Made by a program: the position numbers and the translations under genes | Notes under the pieces: model-generated | The model's input: only the letters and a program-made list of their open reading frames with translations | Told to the model about the DNA's origin: nothing | Database searches by the model: none | Shown: piece by piece, positions 1 through 50,632 of the stretch | Numbering within the stretch: position 1 is the stretch's first letter | Layout of the letters: every line of letters begins with the position of its first letter | Virus record (IMG/VR): IMGVR_UViG_3300018421_000045 | Span: 1-50,632 of that record | Reading direction: 5' to 3' (one strand) | Length of the DNA stretch: 50,632 nt | From: a virus

Positions 1-342
1 AGCGGTACTCTTAACTCAACATGGTCTGGTGATGATCTAACAGTTCAAGGTGACGTCACATCTATCTCAGACATCCGCACCAAAGAAAACATTGAAACTA
101 TAAACGGCGGCGTTGATCTTGTATCGCAACTACGTGGTGTTTGGTATAATAAGATTGGTGAAGAAGAAAGAAAAGTTGGTGTAGTAGCACAAGAGGTAGA
201 AGAAGTTCTACCAGAAGTTGTCAAGACAGACGAAGAAGGTATGAAATCGGTTGATTATGGAAAGATGGTTGGTGTATTAATAGAGGCTATTAAAGATCTG
301 AAATCTGAAGTAGATATGTTAAAACATAAACTAGGAGAATAA
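1..342 (+). CDS. Tail fibre C-terminus with S74 intramolecular chaperone (5' partial)
   Basis: Open from base 1 without a start, so this is the last 113 codons of a longer fibre protein. It holds a Peptidase_S74-type intramolecular chaperone of the endosialidase class, which trimerises fibres and often cleaves itself off. The S-D-I-R-x-K signature is at residues 23-28, and the Ser is the expected self-cleavage nucleophile. The conserved core VGVVAQEVEEVLPEVV is at about 61-76, and a C-terminal helix (VLIEAIKDLKSEVDMLKHKL) would form the trimeric coiled coil. It ends 1 nt before the next start, so it is probably co-transcribed with the propeller genes downstream. Family identity is well supported; the upstream part of the fibre is not visible. 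Confidence 0.85.
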   Translation, partial: SGTLNSTWSGDDLTVQGDVTSISDIRTKENIETINGGVDLVSQLRGVWYNKIGEEERKVGVVAQEVEEVLPEVVKTDEEGMKSVDYGKMVGVLIEAIKDLKSEVDMLKHKLGE

Positions 343-343
343 T

Positions 344-1933
344 ATGGCCTTTAAAGCTGGAACTAGTGACCGCCCTCATTCTACGATAGACGGAATACCA
401 TATCTTTATGATTCACCAAAAGCAACATTTGCATATCCGTCATACAGGAATATTTTTAGAAAAATAGCTGTTGATGAAGATGCAGCAGACGGTTCTGATT
501 TATTTTTAAATACTGCCTTGACCCCTTATACCGGCCAGCCACGTATGGTTTATGGTGGCGGTAAAGTATTTTTTGCATGCCCAAGACATAGCAACGCTGG
601 GCAGGAAACAAGCGCTGGCATGTTGTTCGGACTTAACCCAGGCAGAGTTCATCAAAACAACAAAACAAGATATGGCTATTTAAATGATGTGACCCTTAAA
701 TCTAATGATAGGTTTTTTGGAGTATTTTATTATAATGGTGAAAGAGATAAAAATAATGGATGGGATGATGGAACCCCTTGGGAAAAAATAGATATATGGT
801 CTGGGGGTGCAGGTGCCCAGGCAAACAAATCTATAGCATATACAGCAGGATGTATAATATCAGGTGCACCTGGTTATGATGACACCGGTAATAATGTTAC
901 AAACGCGGGTGGTGTTCGTGTACAAACTGACTCAGAGCAATATAGTGGTAATGGGGTAAGATATCATTTACCGTCTTTTTATGGAAATTATTATTATGGA
1001 GATGGTCCAAGTCCAGCAGGTGGTGGTGGTCAAAAGGGCGGCATGTACAATACTAATGCTTCTGGCTATCAGTATAATTATATGGGCGCTTCTGTATCAG
1101 CTGCTAGTGGAAAAATGGTTGTTGGGTTCAACCGCTCTTTGTATAAACCTAATACTGCCATAGGTGAAGATAATAAGGTTTGGTTTTATGATGATATGCA
1201 AAGTGTATATAGTCCATTTAATGGCTCAGGCAAGGTTATCAAAATGAAGGATATACCTATTGCTAAATGGTATCATGATAATGCATCAAATTATACTCAA
1301 TGGGGTGAGTCTCACGATATTGGATGTGGGAGGATTGTGGTAGGAGCACCACGTGAAGACATACTTGATGGTGATGGTAATGTGGTAACAAATTACGAAA
1401 ATCAAGGTGCAATTTATATATTTGACTATAGAGGTAATTTACTAAGAAGAGTTGCAAATCCAACTCCTAATACTTCTGGTGCAAAGGGCCAATTTGGCCG
1501 TAACGTGAAAATTGGTGGTGGAAGAATAGTAGCAAGCGGTTATTCACAGAGTACTCATGTATTTGATCTTGATGGTAATCATATAAAAGACATTTTAACA
1601 GAAACTTCTGGGGTATATTTGGGTGGTTATGAATCTTTTGGAGATCAAATAGATGTTGGTTTTGGTTATATTGTAATTGGTGCATACTCTGATTTTATTA
1701 ACCGTGGTAAAGTTTACTTATATGATCTTGATGGGAATTATTTGGCTTCAATAACCGGTGATGCTACAAACGAACGTTTTGGTTCCGGAGTATGTTTAGG
1801 ACCAGGTCAACTTTATATTGGAGGACAGGGGCCCTCTTCAGGCCGAGGGTATTGTACAGCTTATGAATTAAATTATGGCCGCGGAATCTTTACCCCATAT
1901 GATGTACAGGCAATGGAAGATGGAGATAAGTAA
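344..1933 (+). CDS. Beta-propeller (FG-GAP-like) virion adhesin, paralog 1
   Basis: This 529-aa protein has no signal peptide. About seven recurrences of a G-x-[IVLF]-x-[GA] strand motif are seen at residues ~73, 169, 256, 328, 392, 441 and 487, e.g. GRIVVGAPRED. Several are followed by G-x-[IV]-Y-[IL]-[FY]-D-x-x-GN (AIYIFDYRGN, KVYLYDLDGN). This pattern fits a seven-bladed FG-GAP/integrin-alpha-like beta-propeller. The loop with DGDGN before one blade could bind calcium. It is the first of three tandem paralogs joined by TAATG overlaps, between fibre genes, so a receptor-binding or tail-tip role is inferred from context. The exact ligand is unknown. The start ATG follows the previous stop directly, with GGAG at 334-337 as ribosome site. 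Confidence 0.7.
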   Translation: MAFKAGTSDRPHSTIDGIPYLYDSPKATFAYPSYRNIFRKIAVDEDAADGSDLFLNTALTPYTGQPRMVYGGGKVFFACPRHSNAGQETSAGMLFGLNPGRVHQNNKTRYGYLNDVTLKSNDRFFGVFYYNGERDKNNGWDDGTPWEKIDIWSGGAGAQANKSIAYTAGCIISGAPGYDDTGNNVTNAGGVRVQTDSEQYSGNGVRYHLPSFYGNYYYGDGPSPAGGGGQKGGMYNTNASGYQYNYMGASVSAASGKMVVGFNRSLYKPNTAIGEDNKVWFYDDMQSVYSPFNGSGKVIKMKDIPIAKWYHDNASNYTQWGESHDIGCGRIVVGAPREDILDGDGNVVTNYENQGAIYIFDYRGNLLRRVANPTPNTSGAKGQFGRNVKIGGGRIVASGYSQSTHVFDLDGNHIKDILTETSGVYLGGYESFGDQIDVGFGYIVIGAYSDFINRGKVYLYDLDGNYLASITGDATNERFGSGVCLGPGQLYIGGQGPSSGRGYCTAYELNYGRGIFTPYDVQAMEDGDK

Positions 1934-3531
1934 TGGCTTTTTATATAGATAACGATCCTACTAATAATAATCCACCAGCTGCCAAAAAATTAGTATTAGA
2001 TGATAGGGATATTATTGTATCTAATCCCAAAGAAAATTATTCACACCTAACAACTGATTATACACAAAAAAAGATAAATGTAACAGTTGGAGGTGGTAAC
2101 AACCAGCAAATGGTGGCTGGATGTGGTATTATAGTACAAAGTCAACAAAGTTGGACCTATGGCTCGCCCTTCGAAGGTATGGGCCGCGTTATTGTATATA
2201 ATAAAAAGGGTGAAGAACTTTATAAAATTGATCCTGTTAATGCCACAACCCTTCCGGATGGCACAGATCCTGAGTTTGGGGGTGAAGAATTTACACCAGG
2301 TATGAGAGACGGTCTGCGTTTTGGAGAAGCCGTTGCGGTTGGTAATGGTATATTGGCAATAAGAGTTGGTGGAGCCCATGACAGTGATAATAATGGAAAT
2401 TTAATAACTCTTAACTTTGCCGCTGGTGCAAATCAGGCTGCTTCAGAAAATCAGGGTCATATTGTTTTTTACAGAGCAGCCGATGGTAGATATATTGGCC
2501 ACGTTGATAGACATAAAAGTATGAACGGTTTAGACAATTCACGTGAAACTGGATGGTCTAAGCAATCAAAACAATTGGCAATTACTGGGGGAACATACCC
2601 TGGATTTTCTTTATGTATATCATCAGATCATTATATGGATAGTAACTATTCAACTACCGGTACAGCTAGTTATGGTTCTAATGAAAGGCCTGGTAGAGTA
2701 TATGCTCATACTAGTGGTCAATACAATTATAATTCAGGATCAATTGGATCGGCTAATAATAAATGGCAGACACATCTACCATCTGCTCTTAATCTTACTA
2801 ACGCTTATGCAGATGGTCAATACCCAGTTGGATTTTTTGGTATGGTTGATTCTTTAGGAGATTCTGCTCAGTGGTATTCAAACCCACAATTTGGAGAATC
2901 TTTGGCAGCAGGATTTGGGAGGGTTGTTATAGGAGCACCCGGTGATGGAACAAATAATTTTTATTATGATGGGCATGGACCTGGTTCAGCATTTTTGTAC
3001 AGTACATCTTTAAATCCTTTAAGAAAATTGGCCAACCCTGATCGCAATTTAAGTAACAATGATGGCTTTGGACATCATGTAGCCATAGGTTGTGGGCTTG
3101 TGGGTGTATTGGCTCCATGGTATAATAACAATCAAGGTGCTGCATATATTTACGGCTTAGAGGGACAATTTCAATTTAAAGTAGAGGGTATGGCTAATAT
3201 GAATCCTCTAACCATGTCTATAGCAAACAATCAAATTACTATAGCAGGTTCTGGAGGATCCTTAGGAGGTCATTTGAGAATATTTGATCTTGAAGGTAAT
3301 TTATTAGATTCAATTAGAGGTGGTGCCGGTTGGGGATATCTTTTCGGCAGACCAAGTGGCTGGGGCAAATATATGTCATCAGTTGATGAAACAATTGTTG
3401 TTTTGGATCATGGTGATGAAAATTGGGGTGATGACCTAATTTATCAAAACGTTGACAGTGGAGCATTCTATATATACGAAACACCAAAAAGACGCAGTAG
3501 TGTCTATGATCAAAGTATTAGAGGCGTATAA
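1933..3531 (+). CDS. Beta-propeller (FG-GAP-like) virion adhesin, paralog 2
   Basis: This 532-aa protein is a paralog of its upstream neighbour and starts on the last base of that stop codon (TAATG), which implies translational coupling. Blade motifs are visible at residues ~63 (GCGIIVQS), 138 (GNGILAIR), 215 (QLAITGG), 327 (GFGRVVIGAPGDG), 385 (GCGLVGVLAP) and 434 (ITIAGSGG), with partner strands such as AYIYGLEGQ and HLRIFDLEGN. Length and blade number match paralog 1, but the loops are different, as expected for adhesins diverging under host selection. No enzyme motif is seen. The role as a virion adhesin is inferred from its location among fibre genes. Confidence 0.68.
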   Translation: MAFYIDNDPTNNNPPAAKKLVLDDRDIIVSNPKENYSHLTTDYTQKKINVTVGGGNNQQMVAGCGIIVQSQQSWTYGSPFEGMGRVIVYNKKGEELYKIDPVNATTLPDGTDPEFGGEEFTPGMRDGLRFGEAVAVGNGILAIRVGGAHDSDNNGNLITLNFAAGANQAASENQGHIVFYRAADGRYIGHVDRHKSMNGLDNSRETGWSKQSKQLAITGGTYPGFSLCISSDHYMDSNYSTTGTASYGSNERPGRVYAHTSGQYNYNSGSIGSANNKWQTHLPSALNLTNAYADGQYPVGFFGMVDSLGDSAQWYSNPQFGESLAAGFGRVVIGAPGDGTNNFYYDGHGPGSAFLYSTSLNPLRKLANPDRNLSNNDGFGHHVAIGCGLVGVLAPWYNNNQGAAYIYGLEGQFQFKVEGMANMNPLTMSIANNQITIAGSGGSLGGHLRIFDLEGNLLDSIRGGAGWGYLFGRPSGWGKYMSSVDETIVVLDHGDENWGDDLIYQNVDSGAFYIYETPKRRSSVYDQSIRGV

Positions 3532-6113
3532 TGTTTTTTTCTTCAACAAGAACAATGGGAACACATTTTAATGTTGAACATGATTCTCAACAGTCTTTAT
3601 TAGCCACATATGCTGATTATGGACAGTCATGGCCACAGGACGGAACCCAAGATAATTATTCTAGTATAAGCGCCCCTCTCTGGTTACAAGATCCAGTTGA
3701 TAGGACTCAGGGTGGTACATATACGGTGTTTAACTACAAGGCGCAAGAAAACCCTGATTATAATCAGTATAAGAGATCCAAGAGTATTCAAATAGGTAAT
3801 GGCCTTTTAATAGCAAATTCTCCGTATACGGGTGCTGCAGGTAATATAGATGGAAGGCTTGATATTTTTGGCCTTAATGGTCAGTTTAGAAGAACACTGT
3901 TGCCATATGACGCGTCAAGTAGTTTTACCAATGCTAAGAGAGGGTCGTGGGCTATTGGGCAGGGTTTAATCGTTGGTGGTAATCAGGATGATGTGTCAGA
4001 ACGAGGTCGTTGTGACCTTTATAATCTTAATGGGGAAAAACTAGGTCAGGTCCAAGTAGGATGGGAGTTCTATGATCATTTTGGATGGTCAGTTGCTATT
4101 AATGAAAATAGAATTGTAATGGGCGCACCTGGTGCTCACGATCCAAATCCATCATTTGGTGGCAAAGCTCACGGTAGAGGTTCTATAATGATCTTTGAAT
4201 ATGGTGGAGGTGGTAGATCTGCTAACCTTGGCAGGGCACAAGATGTATATATGTTGGCGCATATTTATAATTATGATGATGGATATACACCCACAAGTTC
4301 TACTGAAGGTTGTTATGCTATGATGGGCCACGACGTTGCAATTGGTTGTGGCCGTATTGTAGCAGGTGCACCTGGATATCGCACTGCAGCCGGCAATGGA
4401 TATCAAACTGGAGCCATTTATATTTTTGATCTTAATGGGGTGAAAATTACTAAAATTATTGGTGGTACTTCAGCAAATAAAACTGAAGCACAAGCTAATG
4501 GTGGTGGTGTGGCTAATAACAATGTTTATACTACATCTCAGGTTTTTGGCAATACATTTGGAATGTGTGTAGACATTGGTCATAATATGATTGTGGTTGG
4601 TGACCCAAATGCATTCAACCAAAAAGGTGCTGTATATGTATATGATCTTAATGGCAATTATATAGGTTATAGAAAAGGGGCTGCGGCAGGAGATCATCTA
4701 GGAATGTCGGTTGCCATTGGTGATGGACGTATTGTTGCTGGAGCTCCACAAACCTTATTTCCTGACACTGTTTCTACTAATAATGGAGCTGGATATGTTG
4801 AAGTACTTAGACTTCCCACTATTTACCAAACTGACAGTGACGCCAATGGATCTCTTGTTTTAGAAACAACTCTTTATCCCTGGACATATGCACCTAATGG
4901 TGGTGGATATGGTCAATGTGTTGCTATCGGCGAAGGTAAAATAGCAGTATCAGACCCATCACGTATAAAGAATGTTCCGGGTGTATCACCATCACCGTAC
5001 CATGGAGCTGTGTATTTATATGATACCTATAAAATAAATTCACACGAAAAATTTGCTTTTAATTTAGGTATGGATACAGATATGGGCAAATATAATGAAA
5101 ACAGACTTGATGATTCTGCATCTTATACAAATAGATCCGGCAGTTTTACATTAAGGGGTATGCTTCCAGGTGTTAGAGCTTCAGAGCTTGTTGAACCGGG
5201 AGGTTCTATTTTTATTGATAGTAATTCATTTGTTTATTCTGATGATAGTACTCAACCGGGATTACTAATAGATACTGATAATATTACTATAACAAATGCT
5301 GGTATTATAATGGGCCGTGGTGGTAATGGAGGTTCGGAATGGTTGGGAGATTCTAATGGTAGGGATGGTAGTCCCGCGATTAAAATCCAACCGTGGGTTT
5401 CAGGCACAACTATTATCAACAGGCCCGGCGCCGTTATTGCAGGCGGTGGTGGCGGAGGTAGTGGTAAAGCTGGTGGTGGTGGTGCTGGAGGCGGCCACGG
5501 CGGTGTATATAGTATAATGATGGATGCATTGGATTCCAATGCAGATGGTGTTGTTCCTATGACCGTTTCAGGAGATAATTACACTCAAAGTATTGCGGGT
5601 GAATCACTACGAGGCATTGATACCTCAGGTGTAAGTCTAAGTGGCCTTCCATATGCGAGAGGGTTTGATGGATGGGCAGTAAAACAAGGCAACCCAACTA
5701 ATCCATCTTCTCCTAGAGCTCTAGGTGGAGAAGGTGGCGGTGCAGGTGGTTATAGATATGCAAGCGGTGGTACTAGTATATTAGACGCTACTCAAAACAT
5801 TTGGGGAAGTGGTGGATGGGGTGGCCGTGACGTCTCAAATATATCTAATACTACTAGTGTTTGTAATTCTGGTACTTATGGTCATGGTGGTGGTATAGGA
5901 AGTGCTACTGGTACTGGCGGAAATGGATGTGGTAGTTTAGGATACTGGAATGGCGGCGGCGGTGGATACGGACAAGCTGGCGCAGCAAGTAATAGCTGGG
6001 CTTCAGGCAGTTATACATCATCAGGCGGTGCTAGTATTGAAGGTACCTCTTTCTTAATTGACAGTGGTACTATGTATGGCGTTCACACAGACACAACAGA
6101 TATATCTTATTAA
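3531..6113 (+). CDS. Beta-propeller fused to gp38-like polyglycine adhesin tip
   Basis: This 860-aa protein is the third propeller paralog. Seven blade motifs are at residues ~89, 144, 192, 272, 350, 398 and 469 (e.g. GCGRIVAGAPGYR, NMIVVGDPNAF). Unlike its two neighbours it continues into a second module from ~540. That module has a beta segment with NAGIIMGRGGNGG, then PGAVIAGGGGGGSGKAGGGG around 631-650 and further Gly-rich stretches to ~835. The arrangement 'N-x-G-x-I-x-G-R-G-G-x-G-G ... AGGGGGG' is the hallmark of gp38-type adhesins of T-even relatives, whose polyglycine-II helices form a receptor-binding sandwich with variable loops. The start overlaps the previous stop (TAATG). Possibly this is the distal tip of the fibre complex; the fusion of propeller and tip is unusual. 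Confidence 0.7.
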   Translation: MFFSSTRTMGTHFNVEHDSQQSLLATYADYGQSWPQDGTQDNYSSISAPLWLQDPVDRTQGGTYTVFNYKAQENPDYNQYKRSKSIQIGNGLLIANSPYTGAAGNIDGRLDIFGLNGQFRRTLLPYDASSSFTNAKRGSWAIGQGLIVGGNQDDVSERGRCDLYNLNGEKLGQVQVGWEFYDHFGWSVAINENRIVMGAPGAHDPNPSFGGKAHGRGSIMIFEYGGGGRSANLGRAQDVYMLAHIYNYDDGYTPTSSTEGCYAMMGHDVAIGCGRIVAGAPGYRTAAGNGYQTGAIYIFDLNGVKITKIIGGTSANKTEAQANGGGVANNNVYTTSQVFGNTFGMCVDIGHNMIVVGDPNAFNQKGAVYVYDLNGNYIGYRKGAAAGDHLGMSVAIGDGRIVAGAPQTLFPDTVSTNNGAGYVEVLRLPTIYQTDSDANGSLVLETTLYPWTYAPNGGGYGQCVAIGEGKIAVSDPSRIKNVPGVSPSPYHGAVYLYDTYKINSHEKFAFNLGMDTDMGKYNENRLDDSASYTNRSGSFTLRGMLPGVRASELVEPGGSIFIDSNSFVYSDDSTQPGLLIDTDNITITNAGIIMGRGGNGGSEWLGDSNGRDGSPAIKIQPWVSGTTIINRPGAVIAGGGGGGSGKAGGGGAGGGHGGVYSIMMDALDSNADGVVPMTVSGDNYTQSIAGESLRGIDTSGVSLSGLPYARGFDGWAVKQGNPTNPSSPRALGGEGGGAGGYRYASGGTSILDATQNIWGSGGWGGRDVSNISNTTSVCNSGTYGHGGGIGSATGTGGNGCGSLGYWNGGGGGYGQAGAASNSWASGSYTSSGGASIEGTSFLIDSGTMYGVHTDTTDISY

Positions 6114-6137
6114 TTAACTCTTTAAGTTTCTTTTTCT

Positions 6138-6145
6138 TATAAATA
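6138..6145 (+). promoter_or_regulatory. T4-type late promoter (TATAAATA)
   Basis: Exact match to the T4 late -10-like box TATAAATA recognised by gp55. It lies in the 86-nt gap between the propeller operon and the 6200 gene and is correctly oriented. It would start transcription about 50 nt before the next start codon. Confidence 0.75.
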
Positions 6146-6160
6146 AGAACAACGGAGCAG

Positions 6161-6177
6161 GGGCACGTGGTGTGTCC
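6161..6177 (+). other. Possible 5'-leader RNA hairpin
   Basis: GGGCAC and GTGTCC can pair (one G-U) around a GTGGT loop, within the untranslated leader downstream of the late promoter and 22 nt before the next start codon. The region is unusually GC-rich for this genome. It could stabilise the mRNA 5' end. Seen only as base-pairing potential. Confidence 0.35.
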
Positions 6178-6199
6178 GACAAAGAAACTGGAGAGTTTT

Positions 6200-6559
6200 A
6201 TGGCCCAATACGAAGAATTTACTATCGATAAAGGTAGCGATATCTCTATCGAACTACATCTTGAAGATGCAAATGGCAATACTAAAAACCTGGCTAATCA
6301 TTCGATTACAGGTACTATGAAAAAATCATATGCAGCAACTACTTCTATTGAATTTACTACAATAGTTGCATCACCATCTACTGACGGAATTGCTACTCTC
6401 TCCCTTACAAATGCTCAGACCGCCCTGTTGGATACAGGCAGATATGTTTATGACATTAACATATCTTTTTATGACAGTGATAACAACGAGATTATTGAAC
6501 GCGTTATGGAGGGAAGAATTCAGGTTACACCCAATGTTACAGAACCACGATCTGAATAA
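6200..6559 (+). CDS. Small BppU-N-like beta-sandwich structural protein
   Basis: This 119-aa protein uses the ATG with GGAGAG four bases upstream. An in-frame ATG at 6167 would add 11 residues but has no ribosome site and lies inside a possible leader hairpin. The sequence alternates polar and hydrophobic strands (SDISIELHLEDANGNTKNL, GIATLSLTNAQTALLDTGRY, IIERVMEGRIQVTPNV). This resembles the N-terminal beta-sandwich of baseplate upper protein BppU and similar domains in phage fibres. It sits alone behind its own late promoter and immediately before the 1763-aa fibre, so it may form the fibre's baseplate connector. The family assignment rests on pattern only. Confidence 0.55.
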   Translation: MAQYEEFTIDKGSDISIELHLEDANGNTKNLANHSITGTMKKSYAATTSIEFTTIVASPSTDGIATLSLTNAQTALLDTGRYVYDINISFYDSDNNEIIERVMEGRIQVTPNVTEPRSE

Positions 6560-6578
6560 AGCAATTTCGGAGACTTAA

Positions 6579-9500
6579 ATGCCAATTCAAACATCTCAGC
6601 CTAAAAGTACTTATGTAAGAAAAGTAATAGTAGGTACACCTATACGTAGGGTAACGTCTGGTGCATTTTCCATATTTAATATTACAGGTGTTAATCTTAC
6701 TAATTTATCAGATAATGATCTTTTACAATTTGATTCTGATACACAGACTTTTATTAATAGACAAGAGTTAAACGTATTAAAAATTGATGAGATTACTATT
6801 GATAGTGATACTATATCTCTTGCTAATGATCATCTTAATATTGAAGGTAATGTTGATGTTACTGGCAATATTACTCTTACTGGTATAGGCAATGCTAATA
6901 TTTTCAGACAAGACATTCTTGGCGCATTTAATGATTCAGACCTTACCACAAAACACTATGTAGATGGTGAAGTTGATAAAGTTAAACATGCTATCTTTGT
7001 AACTGATGATAATTTTACTGATTCTATTTCTCTTTATGATGCAGAGACATTTAGAATTATTGGTGGTAATTCTATTAGTACCTCTGCCACTAAAATTGGA
7101 TCAGAATACAGACTTGTATTAGACGTTGATTCAACTGGTGTAACTCCTGGAGAATATGGTTCAGGAGCGCAAGTTCCAGTTTTAACCGTAAATGATCAAG
7201 GGCAAGTGACCGCCATCAATACAGTTGCTGTTGCTGGTGTTACAAATCTAGAATATGATTCTTCTGACAATAGTGGTGAAATTACCATATCAACGGCTGA
7301 CGGTCAAACATTTACTACAGCCGTAACACTTAGTCCGTTCTCTACAAGTGATTTAAAAGAAAGTGATAACCTTTATTATACAAGAGCAAGATTTGATTCT
7401 GCATTAGGAGACGCAACCTCTACATCTACAATTAGAGGTATGATTAGTACTTCGGGTGACCTACAATATGATGCTAATACTGGAGTCATTTCAGTTGACA
7501 TCCAACAGGTTTACACTAGTGAAGACTTTGACTCAGATCTAGATCAAGCAATTGAAAATAGTGTAAACATACATTGGTATCCTGATTCTAACTATTTTGA
7601 TTTAAACGTTACAGGTGTTGATTCTGGTACATTTGGTTCAGCAACCGAGATTCCAACATTTACTGTTGATAGATATGGTCGTCTATATGACATTACGACT
7701 ACAACTGTTGCTGGTGTTGACTCAACTAGCTGGTTATCAAATTTAAATACATTTAGAATTAATACTGCAGATGGTGGAACTTATGATCAGGTAATTGATT
7801 CATTCGGCCAAGACATTAGATTTCAAAATGATGTAAAGATTACTTTAGGATCAACAGATGGTATAGACGTTGATCTTTATCATGATGGCAGTAATTTCTT
7901 TGTAAAAAATAATGCATCGGGCAAAGTGGAAGTATGGTCTGATCAACAATACTTTAAGACCGGTGATGGTAATACTTTATTTGATGCCGAACGTCTTGGT
8001 GAAGGCGTAAGACTATTCTATGACAATTTGGTTAAATTCCAAACTACCGATAGTGGTGTAAATGTATTAGGCAATATATTACCAGACCTTGATTCAACTT
8101 ATGATCTTGGTTCACTTAATCGTAGATGGAAAGATCTATATCTTTCTGGTCAGTCAATATATCTCGGCTCACTTGTATTATCAGATAGTGATGGTGCCCT
8201 TGCTGTTAAAAATGCCAATGGTCAAACAGTAGATCTTGTAGCCAAGCATGCTAGATTTGATTCAGCCTATATTTCACAATTGACGGTAGATAGTCTAAAT
8301 GTTTCTCAATTACATATTGACTCTTCATTTATCAATAACTTCAACATTGTTAATATGGAAGCCAATACTGCCGAGATACAACAATTAGCAGTAGATTCAA
8401 TTTCAGCTCAAACACTAAATGTTGTAACTGGTGATATTGATCAGTTTACTACAGACTCGGCTTATGCAATTCAACTTAACGTTGTAACTGGTGATATTGA
8501 TACTCTTACATCTGCCAATGCAATTCTTGATTCAGTATATGCGGGACAACTTAATGTAGCAACTGGTGATATAGATGCATTAACATCTGCTAATGCTACA
8601 ATTGATTCAGGTACTATTACTAATCTTAATGCAGTAGATGCTTTAATTGATTCAGCACGTATAACAAATTTAAATGTTATTACCGGTGATATTGATACGG
8701 CCACATTTGGTCAAGTATCAATTGATTCCGCATATATTTCTCAATTTAATGCTGATAGTGGTGTAATTACTAATCTTAAATCTACTTCAGCAATTGTTAA
8801 TGATAATCTCTTAATTAAAGAAAATGGTTTTATTGAATTTGAACCCACTGATTACCTATCAGCACCATCATATCAAGAAGGTAGATTGTGGTATAATCAA
8901 GATGCTAAGACTCTTTACCTACAAGGTGCAAGCGACAGCCTAGATATCCTTTTAGGTGAAAGAGAATGGATTAGAGCCAGAAACAATTCTGGTACAACAA
9001 TTGAAAAAGGTAAGCCTGTTTATATTACCGGAGTTCATATTCCGGGGCATCCAATACATGGACGTCATCCTCACATAGCATTAGCAGATGCTTCTGATGT
9101 AAATAAAAAAGATGTTATAGGTCTTGCCGGTGAGACTATTGCTGATGGCTCACATGGGTATGTGGTTGTTCGTGGTGTGCTTAATGGAATAGACACATCT
9201 AATCTTACAGAAGGTGAAAGAGTACATTTAGGATTTAATACACCAGGTGCTCTTACTTCAACTGCTCCTGAATATCCAAATTATCCTATGGATGTTGGTA
9301 CTTGTCTAACTGCAGATTCTGCTGGTGCTGGTGGTTCTTTATATGTTACATTGTATGATCATACCTTTGAAAGGTTCCGTGTAACTGGTGCTACCCGTAT
9401 TGATGGTAATGTTACTATTGCGGGTAACCTACAGGTTCTTGGTACACAAACCACTTCATCTTCAGCAGCACTAAATGTTTCTGACACATTCATTTATCTT

Positions 9501-11870
9501 GGGGGTGGTGATACTATTGGCGAAGCTGGTACTAACTTCCAGGGTTTAGGCTCAGGTGGTACGGGTCTTGATGATGCGACAATATCGGGACACTTTACCG
9601 GTGAAGCAACTACTACTTATTGGGTTAGAATTAAAACTGCAGGTGCTCAAGATGTAATTGAGTGGGCCAAAGATTCAGACTTTAGTTCTATAGAATATTT
9701 TGATTCAGCTGGCACTGGATTGACTGAATGGAATTTGTCTACCGATGGTTTAGCTGCTATGCTGGCTGGACAAGACAATCAGGTAATTACATTTGGTGCG
9801 TCTACAGGTCACACCCAAGGTGATAGATGGAAAGGTACAGCTTCTCCAATTAACGTACAAATTGGTATTGCTGGTAACTATAATAACCCAGCTGATTCAT
9901 ATGCACATTCTGGTTTGTTTAGAGATGTATCTGATCAACGTTGGAAATTCTTTACGGGGTATCAACCGGAACCTGAAGGCAATATTAACACAAGCGATCC
10001 AACATTTGCACTAGCTCCTGTTCAATTTAGTATGGGTTATGGTAATCTAACCGGTAATGTTACGGGTCAGGTATCCACTCTCCAAAACCATACTACTGAT
10101 GCTCTTAATGAAGGTTCAACAAATCTTTATTATACTGATACAAGAGCAGACAGTGACGCTAAACATGCTATTTCTGTTACGGATACTGGAGGAGATGGAT
10201 CTTTAAGTTATGCTCCTACAACTGGTATTATTACATATACAGGCCCTTCCGCGGCTGAGACACAAGCTCATTTTACAGGCGGGACTGGTATTAATTATAA
10301 TGCAGGTGAAATAAAAATTGACTCTGCAGAACTAGAAAGTTACTATAAACAAGACATAAGAGGTTACTTTACTGCCAGTGGAGATCTAACATATAATAAT
10401 CAAACCGGTGAATTTAGTTTTGACGTAGAACAAGTTTACACAGCAGATAATTTTGATTCGGATTTTGGAATAGCCATTCAAACAATTGATGGTCATTTAG
10501 TTCCTGCAATCAATGAGACATACGATCTAGGGGATTCAAACTACCGTTGGAAAGATTTATATCTATCTGGAAACACAATTAATCTTGGTGGCACTCTTAT
10601 ATCTGTTGACTCAAATGATGGCGGAGTAAGATTCCATAATCCTGCATTCGACAGAGTGCCTATGAGAGGTCTAGAAATTGATCTAGGTGGTACTGGCCCA
10701 AAAATTACTCTTAAGAAACACAGTACGAATGGTTTACTACAAGTAGTTGATTCTGATAATACTCAACTGAAATACGACCTATCACAACAAACTACAGATA
10801 GTTTAGGTGAAGGTTCCTTAAATCTTTATTATACAGCAACTAGGGTTGATAGTGATATTGACGCAAGATTGGTTGGTGGTACTGGAATTACGGTAGCATC
10901 AGGTGATATTTCTATTACCAATACCACAGTCACTGCAGGTACATATGGTTCTGCATCTCAAGTGCCAGTCTTTACGGTTAATGCCCAGGGTCAATTAGAT
11001 TCTGCGGGATCAGTTAGTGTTGCAGGAGTATCATCCACATCATTCGATTCTGCTACAGGTGAATTTATTATTAATACAGCCGATGGTGGCAGTTTTGCAA
11101 CACTCATACTTGATTCTGACTTTACATCACAACGTGCAAGAGATGTAATGGTAGCAGGATCTAACATTGTATATGATTCTGCATCAGGTCTAATATCACT
11201 TAATACAAATCCATCAGTTGCGGATATTACTGCTTCAGGTAGAGTTACAATAAATGATGATAGTAATGGTTCATTTATAGTTGATAACAACACCATTCTA
11301 AGAACCTATGGTGGCAGAGATTCTGATAATGCTAATACAAACATTCCAGCATTAGTAGGCCTAGTTGATAGCTATGGTGATGATATTATTAACATTTATG
11401 TAAGATCTGGCTTTAAGACATCAGCACATCGTTATTATGGTTCAGGCTCTGCGAAAGGTTATTACATTGCCTTTGATTCAGATGATTTATATACAGCAAG
11501 AGAAATTCAAGCTCCTCATTTAGATCTTCAACCTGGTACTACATATAGATTCCATCAAAACGATTCTTCAATGTCTACACATGACATAAGATTCTATTTT
11601 GATAATGAAAGAAATGGTTCTATTACCGACTCTGCAGCAAAAGTAATCTATAGTGGAACAGCCGGGGATATTAATGTTGGCAATACTTGGTCTCAAATCA
11701 GAGTTCATGATTATGGACCTAGAACAATTGCATATCAATGTTTAAACCATCCCTATATGGGCAATGCAGCTAATACAAATACAACCGGTGGAGGTAGAAT
11801 TTGGTCTACGGCAGATGGTGTAAAAATAGAGGGACTTATTTACGGTACCCTTGATGGTGGTACATATTAA
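6579..11870 (+). CDS. Long tail fibre protein with NLYYT/YDLG repeats and C-terminal cupredoxin-like module
   Basis: This 1763-aa modular fibre is rich in Asp-Ser. Visible modules are: 'LKESDNLYYTRARFDS'-type repeats (~residues 262, 1179, 1408); 'YDLGSLNRRWKDLYLSG' modules (~507 and ~1314); a tandem LNVxTGDID repeat (~613-707); a globular domain from ~796 to 927 (TTIEKGKPVYITG...) with a His-rich loop (HPIHGRHPHIA); and a stalk-like segment IDGNVTIAGNLQVLGT. Near the C-terminus (~1648-1731) a THDIRFYF segment is followed by YQCLNHPYMG, a cupredoxin-like Cys-x2-His-x2-Met loop. These repeats are common in marine T4-like fibres that extend as trimeric beta-structures. It follows the small 6200 gene in the same transcript. 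It is probably a long or side tail fibre; no T4 gene number can be assigned. Confidence 0.75.
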   Translation: MPIQTSQPKSTYVRKVIVGTPIRRVTSGAFSIFNITGVNLTNLSDNDLLQFDSDTQTFINRQELNVLKIDEITIDSDTISLANDHLNIEGNVDVTGNITLTGIGNANIFRQDILGAFNDSDLTTKHYVDGEVDKVKHAIFVTDDNFTDSISLYDAETFRIIGGNSISTSATKIGSEYRLVLDVDSTGVTPGEYGSGAQVPVLTVNDQGQVTAINTVAVAGVTNLEYDSSDNSGEITISTADGQTFTTAVTLSPFSTSDLKESDNLYYTRARFDSALGDATSTSTIRGMISTSGDLQYDANTGVISVDIQQVYTSEDFDSDLDQAIENSVNIHWYPDSNYFDLNVTGVDSGTFGSATEIPTFTVDRYGRLYDITTTTVAGVDSTSWLSNLNTFRINTADGGTYDQVIDSFGQDIRFQNDVKITLGSTDGIDVDLYHDGSNFFVKNNASGKVEVWSDQQYFKTGDGNTLFDAERLGEGVRLFYDNLVKFQTTDSGVNVLGNILPDLDSTYDLGSLNRRWKDLYLSGQSIYLGSLVLSDSDGALAVKNANGQTVDLVAKHARFDSAYISQLTVDSLNVSQLHIDSSFINNFNIVNMEANTAEIQQLAVDSISAQTLNVVTGDIDQFTTDSAYAIQLNVVTGDIDTLTSANAILDSVYAGQLNVATGDIDALTSANATIDSGTITNLNAVDALIDSARITNLNVITGDIDTATFGQVSIDSAYISQFNADSGVITNLKSTSAIVNDNLLIKENGFIEFEPTDYLSAPSYQEGRLWYNQDAKTLYLQGASDSLDILLGEREWIRARNNSGTTIEKGKPVYITGVHIPGHPIHGRHPHIALADASDVNKKDVIGLAGETIADGSHGYVVVRGVLNGIDTSNLTEGERVHLGFNTPGALTSTAPEYPNYPMDVGTCLTADSAGAGGSLYVTLYDHTFERFRVTGATRIDGNVTIAGNLQVLGTQTTSSSAALNVSDTFIYLGGGDTIGEAGTNFQGLGSGGTGLDDATISGHFTGEATTTYWVRIKTAGAQDVIEWAKDSDFSSIEYFDSAGTGLTEWNLSTDGLAAMLAGQDNQVITFGASTGHTQGDRWKGTASPINVQIGIAGNYNNPADSYAHSGLFRDVSDQRWKFFTGYQPEPEGNINTSDPTFALAPVQFSMGYGNLTGNVTGQVSTLQNHTTDALNEGSTNLYYTDTRADSDAKHAISVTDTGGDGSLSYAPTTGIITYTGPSAAETQAHFTGGTGINYNAGEIKIDSAELESYYKQDIRGYFTASGDLTYNNQTGEFSFDVEQVYTADNFDSDFGIAIQTIDGHLVPAINETYDLGDSNYRWKDLYLSGNTINLGGTLISVDSNDGGVRFHNPAFDRVPMRGLEIDLGGTGPKITLKKHSTNGLLQVVDSDNTQLKYDLSQQTTDSLGEGSLNLYYTATRVDSDIDARLVGGTGITVASGDISITNTTVTAGTYGSASQVPVFTVNAQGQLDSAGSVSVAGVSSTSFDSATGEFIINTADGGSFATLILDSDFTSQRARDVMVAGSNIVYDSASGLISLNTNPSVADITASGRVTINDDSNGSFIVDNNTILRTYGGRDSDNANTNIPALVGLVDSYGDDIINIYVRSGFKTSAHRYYGSGSAKGYYIAFDSDDLYTAREIQAPHLDLQPGTTYRFHQNDSSMSTHDIRFYFDNERNGSITDSAAKVIYSGTAGDINVGNTWSQIRVHDYGPRTIAYQCLNHPYMGNAANTNTTGGGRIWSTADGVKIEGLIYGTLDGGTY
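8415..8700 (+). repeat. In-frame tandem repeat, LNVxTGDID unit
   Basis: Four clear copies and one degenerate copy of a ~20-25-codon unit beginning LNVVTGDID/LNVATGDID/LNVITGDID, each followed by a Ser/Ala-rich stretch with a (I/L)DS motif. The DNA copies differ mostly at third positions, suggesting old duplication kept by selection on the protein. It probably forms a repetitive fibre shaft segment. Confidence 0.75.
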
Positions 11871-11873
11871 CTA

Positions 11874-11881
11874 TATAAATA
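11874..11881 (+). promoter_or_regulatory. T4-type late promoter (TATAAATA)
   Basis: Exact TATAAATA in the 61-nt gap after the 1763-aa fibre, about 50 nt upstream of the next start. Spacing and setting match the other late boxes in this window. Confidence 0.75.
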
Positions 11882-11931
11882 ATGACAAGTGGGATTTTTA
11901 TCCAATTAACTTACCTTTTTAGGAATTAGAT

Positions 11932-13140
11932 ATGGCAGCAAATATTAAGCTAAAGAGATCGGCTGTTGTAGGCAAGCAGCCTCAAGCAGGAGACCTAGAC
12001 TATGGTGAGCTAGCTCTTAACTATAGTGATGGTATTCTCTATTATAAAAATTCAGCAAATGTAATTAATAGTATTTCTGGTGGTGGTGCTATTACTGATA
12101 GTGATGCGCCGACTCAGTCTTTACAAGATGGATCACTTTGGTGGGATGCCACAAATGGTAAATTAAAAATTTATTATATTGATGAAGATGCTCAAACAAC
12201 ACCACAAACAATATCTCTTACTTCTACAGCTTCTACTAACCATGACTATGAAATATCAGGTTCCGATAGAATCACAACACATAGTAGTGCTTTAGATCCC
12301 AACATATATCTTATTCAGGGTGACACATTACAAATCACCCAGAACTCAGGTGCCACGCATCCCATGTATTGGGTTACACAACTTAGTATTACAGACTCTT
12401 ATGATGCCCAGTATAATATATCAGGTGTAACAAACCAAGGTGCTTATGGCGGAGTCGTAATTTCACATCAATTTAATACAGTTGGTACTTTTTATTACAT
12501 TTGTTCATCACACCCTATGATGGTCGGCACTATTACTGTCGTGGCAGCAGAAGCTGCAGGAGCACAATGGGTTGATGCAGCGCCTGGTTCCATTGGTTAT
12601 ACAGGTTCTGCCGGTGCAATTTTTCAAGGGGAAACAGCTCCTGCTAATCCAACAGACGGTCAGATCTGGTACAATTCACAGACAGGTAAATCATACATTT
12701 ATTACACAAATCCTGCCACTTCTCAATCTCAATGGGTATTACAAGCAGATCCTACTGTAACCGATGGCGATACTGGATATTCTGGATCAAGAGGTTATAC
12801 AGGATCACAGGGTGCTTTAGCACCAAGATTTATCTCTATTTCTTCACCCACCGCAAATAATAATAGAACTCTTATGTATGTTCATACAGCGATTACAGTA
12901 ACAGCCGCACGAGCCGCTATTGTGAATGGTACAAACGTGACTTATAATCTTTATTTTAACAGTAGTCGCAGTGGCACTGGCACACAAATCTGTGGAGAAA
13001 CTACAACAAGCACTACCACAGGATCAACACCAACAATTGCAAATGCATCAGTACCTGCAGGTAGCTGGATCTGGGTTGAGATAACTGGTGTAACTGGATC
13101 GGTAGATGAATTTAATTTAAGTATAGACTTTACAGGGTAA
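11932..13140 (+). CDS. Tail fibre with GELALN anchor, cupredoxin-like and collagen-like modules
   Basis: This 402-aa protein starts at an ATG with AGGA upstream. The N-terminus (IKLKRSAVVGKQP...LDYGELALN) is the common anchor of phage fibres ('GELAIN-x-x-DGKLYxK'). Residues ~100-205 form a cupredoxin-like domain: ISGSDRITTHSSALDP, GDTLQI, HPMYWV, then YYICSSHPMMVGTITV, giving His ... Cys-x2-His with Met after, i.e. type-1 copper ligands. A short GYTGS collagen-like piece, a QIWYNSQTGKSYIYY domain (~235-265) and a C-terminal beta domain (~300-402) follow. It stands behind its own late promoter, and its start lies 61 nt after the long fibre. A separate adhesive fibre is inferred; metal binding is untested. 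Confidence 0.72.
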   Translation: MAANIKLKRSAVVGKQPQAGDLDYGELALNYSDGILYYKNSANVINSISGGGAITDSDAPTQSLQDGSLWWDATNGKLKIYYIDEDAQTTPQTISLTSTASTNHDYEISGSDRITTHSSALDPNIYLIQGDTLQITQNSGATHPMYWVTQLSITDSYDAQYNISGVTNQGAYGGVVISHQFNTVGTFYYICSSHPMMVGTITVVAAEAAGAQWVDAAPGSIGYTGSAGAIFQGETAPANPTDGQIWYNSQTGKSYIYYTNPATSQSQWVLQADPTVTDGDTGYSGSRGYTGSQGALAPRFISISSPTANNNRTLMYVHTAITVTAARAAIVNGTNVTYNLYFNSSRSGTGTQICGETTTSTTTGSTPTIANASVPAGSWIWVEITGVTGSVDEFNLSIDFTG

Positions 13141-13145
13141 TTGAT

Positions 13146-14117
13146 ATGGCAGCTTTAACATTTCCATCTAATCCAACTCACTTAGACCTCTATACTGATC
13201 CTAACCAAGCCAAATGGCAGTGGGATAGTGATAATACTGTTTGGAATGTAATAACATCAACAACCAGAAAAAACTTTAGTGGAGTAAAAAGAAATATTAT
13301 TAATACTGATTTTTCTGTTACTAACTCCTATCTTCCAATAGAATTTGAAGTTTCCCAATATGAGGTTGATAATTATTTTATAAACAGTGATACTACCGCA
13401 ACAGCACCATCAACCGGATATTATAGAATTATATCAAATATATTTGCAGGTACAGAAGGTTCTGGTGCATCCTATACGGTAGAACTAAGAAAAAACAATG
13501 TTGAATTGTATATGATTCAGTTTGGTCCTAATCAATCTGTAACAATTGATGAAACACTTAGTCTGGTTGCCGGTGATTATATTAATCTTTATGTAAAAGA
13601 AAATGTTGGCGTAGGTACATTGCTTGCTGCAAGTACATTTACTATGTATAGATTGGGTTATTCTCCGGGCACTGGTATAAGTAATCACAATGCGTTTAGT
13701 GGTGTTAAAACTATAATTACTCAACCGTTTAATACAACCTCGACATTAACTCCAATATCTTGGGGTACGACTGATTTTAATGCCAATGCTAACGTTCTTG
13801 GTGACCTTTATTGGTATTCGGCGGTGCAAGAAAGAATTACGGCAAGAACAACAGGATATTATAGTTGTAAGGTTTTTGCACAATCTGGAACAGCAGGTTC
13901 TGGAAACTCTTATACAGTTACCTTAAAGAAAAATAGAAATCTCCCCAGTGAAACTGATTTATTTACAATATCTATTAGTCCAAATGATTTTGTACAATTG
14001 GATGAAACTCTTTATTTGCTTGAGGATGATTTTTTAGAATTAATGGTATCTAATAGTGATAACACAGGTAGTTTTACTACCGATACATATTTAGAAATCG
14101 TCAGAGAAGGAGTATAG
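13146..14117 (+). CDS. Fibre-associated protein with two C1q/TNF-like domains
   Basis: This 323-aa protein begins with a short segment (AALTFPSNPTHLDLY...WQWDSDNTVW) shared with the collagen-like fibre at 19719, probably a docking peptide. Two homologous halves follow: ~42-175 and ~180-323. Each has FSGVK near its start, a TGYY strand, SYTVxLxKN, and xxxDETLxLxxxDxxxLxV near the end. This is the signature order of trimeric C1q/TNF-like jelly rolls (GYYxxxxxxxF; LxxGDxVxL). Such domains form receptor-binding heads of phage fibres. It lies 5 nt after the previous stop and shares its late transcript. The domain call is from pattern. Confidence 0.65.
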   Translation: MAALTFPSNPTHLDLYTDPNQAKWQWDSDNTVWNVITSTTRKNFSGVKRNIINTDFSVTNSYLPIEFEVSQYEVDNYFINSDTTATAPSTGYYRIISNIFAGTEGSGASYTVELRKNNVELYMIQFGPNQSVTIDETLSLVAGDYINLYVKENVGVGTLLAASTFTMYRLGYSPGTGISNHNAFSGVKTIITQPFNTTSTLTPISWGTTDFNANANVLGDLYWYSAVQERITARTTGYYSCKVFAQSGTAGSGNSYTVTLKKNRNLPSETDLFTISISPNDFVQLDETLYLLEDDFLELMVSNSDNTGSFTTDTYLEIVREGV

Positions 14118-14120
14118 TAA

Positions 14121-14489
14121 ATGGCGTTTGTTAAATCAACTAGTACACTATCTGCTGATGCCGTTACAGTACCAAACCTATCAGGCGGTGATAATGGTAA
14201 GATAGTAAGAATGACCGGATCTAACACAACAGTTAATGCATTAAATACAGATACTGTAACACAACTTATGGCCGTATTGTGTAAAATGGGTGATGAATAT
14301 TATGCAGCAGGTGTTGTTTCTGGATTTACAGGACTCACACCCGGCGCGCCATACTTTTTGGATGCAACTGGTGGTATTATATCATCACCGCCCACACCAA
14401 GTGCAAGTACAAGAGCCTTGTATATTGGTTTTGCTACTAACTCAACAGATATCGTCTTTAGACCAGGAATTCCAGTTTCAGGAACTTAA
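14121..14489 (+). CDS. Small fibre-cassette beta protein, hypothetical
   Basis: This 122-aa protein is preceded by a good ribosome site (GAAGGAG). The N-terminal half (LSADAVTVPNLSGGDNGKIV) resembles short virion modules. The C-terminal half has the 'TGLTPGAPYFLDATGGI' pattern seen in globular pieces of phage fibres, where a 'pPGxPYYLd' strand pair precedes a 'VGxAxxxTxxxF' strand (here IGFATNSTDIVF). No catalytic motif or membrane segment is seen. It is tightly packed between two fibre genes (3 nt from each), so a structural or accessory fibre role is likely. The function is not known. Confidence 0.5.
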   Translation: MAFVKSTSTLSADAVTVPNLSGGDNGKIVRMTGSNTTVNALNTDTVTQLMAVLCKMGDEYYAAGVVSGFTGLTPGAPYFLDATGGIISSPPTPSASTRALYIGFATNSTDIVFRPGIPVSGT

Positions 14490-14492
14490 TAT

Positions 14493-17400
14493 ATGACTAT
14501 TGCCAATCTAACACAGCATTATACTTTAGTAGACTCAGATTTTTTGGGTTTACCAGTTATGCATCATATATCTAATGATGGATATTGGTATACCTATCAT
14601 CCATCTGATCTTACTAATAATGCTACACTTACAGGTAATGCTATATCACCCTACCAATGGGATTCTGCACTAGATATTGCAACAGCTTCTGCACTATCAG
14701 GTGAACCTGAAAAAATGGCATTAGATGGTACCATTGCATTTATTGATGAAACACATAATGGATCATCATTAAGATATCATGGAGGCTGTATTCAAAATAT
14801 CGGAACAGGCGTTAATGATATTACCAATATTAATGAACAAGACGCGTTTTTCTTTGGACATATTGGTACATGGGGTGATGATGGTACCCAAAATGGTGGT
14901 TTGTTAGAAGATGATGCTTTTTATTGGGATAGGGCTTATCATACATCTGCAGGAGCAGATTGGGAATTTTATCAATACCACAAACACCTTCCTTCCAACT
15001 ACGCTCAGTTTGATGACGGCAGATTAGTTTGGGATGCTGATGGATATATTAGACCTGCTGATAAACAGTATGGTTATCTAATTACTATCCGAGCTACATC
15101 AGGCGGTTCTTCTTATAATGTTCCACTTGCACGTATCCACACGCCATCAGTAGGTGGTGCACATAACTCACACAATGATGTTACTTTGCCATCAACCGCT
15201 GGTATTAACTATCTTGCCGGTGGTATTTTAAAAGGATCATCAAATAGATTCCATGCTTTTTATATGGATTCCTCATCAACAGATGGTGAATGGAATGTGT
15301 ATTCAAGAACCTATACATCATCTTCAGGTTCGTTTACTCCTCAGGTTAATTATGGATCATTTGATCTAGCAACTCCTACATTTGTGCCATATCCTGGTGG
15401 TAATGCTCAAGCTGAAGGTATTATGAGTCAATATCCAATGAGGGTATCAGCAGGTCATACATTTGGTTCTTATGTATACTGGCCGACAATTATGAAGGCA
15501 GAAGTTATTGACTTTGGCGATCTAGTTGTTACTGCAAATGGTGGTAACCTTTATCAATTAAATGGTACGGACAGACAAGCCCCAGGTACACTTGATGGTG
15601 TGGCTAACCATCCGACTGTAAGATTAAAAGTTGGAGATACCGCAAGATGGGCATTTGCAAATTCTGGTGATGCATCTACACATCCACTTTATATTAAGAC
15701 AAACAATCAAACGAACACGACTGGTCAGGCTGCGGGTGCTTCAGGGCATGGTACACAGTATATTACCTTTACACCACAAACAGCAGGTACATATTATTAT
15801 GTCTGTGTTGTACATAGTGGTATGTATGGTACTATTATTGTTGAAGATATAGATGATACTTATGATACTCAGATTTGGCGCGTAACGGATGCTAATACTA
15901 TTTCACCTGGTACTTTAACACGTATCAATATGCCATGGAATTTTAGAAGTACACCGGAACGTCCAGATGTCTTAATAACAAGTGTTGGTACAAAGTTATA
16001 TGTAGCTGGTACTGGATCTTTAAGAGGTGGTGCCGATCTCTACAGCGCCGAAACTTTGATTGATTCTACTGGATCACTATATGATGAAGGACAAATTGTC
16101 ACTAATACTGTTGCTAATGATTTAAGAATTCATGGCTTTAAATACAATGCTACCAACACTAAGTTCTACACACTATTAAGTGGTACTCAAGGTACTGGTA
16201 CATATTCTGGAAAGGGTCTTTATAGTTTTGATCTTGCTGGTGGGTCGTTTGCAGGTTATGATCATTTAGATTATGATGTAGCTACAGGAAGTTTTATTAC
16301 TAAAGGGCCTAATACATCTGGGCATATTCAATATACTCACTCAAATGCAGAATTTGTAAAAAAGACAACTTCCGAACCTGAGGGTATTACACAAGGCACT
16401 TCTATTCTACAATACGATGTTGCTTCCCCGATATTCTTTAATAAAAAAGAAATTAATACAGGCGCAGAGGAATATTATTATCAAGGTATCTATCTTTCTG
16501 ATGGTCGCAAATGTCTAGTGGGGCGTGTTGAAGATAATGTGCAAAATACTGGCCTTGGCGGTGATCTATTATTAACTATTATTGATAACGAAAACAACTC
16601 AATTAGCTATACATACACAGCTGAAGGTGATGATTATATTACAGGTGTTATCGAAGATGTGGAAAATAACTCCTTAATATTATCTGGATACGCAAAGGGC
16701 GAATTGACTAGTAAAGGTTCACAATTGGTTCATGGATGGGGCAGAAACCTTAAAGAAACCGCTGATTCGGCTGATATGTCATTTACAAGTTTGTTTAAAA
16801 CTAATGATAATGGATTTAAACTTGTAGGCAATGATGTAAGAATTAAATCACCGTTTTTGGCTACTTATGATGAGAATTATAACTATACTGGTGCAAAATA
16901 TTTTTCATTGGGGTTTGACTCTGATGAAATACATACTGTAACCCCACTCGCAAATCATAAAGATTATATTGTATCAGGATGGACAAAGAATGGCACGTTG
17001 TATAAAAATGGTTATCTTGCAAGACTTGATTCAGCAGATAATGTAATCTGGTCAAAGCGGTTTGGAGTAAGCAATAACTACAGTGAAATTACAAGCCATG
17101 CAGTAATAAATAATAATGGAATTGATAACATTGTAACATTTTTAACAAATGAAACTAATGATGACTCCTCTAGGGGAGCTGGTATTTTATCAGTTATTAA
17201 TGCTGCTAATGGCGATATTGCGACTTCTAAACTTATGCAGTTTTCAAACGCCGATTTTCATATTAATAGAATAAGACCAGGTAGACCAAATACAGGTGAG
17301 TTTTTATTTGCAGGATCTGATAAAACTGGTAATTATAGAGCACCTAGTTGGGGTATTGGTAATGTTAATTCTAGTACTTTAGTTGATTATGTAAGACATC

Positions 17401-19715
17401 ATTCTTGGGCAAGTACATCTGTTGCAGATGCTCAGATCCGTTCAATTGAAGCTGGTTATAATGATATCAGATTAACCAGATATGATTCTGATAATGCTCA
17501 ATGGCGGATTGTTGTTGCTGGTAAAAGAGAAGATATATCATTAGCAGACTCAGCACAAACTCCTGTAAACTATACTTCATATGGCCACAGATCTTTTGCG
17601 ATTGCTGGTAGATATGATTTAAGAGATTCTGCAAATGGATGGGTGTCGGATATTGTATGGGAAAAACAATATCAAAGTTTAAGAAATGAAGCTTATGTTG
17701 AAGAAATTAATACTCTTCTATCAGAAGATTCCAATCAAAGAGAATGGTACTTAAATGAGCCTGATCATAATAACAATATGGGCAACAACCGTGTTATTAT
17801 GTTAGCCACTGGTCTTAATCTTGATAGTGACGCATCTAATAGTTTTGGTATGCTTTGGAGAAATGATACACTTGTTGCGGGTATAAATGATTCAGATGGC
17901 TCATTGTATTTTGCAAATACTCTTGGGCATATGGGCGAGGACTTTATTAATAAAGATATGGTTTGGGATCGTCTCGGTAAAAACTTTGTATTTGGTGGAA
18001 GTTCAACTTCGCACTCCTATGGCAGAGATGCTGTAATGTTTAGACAATGGAAAACTGGATTTGGAACAGGTGTATATCATACATCATATTCAACTTCAAA
18101 TGCTTATTATTATGATTCTAATCCCATTACTGCAATAAATGATACAGTTTTACAAAACAATACCACTGAAATATTGGACCCAACAATGTTTACTGTAAAC
18201 ATTGATACAAACAATATTTCAACAAGTGTATTGGATAAAACTTATTATAGCACGGAATATAATGGTTCATATGGTGCAAATGGTTTGTTTACTGGATTTC
18301 TTGGCATTGTAGAGTTGTCTGGTTTACAAGAATTTTTAAACACACCAAGATATCAAGAAGAAAGAAATAAAGGATATAATATCCACGCTGCAAATGAACT
18401 CTTTGAAATATACCAGATGTCGACGGTTGGAGATGCGACCGCGGACGATGGTAATATATTTGCTTACGATGTTATTAAATCTTCTGATAATGAATATTAT
18501 TATACAGGCGGCCAAATATCTGGTAATATGGCAAAGACTAATACTGGTCTTTCCGGTGTTTATGATTATTGGTTAGGTCAATTTAATATCGCAACAAAGG
18601 AATTTCGATTCTGGCAGAACGGATCTGCGGACGATGAAGAAATATATGCAATTACAGAATTAAGGGGTTCTACTCCTTCAAACTTAGTTGAAGATCCACC
18701 TGTTACAAATAATGGGTCTGTAAACGGTGTTGTTAGCTGGACTCCCGATACTGCGGGAACATATTACTATCAATGTGGCAATCATGCTAATATGAATGGT
18801 ATTATCACTGTTACTGATCAATCAAGTGGCACAGGAACCTATAACCTTAATGTTACATCAACATTTACCGGAGGAGCGTTGTATTGGGCAATTTCTGGAA
18901 CTGATAGAGCTACTACTCATAGCAGTGCTCTTAATCCAACCATTACAATGGATACCGGTGATACAGTTAATTTTAGTGTAAGTACAACTAGCAATAATCA
19001 CCCATTCTATATTCAGGTGTCACCCGGTATTTCACCAAAGGCAGGAAATATTGCAGTTGTAGGTAGATCAACTGGTGATCTCGCGGGGCCAGGCACAACT
19101 ATTGGTGGATATGATATTTTCTTAGGTATATTCAATCCTACTACATGGAGCGGAGAATATTATGTAAACGGTTCAGGGTTTAATGATAAAGCAATGAACG
19201 TACATGATATTGACGACACCATAGAGAATACACTAGCTATTGTATATACAACTTTTGGTAGTGTAAATGGTTCAGCAACATTTGGTTCTGAAGATATTGG
19301 GGTTATTACGTTTAACTATGCAACTGATACTTGGAGTCAAGGATATAATACTGGATCAGAAACCTCAGAAGAAATTGAACAAAATGGTAAGCCAAGTTCA
19401 AGATTACCAGACGGAAGAATCGGAGTTGTCTGCAATAGCGCCGGAGCCTTTGCTGATGATGCCAACACCTTTGGTCTAAAGGATATCGGATTAGGTATCT
19501 TTGATTTTGATAGTGACGGTTCTGGCAACTTTAATGGTTGGTCTAAATATCAAGTAGGATCCGGATCTTCTGATTTCTCATATAGCATAGATAACAATGG
19601 ATCTACATTCTTAGTAACAGGATATTCGGAAGCAACATGGGATAAAGAAGTACATGGTGTGTTTGTTGAATTCGACCCCGAAAGAGGGTTCTTAGCGAAG
19701 TCCGCAGGGAGTTAA
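14493..19715 (+). CDS. Giant multidomain virion protein with propeller-like and cupredoxin-like modules
   Basis: This 1740-aa protein has no family that explains its full length. Residues ~369-455 form a cupredoxin-like domain: RLKVGDTARW, HPLYIK, then YYYVCVVHSGMYGTIIV with His, Cys, His and Met in type-1 copper order. The middle (~650-1150) has repeated strands such as DYIVSGWTKNG, YLARLDSADNVIWSKRFG and RIVVAGKRED, like 'SBBP/delta-60' propeller repeats. Residues ~1399-1440 carry a C-terminal half of a cupredoxin (YYYQCGNHANMNGIITV), and ~1448-1511 carry an N-terminal half (ISGTDRATTHSSALNP, HPFYIQ), in swapped order. The C-terminal ~230 residues are again propeller-like. It is probably a large receptor-binding or tail-surface protein; the role is inferred only from context. 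Confidence 0.6.
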   Translation: MTIANLTQHYTLVDSDFLGLPVMHHISNDGYWYTYHPSDLTNNATLTGNAISPYQWDSALDIATASALSGEPEKMALDGTIAFIDETHNGSSLRYHGGCIQNIGTGVNDITNINEQDAFFFGHIGTWGDDGTQNGGLLEDDAFYWDRAYHTSAGADWEFYQYHKHLPSNYAQFDDGRLVWDADGYIRPADKQYGYLITIRATSGGSSYNVPLARIHTPSVGGAHNSHNDVTLPSTAGINYLAGGILKGSSNRFHAFYMDSSSTDGEWNVYSRTYTSSSGSFTPQVNYGSFDLATPTFVPYPGGNAQAEGIMSQYPMRVSAGHTFGSYVYWPTIMKAEVIDFGDLVVTANGGNLYQLNGTDRQAPGTLDGVANHPTVRLKVGDTARWAFANSGDASTHPLYIKTNNQTNTTGQAAGASGHGTQYITFTPQTAGTYYYVCVVHSGMYGTIIVEDIDDTYDTQIWRVTDANTISPGTLTRINMPWNFRSTPERPDVLITSVGTKLYVAGTGSLRGGADLYSAETLIDSTGSLYDEGQIVTNTVANDLRIHGFKYNATNTKFYTLLSGTQGTGTYSGKGLYSFDLAGGSFAGYDHLDYDVATGSFITKGPNTSGHIQYTHSNAEFVKKTTSEPEGITQGTSILQYDVASPIFFNKKEINTGAEEYYYQGIYLSDGRKCLVGRVEDNVQNTGLGGDLLLTIIDNENNSISYTYTAEGDDYITGVIEDVENNSLILSGYAKGELTSKGSQLVHGWGRNLKETADSADMSFTSLFKTNDNGFKLVGNDVRIKSPFLATYDENYNYTGAKYFSLGFDSDEIHTVTPLANHKDYIVSGWTKNGTLYKNGYLARLDSADNVIWSKRFGVSNNYSEITSHAVINNNGIDNIVTFLTNETNDDSSRGAGILSVINAANGDIATSKLMQFSNADFHINRIRPGRPNTGEFLFAGSDKTGNYRAPSWGIGNVNSSTLVDYVRHHSWASTSVADAQIRSIEAGYNDIRLTRYDSDNAQWRIVVAGKREDISLADSAQTPVNYTSYGHRSFAIAGRYDLRDSANGWVSDIVWEKQYQSLRNEAYVEEINTLLSEDSNQREWYLNEPDHNNNMGNNRVIMLATGLNLDSDASNSFGMLWRNDTLVAGINDSDGSLYFANTLGHMGEDFINKDMVWDRLGKNFVFGGSSTSHSYGRDAVMFRQWKTGFGTGVYHTSYSTSNAYYYDSNPITAINDTVLQNNTTEILDPTMFTVNIDTNNISTSVLDKTYYSTEYNGSYGANGLFTGFLGIVELSGLQEFLNTPRYQEERNKGYNIHAANELFEIYQMSTVGDATADDGNIFAYDVIKSSDNEYYYTGGQISGNMAKTNTGLSGVYDYWLGQFNIATKEFRFWQNGSADDEEIYAITELRGSTPSNLVEDPPVTNNGSVNGVVSWTPDTAGTYYYQCGNHANMNGIITVTDQSSGTGTYNLNVTSTFTGGALYWAISGTDRATTHSSALNPTITMDTGDTVNFSVSTTSNNHPFYIQVSPGISPKAGNIAVVGRSTGDLAGPGTTIGGYDIFLGIFNPTTWSGEYYVNGSGFNDKAMNVHDIDDTIENTLAIVYTTFGSVNGSATFGSEDIGVITFNYATDTWSQGYNTGSETSEEIEQNGKPSSRLPDGRIGVVCNSAGAFADDANTFGLKDIGLGIFDFDSDGSGNFNGWSKYQVGSGSSDFSYSIDNNGSTFLVTGYSEATWDKEVHGVFVEFDPERGFLAKSAGS

Positions 19716-19718
19716 TAA

Positions 19719-21926
19719 ATGGCAGCGTTAAATTTTCCAATCAACCCATCACATGGTGATACATATAGTACTAATAGCATATCATATTTTTATGATAGTG
19801 ATACTACATCTTGGGTTGCATCTACATTTATTGGCTATACTGGATCTCAAGGTTTTACGGGATCTAAGGGGTCGGGTTATACTGGATCTCAAGGTAACCT
19901 AGGATTTGTTGGATCTGTAGGTTTTACAGGATCTATTGGTTTTACAGGTTCTAGAGGTTATGGTGGATCTGCAGCTGCTCAGGGCTTAAAATACGAAGCC
20001 GATCCAAGTTCAACAACTGTTAACCAAGCCGCTAGTGGTTCTATTCGTTGGAACAATGCTACACTTACATCTGCCTCTCAGATTGGTATTCACAGAACAA
20101 GTTCAGATGGTCATGATAATATTAACTATTTAAATACCTTTGACGATTATGGGGGTACTACTGATCGTGGTTATCTAATGATAAGATCTGCAGATGCTAA
20201 CTCATCTGACTTTTTACTTTATAGAGTTACTGGAAATAGTACTTTCTCTAATAGTGTAATGTTGTTTGATGTTACATACCTTGGAGGTACAGCTGTATTC
20301 TCAGCAAATGAAGACACTATTTTATCTTATACCCATAGAGGTAATTCAGGCTTTGTGGGCTCACAAGGTGATCAAGGGTTTACAGGTTCACAAGGTCTCA
20401 GAGGATATTCTGGATCGTTAGGTTATTCTGGATCAGTTGGTGATAAAGGAGATATTGGATATACTGGATCACAAGGTAACCAAGGTGTGCCAGGTATTAG
20501 TGGTTCTGGAGGAGGTATATTCGGGCTTGTCGGTGAAAAGTCAGCAACTCCTGCTTCTGGAGATCAATTCTCATTTGGTAACGGTGCTACTGGTAATATC
20601 TATGGTGTAAAAATACCAGAAGATATGGTTCTTGAAGCTATCACAGTTACAACCCAAAATGCTGTAACAACTCCTATGAACATTTCTGTAAGAAGAGGTG
20701 GTGCTGCTATTGCACAGGCCCAAGTTGGCTTTGGTAATAATGATGTAAGAATATCAAATTTAAACGTATCAATAAACGCAGATGATGAAATTTCTATACG
20801 ATGCGAAACATCTTCTACTGGTTCGGGTGCAGTAATTGCAACTGCTTGGTTTACCACAAATGGAGCTAAAGGTTATACAGGATCTCAGGGTATTCAGGGT
20901 CCTCAGGGTCCTTTAGGTGATACAGGTTATACTGGATCTCAGGGTGTTATTGGTTATACTGGATCTCAGGGAGATATTGGTTATACAGGATCTAAGGGCG
21001 ATCAAGGTATTCAGGGACCTATCGGCTATACTGGTTCTCAAGGTATACAAGGTCTTCGGGGATATACAGGATCTCAAGGTATACAAGGTGTAAGAGGCTA
21101 CACAGGTTCTCAAGGTGTTATTGGTTATACAGGATCAAGAGGCTCAGACGGTACATCGATTGCAATTCAAGGGTCTGTTGCTACAACAGGTAATCTACCA
21201 AGTTCTGGCAACACAGCAGGTGATGCTTACATTGTTACAGCTAATGGTAATCTATATGTTTGGGATGGTTCTGCATGGATCGACGCAGGGCAATTTGCTG
21301 GCTATACTGGATCTCAAGGGGTAAGAGGTTATACTGGTTCTAAAGGTGATACGGGAGCTGGAGGCCCAGGAGGTGCACAAGGTCCTAGAGGATATACAGG
21401 TTCTCAAGGTATTCAAGGTCCTGGTGGTCCTGGAGGTCCTCAAGGCCCTAGAGGTTATACAGGATCTAGAGGTGCAACAGGACCAGGTGGCGGTACTGGT
21501 CCTCAAGGCCCTAGAGGTTATACGGGCTCTAAAGGTAATACGGGTCCTGGAGGTCCTAGAGGATATACAGGTTCTCAGGGTAATACGGGTCCTGGAGGCC
21601 CAGCGGGTCCTGGAGGTCCAGCGGGTCCTAGAGGTTATACGGGCTCTAAAGGTGATACAGGTCCTGGAGGTCCAGCTGGACCAGGTGGCGGTACTGGTCC
21701 TAGAGGTTATACGGGCTCTAAAGGTAATACGGGTCCTGGAGGCCCAGCGGGTCCTGGTGGTCCTCAAGGCCCTAGAGGTTATACAGGATCTAAAGGTTCA
21801 AACGGAACCAACGGCAGTGCTGGGCCTACAGGCCCTAGAGGATATACAGGTTCTAAAGGTGCCACAGGGCCGGCAGGTACTACATCAGCAGCTAAAGCTA
21901 TTGCTATGGCAATTGTATTTGGGTAA
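19719..21926 (+). CDS. Collagen-like tail fibre
   Basis: This 735-aa protein has a GGGAG ribosome site. It starts with a short docking segment ([15 protein letters not shown]...DSDTTSWV) shared with the C1q-like protein at 13146. Four collagen-like blocks of strict Gly-X-Y triplets, mostly GYTGSQG, alternate with globular inserts: ~90-205 (jelly-roll-like), ~268-382 ([12 protein letters not shown], beta-rich) and ~485-525 ([19 protein letters not shown]). The last block (~527-720) changes to Pro-rich triplets such as GPGGPAGPG. The end, [10 protein letters not shown], is typical of marine phage collagen-like fibres. Such regions form triple helices, here without host prolyl hydroxylation. The repeats make this gene prone to recombination and length change. 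Confidence 0.8.
21304..21867 (+). repeat. Collagen-like DNA repeat array
   Basis: In-frame Gly-X-Y coding repeats. The unit 'GGTTATAC(A/G)GG(A/C)TCT' coding GYTGS recurs about every 33-60 nt, separated by near-identical GGTCCTGGAGGTCC-type segments. The DNA identity is high enough for slippage or homologous recombination. It is a protein-coding repeat, not a CRISPR array. Confidence 0.85.
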
Positions 21927-21931
21927 ATAAT

Positions 21932-22321
21932 ATGGACTTCGGACAAAATACATATGCCGAAATGGAAAGTAGGGTATCGCTAAAGAACTTTACGGCAACA
22001 GATTGGATACTTGATACTGCATATGGTTCCCCTGGGAAATTAGTTCACCTTACTATAGCCAATGTTGATACCAATCAATTGGACCGGCAGATAAGTATTG
22101 TTGCTTCACAAACTAGAGGTGGAGTTTCTTCTGGTAATGTATACTTATGCCATGATTTTTGGATACCATGGGGATCCGCATTGGTTCTTGGTGGGAGGTC
22201 GGCTCCGTTGTATTTAGATCCAGGCACACAAAGTAATGACAGCACCGCGTTGAAATGGGTGACTTCAGAACCTAATAATTGTTTTCAATTTGCTATTGAA
22301 TGGTGGGAGGCAGATTCTTAA
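21932..22321 (+). CDS. Small virion beta-sandwich protein (LTIANVD type)
   Basis: This 129-aa protein shows the layout LVHLTIANVDTNQLDRQISI, then YLCHDFWIPWGSALVLGG, PLYLDPG and finally FQFAIEWWE. This order (LTIANVD strand, 'Y...IP.gs.L' strand, 'LDPGT', final strand with EE/WW) is common in small beta-sandwich proteins of marine T4-like virions. It is the first of seven small proteins with stop/start overlaps or short gaps. A decorating or fibre-connector role is inferred. There is no enzyme motif and no signal peptide. Confidence 0.55.
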   Translation: MDFGQNTYAEMESRVSLKNFTATDWILDTAYGSPGKLVHLTIANVDTNQLDRQISIVASQTRGGVSSGNVYLCHDFWIPWGSALVLGGRSAPLYLDPGTQSNDSTALKWVTSEPNNCFQFAIEWWEADS

Positions 22322-22743
22322 TGCCAATAAATGTATGGTCAGATAATACTGTAACAAAAATTAGATACAATTTTACCAACATGCCATCAGCAGAGGCACA
22401 AATTTTTAATTGGAGTGGGTCTAATTTTACAAGTGTACGAATATTTAATATGAGAGCCTACATGCTTGATGGTACAAATGGTTCGGGTCAAGACGCTTTT
22501 AATAGAATATATCTAGGTGTATATGGAGATGCAAGTAATCCGTATGCGAAGTTTTGGAGGTTTAATGGTCTTAAGATTTGGAGAGGACAAGTACATCAAC
22601 TAGTAAATAAAAACAATCCTATTCATATTACTACAGCAAGTGACTATGCTAACACTGGTCTAAATAATAACTGGAGAATGATGGGATATAAAGTTGGTAA
22701 TGAAAACATTCAACTAGAATGGACGGAGGAATGGTATGGTTGA
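22321..22743 (+). CDS. Small virion protein, hypothetical (paralog of 22736 gene)
   Basis: This 140-aa protein starts at the ATG overlapping the previous stop (TAATG) with GGGAGG 11 nt upstream; an in-frame ATG 21 nt earlier lies before that ribosome site. It has beta-strand-rich sequence including IYLGVYGDA, FNGLKIWRGQVHQLVNKN and PIHITTASDY. The 'FNGLxIxRGxxxxLxxKxxPIxI' stretch recurs in the next protein, so the two are duplicated genes. A role at the tail or fibre surface is inferred from the operon. No known family is recognised. Confidence 0.5.
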   Translation: MPINVWSDNTVTKIRYNFTNMPSAEAQIFNWSGSNFTSVRIFNMRAYMLDGTNGSGQDAFNRIYLGVYGDASNPYAKFWRFNGLKIWRGQVHQLVNKNNPIHITTASDYANTGLNNNWRMMGYKVGNENIQLEWTEEWYG

Positions 22744-23257
22744 TAGTTGGTTTGATAGAGGTGGTGCAACTTCTCCAGAAGGAAATGTACAACTTCGTAC
22801 GTATAGTGTTGGAATACCTATTCAGTCTGCTGGAAGTCCAACAAACCCAAGTAGGGTTATATATCCGGCCAGCCAAGTTTATAGAATTATAGGTATGTAC
22901 ATATGCAATAGAACAACTACAGAAGCTCCTACAATTGGAATGTGTTTGTATGGGCACACCACTAGTTATTCTAATTATGTAATTGTATTTAATGGTTTAC
23001 AAATAGCAAGGGGCAATACATACAACCTTGCTACTAAGGATGCACCTATAATGATAGTTAATCCACAGGCAAGGGAAAGCATTGCACCAATGCACCCTCT
23101 TTCCCGAAATAGCAGTGGATCAGGTTATGCTCCAAATAACATTAATTATGGTGATTCGTGGATGACCAGAAGGATAGGGTTCTGGTCAAATAATAGTACC
23201 TATAGTACAAACCTTGATCTTAATATTACATATGAAGGGTGGAGTTTTCCGTCATGA
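22736..23257 (+). CDS. Small virion protein, hypothetical (paralog of 22321 gene)
   Basis: This 173-aa protein overlaps the previous gene by 8 nt and has GGAGG close upstream (GGACGGAGGA). It shares with its neighbour the segment FNGLQIARGNTYNLATKD-API(M)I and a C-terminal strand block (LDLNITYEGWSF, where the neighbour has IQLEWTEEWYG). It is longer because of an inserted loop with MHPLSRNSSGSGY. It probably has the same beta fold after duplication and divergence. The function is unknown; a structural role is inferred from its position between fibre genes. Confidence 0.5.
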   Translation: MVDSWFDRGGATSPEGNVQLRTYSVGIPIQSAGSPTNPSRVIYPASQVYRIIGMYICNRTTTEAPTIGMCLYGHTTSYSNYVIVFNGLQIARGNTYNLATKDAPIMIVNPQARESIAPMHPLSRNSSGSGYAPNNINYGDSWMTRRIGFWSNNSTYSTNLDLNITYEGWSFPS

Positions 23258-23880
23258 GTTTTCCTGGGGAACCTATGTTTGCCGATTTAACAGAATACAC
23301 CGGCGCGAGAATGATAAGTGGTATTAGTAGAACTAATAACCTAACAACTGGTTTAAGTACAGACGCTTATACCTCTTTATTTACATTAACCGATATGCAG
23401 ACATCTCCATATTGGCCTGATGACTACCATAACAAGACAGGGGCTACATTTGATATCAGAGAATCGGCAGTTTGTATAACAACCGCGTCCGCGTGGATAG
23501 AAATTCCATCTTCCAGTACTACCATGGTATCGACGCCGTCCTTATATACATATCCCCCATGGGTGAAGATTGATATAGAATGGGGTATTTCTTCATCATC
23601 AATTTATCAAATTTCCGAACCACGATTTGCACTTCAATGGCCAACAAGTTATGATAAGCAAAGCCCAACTCAACTTTGGACTAATGAAGCGCCTGTTTGG
23701 GTTTTACCATCACGACACTCCATGAGTGCGACTGATCCGAATGCAGGTTCTTTGGCATCTGTAAACACGAGAGTTATAGCAAAGTTTTATACACCAACTG
23801 GCAGTTGGAGTAGTCGTATATCTGGTACGGCTTATGGGGTTGTAATGTGGAACGGTATAGTATTTCATAAATATACATAA
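23254..23880 (+). CDS. Small virion protein, hypothetical
   Basis: This 208-aa protein uses the ATG overlapping the previous stop (ATGA); GGTGGAG lies 9 nt upstream, and an in-frame GTG at 23239 coincides with it and is not preferred. The sequence is aromatic and beta-rich (SPYWPDDYHNKTGATFDI, PPWVKIDIEWGI, PRFALQWP, GVVMWNGIVFHKYT). The closing 'WNGIVFHK' strand recalls the 'FNGLxI' strand of the two upstream paralogs, so this may be a third, more diverged member. No enzymatic motif is seen. Confidence 0.5.
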   Translation: MSFPGEPMFADLTEYTGARMISGISRTNNLTTGLSTDAYTSLFTLTDMQTSPYWPDDYHNKTGATFDIRESAVCITTASAWIEIPSSSTTMVSTPSLYTYPPWVKIDIEWGISSSSIYQISEPRFALQWPTSYDKQSPTQLWTNEAPVWVLPSRHSMSATDPNAGSLASVNTRVIAKFYTPTGSWSSRISGTAYGVVMWNGIVFHKYT

Positions 23881-23890
23881 GGATATTTTT

Positions 23891-24265
23891 ATGACACAAT
23901 ATATAAATCAGGTTACTGATTGGAATTTTGGATATTATATTGGCGCTATTACTAATGGTGCTCACCAACGTATATTTAATGCGGCTAATACAGGTGTTGT
24001 TGATTGGGTTGATGGTATTATAAATTTGACCTTTGCCAACACTTATCAATCTAATACAACGGAATACATATACATATATACAAAAATTGGGGGAACAACG
24101 CGTTATTTGATTTATAATCAAGAGCTACTCCCATACGAAACATTTACACCCTTTAGTTTTAATAACCCTTTATGGATTGGTGGTAATAATACGTCAAATG
24201 AACTCTGGGCCTATACTACTAGTGGTTATGTACCATATTATACCAGTTACATTTTTATAGAATAA
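23891..24265 (+). CDS. Small virion protein, hypothetical
   Basis: This 124-aa protein lies 10 nt after the previous stop with AAGGA nine bases before the ATG. It is rich in aromatic residues and Thr/Asn (ITNGAHQRIFNAANTGVV, YIYIYTKIGGTTRYLIYN, PLWIGGNNTSNELWAY), with alternating beta strands and an 'ExFTPFSFNNPLWIGG' segment. It resembles the small beta-sandwich proteins around it in size and composition but has no clear paralog. Its role is unknown; virion or fibre accessory is inferred. Confidence 0.45.
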   Translation: MTQYINQVTDWNFGYYIGAITNGAHQRIFNAANTGVVDWVDGIINLTFANTYQSNTTEYIYIYTKIGGTTRYLIYNQELLPYETFTPFSFNNPLWIGGNNTSNELWAYTTSGYVPYYTSYIFIE

Positions 24266-24275
24266 TGGAAATACA

Positions 24276-24791
24276 ATGGCTTTAACTTGGAAACCAATTA
24301 CAAAATATGGTAAAATAACTGCTCAGGGGTTTGCCCAAGGCCGCAGCTATGTGAACTTGATAACCACGGATGGTACTGCATCAAATCCTTTTTATTTTGT
24401 AACACATTTCGCTATTGGCACAAATGAACTTAATACGAGCGAAGCACCTGTTACTCTTCACCCAAGAATATTTTTACGCATGGGTCAAGGCTCTAACTAT
24501 GGTTCAGGTGGAGGTGGATATGATATGATTTTCGATTATGGAAATGATCAAACGTATAACTCTCAGGTCTCTGCACTCTATAGTAGAAGTGTACATACAT
24601 ATCAAGATAACAGTAGTTTAATGAGAACCTTAATATCAAGGGAGAATGCATTTTTTCTTAGTGGACCAAATAATTATATAAAATTTGCAATGCATCATGA
24701 AGTTTCTGGTAGAGTTTTTAGTTATGTTTTTTCTTATGTTGAATGTTTAGCTAGCTCTAATATTACTTATAACGGGGATTGGACGTTCTAA
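24276..24791 (+). CDS. Small virion protein, hypothetical
   Basis: This 171-aa protein starts 10 nt after the previous gene with GGAAA as a weak ribosome site. It is beta-rich with a GSGGGGYDMIFDYG loop in the middle and a C-terminal strand GRVFSYVFSYVECLASS. It shows no motif of a known enzyme. It ends in a TAATG overlap with the next gene, so expression is probably coupled. Fibre-cassette membership is the only functional hint. Confidence 0.45.
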   Translation: MALTWKPITKYGKITAQGFAQGRSYVNLITTDGTASNPFYFVTHFAIGTNELNTSEAPVTLHPRIFLRMGQGSNYGSGGGGYDMIFDYGNDQTYNSQVSALYSRSVHTYQDNSSLMRTLISRENAFFLSGPNNYIKFAMHHEVSGRVFSYVFSYVECLASSNITYNGDWTF

Positions 24792-25585
24792 TGACTTTTT
24801 TAACAAGTAGAGGTGGAAAAGTATATCACCCTGGTGTGCAAGGTACAGTTTCAGGTCACGGTCAGGATATACCGGCATATCATGCTGGGGCTGAACATCC
24901 AGGAGTATATGACTTTGCCGCGATTTTTAGCCAGGAATCAAATAATAACGAGACTGATGTATTTAGAGGATGGTCAGCTGGTAAAACTGGACTTGGTCCT
25001 ACTCCGGGATACTATGATGGTATTCTAGGTAGCTCAACTACTAATTCAGGTAACACTACCCCGCAACCAGTTGGTATTTACTATAGAAGATCCCTTTTAG
25101 GATATGTTATTCCCGCAGCAACAATTCAAGCTGCGATTGCACAATCTGCTCAAGGATGTACAATTTCAGGTATAGGTTTTTATCAAAGTAGAGGTGTTAG
25201 TGCTTCCTATAGTCCCCTACCCAACTACGCTGTGGCAATGGCCCATTTGCCAAACGGTGGACACACATCAAGTGCGTTTGATACAAACCGTACAGATTTT
25301 ACAACGGTAAAAGCACAACATAGTTTAGCTATAACAGCAACTGGTCAAAAAAGAATTGCATTAGATACAAACTTTAATTATAATGGGAACGACGCTCTTT
25401 GTATAATTTTTGCATGGGGTCAATGCCCTACCAACTGGACTAGCAATGGTCCTCTTGTGTATACAGCAACCACCGCGGGTACTCTTTATTATTCGTGGAC
25501 TGATGGTTCTGGTACTTATTTGGTTACTAATACGGGGTCATCCCAAAACACCACCCGGCCATATTTTGAAATTCTAGTTGCATAG
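24791..25585 (+). CDS. Virion beta protein with 'FNYNGNDALCIIFAWG' domain
   Basis: This 264-aa protein starts at the ATG overlapping the previous stop (TAATG); a TTG 12 nt upstream is in frame but less likely. Residues ~95-264 show GIYYRRSLLGYVIPAATI, QGCTISGIGFYQS, FNYNGNDALCIIFAWGQCP, GTLYYSWTDGSGTYLVT and TRPYFEILVA. Similar 'f.YnGsdNLlI.feW' patterns occur in surface adhesins and phage proteins with a jelly-roll fold. The N-terminal ~90 residues are Gly/His-rich (HPGVQGTVSGHGQDIPAYH). An adhesive or structural role is inferred. Confidence 0.5.
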   Translation: MTFLTSRGGKVYHPGVQGTVSGHGQDIPAYHAGAEHPGVYDFAAIFSQESNNNETDVFRGWSAGKTGLGPTPGYYDGILGSSTTNSGNTTPQPVGIYYRRSLLGYVIPAATIQAAIAQSAQGCTISGIGFYQSRGVSASYSPLPNYAVAMAHLPNGGHTSSAFDTNRTDFTTVKAQHSLAITATGQKRIALDTNFNYNGNDALCIIFAWGQCPTNWTSNGPLVYTATTAGTLYYSWTDGSGTYLVTNTGSSQNTTRPYFEILVA

Positions 25586-25593
25586 GTAAAAAA

Positions 25594-26709
25594 ATGAAAA
25601 TTGCAAGAAATCATAATTTAAATGCATTTTTAAGTGTTCAGGGCGTAACACAAGGTGGCGTCAATTCAATCTATTATGATGAGGCCGTTTACTTTCGCAG
25701 AAGTGCTGTAGGATCAATAAACTCAACCGTTGATCAAGAAGAGTGGATGCAGGGTGATATTTCAGCTTCTTATTCAAATTCTCTTGGCGGTCAGCAGAAT
25801 TTTACAACACCAGGTACTACTTCATGGTCTATTCCCGGTGCAGTAAATGTATCGTATATGTGTTTTCTTTTAGTGGGGGCTGGTGGATCTGGTATGGGAA
25901 CATCTTCTTATGCCCCTGGAGCAGGTGGTGGATCTTTGGTTTGGGTAAATAATGTTCCTATGACGGATGATGGCACCCTTGAAATAACAGTTGCGTCAGA
26001 GGCTCCGAAAACTTCTGGTATACCCACACCATATGGTGGATATCAAGTAAATCATTTTTCACGAATTACCGGTACATGGGGAGGTCAAAGTGTATTTTGG
26101 CAAGCTGGAGGAGCACCTAATCCAAGACGAACAAACAGTGCTAATGATACCTATGCACAAGGAGGTAATGCAAGTTTACCAAGCATTGGGTCGAATGCCA
26201 CTTTAAACACTGCTGGTGTTACACAAGCGGGCTATTCTGGGGGCCGAGGTGGATATGGTTATGCTTATGCTGGTGGTGGTGGTGGCGCCGCTGGTTACTC
26301 AGGTGCTGGTGGCCGTGGTGGTGGACAGACACAAAATCAGTATTATGGCGCTGGATTGTCTGGATCTGGTGGTGGCGGAGGAGGTGGCGGTGCATGTGGA
26401 TCTTTTGATGCTGGTGGAAATGGTGGTGGTGTAGGAATTTTTGGTGAAGGATCTAGTGGCAGTGGTGGCGCAGGTGGTAGCGGTAATGCCGCCAATGGAT
26501 ATGGAGGCTCTGGAGGTGAAGATGGAGGTCGTGGCGGTGGACTATATCAAGGGTCGTCGACTTATATAAATAAAGGTGGTGATTATGGTGGTGGTGGTGC
26601 AAGTGCAGACAATACTTATGGAGAGCACGGATCTGGCGCACAGGGTGTTGTAAGGATCATCTGGGGTGCGGGTCGGGGGTACCCAGCCACTTTGACTGGA
26701 GATATATAA
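25594..26709 (+). CDS. Glycine-rich fibre tip protein (GxVRIIWG C-terminus)
   Basis: This 371-aa protein has an N-terminal docking part (residues ~1-70), a domain beginning FTTPGTTSWSIPGAVNVSYM followed by LLVGAGGSG (the usual start of polyglycine phage tip domains), and a long Gly-rich region (~200-345, with runs such as GGGGGGGGACG). The C-terminus QGVVRIIWGAGRGYPAT matches the 'GAVRIIWGxGRxFP' ending common in marine T4-like fibres. Polyglycine-II packing with variable loops would make this a receptor-binding tip. It closes the fibre cassette. The exact TATAAATA inside the gene (26565) is noted separately. Confidence 0.7.
   Translation: MKIARNHNLNAFLSVQGVTQGGVNSIYYDEAVYFRRSAVGSINSTVDQEEWMQGDISASYSNSLGGQQNFTTPGTTSWSIPGAVNVSYMCFLLVGAGGSGMGTSSYAPGAGGGSLVWVNNVPMTDDGTLEITVASEAPKTSGIPTPYGGYQVNHFSRITGTWGGQSVFWQAGGAPNPRRTNSANDTYAQGGNASLPSIGSNATLNTAGVTQAGYSGGRGGYGYAYAGGGGGAAGYSGAGGRGGGQTQNQYYGAGLSGSGGGGGGGGACGSFDAGGNGGGVGIFGEGSSGSGGAGGSGNAANGYGGSGGEDGGRGGGLYQGSSTYINKGGDYGGGGASADNTYGEHGSGAQGVVRIIWGAGRGYPATLTGDI
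26565..26572 (+). promoter_or_regulatory. Possible internal late promoter (TATAAATA)
   Basis: Exact TATAAATA inside the 3' end of the glycine-rich gene, 161 nt before the glycosyltransferase start. A second, one-mismatch box TATAAATT is at 26710-26717, 16 nt before that ATG. Either could drive the glycosyltransferase gene; both may be chance in AT-rich DNA. Confidence 0.35.
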
Positions 26710-26732
26710 TATAAATTTATTATAGGTATATT

Positions 26733-29369
26733 ATGATAAAAATAGCGATAATAGACTTACTAGGTCTAACATATGATGGTGATACATTAAACAGTAGAGG
26801 TTTGGGTGGATCTGAATCTGCTGTTATTCTTATGTCAAAAGAATTGGCTAAGATTGGATTTAATGTAACCGTATTTAATAATTGCCTTGACAGTCAAGCT
26901 ACTCCTGGTATATACGATAATGTAAAATTTATTGACCATACACAAGCGGATACTAATGAAGTATTTGATATTGTAATATCTTCAAGATCTGTTTATCCTT
27001 TCTTTGCAAATAATCAATACGGTACAATGTGTGCAAATGCAACACATAAAGTTGTATGGATGCATGATACTTTTTGTGAAGGTGATCAACATATTGAGGA
27101 TATGATTAATCAAGGTATTATTGATGAATTGTTTACTCTATCTGATTTTCATTCTACATATGTACTTAATTGTGATCATGGAAGCAAGAGAAATTTTGAA
27201 GTATTAAAACATAAAATATTTCAGACACGTAATGGAGCCGTAAAGTATATTGATGAAATTAATCTTTCTAAAAAAGACAAAAATCATTTTGTATACAATG
27301 CGTCAGTTACAAAAGGTCTTAAACCACTTCTCAATGATATTTGGCCAAAGGTAAAAGAACAAATACCGAATGCTCATTTAACTGTTATTGGTGGATACTA
27401 TAGATTTAGAGAAGGAGCCGAACCAGACGCCCAAGAAAAAGACTTACACGCCTTTGAAGAATCAATATCAGAAGATCTTAATGTAACATTTACTAACGTA
27501 ATACCTCAAAACCAAATAGCCGATATATTAGCAAATGCTACTTATATGATATATCCAACAGACTTTCCCGAGACGTTCGGTATATCCTCATTAGAATCTC
27601 TTTTATATAAAACACCTATCATTACATCTAGGTTTGGTGCTCTTGAAGAAACAGCAATTGACTTGGCGTGTTATAAAACTAATTATGCTTCTGTGCCTAA
27701 TAGTTTATTTCCTCATATAGATGCCCAAGCTCAATCTGATATTTTTGTTTCGAAGGTGTTAGAAGCATATGGTGATGATTATCTTCTACAACAAAAACAA
27801 AACTATTGTGATGTAATTAATGATATCTATGGATGGGATACAGTAGCACTACAGTGGAAGCAGCAGTTTTATTTTAAATTAGAAAAGTATCTACCGGTAG
27901 ATGACTATCGTAAGGTACAACAAATTAATGATAAAGTCAAGAGGGTTTACGGCAGAAGATTTGATAATGAAGTTGAAAGGCAAGTCTATAAAAGTTATGG
28001 TGATCAAAAAAGAATTGTAATTATATCACCGTTTTGGAACGCTAGTGATTATTTACTTGCACATTGTGAATCTATTGATCAACAAGATTACGATAATTAT
28101 CTACATATATTGATAGACGATGCGTCTGATGATGTAATACCTGAATTACCCGAAAATAAAAAAAGAATATTTGTTCAAAATCCCCAAAGGCTAGGCTGTA
28201 TTAGAAATCAAATGAATGCTTTTCATCGATGGGTTGAGGAGGATGACATTGTAATACTTCTTGACGGTGATGATTTTTTAGTAAGTAATAATACTATATT
28301 CCATTACTATAATCAATTATATAATGATGGAATAGAATTTACTTATGGCTCCTGTTGGAGTATGGCGGATGGCATTCCTCTTATTGCACAAGATTATCCT
28401 ACAGATGTTAAACTTAATAAAACATATAGAGAGCATTTATTTAATTGGAAAATACCATACACTCATTTAAGAACCTTTAAAGGTATTCACTGTAAGGATC
28501 TTAACTATAGTAATTATAAAAAAGATGGAAAGTGGTTAATGAGTGGCATGGACAATCCTTTATTTTATGAACTTATAGAAAAAGTAGATTCAGATAAAAT
28601 AAAAGCTGTTAAAGAAATAACATGTTTTTATAACGACATTAACCCACTAAATGATTATAAGGTAAACCCAATGGAACAAAATCAAAACGCTGATACATCT
28701 TATGAAACATCTGAAGAAAAACATGCTCCTCATTTACTTTATAAAAAAATTGAAGAGTTGCCTGAGATTAATATTCTTATAGCGGTGCCAACAAATAAGT
28801 ATATTTCTCCAGAAACATTTAAATCAATTTATGATGTAAAGAAACCTCAAAATGTTAAATTACATTTTGAATACTTTTTTGGCTATATGGTTGATCAGGT
28901 TAGAAACCTTGCCGTTGAGTGGGGTAAGAATTATGATTATTTGTGGTTTATAGATAGCGATATTTCTTTTGATGAGGGTGCTTTGATCAGACTTTTAAGT
29001 CATGATAAAGACATTGTTTCAGGAGTATATGTTCAGAGAAAAGAACCACATAATATTACTGAATTGTATCATGATACTGGTAAGGGTCAGGAGAATATTA
29101 TTTGGACAGAAGAATTAAAAAACAAGGTTTTTAGGGTTTCTGCATGTGGAATGGGTTGTGTTTTAATAAAAAGACATGTATTAAAAACCATTGAGTATCC
29201 TCATTTTTATTATCAATCGGCAATTAATCATATGAATACAATTTCTGAGGATGTGTACTTCTGTAATAAAGCTAAAAAACTCAATTGGCAAATCTGGGCG
29301 GATGGTGGAGTAATATGTCATCATCATGGTGAATCAGTGTTTATTCCAACAGATGAAGAAAAAAAATAG
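26733..29369 (+). CDS. Three-domain glycosyltransferase fusion (GT-B + two GT-A)
   Basis: This 878-aa cytoplasmic enzyme is predicted to transfer sugars from nucleotide-sugar donors. Residues ~1-385 form a GT-B, family-4-like domain with GLGGSESAV near the start and YPTDFPETFGISSLE (acid-x7-Glu donor-binding motif) at ~274-288. Residues ~425-660 form a GT-A family-2-like domain with ISPFWN, IDDASDD and LLDGDDF (metal-binding acidic triad near 510). Residues ~690-870 form a second GT-A-like domain with VPTNKYISPETF, WFIDSDISF (DxD near 740) and DIVSGVY. Three active-site sets in one chain suggest sequential sugar addition. Its place between fibre tip and neck genes suggests virion or fibre glycosylation; DNA or host-surface modification is an alternative. 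The acceptor is unknown. Confidence 0.75.
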   Translation: MIKIAIIDLLGLTYDGDTLNSRGLGGSESAVILMSKELAKIGFNVTVFNNCLDSQATPGIYDNVKFIDHTQADTNEVFDIVISSRSVYPFFANNQYGTMCANATHKVVWMHDTFCEGDQHIEDMINQGIIDELFTLSDFHSTYVLNCDHGSKRNFEVLKHKIFQTRNGAVKYIDEINLSKKDKNHFVYNASVTKGLKPLLNDIWPKVKEQIPNAHLTVIGGYYRFREGAEPDAQEKDLHAFEESISEDLNVTFTNVIPQNQIADILANATYMIYPTDFPETFGISSLESLLYKTPIITSRFGALEETAIDLACYKTNYASVPNSLFPHIDAQAQSDIFVSKVLEAYGDDYLLQQKQNYCDVINDIYGWDTVALQWKQQFYFKLEKYLPVDDYRKVQQINDKVKRVYGRRFDNEVERQVYKSYGDQKRIVIISPFWNASDYLLAHCESIDQQDYDNYLHILIDDASDDVIPELPENKKRIFVQNPQRLGCIRNQMNAFHRWVEEDDIVILLDGDDFLVSNNTIFHYYNQLYNDGIEFTYGSCWSMADGIPLIAQDYPTDVKLNKTYREHLFNWKIPYTHLRTFKGIHCKDLNYSNYKKDGKWLMSGMDNPLFYELIEKVDSDKIKAVKEITCFYNDINPLNDYKVNPMEQNQNADTSYETSEEKHAPHLLYKKIEELPEINILIAVPTNKYISPETFKSIYDVKKPQNVKLHFEYFFGYMVDQVRNLAVEWGKNYDYLWFIDSDISFDEGALIRLLSHDKDIVSGVYVQRKEPHNITELYHDTGKGQENIIWTEELKNKVFRVSACGMGCVLIKRHVLKTIEYPHFYYQSAINHMNTISEDVYFCNKAKKLNWQIWADGGVICHHHGESVFIPTDEEKK

Positions 29370-29377
29370 TATAAATA
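29370..29377 (+). promoter_or_regulatory. T4-type late promoter (TATAAATA)
   Basis: Exact TATAAATA that begins on the base after the glycosyltransferase stop codon and 29 nt before the gp13 start. It would drive the neck-terminase operon. Confidence 0.8.
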
Positions 29378-29405
29378 CATACATTATCTATTACGAGGAA
29401 GACAT

Positions 29406-30155
29406 ATGTCTGTAGCATCCAAAGATCAATTAATTGAATGGTGTAAAAGAAAACTAGGCGATCCTGTGATTGAAATAAATGTGGATGATGATCAGGTTTC
29501 TGATAGAGTTGACGAGGCGGTTGAATACTGGAGAGAATATCATTCAGATGCTACATATAGAGGTTATGTTTCACACGAGGTTACTTCTACTGACGTAGAT
29601 AATGGTTATATACCAGTTGGTTCAAATGTAATCCATGTTACAAAACTTTTTAAAACAAATGAAAATCTAATTACCAGAAATATGTTTGACATCAAATATC
29701 AAATGATGTTAAATGATATTACTGACATGTATACATTTATTGGTGACCTTGCATATTACGAACAAATTCAACAATACCTGTCTTTATTAGATATGAAATT
29801 GGCTGGTACTCCACAGGTTGATTTTATAAGACGCATGGGCAGACTTTATATTCATGGCGACTTTGTTGATGGTGATATTAAAGAGGGTGACTATCTAGTA
29901 TATGAAGCCTACACATATATTGATGAAACTGCACATACATCACTGTGGGATGATTTGTGGCTAAAAGAATATGCAACCGCTTTAATTAAACAACAATGGG
30001 GTGCAAACCTTTCTAAATTTGAAGGTATGCAATTACCTGGTGGTGTAATGTTAAATGGTGCCAGAATTTTTGAAGAGGCCACTAATGAAATTAATGTGTT
30101 AAGAGAAAGAATCAGAACTGATTTCGAATTACCACCAGACTTTTATGTAGGTTAA
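29406..30155 (+). CDS. gp13: Neck protein gp13
   Basis: This 249-aa protein matches T4 gp13 (309 aa in T4), which with gp14 forms the neck that closes the filled head and joins it to the tail. The N-terminus is characteristic: LIEWCKRKLGDPVIEINVDD followed by DRVDEAVEYWREYH. A middle strand block (MGRLYIHGDFVDGDIKEGDY) and the C-terminal helix (NEINVLRERIRTDFELPPDF) follow. It starts with GAGGAA eight bases upstream, is the first gene after a late promoter, and is followed 1 nt later by gp14. The order gp13-gp14-gp15 as in T4 strongly supports the call. Confidence 0.9.
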   Translation: MSVASKDQLIEWCKRKLGDPVIEINVDDDQVSDRVDEAVEYWREYHSDATYRGYVSHEVTSTDVDNGYIPVGSNVIHVTKLFKTNENLITRNMFDIKYQMMLNDITDMYTFIGDLAYYEQIQQYLSLLDMKLAGTPQVDFIRRMGRLYIHGDFVDGDIKEGDYLVYEAYTYIDETAHTSLWDDLWLKEYATALIKQQWGANLSKFEGMQLPGGVMLNGARIFEEATNEINVLRERIRTDFELPPDFYVG

Positions 30156-30156
30156 T

Positions 30157-31041
30157 ATGGCAACCAATTATTACTTTAGTCAAAAAGTTCAATCTGAACA
30201 ATTATTATATGAAGATATAGTAATTGAATCCCTGCAAATGTATGGTCAAGATGTTTACTATTTACCAAGAGAAATAGTAAATGAAGATCGTGTGTTCGGT
30301 GATGATGTGCCATCAAGATTTGGATCTGCATATAAACTAGAAATGTATATTGAAAACATAGAAGGTTTTGATGGTGAGGGGGATCTTTTTACTAAGTTTG
30401 GTGTGCAGATAAGAGATCAGGCCAGTTTTGTGGTTGCAAGAAAAAGATGGACACAAACTGTAAAAAGATATGACAATGATATTACACAACCAAGACCAAG
30501 AGAAGGTGATTTAATATATCTACCATTGTCAAATTCTTTATTTGAAATTATGCACGTTGAACACGAACAACCATTTTATCAATTGTCAAATCTTCCAACA
30601 TTTAAATTACGCTGTGAGCTGTTTGAATATAATGATGAGGATATGGATACCGGTGTCACTAACATTGATGATTTAGAAAAAGAATATGCATATACATATT
30701 CATTATATTTAGATTCAGCAGGTACAGGAGCAAACTTCTTTACAGTGGGTGAAAATATATCTATGACACTTGACGATGGCGTTATTATATCTGGTGAGGT
30801 AAGTGAATGGTTAGATCTTACCAAAACACTTAATGTAACACATGTAGGAGCTAATGATGGTAAATTCCACACATTTGTTCCGGGTAAATTGGTTGTAGGA
30901 TCTAATGGTTCAATAAGATTAAGTACGGTTAGTGAAGTAAATCAAATTGCCGAAAATGAACAGAATTCCGATTTCGAAAGTATTTCAAGTGGTTTCTTAG
31001 ACTTTAGCGAATCAAACCCATTTGGAGATCCTAATGACTGA
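30157..31041 (+). CDS. gp14: Neck protein gp14
   Basis: This 294-aa protein (T4 gp14 is 256 aa) partners gp13 in the head-closure neck. Family-like segments include QLLYEDIVIESLQMYGQDV and YYLPREIVNEDRVFGDD near the N-terminus, QASFVVARKRW near residue 92, and PREGDLIYLPLSNSLFEI. The last ~30 residues are acidic. It begins immediately after gp13 and overlaps the next small gene by 8 nt. The extra length relative to T4 is in the C-terminal half (a beta domain with NISMTLDDGVIISGEVSEW). Confidence 0.9.
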   Translation: MATNYYFSQKVQSEQLLYEDIVIESLQMYGQDVYYLPREIVNEDRVFGDDVPSRFGSAYKLEMYIENIEGFDGEGDLFTKFGVQIRDQASFVVARKRWTQTVKRYDNDITQPRPREGDLIYLPLSNSLFEIMHVEHEQPFYQLSNLPTFKLRCELFEYNDEDMDTGVTNIDDLEKEYAYTYSLYLDSAGTGANFFTVGENISMTLDDGVIISGEVSEWLDLTKTLNVTHVGANDGKFHTFVPGKLVVGSNGSIRLSTVSEVNQIAENEQNSDFESISSGFLDFSESNPFGDPND

Positions 31042-31294
31042 TTTATTTGATTTTGGTTTTACAGCAGTAGATGAATCTGAACTTGAAGCCGTACAAGCAT
31101 TAGGTGCTACTGCTAAAGAAGTTGAAGCTGCTGCATCATCTACTCAAGAAAAACTTGATGCATTATATAATGCTATTGTTCCTCTATTAAACAATTTAAA
31201 AAAGAATCCCGAAAAAGAATATATTCTTTGGCCCAATAGATTGGAAAAAGTAGAACAATTCGAAACTCATCTGCAGTCAATATATAAAGGTTAA
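31034..31294 (+). CDS. Conserved-type small protein between gp14 and gp15
   Basis: This 86-aa protein uses the ATG with GGAG eight bases before it and overlaps gp14 by 8 nt. Residues ~15-55 are predicted helical and Ala/Glu-rich (coiled-coil-like), then EYILWPNRLEKVEQFETHL near the C-terminus. A 'YIxWPNRxxKIxxF' ending is a pattern I associate with small proteins of marine T4-like phages at this locus. T4 has no counterpart between genes 14 and 15. Possibly a virion or assembly accessory protein; the function is unknown. Confidence 0.65.
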   Translation: MTDLFDFGFTAVDESELEAVQALGATAKEVEAAASSTQEKLDALYNAIVPLLNNLKKNPEKEYILWPNRLEKVEQFETHLQSIYKG

Positions 31295-31296
31295 TT

Positions 31297-32085
31297 ATGT
31301 TTACTTACTTTTATCATCAAAAGTTTAGAAAAGCTGTGGCTGCGTTTGGAACGTTGTTTAACAACATATATGTATTGCGTAAGAACAGCTCTGGTGAGGT
31401 TATAAGTCAGGTAAAGGTTCCTTTGTCATATGCCCCTAAGAAAGCATTCTTAGATAGAATTAGAGAAAATCCCGATTTAGTAAACAATACTAAAATTGCA
31501 GTAAAATTACCTCGCATGTCTTTTGAAATTATTTCAATAGCATATGACCAGGGTAGACAGTTACAAAAAACAAATACTTTTACTCAAACCGGTTCAGCCG
31601 CAGATTTAAGAAATAAATTCTATAGTTTTGTACCATATAATCTTACTTTTCAGTTAAGTGTATATGCCAAGAACCAAGATGATGCATTACAAGTAGTGGA
31701 ACAAATATTACCATACTTTAATCCCCAATATAATTTGACTATGAAACCCTTTGCTGATTTTCCAAATGTAAAAGAAGATATTCCAATTGCTCTTAACAGT
31801 GTTGACTTTACGGACGACTATGAAGCACCGTTAGAGCAAAGAAGAACCATCATATATACTTTAACATTTGATATGAGAGTAAACTTTTATGGTCCAATTA
31901 ATGAGACTGGTGTTATTAAAACATCTCTGTCTAATCTTTATGAAATCCAAACCGGAGATGATTCTGATCGCCAAATTGGTAAAATAAGGGTAAGACCTAA
32001 TCCGTTTGATGTAAGTGCTGATTCTGATTTTGGATTTACCGATTCATCGGATTATAGCTATATTTTTGATTTTGATAGTACATAG
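31297..32085 (+). CDS. gp15: Tail sheath stabiliser / tail terminator gp15
   Basis: This 262-aa protein is close to T4 gp15 (272 aa), which caps the contractile tail and joins it to the neck. Typical segments are YFYHQKFRKAVAAFGTLFNN at the N-terminus, KVPLSYAPKKAFLDRI near 40, VKLPRMSFEI near 70, and YNLTFQLSVYAKNQDDALQV near 110-130. It starts 2 nt after the small upstream gene in the gp13-gp17 operon. A normal length and conserved context make the call firm. Confidence 0.92.
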   Translation: MFTYFYHQKFRKAVAAFGTLFNNIYVLRKNSSGEVISQVKVPLSYAPKKAFLDRIRENPDLVNNTKIAVKLPRMSFEIISIAYDQGRQLQKTNTFTQTGSAADLRNKFYSFVPYNLTFQLSVYAKNQDDALQVVEQILPYFNPQYNLTMKPFADFPNVKEDIPIALNSVDFTDDYEAPLEQRRTIIYTLTFDMRVNFYGPINETGVIKTSLSNLYEIQTGDDSDRQIGKIRVRPNPFDVSADSDFGFTDSSDYSYIFDFDST

Positions 32086-32093
32086 GAGCTATT

Positions 32094-32273
32094 ATGGAAA
32101 ACAGAATTTGTAGAAGTTGTGGTCATTCTTGTCATTGCCCAGAAAATACTGTCGGCAGTAAGTTTGAATCAAGTCGAGAGGCGTCAGAAGTTGATGTCAT
32201 AAAATGCCTGGATCATGATACCATTGATGGTAATGAGTGTACATGTACCGAATGTGATTGTAGTGATGAATGA
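32094..32273 (+). CDS. Cys-rich mini-protein (probable metal-binding)
   Basis: This 59-aa protein has AGGAG five bases before its ATG. It contains nine Cys and three His: C6-x2-C9-x-H11-x-C13-x-C15, then C38, H41 and C49-x-C51-x2-C54-x-C56. Two such knuckles suggest two zinc (or other metal) sites. It sits between gp15 and gp16, 8 nt after gp15, and overlaps gp16 by 8 nt, so it should be co-expressed with packaging proteins. No family is recognised. It could be a terminase or assembly cofactor, a transcription-like zinc ribbon, or a metallothionein-like protein. Confidence 0.65.
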   Translation: MENRICRSCGHSCHCPENTVGSKFESSREASEVDVIKCLDHDTIDGNECTCTECDCSDE

Positions 32274-32619
32274 TAAAGCAGATAATGATTTTGAATATTC
32301 CAGGAGAATATATCATGACCTCTTAGCAAAAGGATCTGAGGCTTTAGATGATATGATGGATGTTGCAAGAGCCACAGAACATCCAAGAGCATTTGAAGTA
32401 TTATCTAATATGATGAAGAACATGGGTGATATAAATGGCTCTCTTTTAGATCTACATAAAAAACATAAAGATTATCATAAAGAAGATAAACCGGCGGAAC
32501 TAGCCAATCAAACTACTAATAATGTGTTTATAGGTTCTACTAGTGATTTACAGCGTATGCTTTTAGATAATGATGAGGATAAGGTAGTTGACATTAGCGA
32601 TTACAAGAAAGATGAATGA
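32266..32619 (+). CDS. gp16: Small terminase subunit gp16
   Basis: This 117-aa, mostly helical protein (T4 gp16 is 164 aa) would recognise phage DNA and stimulate the gp17 motor. The N-terminal helix FEYSRRIYHDLLAKGSEALD and ATEHPRAFEVLSNMMKNMGD give the typical long helical hairpin used for ring assembly. The C-terminal part TNNVFIGSTSDLQRML is like the conserved end of marine gp16. The chosen ATG overlaps the end of the Cys-rich gene; an in-frame upstream extension to 32215 has no ribosome site. It overlaps gp17 by 8 nt. Confidence 0.82.
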   Translation: MNDKADNDFEYSRRIYHDLLAKGSEALDDMMDVARATEHPRAFEVLSNMMKNMGDINGSLLDLHKKHKDYHKEDKPAELANQTTNNVFIGSTSDLQRMLLDNDEDKVVDISDYKKDE

Positions 32620-34210
32620 CACTTACCTTGGTAATGCAAATATTAAAAGAGATGGTGTTCTACATAATTTTACAGCCCATGAGGTAAGTGAATATAGAAA
32701 GTGTTTAAAAGACCCATCATACTTTGCTTCTACGTATTGTAAGATTATTCACGTTGATAAGGGCTTAGTAAATTTTCAACTGTATCCATATCAGGAGGAT
32801 ATGTTTGATCACTTCACCAACAATAGATTTAGCATTGTACTCGCTTGTCGCCAGTCTGGTAAGTCTATTAGTTCTGTTGCCTATCTACTTTGGTATGCGA
32901 TATTTCATCCAGAAAAAGTCATTGCGATCTTGGCTAACAAAGGAGCTACAGCACAGGAGATGCTCGGACGAGTAACTCTAATGTTAGAGAATCTTCCATT
33001 CTTTTTACAACCAGGATGTAAGGCCCTCAATAAAAGATCAATTGAATTTTCAAATAATAGTAGAATTGTATCAGCAGCCACTAGTGGTTCATCTATTCGT
33101 GGTATGTCTGTTAATCTTCTATATCTTGACGAGTTTGCATTTGTTGAAAATGCAGCTGAGTTCTATACATCAACCTATCCAGTTATTTCATCTGGTACAG
33201 AAACTAAAGTAATAATTACGAGTACAGCTAATGGGATCGGTAATCAATTTCATAAAATCTGGGAAGGTGCAGTCCAAGAAGTCAACGAGTTCAAGTCCTT
33301 TAGAGTTGACTGGTGGGACGTCCCTGGTCGTGATGATAAATGGAAACAACAAACTATATCTAACACGAGTCAATTGCAATTCGACCAAGAGTTTGGTAAT
33401 ACATTCTTTGGGACGGGAGATACGCTTATAAATGCTGAGACTCTAATGAGTTTCAGAGCTATGCCCCATAAAAAACTTTTAGAAGGAAATAGTGTCTGGA
33501 TTTATAGTGACCCAGAACCCGGCCATCAATATGTAATGGCAGTAGATGTTTCGAAAGGAAGAGGACAGGACTATTCTACTTTTAATGTAATCGATATTAG
33601 CACTAGACCCTTTAAACAGGTTGCTGTATATCGCAATAACCTTATCTCTCCATTACTCTTCCCTAATCTTATATATAAGTATGCAAAATTCTACAATGAT
33701 GCTTGGGTAGTAGTAGAATCAAATGATCAAGGGACAATTGTTTGTAATGGTCTTTATTATGATTTAGAATATGAGAACCTACATGTTGAGTCAACAGTTA
33801 AGGCCAATAGACTTGGTATTGAAATGAATCGTAAGGTAAAACGTATTGGATGTTCTGCAATTAAAGACTTACTTGAATCTAAAAAATTAGAATTAGTAGA
33901 TCAACATACTATATTAGAAGTATCAACGTTTGTATCTAAGGGTACATCATATGAAGCATCAGAAGGCAACCATGATGATCTAATGATGAATTTAGTAATG
34001 TTTGCTTACTTTGCAATTGGTGATTATTTTTTACAATTAACAGATGTAAACATTAAAGATATGATGTTTAAGAACCAAATGAAGGCAATTGAAGATGATG
34101 TCTTACCATTTGGATTTGTTGATGACGGTATTGAAAATGCAGAAATGGAAGATGCAAGAGATGTCTGGGCTACACAACAATTTGTGACAGACTGGGAAGA
34201 TATTCACTAA
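32612..34210 (+). CDS. gp17: Large terminase subunit gp17 (ATPase and nuclease)
   Basis: This 532-aa DNA-packaging motor (T4: 610 aa) pumps DNA into the prohead and cuts concatemers. The ATPase domain has Walker A CRQSGKS at ~82-88, Walker B LLYLDEFAFV at ~169-178 with catalytic Glu, and coupling motif TSTANG at ~205. The RNase-H-like nuclease domain has AVDVSKGRGQD (Asp ~313), VVVESNDQG (Glu ~372) and EGNHDDLMM (Asp ~454-455). The ATG was chosen at the end of gp16 (8 nt overlap); an in-frame TTG 24 nt earlier is possible but less likely. All catalytic residues are intact. Confidence 0.95.
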   Translation: MNDTYLGNANIKRDGVLHNFTAHEVSEYRKCLKDPSYFASTYCKIIHVDKGLVNFQLYPYQEDMFDHFTNNRFSIVLACRQSGKSISSVAYLLWYAIFHPEKVIAILANKGATAQEMLGRVTLMLENLPFFLQPGCKALNKRSIEFSNNSRIVSAATSGSSIRGMSVNLLYLDEFAFVENAAEFYTSTYPVISSGTETKVIITSTANGIGNQFHKIWEGAVQEVNEFKSFRVDWWDVPGRDDKWKQQTISNTSQLQFDQEFGNTFFGTGDTLINAETLMSFRAMPHKKLLEGNSVWIYSDPEPGHQYVMAVDVSKGRGQDYSTFNVIDISTRPFKQVAVYRNNLISPLLFPNLIYKYAKFYNDAWVVVESNDQGTIVCNGLYYDLEYENLHVESTVKANRLGIEMNRKVKRIGCSAIKDLLESKKLELVDQHTILEVSTFVSKGTSYEASEGNHDDLMMNLVMFAYFAIGDYFLQLTDVNIKDMMFKNQMKAIEDDVLPFGFVDDGIENAEMEDARDVWATQQFVTDWEDIH

Positions 34211-34221
34211 ATATATAAAAC

Positions 34222-34229
34222 TATAAATA
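34222..34229 (+). promoter_or_regulatory. T4-type late promoter (TATAAATA)
   Basis: Exact TATAAATA in the 82-nt gap before the sheath gene. A related CTAAATATATAAAA element lies just upstream (34207-34220). It would supply the strong expression needed for sheath and tube proteins. Confidence 0.8.
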
Positions 34230-34292
34230 TACGTAATTGAATTCCGTATTATGTAAAACTTATAATTCGATTACTGGAAAAGGAAGAAACAT

Positions 34293-35900
34293 ATGGCAAT
34301 ATTCGCTCCATCCGAATCACCTGCTGTAATCGTCAAGGAAGTAGATCTAACTGGTGGCGTTCCAAACGTCCAATCTACTACTGGCGCATTCATGGGTGAG
34401 TTTCGCTGGGGACCGGTAGAAAAAGCGACCCTAGTAAGCAATGAGGCGGGTCTTGCTTCTACCTTTGCAGCCCCAGGCGCGACGACAAATGTTGATTTCC
34501 TATCTGCCGCTAATTTTTTAAGATATGCTAATTCACTACAGGTTACACGAGTTGTTGACGCAACAGCTGCGAACTCAGTTAACTCAGGTGGTACAGCAAC
34601 TCTAATTAAGAATAACGAGCATTGGGAAAACAACTCAAGTTACACAATGGATTCTGATAACAGAATCTTTGCAAAATATCCAGGAGCCGTAGGCAACTCA
34701 CTAAGAGTTGTGGCTACAGGTTCAACTGGTTGGGCCAACTGGCCCTATAAGGCTAATTTTGATGGTGCACCTACAGGCACAGAACGTCATGTTCTTGTGC
34801 TTGATGAAGATGGTGTAATCACAGGTACCGCAGGTACTGTACTAGAAAGATTTGCATTTGTAGAAGATGATTCTGCAGCAACAAATACAGATGGCTCATC
34901 AAACTATGTTAAGGACGTTGTCAACAGAGGATCCAATTGGGTTCGTGTTGCGGGTGGCCTTGATTCAGGGGATTGGTCATTGGCATCAGGAGCAGATGGA
35001 TCACCTGCAGGTGCTTCTGATTTCGTATCAGCAGCTTCTGTATTTGAAGACAAGGACACAATCACAGTTGATTTCTTAATCGCACCAGGTTCAGGTACTA
35101 CAGCAACAAATGCTACTATTACTGATGAACTAGTTCGTATTGCAGAAACACGCAAGGATTGTGTAGTTGTGGCATCACCAGCATCTGAAAACGTTATTAA
35201 TAACGCAGATCCCGTAACTGCAACAACAGCAGAAACAAATGCAATGGATTGGTCAAGCTACCTAATCGTTGATAACAACTGGTTAAAAGTATATGATAAG
35301 TATAACGATACTTATGTCTACATTCCAGCTGCATCATCTACTGCAGGTATTATGGCAGCATCTGACAATGACAATGCTCCATGGTACTCACCAGCAGGTG
35401 TTCGCAGAGGTCAATACTTTGGTGTGACTAACCTAGCATATACCCCAACTAAAGCACAAAGAGATACTTTGTATAAAGCTGGAGTAAACCCAATTGCTAA
35501 TCTACCTGGTCAAGGTATTTTACTATATGGTGATAAAACACACCTAAATAGACCTTCAGCGTTTGATAGAATCAATGTGCGTAGACTATTTGTGGTAATT
35601 GAAAGAGCGATCGGTTTGGCTGCTCGTAATACACTCTTCGAACTTAACGATGAGTTTACAAGAGCCGAATTTGTTAACATCGTAGAACCATTCCTAAGAG
35701 AGATCAAGGGGCGTAGAGGTATAACAGACTTTAGAGTCGTGTGCGATGAAACAAATAATACACCCGATATTATCGACAGAAATGAATTTATTGCAAATAT
35801 CTTCATTAAACCTGCTCGTTCTATCAACTACATCACCCTTAATTTTGTTGCAGTAAGAACCGGCGTTGACTTCGAAGAAGTCGCTGGTCTTTCGGTATAA
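34293..35900 (+). CDS. gp18: Tail sheath protein gp18
   Basis: This 535-aa protein forms the contractile sheath; T4 gp18 has 659 aa, so the protruding outer domains are smaller here. The N-terminus SPAVIVKEVDLTGGVPNVQS plus GAFMGEFRWGP, and the C-terminal block TRAEFVNIVEPFLREIKGRR with ITDFRVVCDETNNT and EEVAGLSV, are diagnostic of the sheath core. It has an AAGGAAG ribosome site and stands first behind a late promoter. It is followed after 14 nt by the tube gene, as in T4. Confidence 0.93.
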   Translation: MAIFAPSESPAVIVKEVDLTGGVPNVQSTTGAFMGEFRWGPVEKATLVSNEAGLASTFAAPGATTNVDFLSAANFLRYANSLQVTRVVDATAANSVNSGGTATLIKNNEHWENNSSYTMDSDNRIFAKYPGAVGNSLRVVATGSTGWANWPYKANFDGAPTGTERHVLVLDEDGVITGTAGTVLERFAFVEDDSAATNTDGSSNYVKDVVNRGSNWVRVAGGLDSGDWSLASGADGSPAGASDFVSAASVFEDKDTITVDFLIAPGSGTTATNATITDELVRIAETRKDCVVVASPASENVINNADPVTATTAETNAMDWSSYLIVDNNWLKVYDKYNDTYVYIPAASSTAGIMAASDNDNAPWYSPAGVRRGQYFGVTNLAYTPTKAQRDTLYKAGVNPIANLPGQGILLYGDKTHLNRPSAFDRINVRRLFVVIERAIGLAARNTLFELNDEFTRAEFVNIVEPFLREIKGRRGITDFRVVCDETNNTPDIIDRNEFIANIFIKPARSINYITLNFVAVRTGVDFEEVAGLSV

Positions 35901-35914
35901 GGAGGGTATAACAG

Positions 35915-36442
35915 ATGGCAGTTTTAGGCGTAGATGATTTTAAAGCCAAAATGCGTGGTGGTGGCGCTAGACCAAATCTATTTAAAGCCACTATTAATTT
36001 TCCTGGCTATGCAGGTGGAGATGTTGAATTAACATCATTCCTATGTGAAGCAGCAGCATTGCCTGCTTCTACAACAGGTACAATTATTGTTCCTTTCCGT
36101 GGTCGTCAAGTAAAGTTCAATGGTGATCGTGTGTTCGATGTATGGACACCTACTATCATTAACGATACAGACTTTAATGTTCGTAACGCAATGGAGCGTT
36201 GGATGAATGGTATGAATGCTCACTCAGCAAATACTGGTCTAACAAATCCTGTTGATTACGAAGCGGATCTTGTAGTTGAACAACTTGGCAAAGATGGTAA
36301 CACACTAAAGACATATAACTTTAGAGGTTGTTTTCCAACAGCGATTTCTCAAATTGATCTAGCGTATGGTCTAGAGAATGACATTGAGAGATTCCAGGTT
36401 GAGTTCCAAGTACAATACTGGGAATCAGGTACAACTACCTAA
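35915..36442 (+). CDS. gp19: Tail tube protein gp19
   Basis: This 175-aa protein forms the inner tail tube (T4: 163 aa). Typical segments: VDDFKAKM and RPNLFKATINFP near the N-terminus, then LCEAAALPASTTGTIIVPFR and KFNGDRVFDVWTPTII (the strand pair that forms the tube lumen), then WMNGMNAH. A strong AGGAGG ribosome site lies 35901-35906. It is followed by a UACG-loop hairpin that may fix the 3' end of the abundant sheath-tube mRNA. Confidence 0.93.
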   Translation: MAVLGVDDFKAKMRGGGARPNLFKATINFPGYAGGDVELTSFLCEAAALPASTTGTIIVPFRGRQVKFNGDRVFDVWTPTIINDTDFNVRNAMERWMNGMNAHSANTGLTNPVDYEADLVVEQLGKDGNTLKTYNFRGCFPTAISQIDLAYGLENDIERFQVEFQVQYWESGTTT

Positions 36443-36454
36443 ATAAATATAATT

Positions 36455-36474
36455 GGAGAGCCTACGGGCTCTCC
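36455..36474 (+). terminator. UNCG-loop hairpin after gp19
   Basis: GGAGAGCC-TACG-GGCTCTCC is a perfect 8-bp stem closing a C(UACG)G tetraloop, one of the exceptionally stable UNCG family. It is followed by TTAACTTAATTA, too few Us for a strong intrinsic terminator, so it may be a processing or stability element or an attenuator between gp19 and gp20. Confidence 0.7.
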
Positions 36475-36497
36475 TTAACTTAATTACGAGAACTAGT

Positions 36498-38096
36498 ATG
36501 GCTGAGACTGAAGGACTTAAATTATTTGGATTTGAAATAAAACGTGCTCGCAATAAGCAAGCGGAGAAAATGCAATCCGTTGTACCACCTGTTGATCAGG
36601 ATGGAGCAGGCTATGTTACGGCTGCTGGAACTCATTACGGCACTTATGTTAATCTTGGCGAGGGTGATCATGCCAAGGATAACCATCAAAATATTAGACA
36701 ATATAGAGCTACATCAATACACCCCGAAGTAGATGCAGCTATTGAGGATATTGTAAATGAATCAATTACCTCTCAAGCAGGAGAATCTCCTGTTTCACTT
36801 ACATTAGATCATGTTGATGACATTAGTGATTCAGTAAAAAAACAAATTAATGATGAATTTGAAAATGTAGTATCAATGTTAAACTTTAAAGATCTTGGAC
36901 ATGATATCTTTAGACGCTGGTATATTGACGGTAGAATATATCATCATCTTGTAGTTGATGAAAATAATCTCAAGGCGGGTATTCAAGAGATTCGTCCTAT
37001 TGATGCTTCCAAGATTCGTAAAGTAAAAGAGATAAAGAAAAAGAAAGATCCGGTTACCGGTGCAAACCTTGTTGAGAATGTAAATGAATTTTACATCTAT
37101 CAAGAGAAGCCAGGTGGTATGTCGGGCGGTATAAAATTATCAAATGACTCGGTATCATATGTAACATCGGGCCTATTAGATGTTGATAGAAAGAAAGTAA
37201 TTTCATTTCTACATAAAGCATTAAAACCAGTAAACCAATTACGTATGATGGAAGACTCGTTAGTCATTTATAGACTAGCTCGAGCACCTGAAAGACGTAT
37301 CTTCTATATTGATGTTGGTAACCTTCCCCGTGGTAAAGCAGAAACATATATGAAAGATATTATGGCTCGTTACCGTAATAAACTAGTATATGATGCTGAC
37401 ACCGGTAAGGTAAGAGACGATCGTAAACATATGTCTATGCTGGAAGACTTTTGGCTTCCTCGTAGAGAGGGTGGAAGAGGCACAGAGATCTCCACCTTAC
37501 CTGGAGGTGAAAACCTTGGCCAAATTGATGATATCCTATATTTTCAAAAGAAGCTATATAAAAGTCTTAATGTGCCTATTAATAGATTGGAACAGGAAGC
37601 TCAGTTTAGTTTAGGTAGATCTACAGAGATTACTAGAGATGAAGTAAAGTTTCAGAAGTTTATTGATAGATTAAGAAATCGTTTCTCAATGTTATTTACT
37701 GAAATTCTCAAAAAACAATTGCTTATGAAAGGCATCATTGTAGAAGAGGATTGGGAAAAGTGGAAAAATGATATTGTAGTTGATTATGTAAGAGATAATC
37801 ACTTTACTGAATTAAAAGATGCAGAGATATTACAAAATAGATTACAAACTCTTGATAATGTACAACAGTATGTTGGAGAGTTCTTCTCTAAAGAATGGGT
37901 AATGAAAAATATCTTGCAGCTAGATGATGATGATTTAAAACAAATGAAAGATCAGATGGCTCAAGAACAACAATCAGGTGATATTCCAACAGATGAAGAA
38001 CCTGAACAGGATCAGGAATCAGATACGATTCCAGATGAACAACCACAGCAAGATGGAGCTTTAGCAGATTATGAGCGCAATAGAAGACCTAATTAA
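36498..38096 (+). CDS. gp20: Portal vertex protein gp20
   Basis: This 532-aa protein (T4: 524 aa) forms the dodecameric portal that starts prohead assembly and conducts DNA. The start is the ATG of MAETEGLKLFGFEI after the hairpin; an in-frame TTG at 36453 lies before the hairpin stem and is not plausible. Diagnostic stretches are YRATSIHPEVDAAIEDIVNE (~75-94), RRWYIDGRIYHHLVVD, LVIYRLARAPERRIFYIDVG (~270) and LNVPINRLEQEAQFSLGRST (~355-380). The C-terminal ~55 residues are acidic. The last 26 nt overlap gp67. Confidence 0.95.
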   Translation: MAETEGLKLFGFEIKRARNKQAEKMQSVVPPVDQDGAGYVTAAGTHYGTYVNLGEGDHAKDNHQNIRQYRATSIHPEVDAAIEDIVNESITSQAGESPVSLTLDHVDDISDSVKKQINDEFENVVSMLNFKDLGHDIFRRWYIDGRIYHHLVVDENNLKAGIQEIRPIDASKIRKVKEIKKKKDPVTGANLVENVNEFYIYQEKPGGMSGGIKLSNDSVSYVTSGLLDVDRKKVISFLHKALKPVNQLRMMEDSLVIYRLARAPERRIFYIDVGNLPRGKAETYMKDIMARYRNKLVYDADTGKVRDDRKHMSMLEDFWLPRREGGRGTEISTLPGGENLGQIDDILYFQKKLYKSLNVPINRLEQEAQFSLGRSTEITRDEVKFQKFIDRLRNRFSMLFTEILKKQLLMKGIIVEEDWEKWKNDIVVDYVRDNHFTELKDAEILQNRLQTLDNVQQYVGEFFSKEWVMKNILQLDDDDLKQMKDQMAQEQQSGDIPTDEEPEQDQESDTIPDEQPQQDGALADYERNRRPN

Positions 38097-38388
38097 TAAT
38101 GTAGTTGACCAAGACTTCAGCAAAGCTGGGCCTATGTTTACTGATATTATTCAAAGCAAAATGAATGATGCTTTGGAACAAGAAAAAATTAATGTAGCGG
38201 CAGAAATTTATAATGACGGAAATGCAGTAGAAATTGAAGAACCAGCTACAGACGATACAGAAGCAGAACAAGATCTTGAAATGAGTGATGATGAAGTTGA
38301 TGACGTTACTGACGAAGAGATCGAAGCTGCTATTGATGAATTAGATGATGAGTATACTGAGTACGAATTTGATAATAAAGAATCATAA
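38071..38388 (+). CDS. gp67: Prohead core protein gp67-like
   Basis: This 105-aa, very acidic protein occupies the gp67 slot right after the portal gene (T4 gp67: 80 aa, acidic, cleaved during maturation). The N-terminal helix AIEDLINNVVDQDFSKAGPM fits gp67, whereas the C-terminal 60 residues are runs of Asp/Glu (EMSDDEVDDVTDEEIEAA). Internal x-x-E sites such as IEE and LDD/LEM could be processed by gp21. It overlaps gp20 by 26 nt. Confidence 0.8.
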   Translation: MSAIEDLINNVVDQDFSKAGPMFTDIIQSKMNDALEQEKINVAAEIYNDGNAVEIEEPATDDTEAEQDLEMSDDEVDDVTDEEIEAAIDELDDEYTEYEFDNKES

Positions 38389-38410
38389 TATTACCCAAAA
38401 TATTTAAATG

Positions 38411-38418
38411 TATAAATA
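38411..38418 (+). promoter_or_regulatory. T4-type late promoter (TATAAATA)
   Basis: Exact TATAAATA in the short gap between the gp67-like gene and the next core gene, 15 nt before that start. Transcripts starting a few bases downstream would leave an almost leaderless gp68 but serve gp21-gp23 well. Confidence 0.7.
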
Positions 38419-38433
38419 AAGAAAAGTGTTAAT

Positions 38434-38649
38434 ATGAATTTAAGTTTTAAATCCATTAGAGAACGTGTTAAGAAAATGCCACCTGGTGAACATGTTTTTG
38501 ATAAAAAGGTTGGCAAATATAAAATGATGATTCACAAGCATCAAGGGAAATTTGATGTTTATATTGATGGTGACAAACTTGAAACTTATCGTTCTCAGCG
38601 AGAAGCAGAGAAAATGGGTAATGAATTTATAAAACAGTTAGGAAGATAG
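38434..38649 (+). CDS. gp68: Prohead core protein gp68-like
   Basis: This 71-aa basic protein lies between the gp67-like and gp21 genes, the T4 position of gene 68 (141 aa in T4, so this one is about half length). Segments: FKSIRERVKKMPPGEHVFDK and YKMMIHKHQGKFDVYIDGD, then YRSQREAEKMGNEFIKQLG. The basic charge would complement the acidic scaffold. The assignment rests on position and marine T4-like precedent rather than on detailed similarity to T4. It ends directly at the gp21 ATG. Confidence 0.65.
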   Translation: MNLSFKSIRERVKKMPPGEHVFDKKVGKYKMMIHKHQGKFDVYIDGDKLETYRSQREAEKMGNEFIKQLGR

Positions 38650-39306
38650 ATGAAGCTAATTACCGAATATACTGAAACTGATGTTCAGTGCATCGTCGAA
38701 AAGAAAGAGGACGGATCTAAGAATCACGTCATCGAAGGTGTATTTGCAATGGCCGAATCTAAGAACCGAAATGGACGTATCTATCCTAAAAGTATCTTAG
38801 AAGGTGCTGTAAGTAAATACGTCAATGAACAGGTTTCTAAGGACAGAGCGGTAGGGGAATTAAACCACCCCGATGGACCAACTGTTAACTTAGATAAAGT
38901 TTCTCATAAGATTACCGATCTAAAAATGGAAGGTAATAATGTTATGGGAAAGGCACGAATTTTGGATACTCCAATGGGCAACATTGTAAAAGGTTTGCTT
39001 GAGGGTGGTGTTCAATTAGGTGTCTCAACTCGTGGTATGGGTAGCCTTGAGCGTCGTGGTGGAACCATGTATGTAAAGGATGACTTTGTTCTTAATACGG
39101 TTGATATCGTACAAGACCCATCTGCACCGGAAGCTTTTGTAAATGGTGTTATGGAAGGTGTAGAATGGATCTGGAACAATGGCGTTATTACTGCTCAAGA
39201 AATTGAAAAAATAGAGACTGAAATTAAACGTGCTCCACGTGCGGATCTTTATGAAACGCAAGTTCGTGAGTATAAGAATTTCCTCTCAAAATTGAAATCC
39301 AACTAA
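38650..39306 (+). CDS. gp21: Prohead protease gp21
   Basis: This 218-aa serine protease (T4: 212 aa) of the herpesvirus-assemblin-like fold cleaves scaffold and capsid proteins during maturation. Visible are the N-terminal strand HVIEGVFAMAESKNRNGRIY, catalytic His in GELNHPDGP (~75-83) and catalytic Ser in LGVSTRGMG (~124-132). The C-terminal stretch EYKNFLSKLKSN includes sites that may be self-processed. It starts on the base after the gp68 stop and stands before scaffold gp22 and capsid gp23, its substrates. Confidence 0.95.
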   Translation: MKLITEYTETDVQCIVEKKEDGSKNHVIEGVFAMAESKNRNGRIYPKSILEGAVSKYVNEQVSKDRAVGELNHPDGPTVNLDKVSHKITDLKMEGNNVMGKARILDTPMGNIVKGLLEGGVQLGVSTRGMGSLERRGGTMYVKDDFVLNTVDIVQDPSAPEAFVNGVMEGVEWIWNNGVITAQEIEKIETEIKRAPRADLYETQVREYKNFLSKLKSN

Positions 39307-39321
39307 AGATGGGAGTCAAAC

Positions 39322-40374
39322 ATGACTGATCAAATCCAAGAACAGGATGTTGAGCTCGAAGAGGAAATCGAAGAGGCTCATGATCCTAAAAATGCAGAAG
39401 CGCAATCTATTGCCTCTGTGGATTCAGCAGAAGACAAAGGCCCTCGTGCAAAGGCACGTAAGGGAGATAAGAAAAACTCTGAACCTATGCAAAAGATCAA
39501 AACTAAAGCTGGAATGATCAACGCTGCATATGAACAAATGTCACGCATGAAGAAAGAAGATCTTCGTGTTGCATTGTCTAAATTAATGGGAGAAGACGTC
39601 GATCTATCTGATCTTGACGACGAAGTGATTGCAGAGTCACCTGAAGTATCATATGACTACAATGGTGAACTAGACGCGTTGGTTGAATCTGAAGCAACAT
39701 TGTCAGAAGACTTTAAAGCTAAAACAGCTGTTATTTTTGAAGCGGCTCTGAAATCAAAACTTTCTGAAGAAATCGATCGTTTGGAAGAAGCTTATAAAGA
39801 AGAACTAGATTCTGAAATTAAAGCAACTAAAGAAGATCTTGTTGAGAAAGTTGACAGCTACCTCAACTATGTGGTTGAGCAATGGATGGAAGACAACAAA
39901 GTAGCAATTCAAACTGGTCTACGTACCGAGATTGCAGAAGGCTTTATGAATAAGATGAAAGATCTATTCACTGAGTCCTACATTGAAGTCCCAGAATCCA
40001 AAGTTGACCTAGTTGACGAACTAGCAACAGCCAATGAAGAACTAGAAGAGCAGTTCAACACAGCAATGAAAAAATCTCTAGATCTTGCGGAAGAGCTTGA
40101 AACTCTAAAGCGTGCAGCTATCATTCGTGAAGCTTCAAAAGACCTAGCAGAAACTCAAGTTGAAAAGCTTGCTGATTTGGTTGAAAAGGTAGATTTCGAA
40201 GATGAAGAAACTTTCGCAAAGAAAGTAGCTACAATCAAAGAATCATACTTTGCTAAGAAAACAACTGCTGCTATCGACCTTGGGGATCCCGAGGAAGAAG
40301 ATGAAGGTGATACAACAGAAGTATCAGATTCAATGGCGGCTTACGTAAACGCCCTAAGAAAAACAAACAAGTAA
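39322..40374 (+). CDS. gp22: Major prohead scaffold protein gp22
   Basis: This 350-aa acidic, helical protein (T4: 269 aa) builds the scaffold core around which gp23 assembles and is degraded by gp21. There is a long predicted coiled coil at ~95-290 (e.g. LVDELATANEELEEQFNTAM) and many [LI]-x-E sites suited to gp21. The basic patch KAKARKGDKK... region at ~40-58 contrasts with the acidic rest. The C-terminus (DSMAAYVNALRKTNK) resembles the conserved end that binds the capsid protein. It has a GGGAG ribosome site. Confidence 0.88.
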   Translation: MTDQIQEQDVELEEEIEEAHDPKNAEAQSIASVDSAEDKGPRAKARKGDKKNSEPMQKIKTKAGMINAAYEQMSRMKKEDLRVALSKLMGEDVDLSDLDDEVIAESPEVSYDYNGELDALVESEATLSEDFKAKTAVIFEAALKSKLSEEIDRLEEAYKEELDSEIKATKEDLVEKVDSYLNYVVEQWMEDNKVAIQTGLRTEIAEGFMNKMKDLFTESYIEVPESKVDLVDELATANEELEEQFNTAMKKSLDLAEELETLKRAAIIREASKDLAETQVEKLADLVEKVDFEDEETFAKKVATIKESYFAKKTTAAIDLGDPEEEDEGDTTEVSDSMAAYVNALRKTNK

Positions 40375-40389
40375 GTAGGAGATCCTATA

Positions 40390-41733
40390 ATGGAAACTTA
40401 TGATCGTCTCGTAGAGAAATGGTCTCCGGTATTGAACGAAGAAACTGCAGGTTTGGTTAAGGACGCACACAAGCGTGCCGTAACTGCAGTCGTTCTGGAG
40501 AACACAGAAAAAGCATTGCAAGAGCAAGGCTTGCTAGAAACAGCAGCTAACTCTAATGCTGGAGTAACAGGTGCATCACAAGGTGTAACTGGTGCTAACT
40601 GGAACCCAATCCTTATCTCATTGGTTCGCCGCGCAATGCCAAACATGATGGCATATGACGTATGTGGTGTTCAGCCAATGACAGGTCCAACAGGCTTGAT
40701 CTTCGCAATGAAGTCACGCTACAAAACATCTAAAGCTGGTGTTGCGAATGGTGATGAAGCACTATTCAACGAAGCAGCAGTTGGCTATTCAGGTGACTCA
40801 GCAACAACTGGTAACGGTGCAAATGGCCCATCAGGTCTATCCGGTCTAGCAAATGCTAATGATCCAAACACAATTGACTCTGATCGTTCAGCACCTTATG
40901 CAGGTGACGCATACGAAACAGCTGAAGCTGAAGCACTTGGTAACACAGGTGAAGCATTTGCAGAAATGGGTTTCACCATTGAAAAAGCAACTGTTACAGC
41001 GAAGTCACGTGCGTTGAAAGCAGAGTACACACTAGAACTAGCACAAGACTTGAAAGCAATTCATGGTCTTGATGCAGAGACAGAGTTGGCAAACATCTTG
41101 TCAACAGAAATCTTGGCAGAGATCAACCGCGAAGTAATTCGTACAATCAACGGTCAAGCAAAAACTGGTGCTCAGCAAGCTAACGTAACAGTCAAAGGTA
41201 TCTTTGACCTATCATCAGACGCAGATGGTCGTTGGTCAGCTGAGAAGTTCAAAGGTCTAGGTGTACAACTTGATCGCGAAGCAAACGTAATCGCAAAAGA
41301 AACACGCCGTGGTAAAGGTAACTTCATCATCTGTTCATCAGATGTTGCAAGTGCTCTAGCCGCTTCTGGCATGTTGGACTATAGCCCAGCATTGAATACA
41401 AACCTAAACGTTGACGACACAGGCAACACATTTGCTGGTGTTCTTAACGGTCGTATTCGTGTATACATCGATCCATATGCAACTGGTGATTACATCAACG
41501 TTGGTTATAAGGGTACTAACCCATATGACGCCGGTGTATTCTACTGCCCATACGTACCACTAACAATGGTCCGTGCAGTTGGTGAGAATGACTTCCAGCC
41601 ACGTATCGGGTTCAAAACTCGTTATGGCATGGCGTCAAACCCATTCGTAGGTTCAGCACCTGCAGATGGTCTTGCAACAGCAAAAACCAACCAGTACTAC
41701 AGAATCTTCCGTGTTGACAACATCTTGACATAA
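40390..41733 (+). CDS. gp23: Major capsid protein gp23
   Basis: This 447-aa protein (T4: 521 aa, marine relatives usually shorter) forms the HK97-fold capsid. Diagnostic segments: NWNPILISLVRRAMPNMMAY (~77-96), VCGVQPMTGPTGLIFAMKSR, GEAFAEMGFTIEKATVTAKS and LKAEYTLELAQDLKAIHGLD, and the C-terminal FKTRYGMASNPF. The predicted gp21 cleavage is after LLE at residue 50, giving a mature chain starting near TAANSNAGV. Codon use is visibly more uniform than in the fibre genes, as expected for the most expressed protein. A strong terminator follows. Confidence 0.96.
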   Translation: METYDRLVEKWSPVLNEETAGLVKDAHKRAVTAVVLENTEKALQEQGLLETAANSNAGVTGASQGVTGANWNPILISLVRRAMPNMMAYDVCGVQPMTGPTGLIFAMKSRYKTSKAGVANGDEALFNEAAVGYSGDSATTGNGANGPSGLSGLANANDPNTIDSDRSAPYAGDAYETAEAEALGNTGEAFAEMGFTIEKATVTAKSRALKAEYTLELAQDLKAIHGLDAETELANILSTEILAEINREVIRTINGQAKTGAQQANVTVKGIFDLSSDADGRWSAEKFKGLGVQLDREANVIAKETRRGKGNFIICSSDVASALAASGMLDYSPALNTNLNVDDTGNTFAGVLNGRIRVYIDPYATGDYINVGYKGTNPYDAGVFYCPYVPLTMVRAVGENDFQPRIGFKTRYGMASNPFVGSAPADGLATAKTNQYYRIFRVDNILT

Positions 41734-41760
41734 GAATCAAGAGTTTTCGGAAAAACTTTA

Positions 41761-41783
41761 GGGCGCTTCGGCGCCCTTTTTTT
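41761..41783 (+). terminator. Rho-independent terminator with UUCG loop
   Basis: GGGCGC-TTCG-GCGCCC followed by seven Ts, 27 nt after the gp23 stop. This is a textbook intrinsic terminator with a C(UUCG)G tetraloop and separates the late capsid operon from the following early-type genes. Confidence 0.95.
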
Positions 41784-41836
41784 ATAACCTATTGATTTCT
41801 AACAAAACAAAAATGCATTTAAAATGAAAATAACCG

Positions 41837-41865
41837 TTGACATTTGATTCATTATGCCCTATATT
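41837..41865 (+). promoter_or_regulatory. Host sigma70-type promoter
   Basis: TTGACA (41837-41842), 17-nt spacer, TATATT (41860-41865); near-consensus for host RNA polymerase. It lies between the gp23 terminator and three small genes. The flanking CCGTTGA and CTATATTA are shared with the promoter before gp55. Confidence 0.8.
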
Positions 41866-41891
41866 ATTAATATAAGATGAAAGGAAACAAA

Positions 41892-42110
41892 ATGTCAAGA
41901 ATCGTACACTTAGAAAATGGATCAGCAATCAAAGCAGACGTAATCGAAGCTTTTGATAAAGCAGTTAATAATTCTGAAAATATCAATTCTTCAGGTGGTC
42001 TTAATTGGAATTTTGTTGATGCAGATCTTTGTTTAGATCTTGGAGATTTCTATTCAATGGATTATCTCTATGAGTGTTTCGAAGTTCTTGTAGATGAATA
42101 TTTTTCGTAA
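41892..42110 (+). CDS. Small early-type protein, hypothetical
   Basis: This 72-aa acidic protein uses the ATG with AAAGGA eight bases upstream; an in-frame ATG 15 nt earlier precedes that ribosome site. Sequence: MSRIVHLENGSAIKADVIEA, then Trp/Asp-rich LNWNFVDADLCLDLGDFY and a helical end. Two Cys are present but no zinc pattern. It is the first gene behind a sigma70-like promoter, so it probably acts early, possibly by binding a host protein. The family is unknown. Confidence 0.6.
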   Translation: MSRIVHLENGSAIKADVIEAFDKAVNNSENINSSGGLNWNFVDADLCLDLGDFYSMDYLYECFEVLVDEYFS

Positions 42111-42120
42111 GGAGTATATA

Positions 42121-42261
42121 ATGACTAATAAAGTAAAAGATATGATTCAATTGTTAGAAGATAATGGTGTACACCTAGATCTCAATTGGTTGTTCCATGG
42201 TTCTACAGAAGAAGCTCAGTTAAGGCTTCTTAATAAAATCTTTCGTGAAAAAGTAGCATAG
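42121..42261 (+). CDS. 46-aa early-type protein, hypothetical
   Basis: A short reading frame with a perfect AAGGAG ribosome site six bases before its ATG, placed exactly between two supported genes (10-nt gap before, 8-nt gap after, its stop running into the next ribosome site). The peptide starts MTNKVKDMIQLLEDNGVHLD and ends LLNKIFREKVA; it is predicted to be helical and is neutral to basic. Operon spacing and ribosome site make it likely to be real despite its size. The function is unknown. Confidence 0.6.
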   Translation: MTNKVKDMIQLLEDNGVHLDLNWLFHGSTEEAQLRLLNKIFREKVA

Positions 42262-42269
42262 GAGGTTAA

Positions 42270-42767
42270 ATGAAATTATTTTTGGATATGGATGGAGTCA
42301 TTGCTGACTTCTTTGGTGGTTTTGAAAAGAAATTTAATGTTAGTCATTGGAAAGATCTTGAGGATCCCCAGTCTAATGTTGAAAGTCTAAAGAATACAAA
42401 TTGGTTTAATACACTTGAACCATTTGATACTTCAGCTAAGTTAGTAGAGACCTGTCGTAAGATAGCTGGACGAGATTATGGTATCTGCTCTTCTCCTATT
42501 TCAGGAGATGATCATAATTCATCTTATTGGAAACGTGTATGGTTAGAACGTCATGGCTTTATGCCAGAGATACCTAATCTTATCTTTACTCGTGATAAGC
42601 ATAAGTTTGCAAATGAGATGTTCTCTGGAGAACCAAACATCTTGGTAGATGATAAACCCAGCAACATAAAAGAATGGATTGCTGCTGGTGGAATTGGTTT
42701 ACTATATCAAGCCAATGAATCAGACGTAGATGAATTAATTAAAGATCTACGATTTGCTTTCAGTTAA
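42270..42767 (+). CDS. HAD-family 5'(3')-deoxyribonucleotidase-like phosphatase
   Basis: This 165-aa protein has an AGGAGG ribosome site. It is a haloacid-dehalogenase phosphatase: motif I DMDGV at residues 6-10 (nucleophile Asp6, acid Asp8), motif II near CSSPIS (~70-75), a Lys in KRVW/RDKHKF, and motif III ILVDDKPSNI (~128-137). The size and the FLDMDGVIADF start fit the short 5'(3')-deoxyribonucleotidase group found in many phages. It would dephosphorylate dNMPs and adjust nucleotide pools. It is the third gene of the early-type operon. Confidence 0.8.
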   Translation: MKLFLDMDGVIADFFGGFEKKFNVSHWKDLEDPQSNVESLKNTNWFNTLEPFDTSAKLVETCRKIAGRDYGICSSPISGDDHNSSYWKRVWLERHGFMPEIPNLIFTRDKHKFANEMFSGEPNILVDDKPSNIKEWIAAGGIGLLYQANESDVDELIKDLRFAFS

Positions 42768-42772
42768 AAGGA

Positions 42773-42780
42773 TATAAATA
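42773..42780 (+). promoter_or_regulatory. T4-type late promoter (TATAAATA)
   Basis: Exact TATAAATA five nt after the HAD gene and 27 nt before the tail-tube-fold gene. It fits a switch from early to late transcription at this border. Confidence 0.8.
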
Positions 42781-42807
42781 TAGGTATAATAATTACCGGA
42801 AAGTAAT

Positions 42808-43350
42808 ATGCCTACATTAAATCCTTCAATATCAGTAGAAATGGATACACAAGGTTCTGGTCTAAGCAACCTCAATCTTTTACAGCCTTCTGCTTTTAAG
42901 TTAGTGGTGGATCGCAAGAACTATCCCAACTTAGAATTTTTTGCTCAATCCGTATTGCATCCTAATGTATCAGTTAATCCCGTAGAGGTACCATACAAGA
43001 GAGTATCTGGTGTACCTTTCGCTGCAGATAAACTTACATATGGTGAACTTACTACAATGGTAATTGTAGACGAAGATCTTAACTCATATACAGAAATGTA
43101 TAATTGGGCCAATAGATTAGTAGAAGAGAATGAAATCTCTGCTACAGACAGAAGATCTTCAAAGGTACCTACTTATTGTGATATCACATTATTGATATTA
43201 AGTAGCCACAACAACACATCCAGAACAATTAAATATATTGATTGTATTCCAACATCTGTGGGTGACATGGCTTTAGAATCTACTAGTGGAGATGTACAAT
43301 ACATTGTATTTCCCTGTAGCTTTAGATTCTCACATTTTGAACTACGCTAA
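42808..43350 (+). CDS. Tail-tube-fold protein (gp3 position; gp19/gp54-like)
   Basis: This 180-aa virion protein shows a tail-tube-type pattern: AFKLVVDRKNYPNLEFFAQS, then NPVEVPYKRVSGVPFAADKL and TYGELTTMVIVDEDLNSYTE with MYNWANRLVEE, ending in a strand FPCSFRFSHFEL. This is the layout of gp19/gp54-family tube proteins. In marine T4-like genomes, the tail-completion protein gp3 (T4: 176 aa) is placed between gp23 and uvsY, and the length here agrees. It could therefore be gp3 or a tube-initiator-like paralog; sequence alone does not decide. It has its own late promoter. Confidence 0.6.
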   Translation: MPTLNPSISVEMDTQGSGLSNLNLLQPSAFKLVVDRKNYPNLEFFAQSVLHPNVSVNPVEVPYKRVSGVPFAADKLTYGELTTMVIVDEDLNSYTEMYNWANRLVEENEISATDRRSSKVPTYCDITLLILSSHNNTSRTIKYIDCIPTSVGDMALESTSGDVQYIVFPCSFRFSHFELR

Positions 43351-43376
43351 ATAATTTTATATTATGAGGATATATT

Positions 43377-43817
43377 ATGGACTTAAAAACTATTCTTGAC
43401 GAATGGAAAAAAGATAGTGTTATTGGTTCGGCACTGGACGAAACATCACGAGCCACACCTACCCTACATGCCAAATACCTTCAATGGTTATCAGAAGCCA
43501 AGCTGGCCAAGAAAAGAGCTGAGATCCAACAGAAGTTATTACTCAAAGACAAATGGCTTTGGTATAATGGTAAGATGTCAGAAGAGAGAATGAAAGAGCT
43601 GGGCTGGGATTTTGATCCACTTGATGGACTCAAAATTATGAAAGGTGAAATGGATTATTACTATGATAGTGATATTGAAATACAACAGTCTGTAGAAAAG
43701 ATTGAGTATTGGAAAACCATTGTAGAAACATTAACTGAGATAGTCAATAACCTTAATTGGCGACACCAGACTATCAGTAATATAATTAGATGGAAGACAT
43801 TTGAAGCAGGCGGTTGA
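43377..43817 (+). CDS. uvsY: Recombination mediator UvsY
   Basis: This 146-aa protein matches T4 UvsY (137 aa), which loads the UvsX recombinase onto gp32-covered single strands. Typical are the start MDLKTILDEWKKDSVIG, then LHAKYLQWLSEAKL (T4 has similar 'YSKWLNKHS'), the basic KKRAEIQQKLLLKDKWLWYN segment, and the final RWKTFEAG (T4: RAFEAGK). It has a GAGG ribosome site. It is followed two bases later by the nuclease and then UvsW, the standard marine T4-like recombination cluster. Confidence 0.92.
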   Translation: MDLKTILDEWKKDSVIGSALDETSRATPTLHAKYLQWLSEAKLAKKRAEIQQKLLLKDKWLWYNGKMSEERMKELGWDFDPLDGLKIMKGEMDYYYDSDIEIQQSVEKIEYWKTIVETLTEIVNNLNWRHQTISNIIRWKTFEAGG

Positions 43818-43819
43818 TT

Positions 43820-44488
43820 ATGTTTAATCATGTAGATCATGGTATTACTCTTCCTAAGATAACAAGGAAGACTACAAAGAAGGGTAGGAAGTATTTCACA
43901 CCAAGTGGAAAAGCCTATCCATCTATTACAACAGTTTGTAGTATTCTTAGTAAGGATAGTATTATCAAATGGCGTAAAAGAGTAGGTGAAGAAGAAGCCA
44001 ATAAAATTTCTCTTCAGGCATCTACAAGAGGTACAGCTGTACATAAGCTGGCAGAAGATTATCTCAACAATGAACCTGATTGGGATAAAGATGTTATGCC
44101 AAACAATCTTTTTTCTTTTAGTCATCTAAAATCAATTATTGATGAACGTATCAATAATGTATGGTTTCAAGAAGAGTATCTCTATAGTGATAAATTAGAA
44201 TGTGCAGGGCAAGTGGATTGTATTGCAGAGTTTGATGGTCAATTATCTATTATTGATTTTAAGACATCACGCAAACCAAAGAAAGTAGAATGGATCACAA
44301 ATTATTTTATTCAGGCTTCATTCTATGCAGCTGCCTTCTATGAGAGAACTGGTATACCCATTAAACAAGGTGTTATACTTATTACGGTTGATCATTCCGA
44401 GCCCCAAATATTTAAGGTAAATACTTTTGATTACCTACCACATTTTATTGACGTGAGAAAGAAATATAAGAATTTAAAGAATGCCTGA
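43820..44488 (+). CDS. RecB-like PD-(D/E)XK exonuclease
   Basis: This 222-aa nuclease has GKAYPSITTVCSIL near the N-terminus, RGTAVHKLAEDYL (~73-85, the conserved H of RecB-family nucleases), then CAGQVDCIAEFDG and LSIIDFKTSRKPKK (Asp ~133 and D-x-K ~147-149, metal and catalytic residues), and the helix QASFYAAAFYERTG carrying the conserved Gln. The start is the ATG two bases after the UvsY stop. It probably processes DNA ends in recombination; marine T4-like phages place this enzyme between uvsY and uvsW, whereas T4 does not have it there. Confidence 0.85.
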   Translation: MFNHVDHGITLPKITRKTTKKGRKYFTPSGKAYPSITTVCSILSKDSIIKWRKRVGEEEANKISLQASTRGTAVHKLAEDYLNNEPDWDKDVMPNNLFSFSHLKSIIDERINNVWFQEEYLYSDKLECAGQVDCIAEFDGQLSIIDFKTSRKPKKVEWITNYFIQASFYAAAFYERTGIPIKQGVILITVDHSEPQIFKVNTFDYLPHFIDVRKKYKNLKNA

Positions 44489-45971
44489 TATTGTTTGTAC
44501 ATTAAAAGATTATAGTATGTTGTTAGTAGATTGTGAAGCCGGACTAGGTGCTGAACTATCCGACTACTTTTCTTTTTATGTACCTGGTTATAAATTTATG
44601 CCAGCCTATAAGAACAGAGTATGGGATGGTAAGATACGATTATTCAATCGCATGAATGGAGAGCTCTCTGCTGGGCTATATACGTATTTGTTAAAGTTTG
44701 CAGCTGAGCGAGGGTATTCTGTTGACACTGAAGAGTCGGATCAATATGGATTTCCGATTCCTCCTCGAGAGCCTCTTCAATATGTGTCTGATTTACTAGC
44801 TGACGCAAAGCTTCCATTTCAGCCTCGAGAATATCAATACGATGCGTTTGAAACAGCCCTAACAAGAAGTCGAGCAATTCTATTATCTCCTACGGGTTCT
44901 GGGAAGTCATTTATTATTTATCTCATGATGAAATATTGGCTTCAGCATATTGCAGATGGTCCAAAAGCAAGTAGAGTACTAGTTATTGTACCTACTACCT
45001 CATTAGTAGAACAAATGTATCAAGACTTTATTGACTATGGTCAAGACCCAGAAGGTATTCATAGAATATATTCGGGTAAAGATAAAGTAACAAATAAATC
45101 TATTATTATTAGTACATGGCAATCTATCTACAAACTTCCAAGAAAATGGTTTGAACAATTTGGTATGATACTTGGGGATGAGTGTCATGGTTTTAAGTCC
45201 AAGTCTCTGTCGTCAATTATGAACAAAGCAACCGAGGCTAAATATAGATATGGATTCACAGGTACACTAGATGGTACCCTAACACACAGATTAATGTTAG
45301 AAGGTTTATTTGGTCCAGTATATCATGTTACCAAAACAAAAGATCTTCAGGATGATGGAACTCTAGCACCACTAGACATTAATGTTCTTTTATTGAACTA
45401 CTCAGAACAAACGAGGAAAGATTTTGGAAAGAAGACATACCAGGAAGAGATTGACTTCATTATTGGAAATGATACTCGTAATAGGCTCATTCGCAATCTC
45501 GCTTTGGATGCTAAGGGAAATACTCTCGTCTTATTTAATCGTGTGGACGCTCATGGAAAACCTCTCTATGATTTGATAAATAATAAGGTAGAGAAGGATC
45601 GAAAGGTATTTTTCGTTAGCGGTGAAGTAGCAACATCTGATAGAGAAGCTATTAGAAGAATCGTGGAGAAACAAAAAAATGCTATTATTGTTGCAAGTCT
45701 TGGTACCTTTAGTACTGGTATTAATATTCGGAATCTGCACAATATCATCTTTGCTAGCCCATCAAAGTCTCAAATTAAGGTCCTACAGAGTATCGGAAGA
45801 GGGTTACGCCAATCCGATGACGGAAGAATCACAACACTCTACGACCTGACTGATGACCTGCATTGGAAGTCCAGAAAAAATTATACTTTGGTTCATGGTG
45901 CTTTAAGGGTTAAGATTTATGAAAAAGAGCAATTCAAATATAAAATTGTTAAGGTAGATATTAATGACTGA
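44481..45971 (+). CDS. uvsW: RNA-DNA and DNA helicase UvsW
   Basis: This 496-aa SF2 helicase is close to T4 UvsW, which unwinds R-loops, drives branch migration and turns off origin replication. An N-terminal DNA-binding region (~1-95, with YKNRVWDGKIRLFN) is followed by Walker A LSPTGSGKS (~136-144), motif II GDECH (~231-235), motif III GFTGTLDG, and motif VI QSIGRGLRQ (~431-439). All helicase motifs are intact. It overlaps the nuclease by 8 nt and the following gene by 8 nt. Confidence 0.95.
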   Translation: MPDIVCTLKDYSMLLVDCEAGLGAELSDYFSFYVPGYKFMPAYKNRVWDGKIRLFNRMNGELSAGLYTYLLKFAAERGYSVDTEESDQYGFPIPPREPLQYVSDLLADAKLPFQPREYQYDAFETALTRSRAILLSPTGSGKSFIIYLMMKYWLQHIADGPKASRVLVIVPTTSLVEQMYQDFIDYGQDPEGIHRIYSGKDKVTNKSIIISTWQSIYKLPRKWFEQFGMILGDECHGFKSKSLSSIMNKATEAKYRYGFTGTLDGTLTHRLMLEGLFGPVYHVTKTKDLQDDGTLAPLDINVLLLNYSEQTRKDFGKKTYQEEIDFIIGNDTRNRLIRNLALDAKGNTLVLFNRVDAHGKPLYDLINNKVEKDRKVFFVSGEVATSDREAIRRIVEKQKNAIIVASLGTFSTGINIRNLHNIIFASPSKSQIKVLQSIGRGLRQSDDGRITTLYDLTDDLHWKSRKNYTLVHGALRVKIYEKEQFKYKIVKVDIND

Positions 45972-46407
45972 ACTCACAAACATAAAACAATTTAAATTAA
46001 GCAATGGCGAAGAAGTCATTTGTGAGGTAGTTGAATGGTCTGATGAAGAGCACTCTGACCTAGTCATTAGAAGAGCTCTTAAATTAAATGTATATGATGA
46101 TGATACTAAGGGTGTAAGGTATTATCATTTTAAACCTTGGATGATGATGCAAGAGGGTGATGAAATGTTTATGACCCTTAATATTAATCATATTATATCC
46201 GAAGCAAATCCTACGGCTAAAGTAATTGCTAATTATATGGAAGCTGTAAAGAATGCAAACTTAACAGAAGAAGAAATCGCTGCGAAGATAGAAGAGCATA
46301 TAGCTAAAATGAGAGCTCAGGTAGAAGAAATTTCATATGCGCACGAGGATTCAGATTATGCTAATATCTTGATGTTTCCACGTGGCGACCCCAAGAAATT
46401 ACACTAG
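45964..46407 (+). CDS. Sm-like-fold hypothetical protein downstream of UvsW
   Basis: This 147-aa protein begins with IKQFKLSNGEEVICEVVEWS, then LVIRRALKLN and RYYHFKPWMMMQEGDEMFMT, a five-strand pattern like Sm/LSm barrels. A long helix (VIANYMEAVKNANLTEEEIA) and an acidic tail follow. It overlaps UvsW by 8 nt, so it belongs to the recombination operon. Similar genes lie next to uvsW in marine T4-like phages. An RNA-binding role is possible but unproven. Confidence 0.6.
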   Translation: MTELTNIKQFKLSNGEEVICEVVEWSDEEHSDLVIRRALKLNVYDDDTKGVRYYHFKPWMMMQEGDEMFMTLNINHIISEANPTAKVIANYMEAVKNANLTEEEIAAKIEEHIAKMRAQVEEISYAHEDSDYANILMFPRGDPKKLH

Positions 46408-46492
46408 TATATCCCCCCTCCTCAAAACCCTCTATTAATTATAACCCGGTTTGCAGGATCTATCAACCCCCTAAATAAAAATAAATTCGCCG

Positions 46493-46521
46493 TTGAATTT
46501 ATATAAAATTTATACTATATT
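46493..46521 (+). promoter_or_regulatory. Host sigma70-type promoter upstream of gp55
   Basis: TTGAAT (46493-46498), 17-nt spacer, TATATT (46516-46521), 24 nt before the gp55 start. It is preceded by CCG and followed by AATAGTAAT, like the promoter at 41837. The 85 nt before it hold an unusual C-rich stretch (CCCCCCTCCTC near 46415) and no gene. Confidence 0.7.
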
Positions 46522-46545
46522 AATAGTAATGTGAAGGATCATATT

Positions 46546-47136
46546 ATGAGTAAAAGAAAAAATATACATTACGTTAACAATAAAGAATTCTCTCAAGCCG
46601 TAGTCGACTATTGTGGTGATTTGGCGGAAGCTAAACAAAAAGAAGAACCATTACCAATTGTGCCTGATTATATCGCTTCATGCTTTCTAAAGATCGCGGA
46701 AGGTCTATCACACAAATCTAACTTCATTAGATATACATATCGTGAAGAGATGGTAATGGATGCTGTAGAGAATTGTCTCAAAGCTATTGAAAACTATAAT
46801 GTTGAGGCTGCTACAAGAACTGGTAATCCAAATGCATTTGCATACTTTACACAAATCTCATGGTATGCTTTTCTTCGTCGTATTGCAAAAGAAAAGAAAC
46901 AACAAGACATTAAATTAAAATATATGACCTCTTCAGGTATTGAGGAGTATATTATTTCTAATGGTGATACACAGTCTAATGCTGTAGTTCAGGCCTTTGT
47001 TGATACTTTAAAAGACCGTATTGACAAAGTAAAAGAAAAAGATGATGAGTTCAAAGTATTTGCTGAAAAAGAAAAGCAACAGAAGAAACTTACTAGAACC
47101 AAGATCGTTGATTCTGATTTAAGAGACTTTTTATGA
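46546..47136 (+). CDS. gp55: Late sigma factor gp55
   Basis: This 196-aa minimal sigma factor (T4: 185 aa) lets host RNA polymerase recognise TATAAATA late promoters. The start is the ATG of MSKRKNIHYVNNKEF with GAAGGA upstream; an in-frame GTG 15 nt earlier coincides with the ribosome site. The sigma region 2-like core is clear: TYREEMVMDAVENCLKAIEN, then PNAFAYFTQISWYAFLRRIA and KEKKQQ. Its target boxes are found before six genes in this window. It overlaps the next gene by ATGA. Confidence 0.93.
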   Translation: MSKRKNIHYVNNKEFSQAVVDYCGDLAEAKQKEEPLPIVPDYIASCFLKIAEGLSHKSNFIRYTYREEMVMDAVENCLKAIENYNVEAATRTGNPNAFAYFTQISWYAFLRRIAKEKKQQDIKLKYMTSSGIEEYIISNGDTQSNAVVQAFVDTLKDRIDKVKEKDDEFKVFAEKEKQQKKLTRTKIVDSDLRDFL

Positions 47137-47888
47137 AAATATTATTGACAGGATGGGAGGGATGTGTTGGATCATCTCTTTCTCTTTACTTAAGGATGGA
47201 AGGCCACGATGTTCAACATTTTCAGGGAGACATTCGTGAATGGGATCGGTGGGCTTTTTATACCGATACATTTTGGGATGCTTTAATTCATCTAGCTGCT
47301 ATACCAGGAGTTCGTAGATCGTTTGATATTCCAGAAGAATATTATGATCATAATGTAAACGGCACCCGTAATGCTTTAAACTTTGCATCAACTGTTTGTA
47401 TCAAACATTTATATGCTTCTTCCTCAAATGCTTATGAATGGTATGGTAATCCATATGCAGCTACTAAGAAGATGTGTGAAGTAATGGGTGAAGAACATTA
47501 TAATGCTAAGGGTATGAGATTCCATACTGTATGGCCTGGACGTGATGATATGCTCTATAAAAAGTTAATGAGAAATGAAGTAGAATATATCAATGCTAAT
47601 CATTATAGGGATTGGATTCACGTTGATGATCTTTGTAATGCCATCTTGACTATTTTAAATAATTGGGATAAAATAGATAAGAAAGTATTAGATATTGGTA
47701 CTGGTTCAACCTTTAATGTATTAGAGATGGCCGAAGAAGTATTTGGCTGGAAAGGTGAGATTCGTCATGAAAATCCTATTGGAGAAAGAGTAAAGACACA
47801 AGCGGATGTACAATACTTATATGATCTAGGATGGAAACCAGAGAAAGATATATTCAGTGAAAATATTAGTGATGGGGTTACCAGGTAG
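47133..47888 (+). CDS. NAD(P)-dependent sugar-nucleotide epimerase/dehydratase-like (SDR)
   Basis: This 251-aa extended short-chain dehydrogenase has a Rossmann cofactor motif TGWEGCVGS at 6-14, an acidic GDI strand end (~36-38), LIHLAAIPG (~60-68), the SSS catalytic stretch (~95-97) and YAATKK (Tyr and Lys of YxxxK, ~106-111). The C-terminal substrate part (HVDDLCNAIL and IGTGSTFNVLEMAEEVFGW) is like sugar-nucleotide epimerases/dehydratases. It is shorter than the usual 300-340 aa. It overlaps gp55 (ATGA) and the kinase gene. It probably makes or remodels a nucleotide sugar. Confidence 0.82.
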   Translation: MKILLTGWEGCVGSSLSLYLRMEGHDVQHFQGDIREWDRWAFYTDTFWDALIHLAAIPGVRRSFDIPEEYYDHNVNGTRNALNFASTVCIKHLYASSSNAYEWYGNPYAATKKMCEVMGEEHYNAKGMRFHTVWPGRDDMLYKKLMRNEVEYINANHYRDWIHVDDLCNAILTILNNWDKIDKKVLDIGTGSTFNVLEMAEEVFGWKGEIRHENPIGERVKTQADVQYLYDLGWKPEKDIFSENISDGVTR

Positions 47889-48318
47889 TGGTAAGTCTAA
47901 GATTTCTAGAGAACTATCGGTTGGGTTAAACTGTGCCAGGTTTGACGCTGATGATATTCGTAAAACAACTCAAGACTGGGACTTTTCTGAAGAGGGAAGA
48001 ATAAGACAGGCTCGTAGAATGGCCAACCTTGCCGACTACGAAAAAGGTTGTGGACGTATTGTAATATGCGATTTTGTTTGTCCTACTGATCTTACTCGTT
48101 ATATTTTCGATGCTGATTTTACAATATGGATGGATACTATTAAAAAAAGTAAATATGATGATACAAATAAAATATTTGAAAAACCTGAGAGTTATGATGT
48201 AAGGATTGATAGATGGATAGATCCAAACCTACTGTACAGTTACTCGGTCGCTGGCAGCCGTGGCATAGAGGTCACACCGAACTTTTTAAAAGAGCTTTTC
48301 AAAAAACTGGTCAAGTAA
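47857..48318 (+). CDS. APS-kinase-like P-loop kinase
   Basis: This 153-aa protein starts best at GTG (MKILVMGLPGSGKS gives the full first strand); the ATG at 47872 would remove part of that strand. Walker A is GLPGSGKS at 7-14. DADDIRKTT and WDFSEEGRIRQARRMANLAD (~41-60) follow the adenylylsulfate (APS) kinase pattern, as does the DTNKIFEKPE ending near 102-111. It is short for APS kinase. The last ~33 residues are encoded in the 106-nt overlap with the next gene. The substrate may be APS or another small phosphate compound. Confidence 0.7.
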   Translation: MKILVMGLPGSGKSKISRELSVGLNCARFDADDIRKTTQDWDFSEEGRIRQARRMANLADYEKGCGRIVICDFVCPTDLTRYIFDADFTIWMDTIKKSKYDDTNKIFEKPESYDVRIDRWIDPNLLYSYSVAGSRGIEVTPNFLKELFKKLVK

Positions 48319-48584
48319 TAATTCAGGTTAGGAAAATGCCTAGAGATGATCAAAACCCATTTGATTATCATGATGTAAGACTTTTTATTACAAATGCACT
48401 TAAAGCAGAGGGATATGTATATGGAAAGGATTACGAAATAAATGATGTTCCTAACATTATAGATATTGCCTTTGGCAGAAATGTGGGTTATACTATTACA
48501 GAACATGATTTAGGTGAAGAGATTCATAAAATCTCAGCGACAAATATTAGAAAGCAATTTAATGAAAGTAGCAATTATCAATGA
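48213..48584 (+). CDS. HxGH-family nucleotidyltransferase (cytidylyl/adenylyl)
   Basis: This 123-aa protein carries GRWQPWHRGH (12-21) and ISATNIRK (~107-114). These are the HxGH and ISxTxxR motifs that bind the nucleotide triphosphate in adenylyl- and cytidylyltransferases such as NadM and glycerol-phosphate types. The length fits a minimal single-domain enzyme. The reaction would be NTP + phosphate-acceptor to NDP-product + PPi. It starts inside the kinase gene (106-nt overlap, other frame) and overlaps gp47 by 23 nt. The acceptor is unknown; NMN or a sugar phosphate is possible. Confidence 0.82.
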   Translation: MDRSKPTVQLLGRWQPWHRGHTELFKRAFQKTGQVIIQVRKMPRDDQNPFDYHDVRLFITNALKAEGYVYGKDYEINDVPNIIDIAFGRNVGYTITEHDLGEEIHKISATNIRKQFNESSNYQ

Positions 48585-49623
48585 CACTCATTGTGGCATT
48601 CGCAATAGCAGCGACATATTTCTCGATAACGCAGAAAAATTTTATTCTGATGTATTTTTTCCTTATCTTTTGGAACATAATATTAGCCATATCATTCACC
48701 TTGGTGACTACTATGATAACCGGAAATTTATTAACTTCCGCGCTCTTCACCGTAACCGTAATCATTTCCTTAAACCGCTTAGAGAGTTAGGTATAACCAT
48801 GGATATCATTTATGGTAACCATGACACATACTATAAGAATACAAATGAACTTAACAGCCTAAAAGAATTACTTGGCCATTATATGAATGAGATTAACATT
48901 ATTCAATCTCCAACCGTAATGGATTATGATGGTATGCAGATGGCAATGGTTCCATGGATATGCCCAGAGAATGAAAAAGAATCTCTAGACTTTATTAATA
49001 ATTGTAAAGCTGATTGGGTAGGTGGTCATTTTGAAATCACCGGATATGAAATGTTTGCAGGTCAGCCATCTCCTCATGGATTGGATCGATCTATATTTAA
49101 ACGATTTGAGAAAGTCATTTCAGGTCATTTTCATCATAAATCATCTCAAGATAATATTGAATATCTTGGATCACAAATGGAGTTCTTTTGGAATGATGCA
49201 CACGATAATAAATACTTTCACGTCTTGGATACGGATCTACGGGTTCTTACTCCTGTGCGCAACCCTCATACTATCTTCCACCGTATTCGGTATGATGATA
49301 CTTGTAACGACTATACTAGCTATGATCTAGATCAAGTTGAAAATAAGTTTGTAAAGATTGTTGTAATCAATAAATCAGATACATTTATGTTTGATAGGTT
49401 TATAGATCGTATTAATAATAGAAACATCCATGAACTAAAGATTGCAGAAAACTTTAACGAATTTCTTGGAGAAAATGTAGAAGATCAAGAAATATCGGTT
49501 GAAGATACCTCTACATTGCTCTATACTTATATAGACGCAGTTGATACAGATCTTGATAAAGATAAGATCAAACATCAAATGTCTGAATTGATGGTAGAAG
49601 CCCAAACCCTAGAAGTAGTATGA
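48562..49623 (+). CDS. gp47: Recombination nuclease gp47 (Mre11-like)
   Basis: This 353-aa protein (T4: 339 aa) is the nuclease subunit of the gp46/gp47 complex that resects double-strand ends. The start is the ATG of MKVAIINDTHCG; a GTG 48 nt earlier in frame is unsupported. Metal ligands are seen in NDTHCG (~8-13), HLGDYYDNR (~47-55), GNHDTYY (~86-92), GGHFE (~158) and SGHFHH (~192-197). All phosphoesterase motifs are intact. It ends in an ATGA overlap with gp46. Confidence 0.94.
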   Translation: MKVAIINDTHCGIRNSSDIFLDNAEKFYSDVFFPYLLEHNISHIIHLGDYYDNRKFINFRALHRNRNHFLKPLRELGITMDIIYGNHDTYYKNTNELNSLKELLGHYMNEINIIQSPTVMDYDGMQMAMVPWICPENEKESLDFINNCKADWVGGHFEITGYEMFAGQPSPHGLDRSIFKRFEKVISGHFHHKSSQDNIEYLGSQMEFFWNDAHDNKYFHVLDTDLRVLTPVRNPHTIFHRIRYDDTCNDYTSYDLDQVENKFVKIVVINKSDTFMFDRFIDRINNRNIHELKIAENFNEFLGENVEDQEISVEDTSTLLYTYIDAVDTDLDKDKIKHQMSELMVEAQTLEVV

Positions 49624-50632
49624 TTATATTTAAAACACTTAGATGGAAGAATTTTCTATCTACAGGTAATAACTTTTCTGAAGTAGACTTTACAAAAGAC
49701 AAAACAACATTAGTAGTGGGCCAGAATGGTGCTGGTAAGTCTACTATGTTGGACGCCTTGTCCTTTGCTCTATTCGGAAAGGCGCATCGTAATATATCTA
49801 AACCACAATTAGTTAATTCTATTAATAATAAAGGTTGTTTAGTAGAGGTTACATTTAATGTATTAGGATCAGACTTTAAGGTCGTCCGAGGCATTAAGCC
49901 AAATGTATTTGAGATTTGGAAAGGCGAGACTATGATGAATCAATCTAGTCACGCTAAAGAGTACCAGAAGATCCTCGAGCAGAACATTCTCAAGCTTACA
50001 CATAAAAGCTTTCATCAGATTGTTGTGTTGGGATCGTCCTCCTTCATTCCTTTCATGCAGCTCTCAGCACAGAATCGCAGAGAAGTCATCGAGGATCTTC
50101 TGGACATTAATGTATTTTCTAAAATGAATAGTATTCTAAAAGAAAAGACATCTCTGCTAAAGGATAATATAAAAGATGTATCACACCAGATTGAAGTCAA
50201 CAAAACCAAGGTCGAGGCCCAAAAGAAATACATACGTGACGTTAAAGCAATTAACAAGGAAGCGAAAGAAGAGAAGCTCAAACTCATTGAGGAGCATCGA
50301 AATGAGATCGAGACTCTCAATACAACGAACACAGAGCTATCCTCCAACGTGGAAGATAAACTATCTCCGACAACAGATTCTAAGATCCGGAAGGAAGCTA
50401 AAGTTAAAGAGCTCCAGGCCTACGAGACTAAATTTCAAAACGACATCCGAAAGCTCGTCAAAGATGTTAAGTTTTTTGAGTCGAACGATATTTGTCCCAG
50501 TTGTTCCCAACCCATCACAGAGGAAACCAAACAAGAGCATATCCTGGAAGGAAAAGAAAAGGCAAAGCAATTACAGGAAGCACTTGAGACAGCTTCAACT
50601 TCTATTACCAAGCATGTAGAATGTATTAAGAA
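49620..50632 (+). CDS. gp46: Recombination ATPase gp46 (Rad50-like), 3' partial
   Basis: The gene starts at the ATG overlapping the gp47 stop and runs off the window end after 337 codons (T4 gp46: 560 aa). The SMC-like ATPase start is MIIFKTLRWKNFLSTGNNF with Walker A VGQNGAGKSTM at ~34-44 and the Q-loop-like stretch in SFIPFMQLSAQNRREVIEDL. A coiled coil (~180-285) leads to a zinc hook CPSC at 292-295, where Rad50 dimers join. It pairs with gp47 for end resection in recombination-dependent replication. The second half (signature, Walker B) is outside the window. Confidence 0.94.
   Translation, partial: MIIFKTLRWKNFLSTGNNFSEVDFTKDKTTLVVGQNGAGKSTMLDALSFALFGKAHRNISKPQLVNSINNKGCLVEVTFNVLGSDFKVVRGIKPNVFEIWKGETMMNQSSHAKEYQKILEQNILKLTHKSFHQIVVLGSSSFIPFMQLSAQNRREVIEDLLDINVFSKMNSILKEKTSLLKDNIKDVSHQIEVNKTKVEAQKKYIRDVKAINKEAKEEKLKLIEEHRNEIETLNTTNTELSSNVEDKLSPTTDSKIRKEAKVKELQAYETKFQNDIRKLVKDVKFFESNDICPSCSQPITEETKQEHILEGKEKAKQLQEALETASTSITKHVECIK

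Follow-up and report, generated by a model that had tools for sequence, protein, structure and literature searches.

The genes treated here resemble parts of several described systems. In the animal PAPS synthetases (PAPSS1/2) a kinase of the APS-kinase fold forms the N-terminal part and an HxGH adenylyltransferase of the Sat type the C-terminal part of one protein. Classical APS kinases (CysC; PF01583, TIGR00455) measure about 200 residues and close over APS with a lid. Further HxGH proteins with which comparison is possible are the Sat-type ATP sulfurylases (PF01747) and the archaeal NMN adenylyltransferases (NMNATs; TIGR01527; 1f9a, 1ej2), while ADP-heptose synthesis of the HldE/HldD type joins a sugar kinase, a transferase and an epimerase. 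In viruses, cysC genes have been reported as AMGs of assimilatory sulfate reduction, 62 of them in freshwater phages and with high transcription, the viral cysC transcripts of Rotsee Lake exceeding the bacterial ones in some samples (PMC10914622). The viral cysC genes from the Challenger Deep cluster with viral sequences alone and are 27-47% similar to cellular CysC, and 109-135 residues of the encoded proteins, i.e. 92-99% of the sequence, were modelled (PMC9529941). The accessible portions of these two reports favour assimilatory sulfate reduction and mention no partner transferase (PMC10914622, PMC9529941), and a review lists viral cysC as not validated (PMC12713726). Likewise, no description of a transferase partner of such a kinase or of CysC was found in the literature searched.

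The stretch of DNA analysed here, henceforth called the window, is a virus record of 50.6 kb (50,632 nucleotides) which carries T4-type genes. All features considered are located on the plus strand. A gene for a gp55-like late sigma factor (46531 to 47136; PHROG 234, E = 1e-52) forms the left border and a gene for a gp47-like recombination nuclease subunit (48562 to 49623 with its ATG at 48562; PHROG 100, E = 2e-93) the right border of a site which accommodates three further reading frames. The first of these (47133 to 47888; 251 aa; PF01370, 3.1e-22; PHROG 540) encodes an SDR-type NAD-dependent nucleotide-sugar epimerase/dehydratase of the common cyanophage type, whose extended-SDR motifs TGxxGxxG and YxxxK are present as TGWEGCVG and YAATK. 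It is followed by the gene of a short P-loop kinase, K (47857 to 48318; 153 aa, GTG start; PF01583, 1.3e-9, 38.7 bits), predicted to adopt the APS-kinase fold but devoid of the APS-kinase lid, and by that of a compact HxGH adenylyltransferase-like protein, N (48213 to 48584; 123 aa, motif GRWQPWHRGH; PF01467, 5.5e-5). Consecutive genes from gp55 to gp47 overlap by 4, 32, 106 and 23 nt, respectively. An earlier note on this DNA had delineated the same three reading frames as SDR, APS-kinase-like kinase and HxGH nucleotidyltransferase; its coordinates and family calls agree with the Pfam and PHROG matches, and the overlapping order between the core T4-type genes gp55 and gp47 is confirmed. Elsewhere in the window, both ends of an 878-aa reading frame (26733 to 29369) match families of phage glycosyltransferases (PHROG 2170; PHROG 1574/34859), and a 165-aa reading frame amid structural genes (42270 to 42767) matches a 5'-3' deoxyribonucleotidase (PHROG 2643).

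A survey of the gp55-gp47 junction in 80 relatives, identified through their gp47 at 72-100% identity, reveals that this junction is a cargo hotspot in which the SDR gene and the K-N pair arrived separately. The junction is empty in about 35 of the 80 relatives and holds the SDR gene alone in 20 or somewhat more of them, while K and N alone are present in L290 and L331, the latter being the same contig as L101. All three genes together occur only in the window's own near-identical contigs. The junction hence exists in at least four states, i.e. empty, SDR, K-N and SDR plus K-N (window 47130 to 48570; L262-L341), and further gaps between gp55 and gp47 of about 165, 513 and 1230 nt hold other inserts. 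In L264 the flanks are 97.5% identical to the window at the DNA level and the gene order is gp55-SDR-gp47, K-N being absent. Compared with this phage by blastn as an empty site, the window contains 707 extra bp (47863 to 48569) between the last codons of the SDR gene and the start of gp47. The edges of this cassette carry the repeats TTCAGTGAAA (47853 to 47862, overlapping the K start codon) and TTTAATGAAA (48558 to 48567, over the start codon of gp47), a decamer also present at the empty site of L264; due to a 21-bp repeat the exact edges are ambiguous. Where a relative encodes K and N with 72-79% identity to those of the window, the best match to the SDR protein is encoded about 3.9 kb downstream. 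The SDR gene is thus an unrelated passenger beside K-N.

This result bears directly on the proposal, made in the earlier note, that the three genes constitute one compact pathway in which K phosphorylates a sugar, N activates it and the SDR protein epimerises it in the manner of HldE and HldD, the product feeding the glycosyltransferase. Three enzyme classes in overlapping order are indeed what such a pathway would offer. In addition, genes for KdsA (Kdo-8-phosphate synthase), KdsB (CMP-Kdo synthetase) and SDR proteins are often present within 6 kb of K-N. In several marine phages (L011, L012, L036, L053, L097 and others) NodU-type carbamoyltransferase genes lie, like kdsA and kdsB, at this distance. 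However, in the co-occurrence check of the three families, which had been chosen beforehand as the test of the trio, SDR and K-N segregate, and about 20 relatives carry the SDR gene without K-N while others carry K-N without it. Moreover, K resembles APS kinases by profile and predicted fold and is not PfkB- or GHMP-like, so that the combination of sugar kinase, transferase and epimerase known from ADP-heptose synthesis is not present in K, N and SDR. Nothing links K-N to the glycosyltransferase reading frame, which is about 18 kb distant. The trio as one pathway is therefore rejected, and a sugar pathway of this kind appears very improbable. What stands of the proposal is a kinase and a nucleotidyltransferase which form one functional unit, new in this combination, with the SDR protein outside of it. 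To deduce a pathway from adjacency is risky if a 97.5% identical phage exposes one of three genes as a passenger.

The association of K with N is of a different kind. In IMG/VR at least 597 stretches encode a relative of N and 420 a relative of K. Where there is room downstream of K, N is present at 58 of 63 loci and absent at five; where there is room upstream of N, K is present at 63 of 64. Both conservation and pairing are far beyond chance. The usual form consists of tandem genes overlapping by 8-11 nt, yet fused forms, with the kinase N-terminal and the transferase C-terminal, are encoded by the marine contig L140 and by Stenotrophomonas and Xanthomonas phages. The same fused protein, from Casjensviridae-type phages, constitutes PHROG 10255, which is labelled "kinase" without a named function; the window differs from it in that K and N are encoded by two overlapping genes. 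Here, the overlap is out of frame and spans 106 nt (48213 to 48318), so that the last approximately 34 codons of K lie over the first approximately 35 codons of N including its HxGH motif. An overlap of this length (once 109 nt) is kept in 24 contigs from 9 distinct lineages, which excludes an assembly or sequence error as its origin. A programmed frameshift fusing K to N is likewise excluded, as N has its own start at 48213 and a slip within most of the overlap would delete HxGH. Strong selection on the overlap is not indicated either: fourfold sites match to 50% inside compared with 40% outside, which is a weak difference from sites that are not independent.

In cellular genomes K-N is rare, with 2 of 399 genomes in Pseudomonadota and 1 of 294 in a second phylum, the genomes in which it was found counted in. 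Homologues of N occur in 3 of the 399 Pseudomonadota, two of them as fusions, which is too few for bacterial neighbourhoods to serve as a guide to function. The surroundings of the L196 locus with AMP-ligase and MfnB-like genes gave no clear clue to function. In three loci (L042, L049, L061) the start region of K is overlapped from upstream by a conserved gene whose product measures about 215 aa (TGPQGSGNH...IGRD); a sulfotransferase identity of this product was considered and dropped, there being no Pfam or PDB match. In the Stenotrophomonas phage Bhz60 (L159; genus Sanovirus) a NADAR-domain gene (5157 to 5600) directly precedes the K-N fusion. Taken by itself, the exchange of cargo at the gp55-gp47 hotspot would be compatible with a generic nucleotide-handling pair that hitchhikes without any joint chemistry. 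This explanation is hardly credible, as K-N persists in phage families that are not related and at different places in the genome, be it fused, in tandem or even with a substituted kinase. K-N is one mobile phage module and functional unit.

The substitution of the kinase became apparent in a scan of viral contigs which encode a classical CysC (110 relatives, 80 of them kept). In 28 of these 80 loci, near-duplicates included, a homologue of N (30-36% identical) is encoded directly downstream of CysC. All 28 loci, again including near-duplicates, also contain a DUF2061 gene. In L413 and L423 the genes for DUF2061, CysC, Sulfotransfer_2 and N stand in a row; the CysC proteins score 235-238 bits to PF01583 and the sulfotransferases match with 9.5e-8 and 1.8e-24, respectively. 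L423 has a CysC with DUF2061 fused to it. The DUF2061 product is predicted to be a small membrane protein (L423, 2692 to 3864; L367, 4022 to 4468; between K and N in L012, L065 and L068). In about 14 K-type loci its gene separates K from N, and in L255 it lies beside a cellular CysC. As a general partner of bacterial CysC it was discarded, about 34 genomes having yielded a single case; its tie to phage APS-kinase-like genes suggests that it may take part in sulfate activation. The phage CysC proteins from L375, L384, L390 and L410, each about 315 aa long, are extended at the C-terminus by a HAD-hydrolase-like part which might act as a PAP or nucleotide phosphatase. PF01507 (CysD/CysH) is found above the cut-off in 0 of 22 contigs with CysC and N compared with 3 of 20 with CysC only, with the reservation that these contigs may be incomplete. 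L163, a K-N fusion in a bacterium, adjoins a Sulfotransfer_1 gene. However, no clear enrichment of sulfotransferases was found in K-type contigs, which contain them in about 8 of 36 records, none adjoining K-N, versus 1 of 13 without K-N, and no sulfotransferase family is present in the window or in the near-identical contig L002. The pairing of N with CysC speaks further against a sugar pathway: since N partners genuine APS kinases and sulfotransferases elsewhere, the order of reactions would be transferase then kinase, the reverse of the ADP-heptose logic which the earlier note had put forward.

By profile and predicted fold K is APS-kinase-like, yet it lies outside the CysC family proper. 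Its score to PF01583 passes the Pfam cut-off (38.7 versus 21.1 bits) but stays far from the approximately 200-240 bits reached by most cellular CysC proteins, and K falls far short of the TIGR00455 cut-off (138.7). By profile it matches the APS kinase 2yvu (1.4e-13) and, by hhalign, CysC (98.3%); its AlphaFold model (pLDDT 88) finds the APS kinase 3cr7 as best Foldseek match (E = 1.2e-6) and PAPSS1 as a further one. In an alignment of 78 K proteins to CysC, K13, D32, R35, F43, R48, R54, F73 and P76 are invariant. K thereby retains, as does CysC, the P-loop (GLPGSGK), the DxD..R motif, Phe43, Arg48, Arg54 and FVCP/FISP (FVCP in K), i.e. the nucleotide-substrate side. It differs in its length of only about 140-150 aa and in the alignment it lacks the lid (...FTGID), which is present in the CysC proteins of N-carrying phages. 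Since the lid is missing, the substrate of K may differ from APS.

This absence, together with the scarcity of sulfotransferases in K-type contigs and their distance from K-N, makes another anion possible. N might adduct a phosphonate, a phosphoramidate or a phosphate ester to a nucleotide, the 3'-OH of which would then be phosphorylated by K. Such a reading could draw on the CDP-amidate kinase of Campylobacter jejuni, an APS-kinase homologue which was formerly taken for CysC. That enzyme and its pathway are cited in PMC11800397. The varying neighbours of K-N loci, too, would suit a different head group, as would two invariant arginines of N (see below) which fit any small anion. On the other hand, the same N family pairs with a lid-bearing classical CysC, an enzyme known to act on APS, and sulfotransferases are found within CysC-N operons. 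By analogy, then, another oxyanion is conceivable, but we regard it as unlikely.

Concerning N, comparison of sequences and models points to a shrunken relative of archaeal NMN adenylyltransferase. By hhalign it matches archaeal NMNAT with 99.6%, and its model (pLDDT 87) finds MthNMNAT as best Foldseek match (E = 2e-4, TMq 0.72). Towards TIGR01527, however, it scores only 27.5 bits, below the cut-off of 181.2, the N proteins paired with CysC reaching 43.6-46.4 bits. N shares GRxQPxHxGH, NPF and ISxTxIR with archaeal NMNATs; in alignment numbering, which is used for N throughout, H18, H21, S108, T110 and R113 of the HxGH and ISxTxIR nucleotide-binding motifs are conserved. The N alignment lacks GER as well as a segment of roughly 30 residues with Trp84 and SGN..V, both of which are conserved in 15 archaeal NMNATs. 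In place of this NMN segment N contains the invariant residues R40 and R89, as would be expected for a smaller anionic substrate. In the tree, the N proteins of K-phages and of CysC-phages stand together on one side and archaeal NMNATs on the other (100/99 support). To Sat-type sulfurylases the relation is remote: N also belongs to the HxGH superfamily of adenylyltransferases and, in the 28 viral CysC loci with N downstream, it shares an operon with an APS kinase, but it lacks the QTRNPxH and GRDHAG context, aligns with PF01747 by hhalign to only 11% over 23 columns and matches this family in Pfam below the cut-off (E = 0.0076) in a weak, motif-level manner.

The kinship to archaeal NMNATs by profile and fold invites the explanation that N adenylylates NMN or NaMN and that K is a nicotinamide-riboside or NAD-directed kinase, the pair working like NadR (NR to NMN to NAD) or topping up NAD against NAD-depleting defences. 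A kinase joined to an NMNAT would correspond to NadR logic, and the NADAR gene which adjoins the K-N fusion in Bhz60 would fit, albeit in one phage clade. Yet precisely the elements which hold NMN (GER, Trp84, SGN..V) are missing from N, K resembles APS kinase and not the kinase domain of NadR, and in CysC-phages the partner of N is a genuine APS kinase with a sulfotransferase, not NAD genes, in between. An NAD module therefore seems quite unlikely.

We favour the reading that K-N is a mobile phage module for sulfate activation, to which we assign a probability slightly above one half (about 0.52). The observations behind it are pairing, mobility, independence from the SDR gene, the fold families, the exchange of K for CysC and the operon context with DUF2061 and sulfotransferase. 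In this module N, derived from an NMNAT, devoid of the NMN segment and equipped with R40 and R89, would convert ATP and sulfate to APS and PPi. K, or CysC in its place, would take over APS from N and phosphorylate its 3'-hydroxyl, APS and ATP yielding PAPS and ADP, and a sulfotransferase, of phage or host origin, would spend PAPS on sulfation instead of its going into cysteine. Since a genuine APS kinase can replace K, N has sulfotransferases as neighbours and no other source of APS is visible, N is the best candidate for the APS-forming enzyme. Against sulfate speaks that, as judged from sequence, the nearest named relatives of N are NMN adenylyltransferases and not ATP sulfurylases. For the phage of the window we infer sulfate as substrate of N, APS as substrate of K and PAPS as end product, the K-N pair probably providing PAPS by a previously undescribed route.

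So conceived, K-N would be a miniature PAPS synthetase. An APS-kinase fold and an HxGH adenylyltransferase are found adjacent or fused, and with animal PAPS synthetase K-N has in common the order of the fused domains, the kinase fold and the proposed overall reaction; it differs in that N is NMNAT-like, of 123-150 aa and not of the Sat type, and in that K is lidless. Tentatively, and with chances that we estimate at just short of even, N could represent a third class of ATP sulfurylase, a former NMNAT without NMN pocket which is almost confined to phages and acts in a phage PAPS synthetase with K or CysC as second enzyme. If this is true, sulfate activation, for which cells have few routes, would have a new and minimal solution in some 125 residues.

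The consequences would extend to the viral cysC genes. As K passes the Pfam cut-off for APS kinase, surveys for cysC would count it. The published proteins are phage APS-kinase-like as well, and those from the Challenger Deep, as far as the accessible portion of that report describes them, have the length of K and not that of CysC (PMC9529941). The phage "cysC" AMGs assigned to sulfate reduction may in part belong to the K family. If phage APS-kinase-like genes bring along a compact adenylyltransferase without a PAPS reductase, their product would be activated sulfate for sulfation and not cysteine, and many viral cysC genes would then help to sulfate surface structures of the phage or its host.
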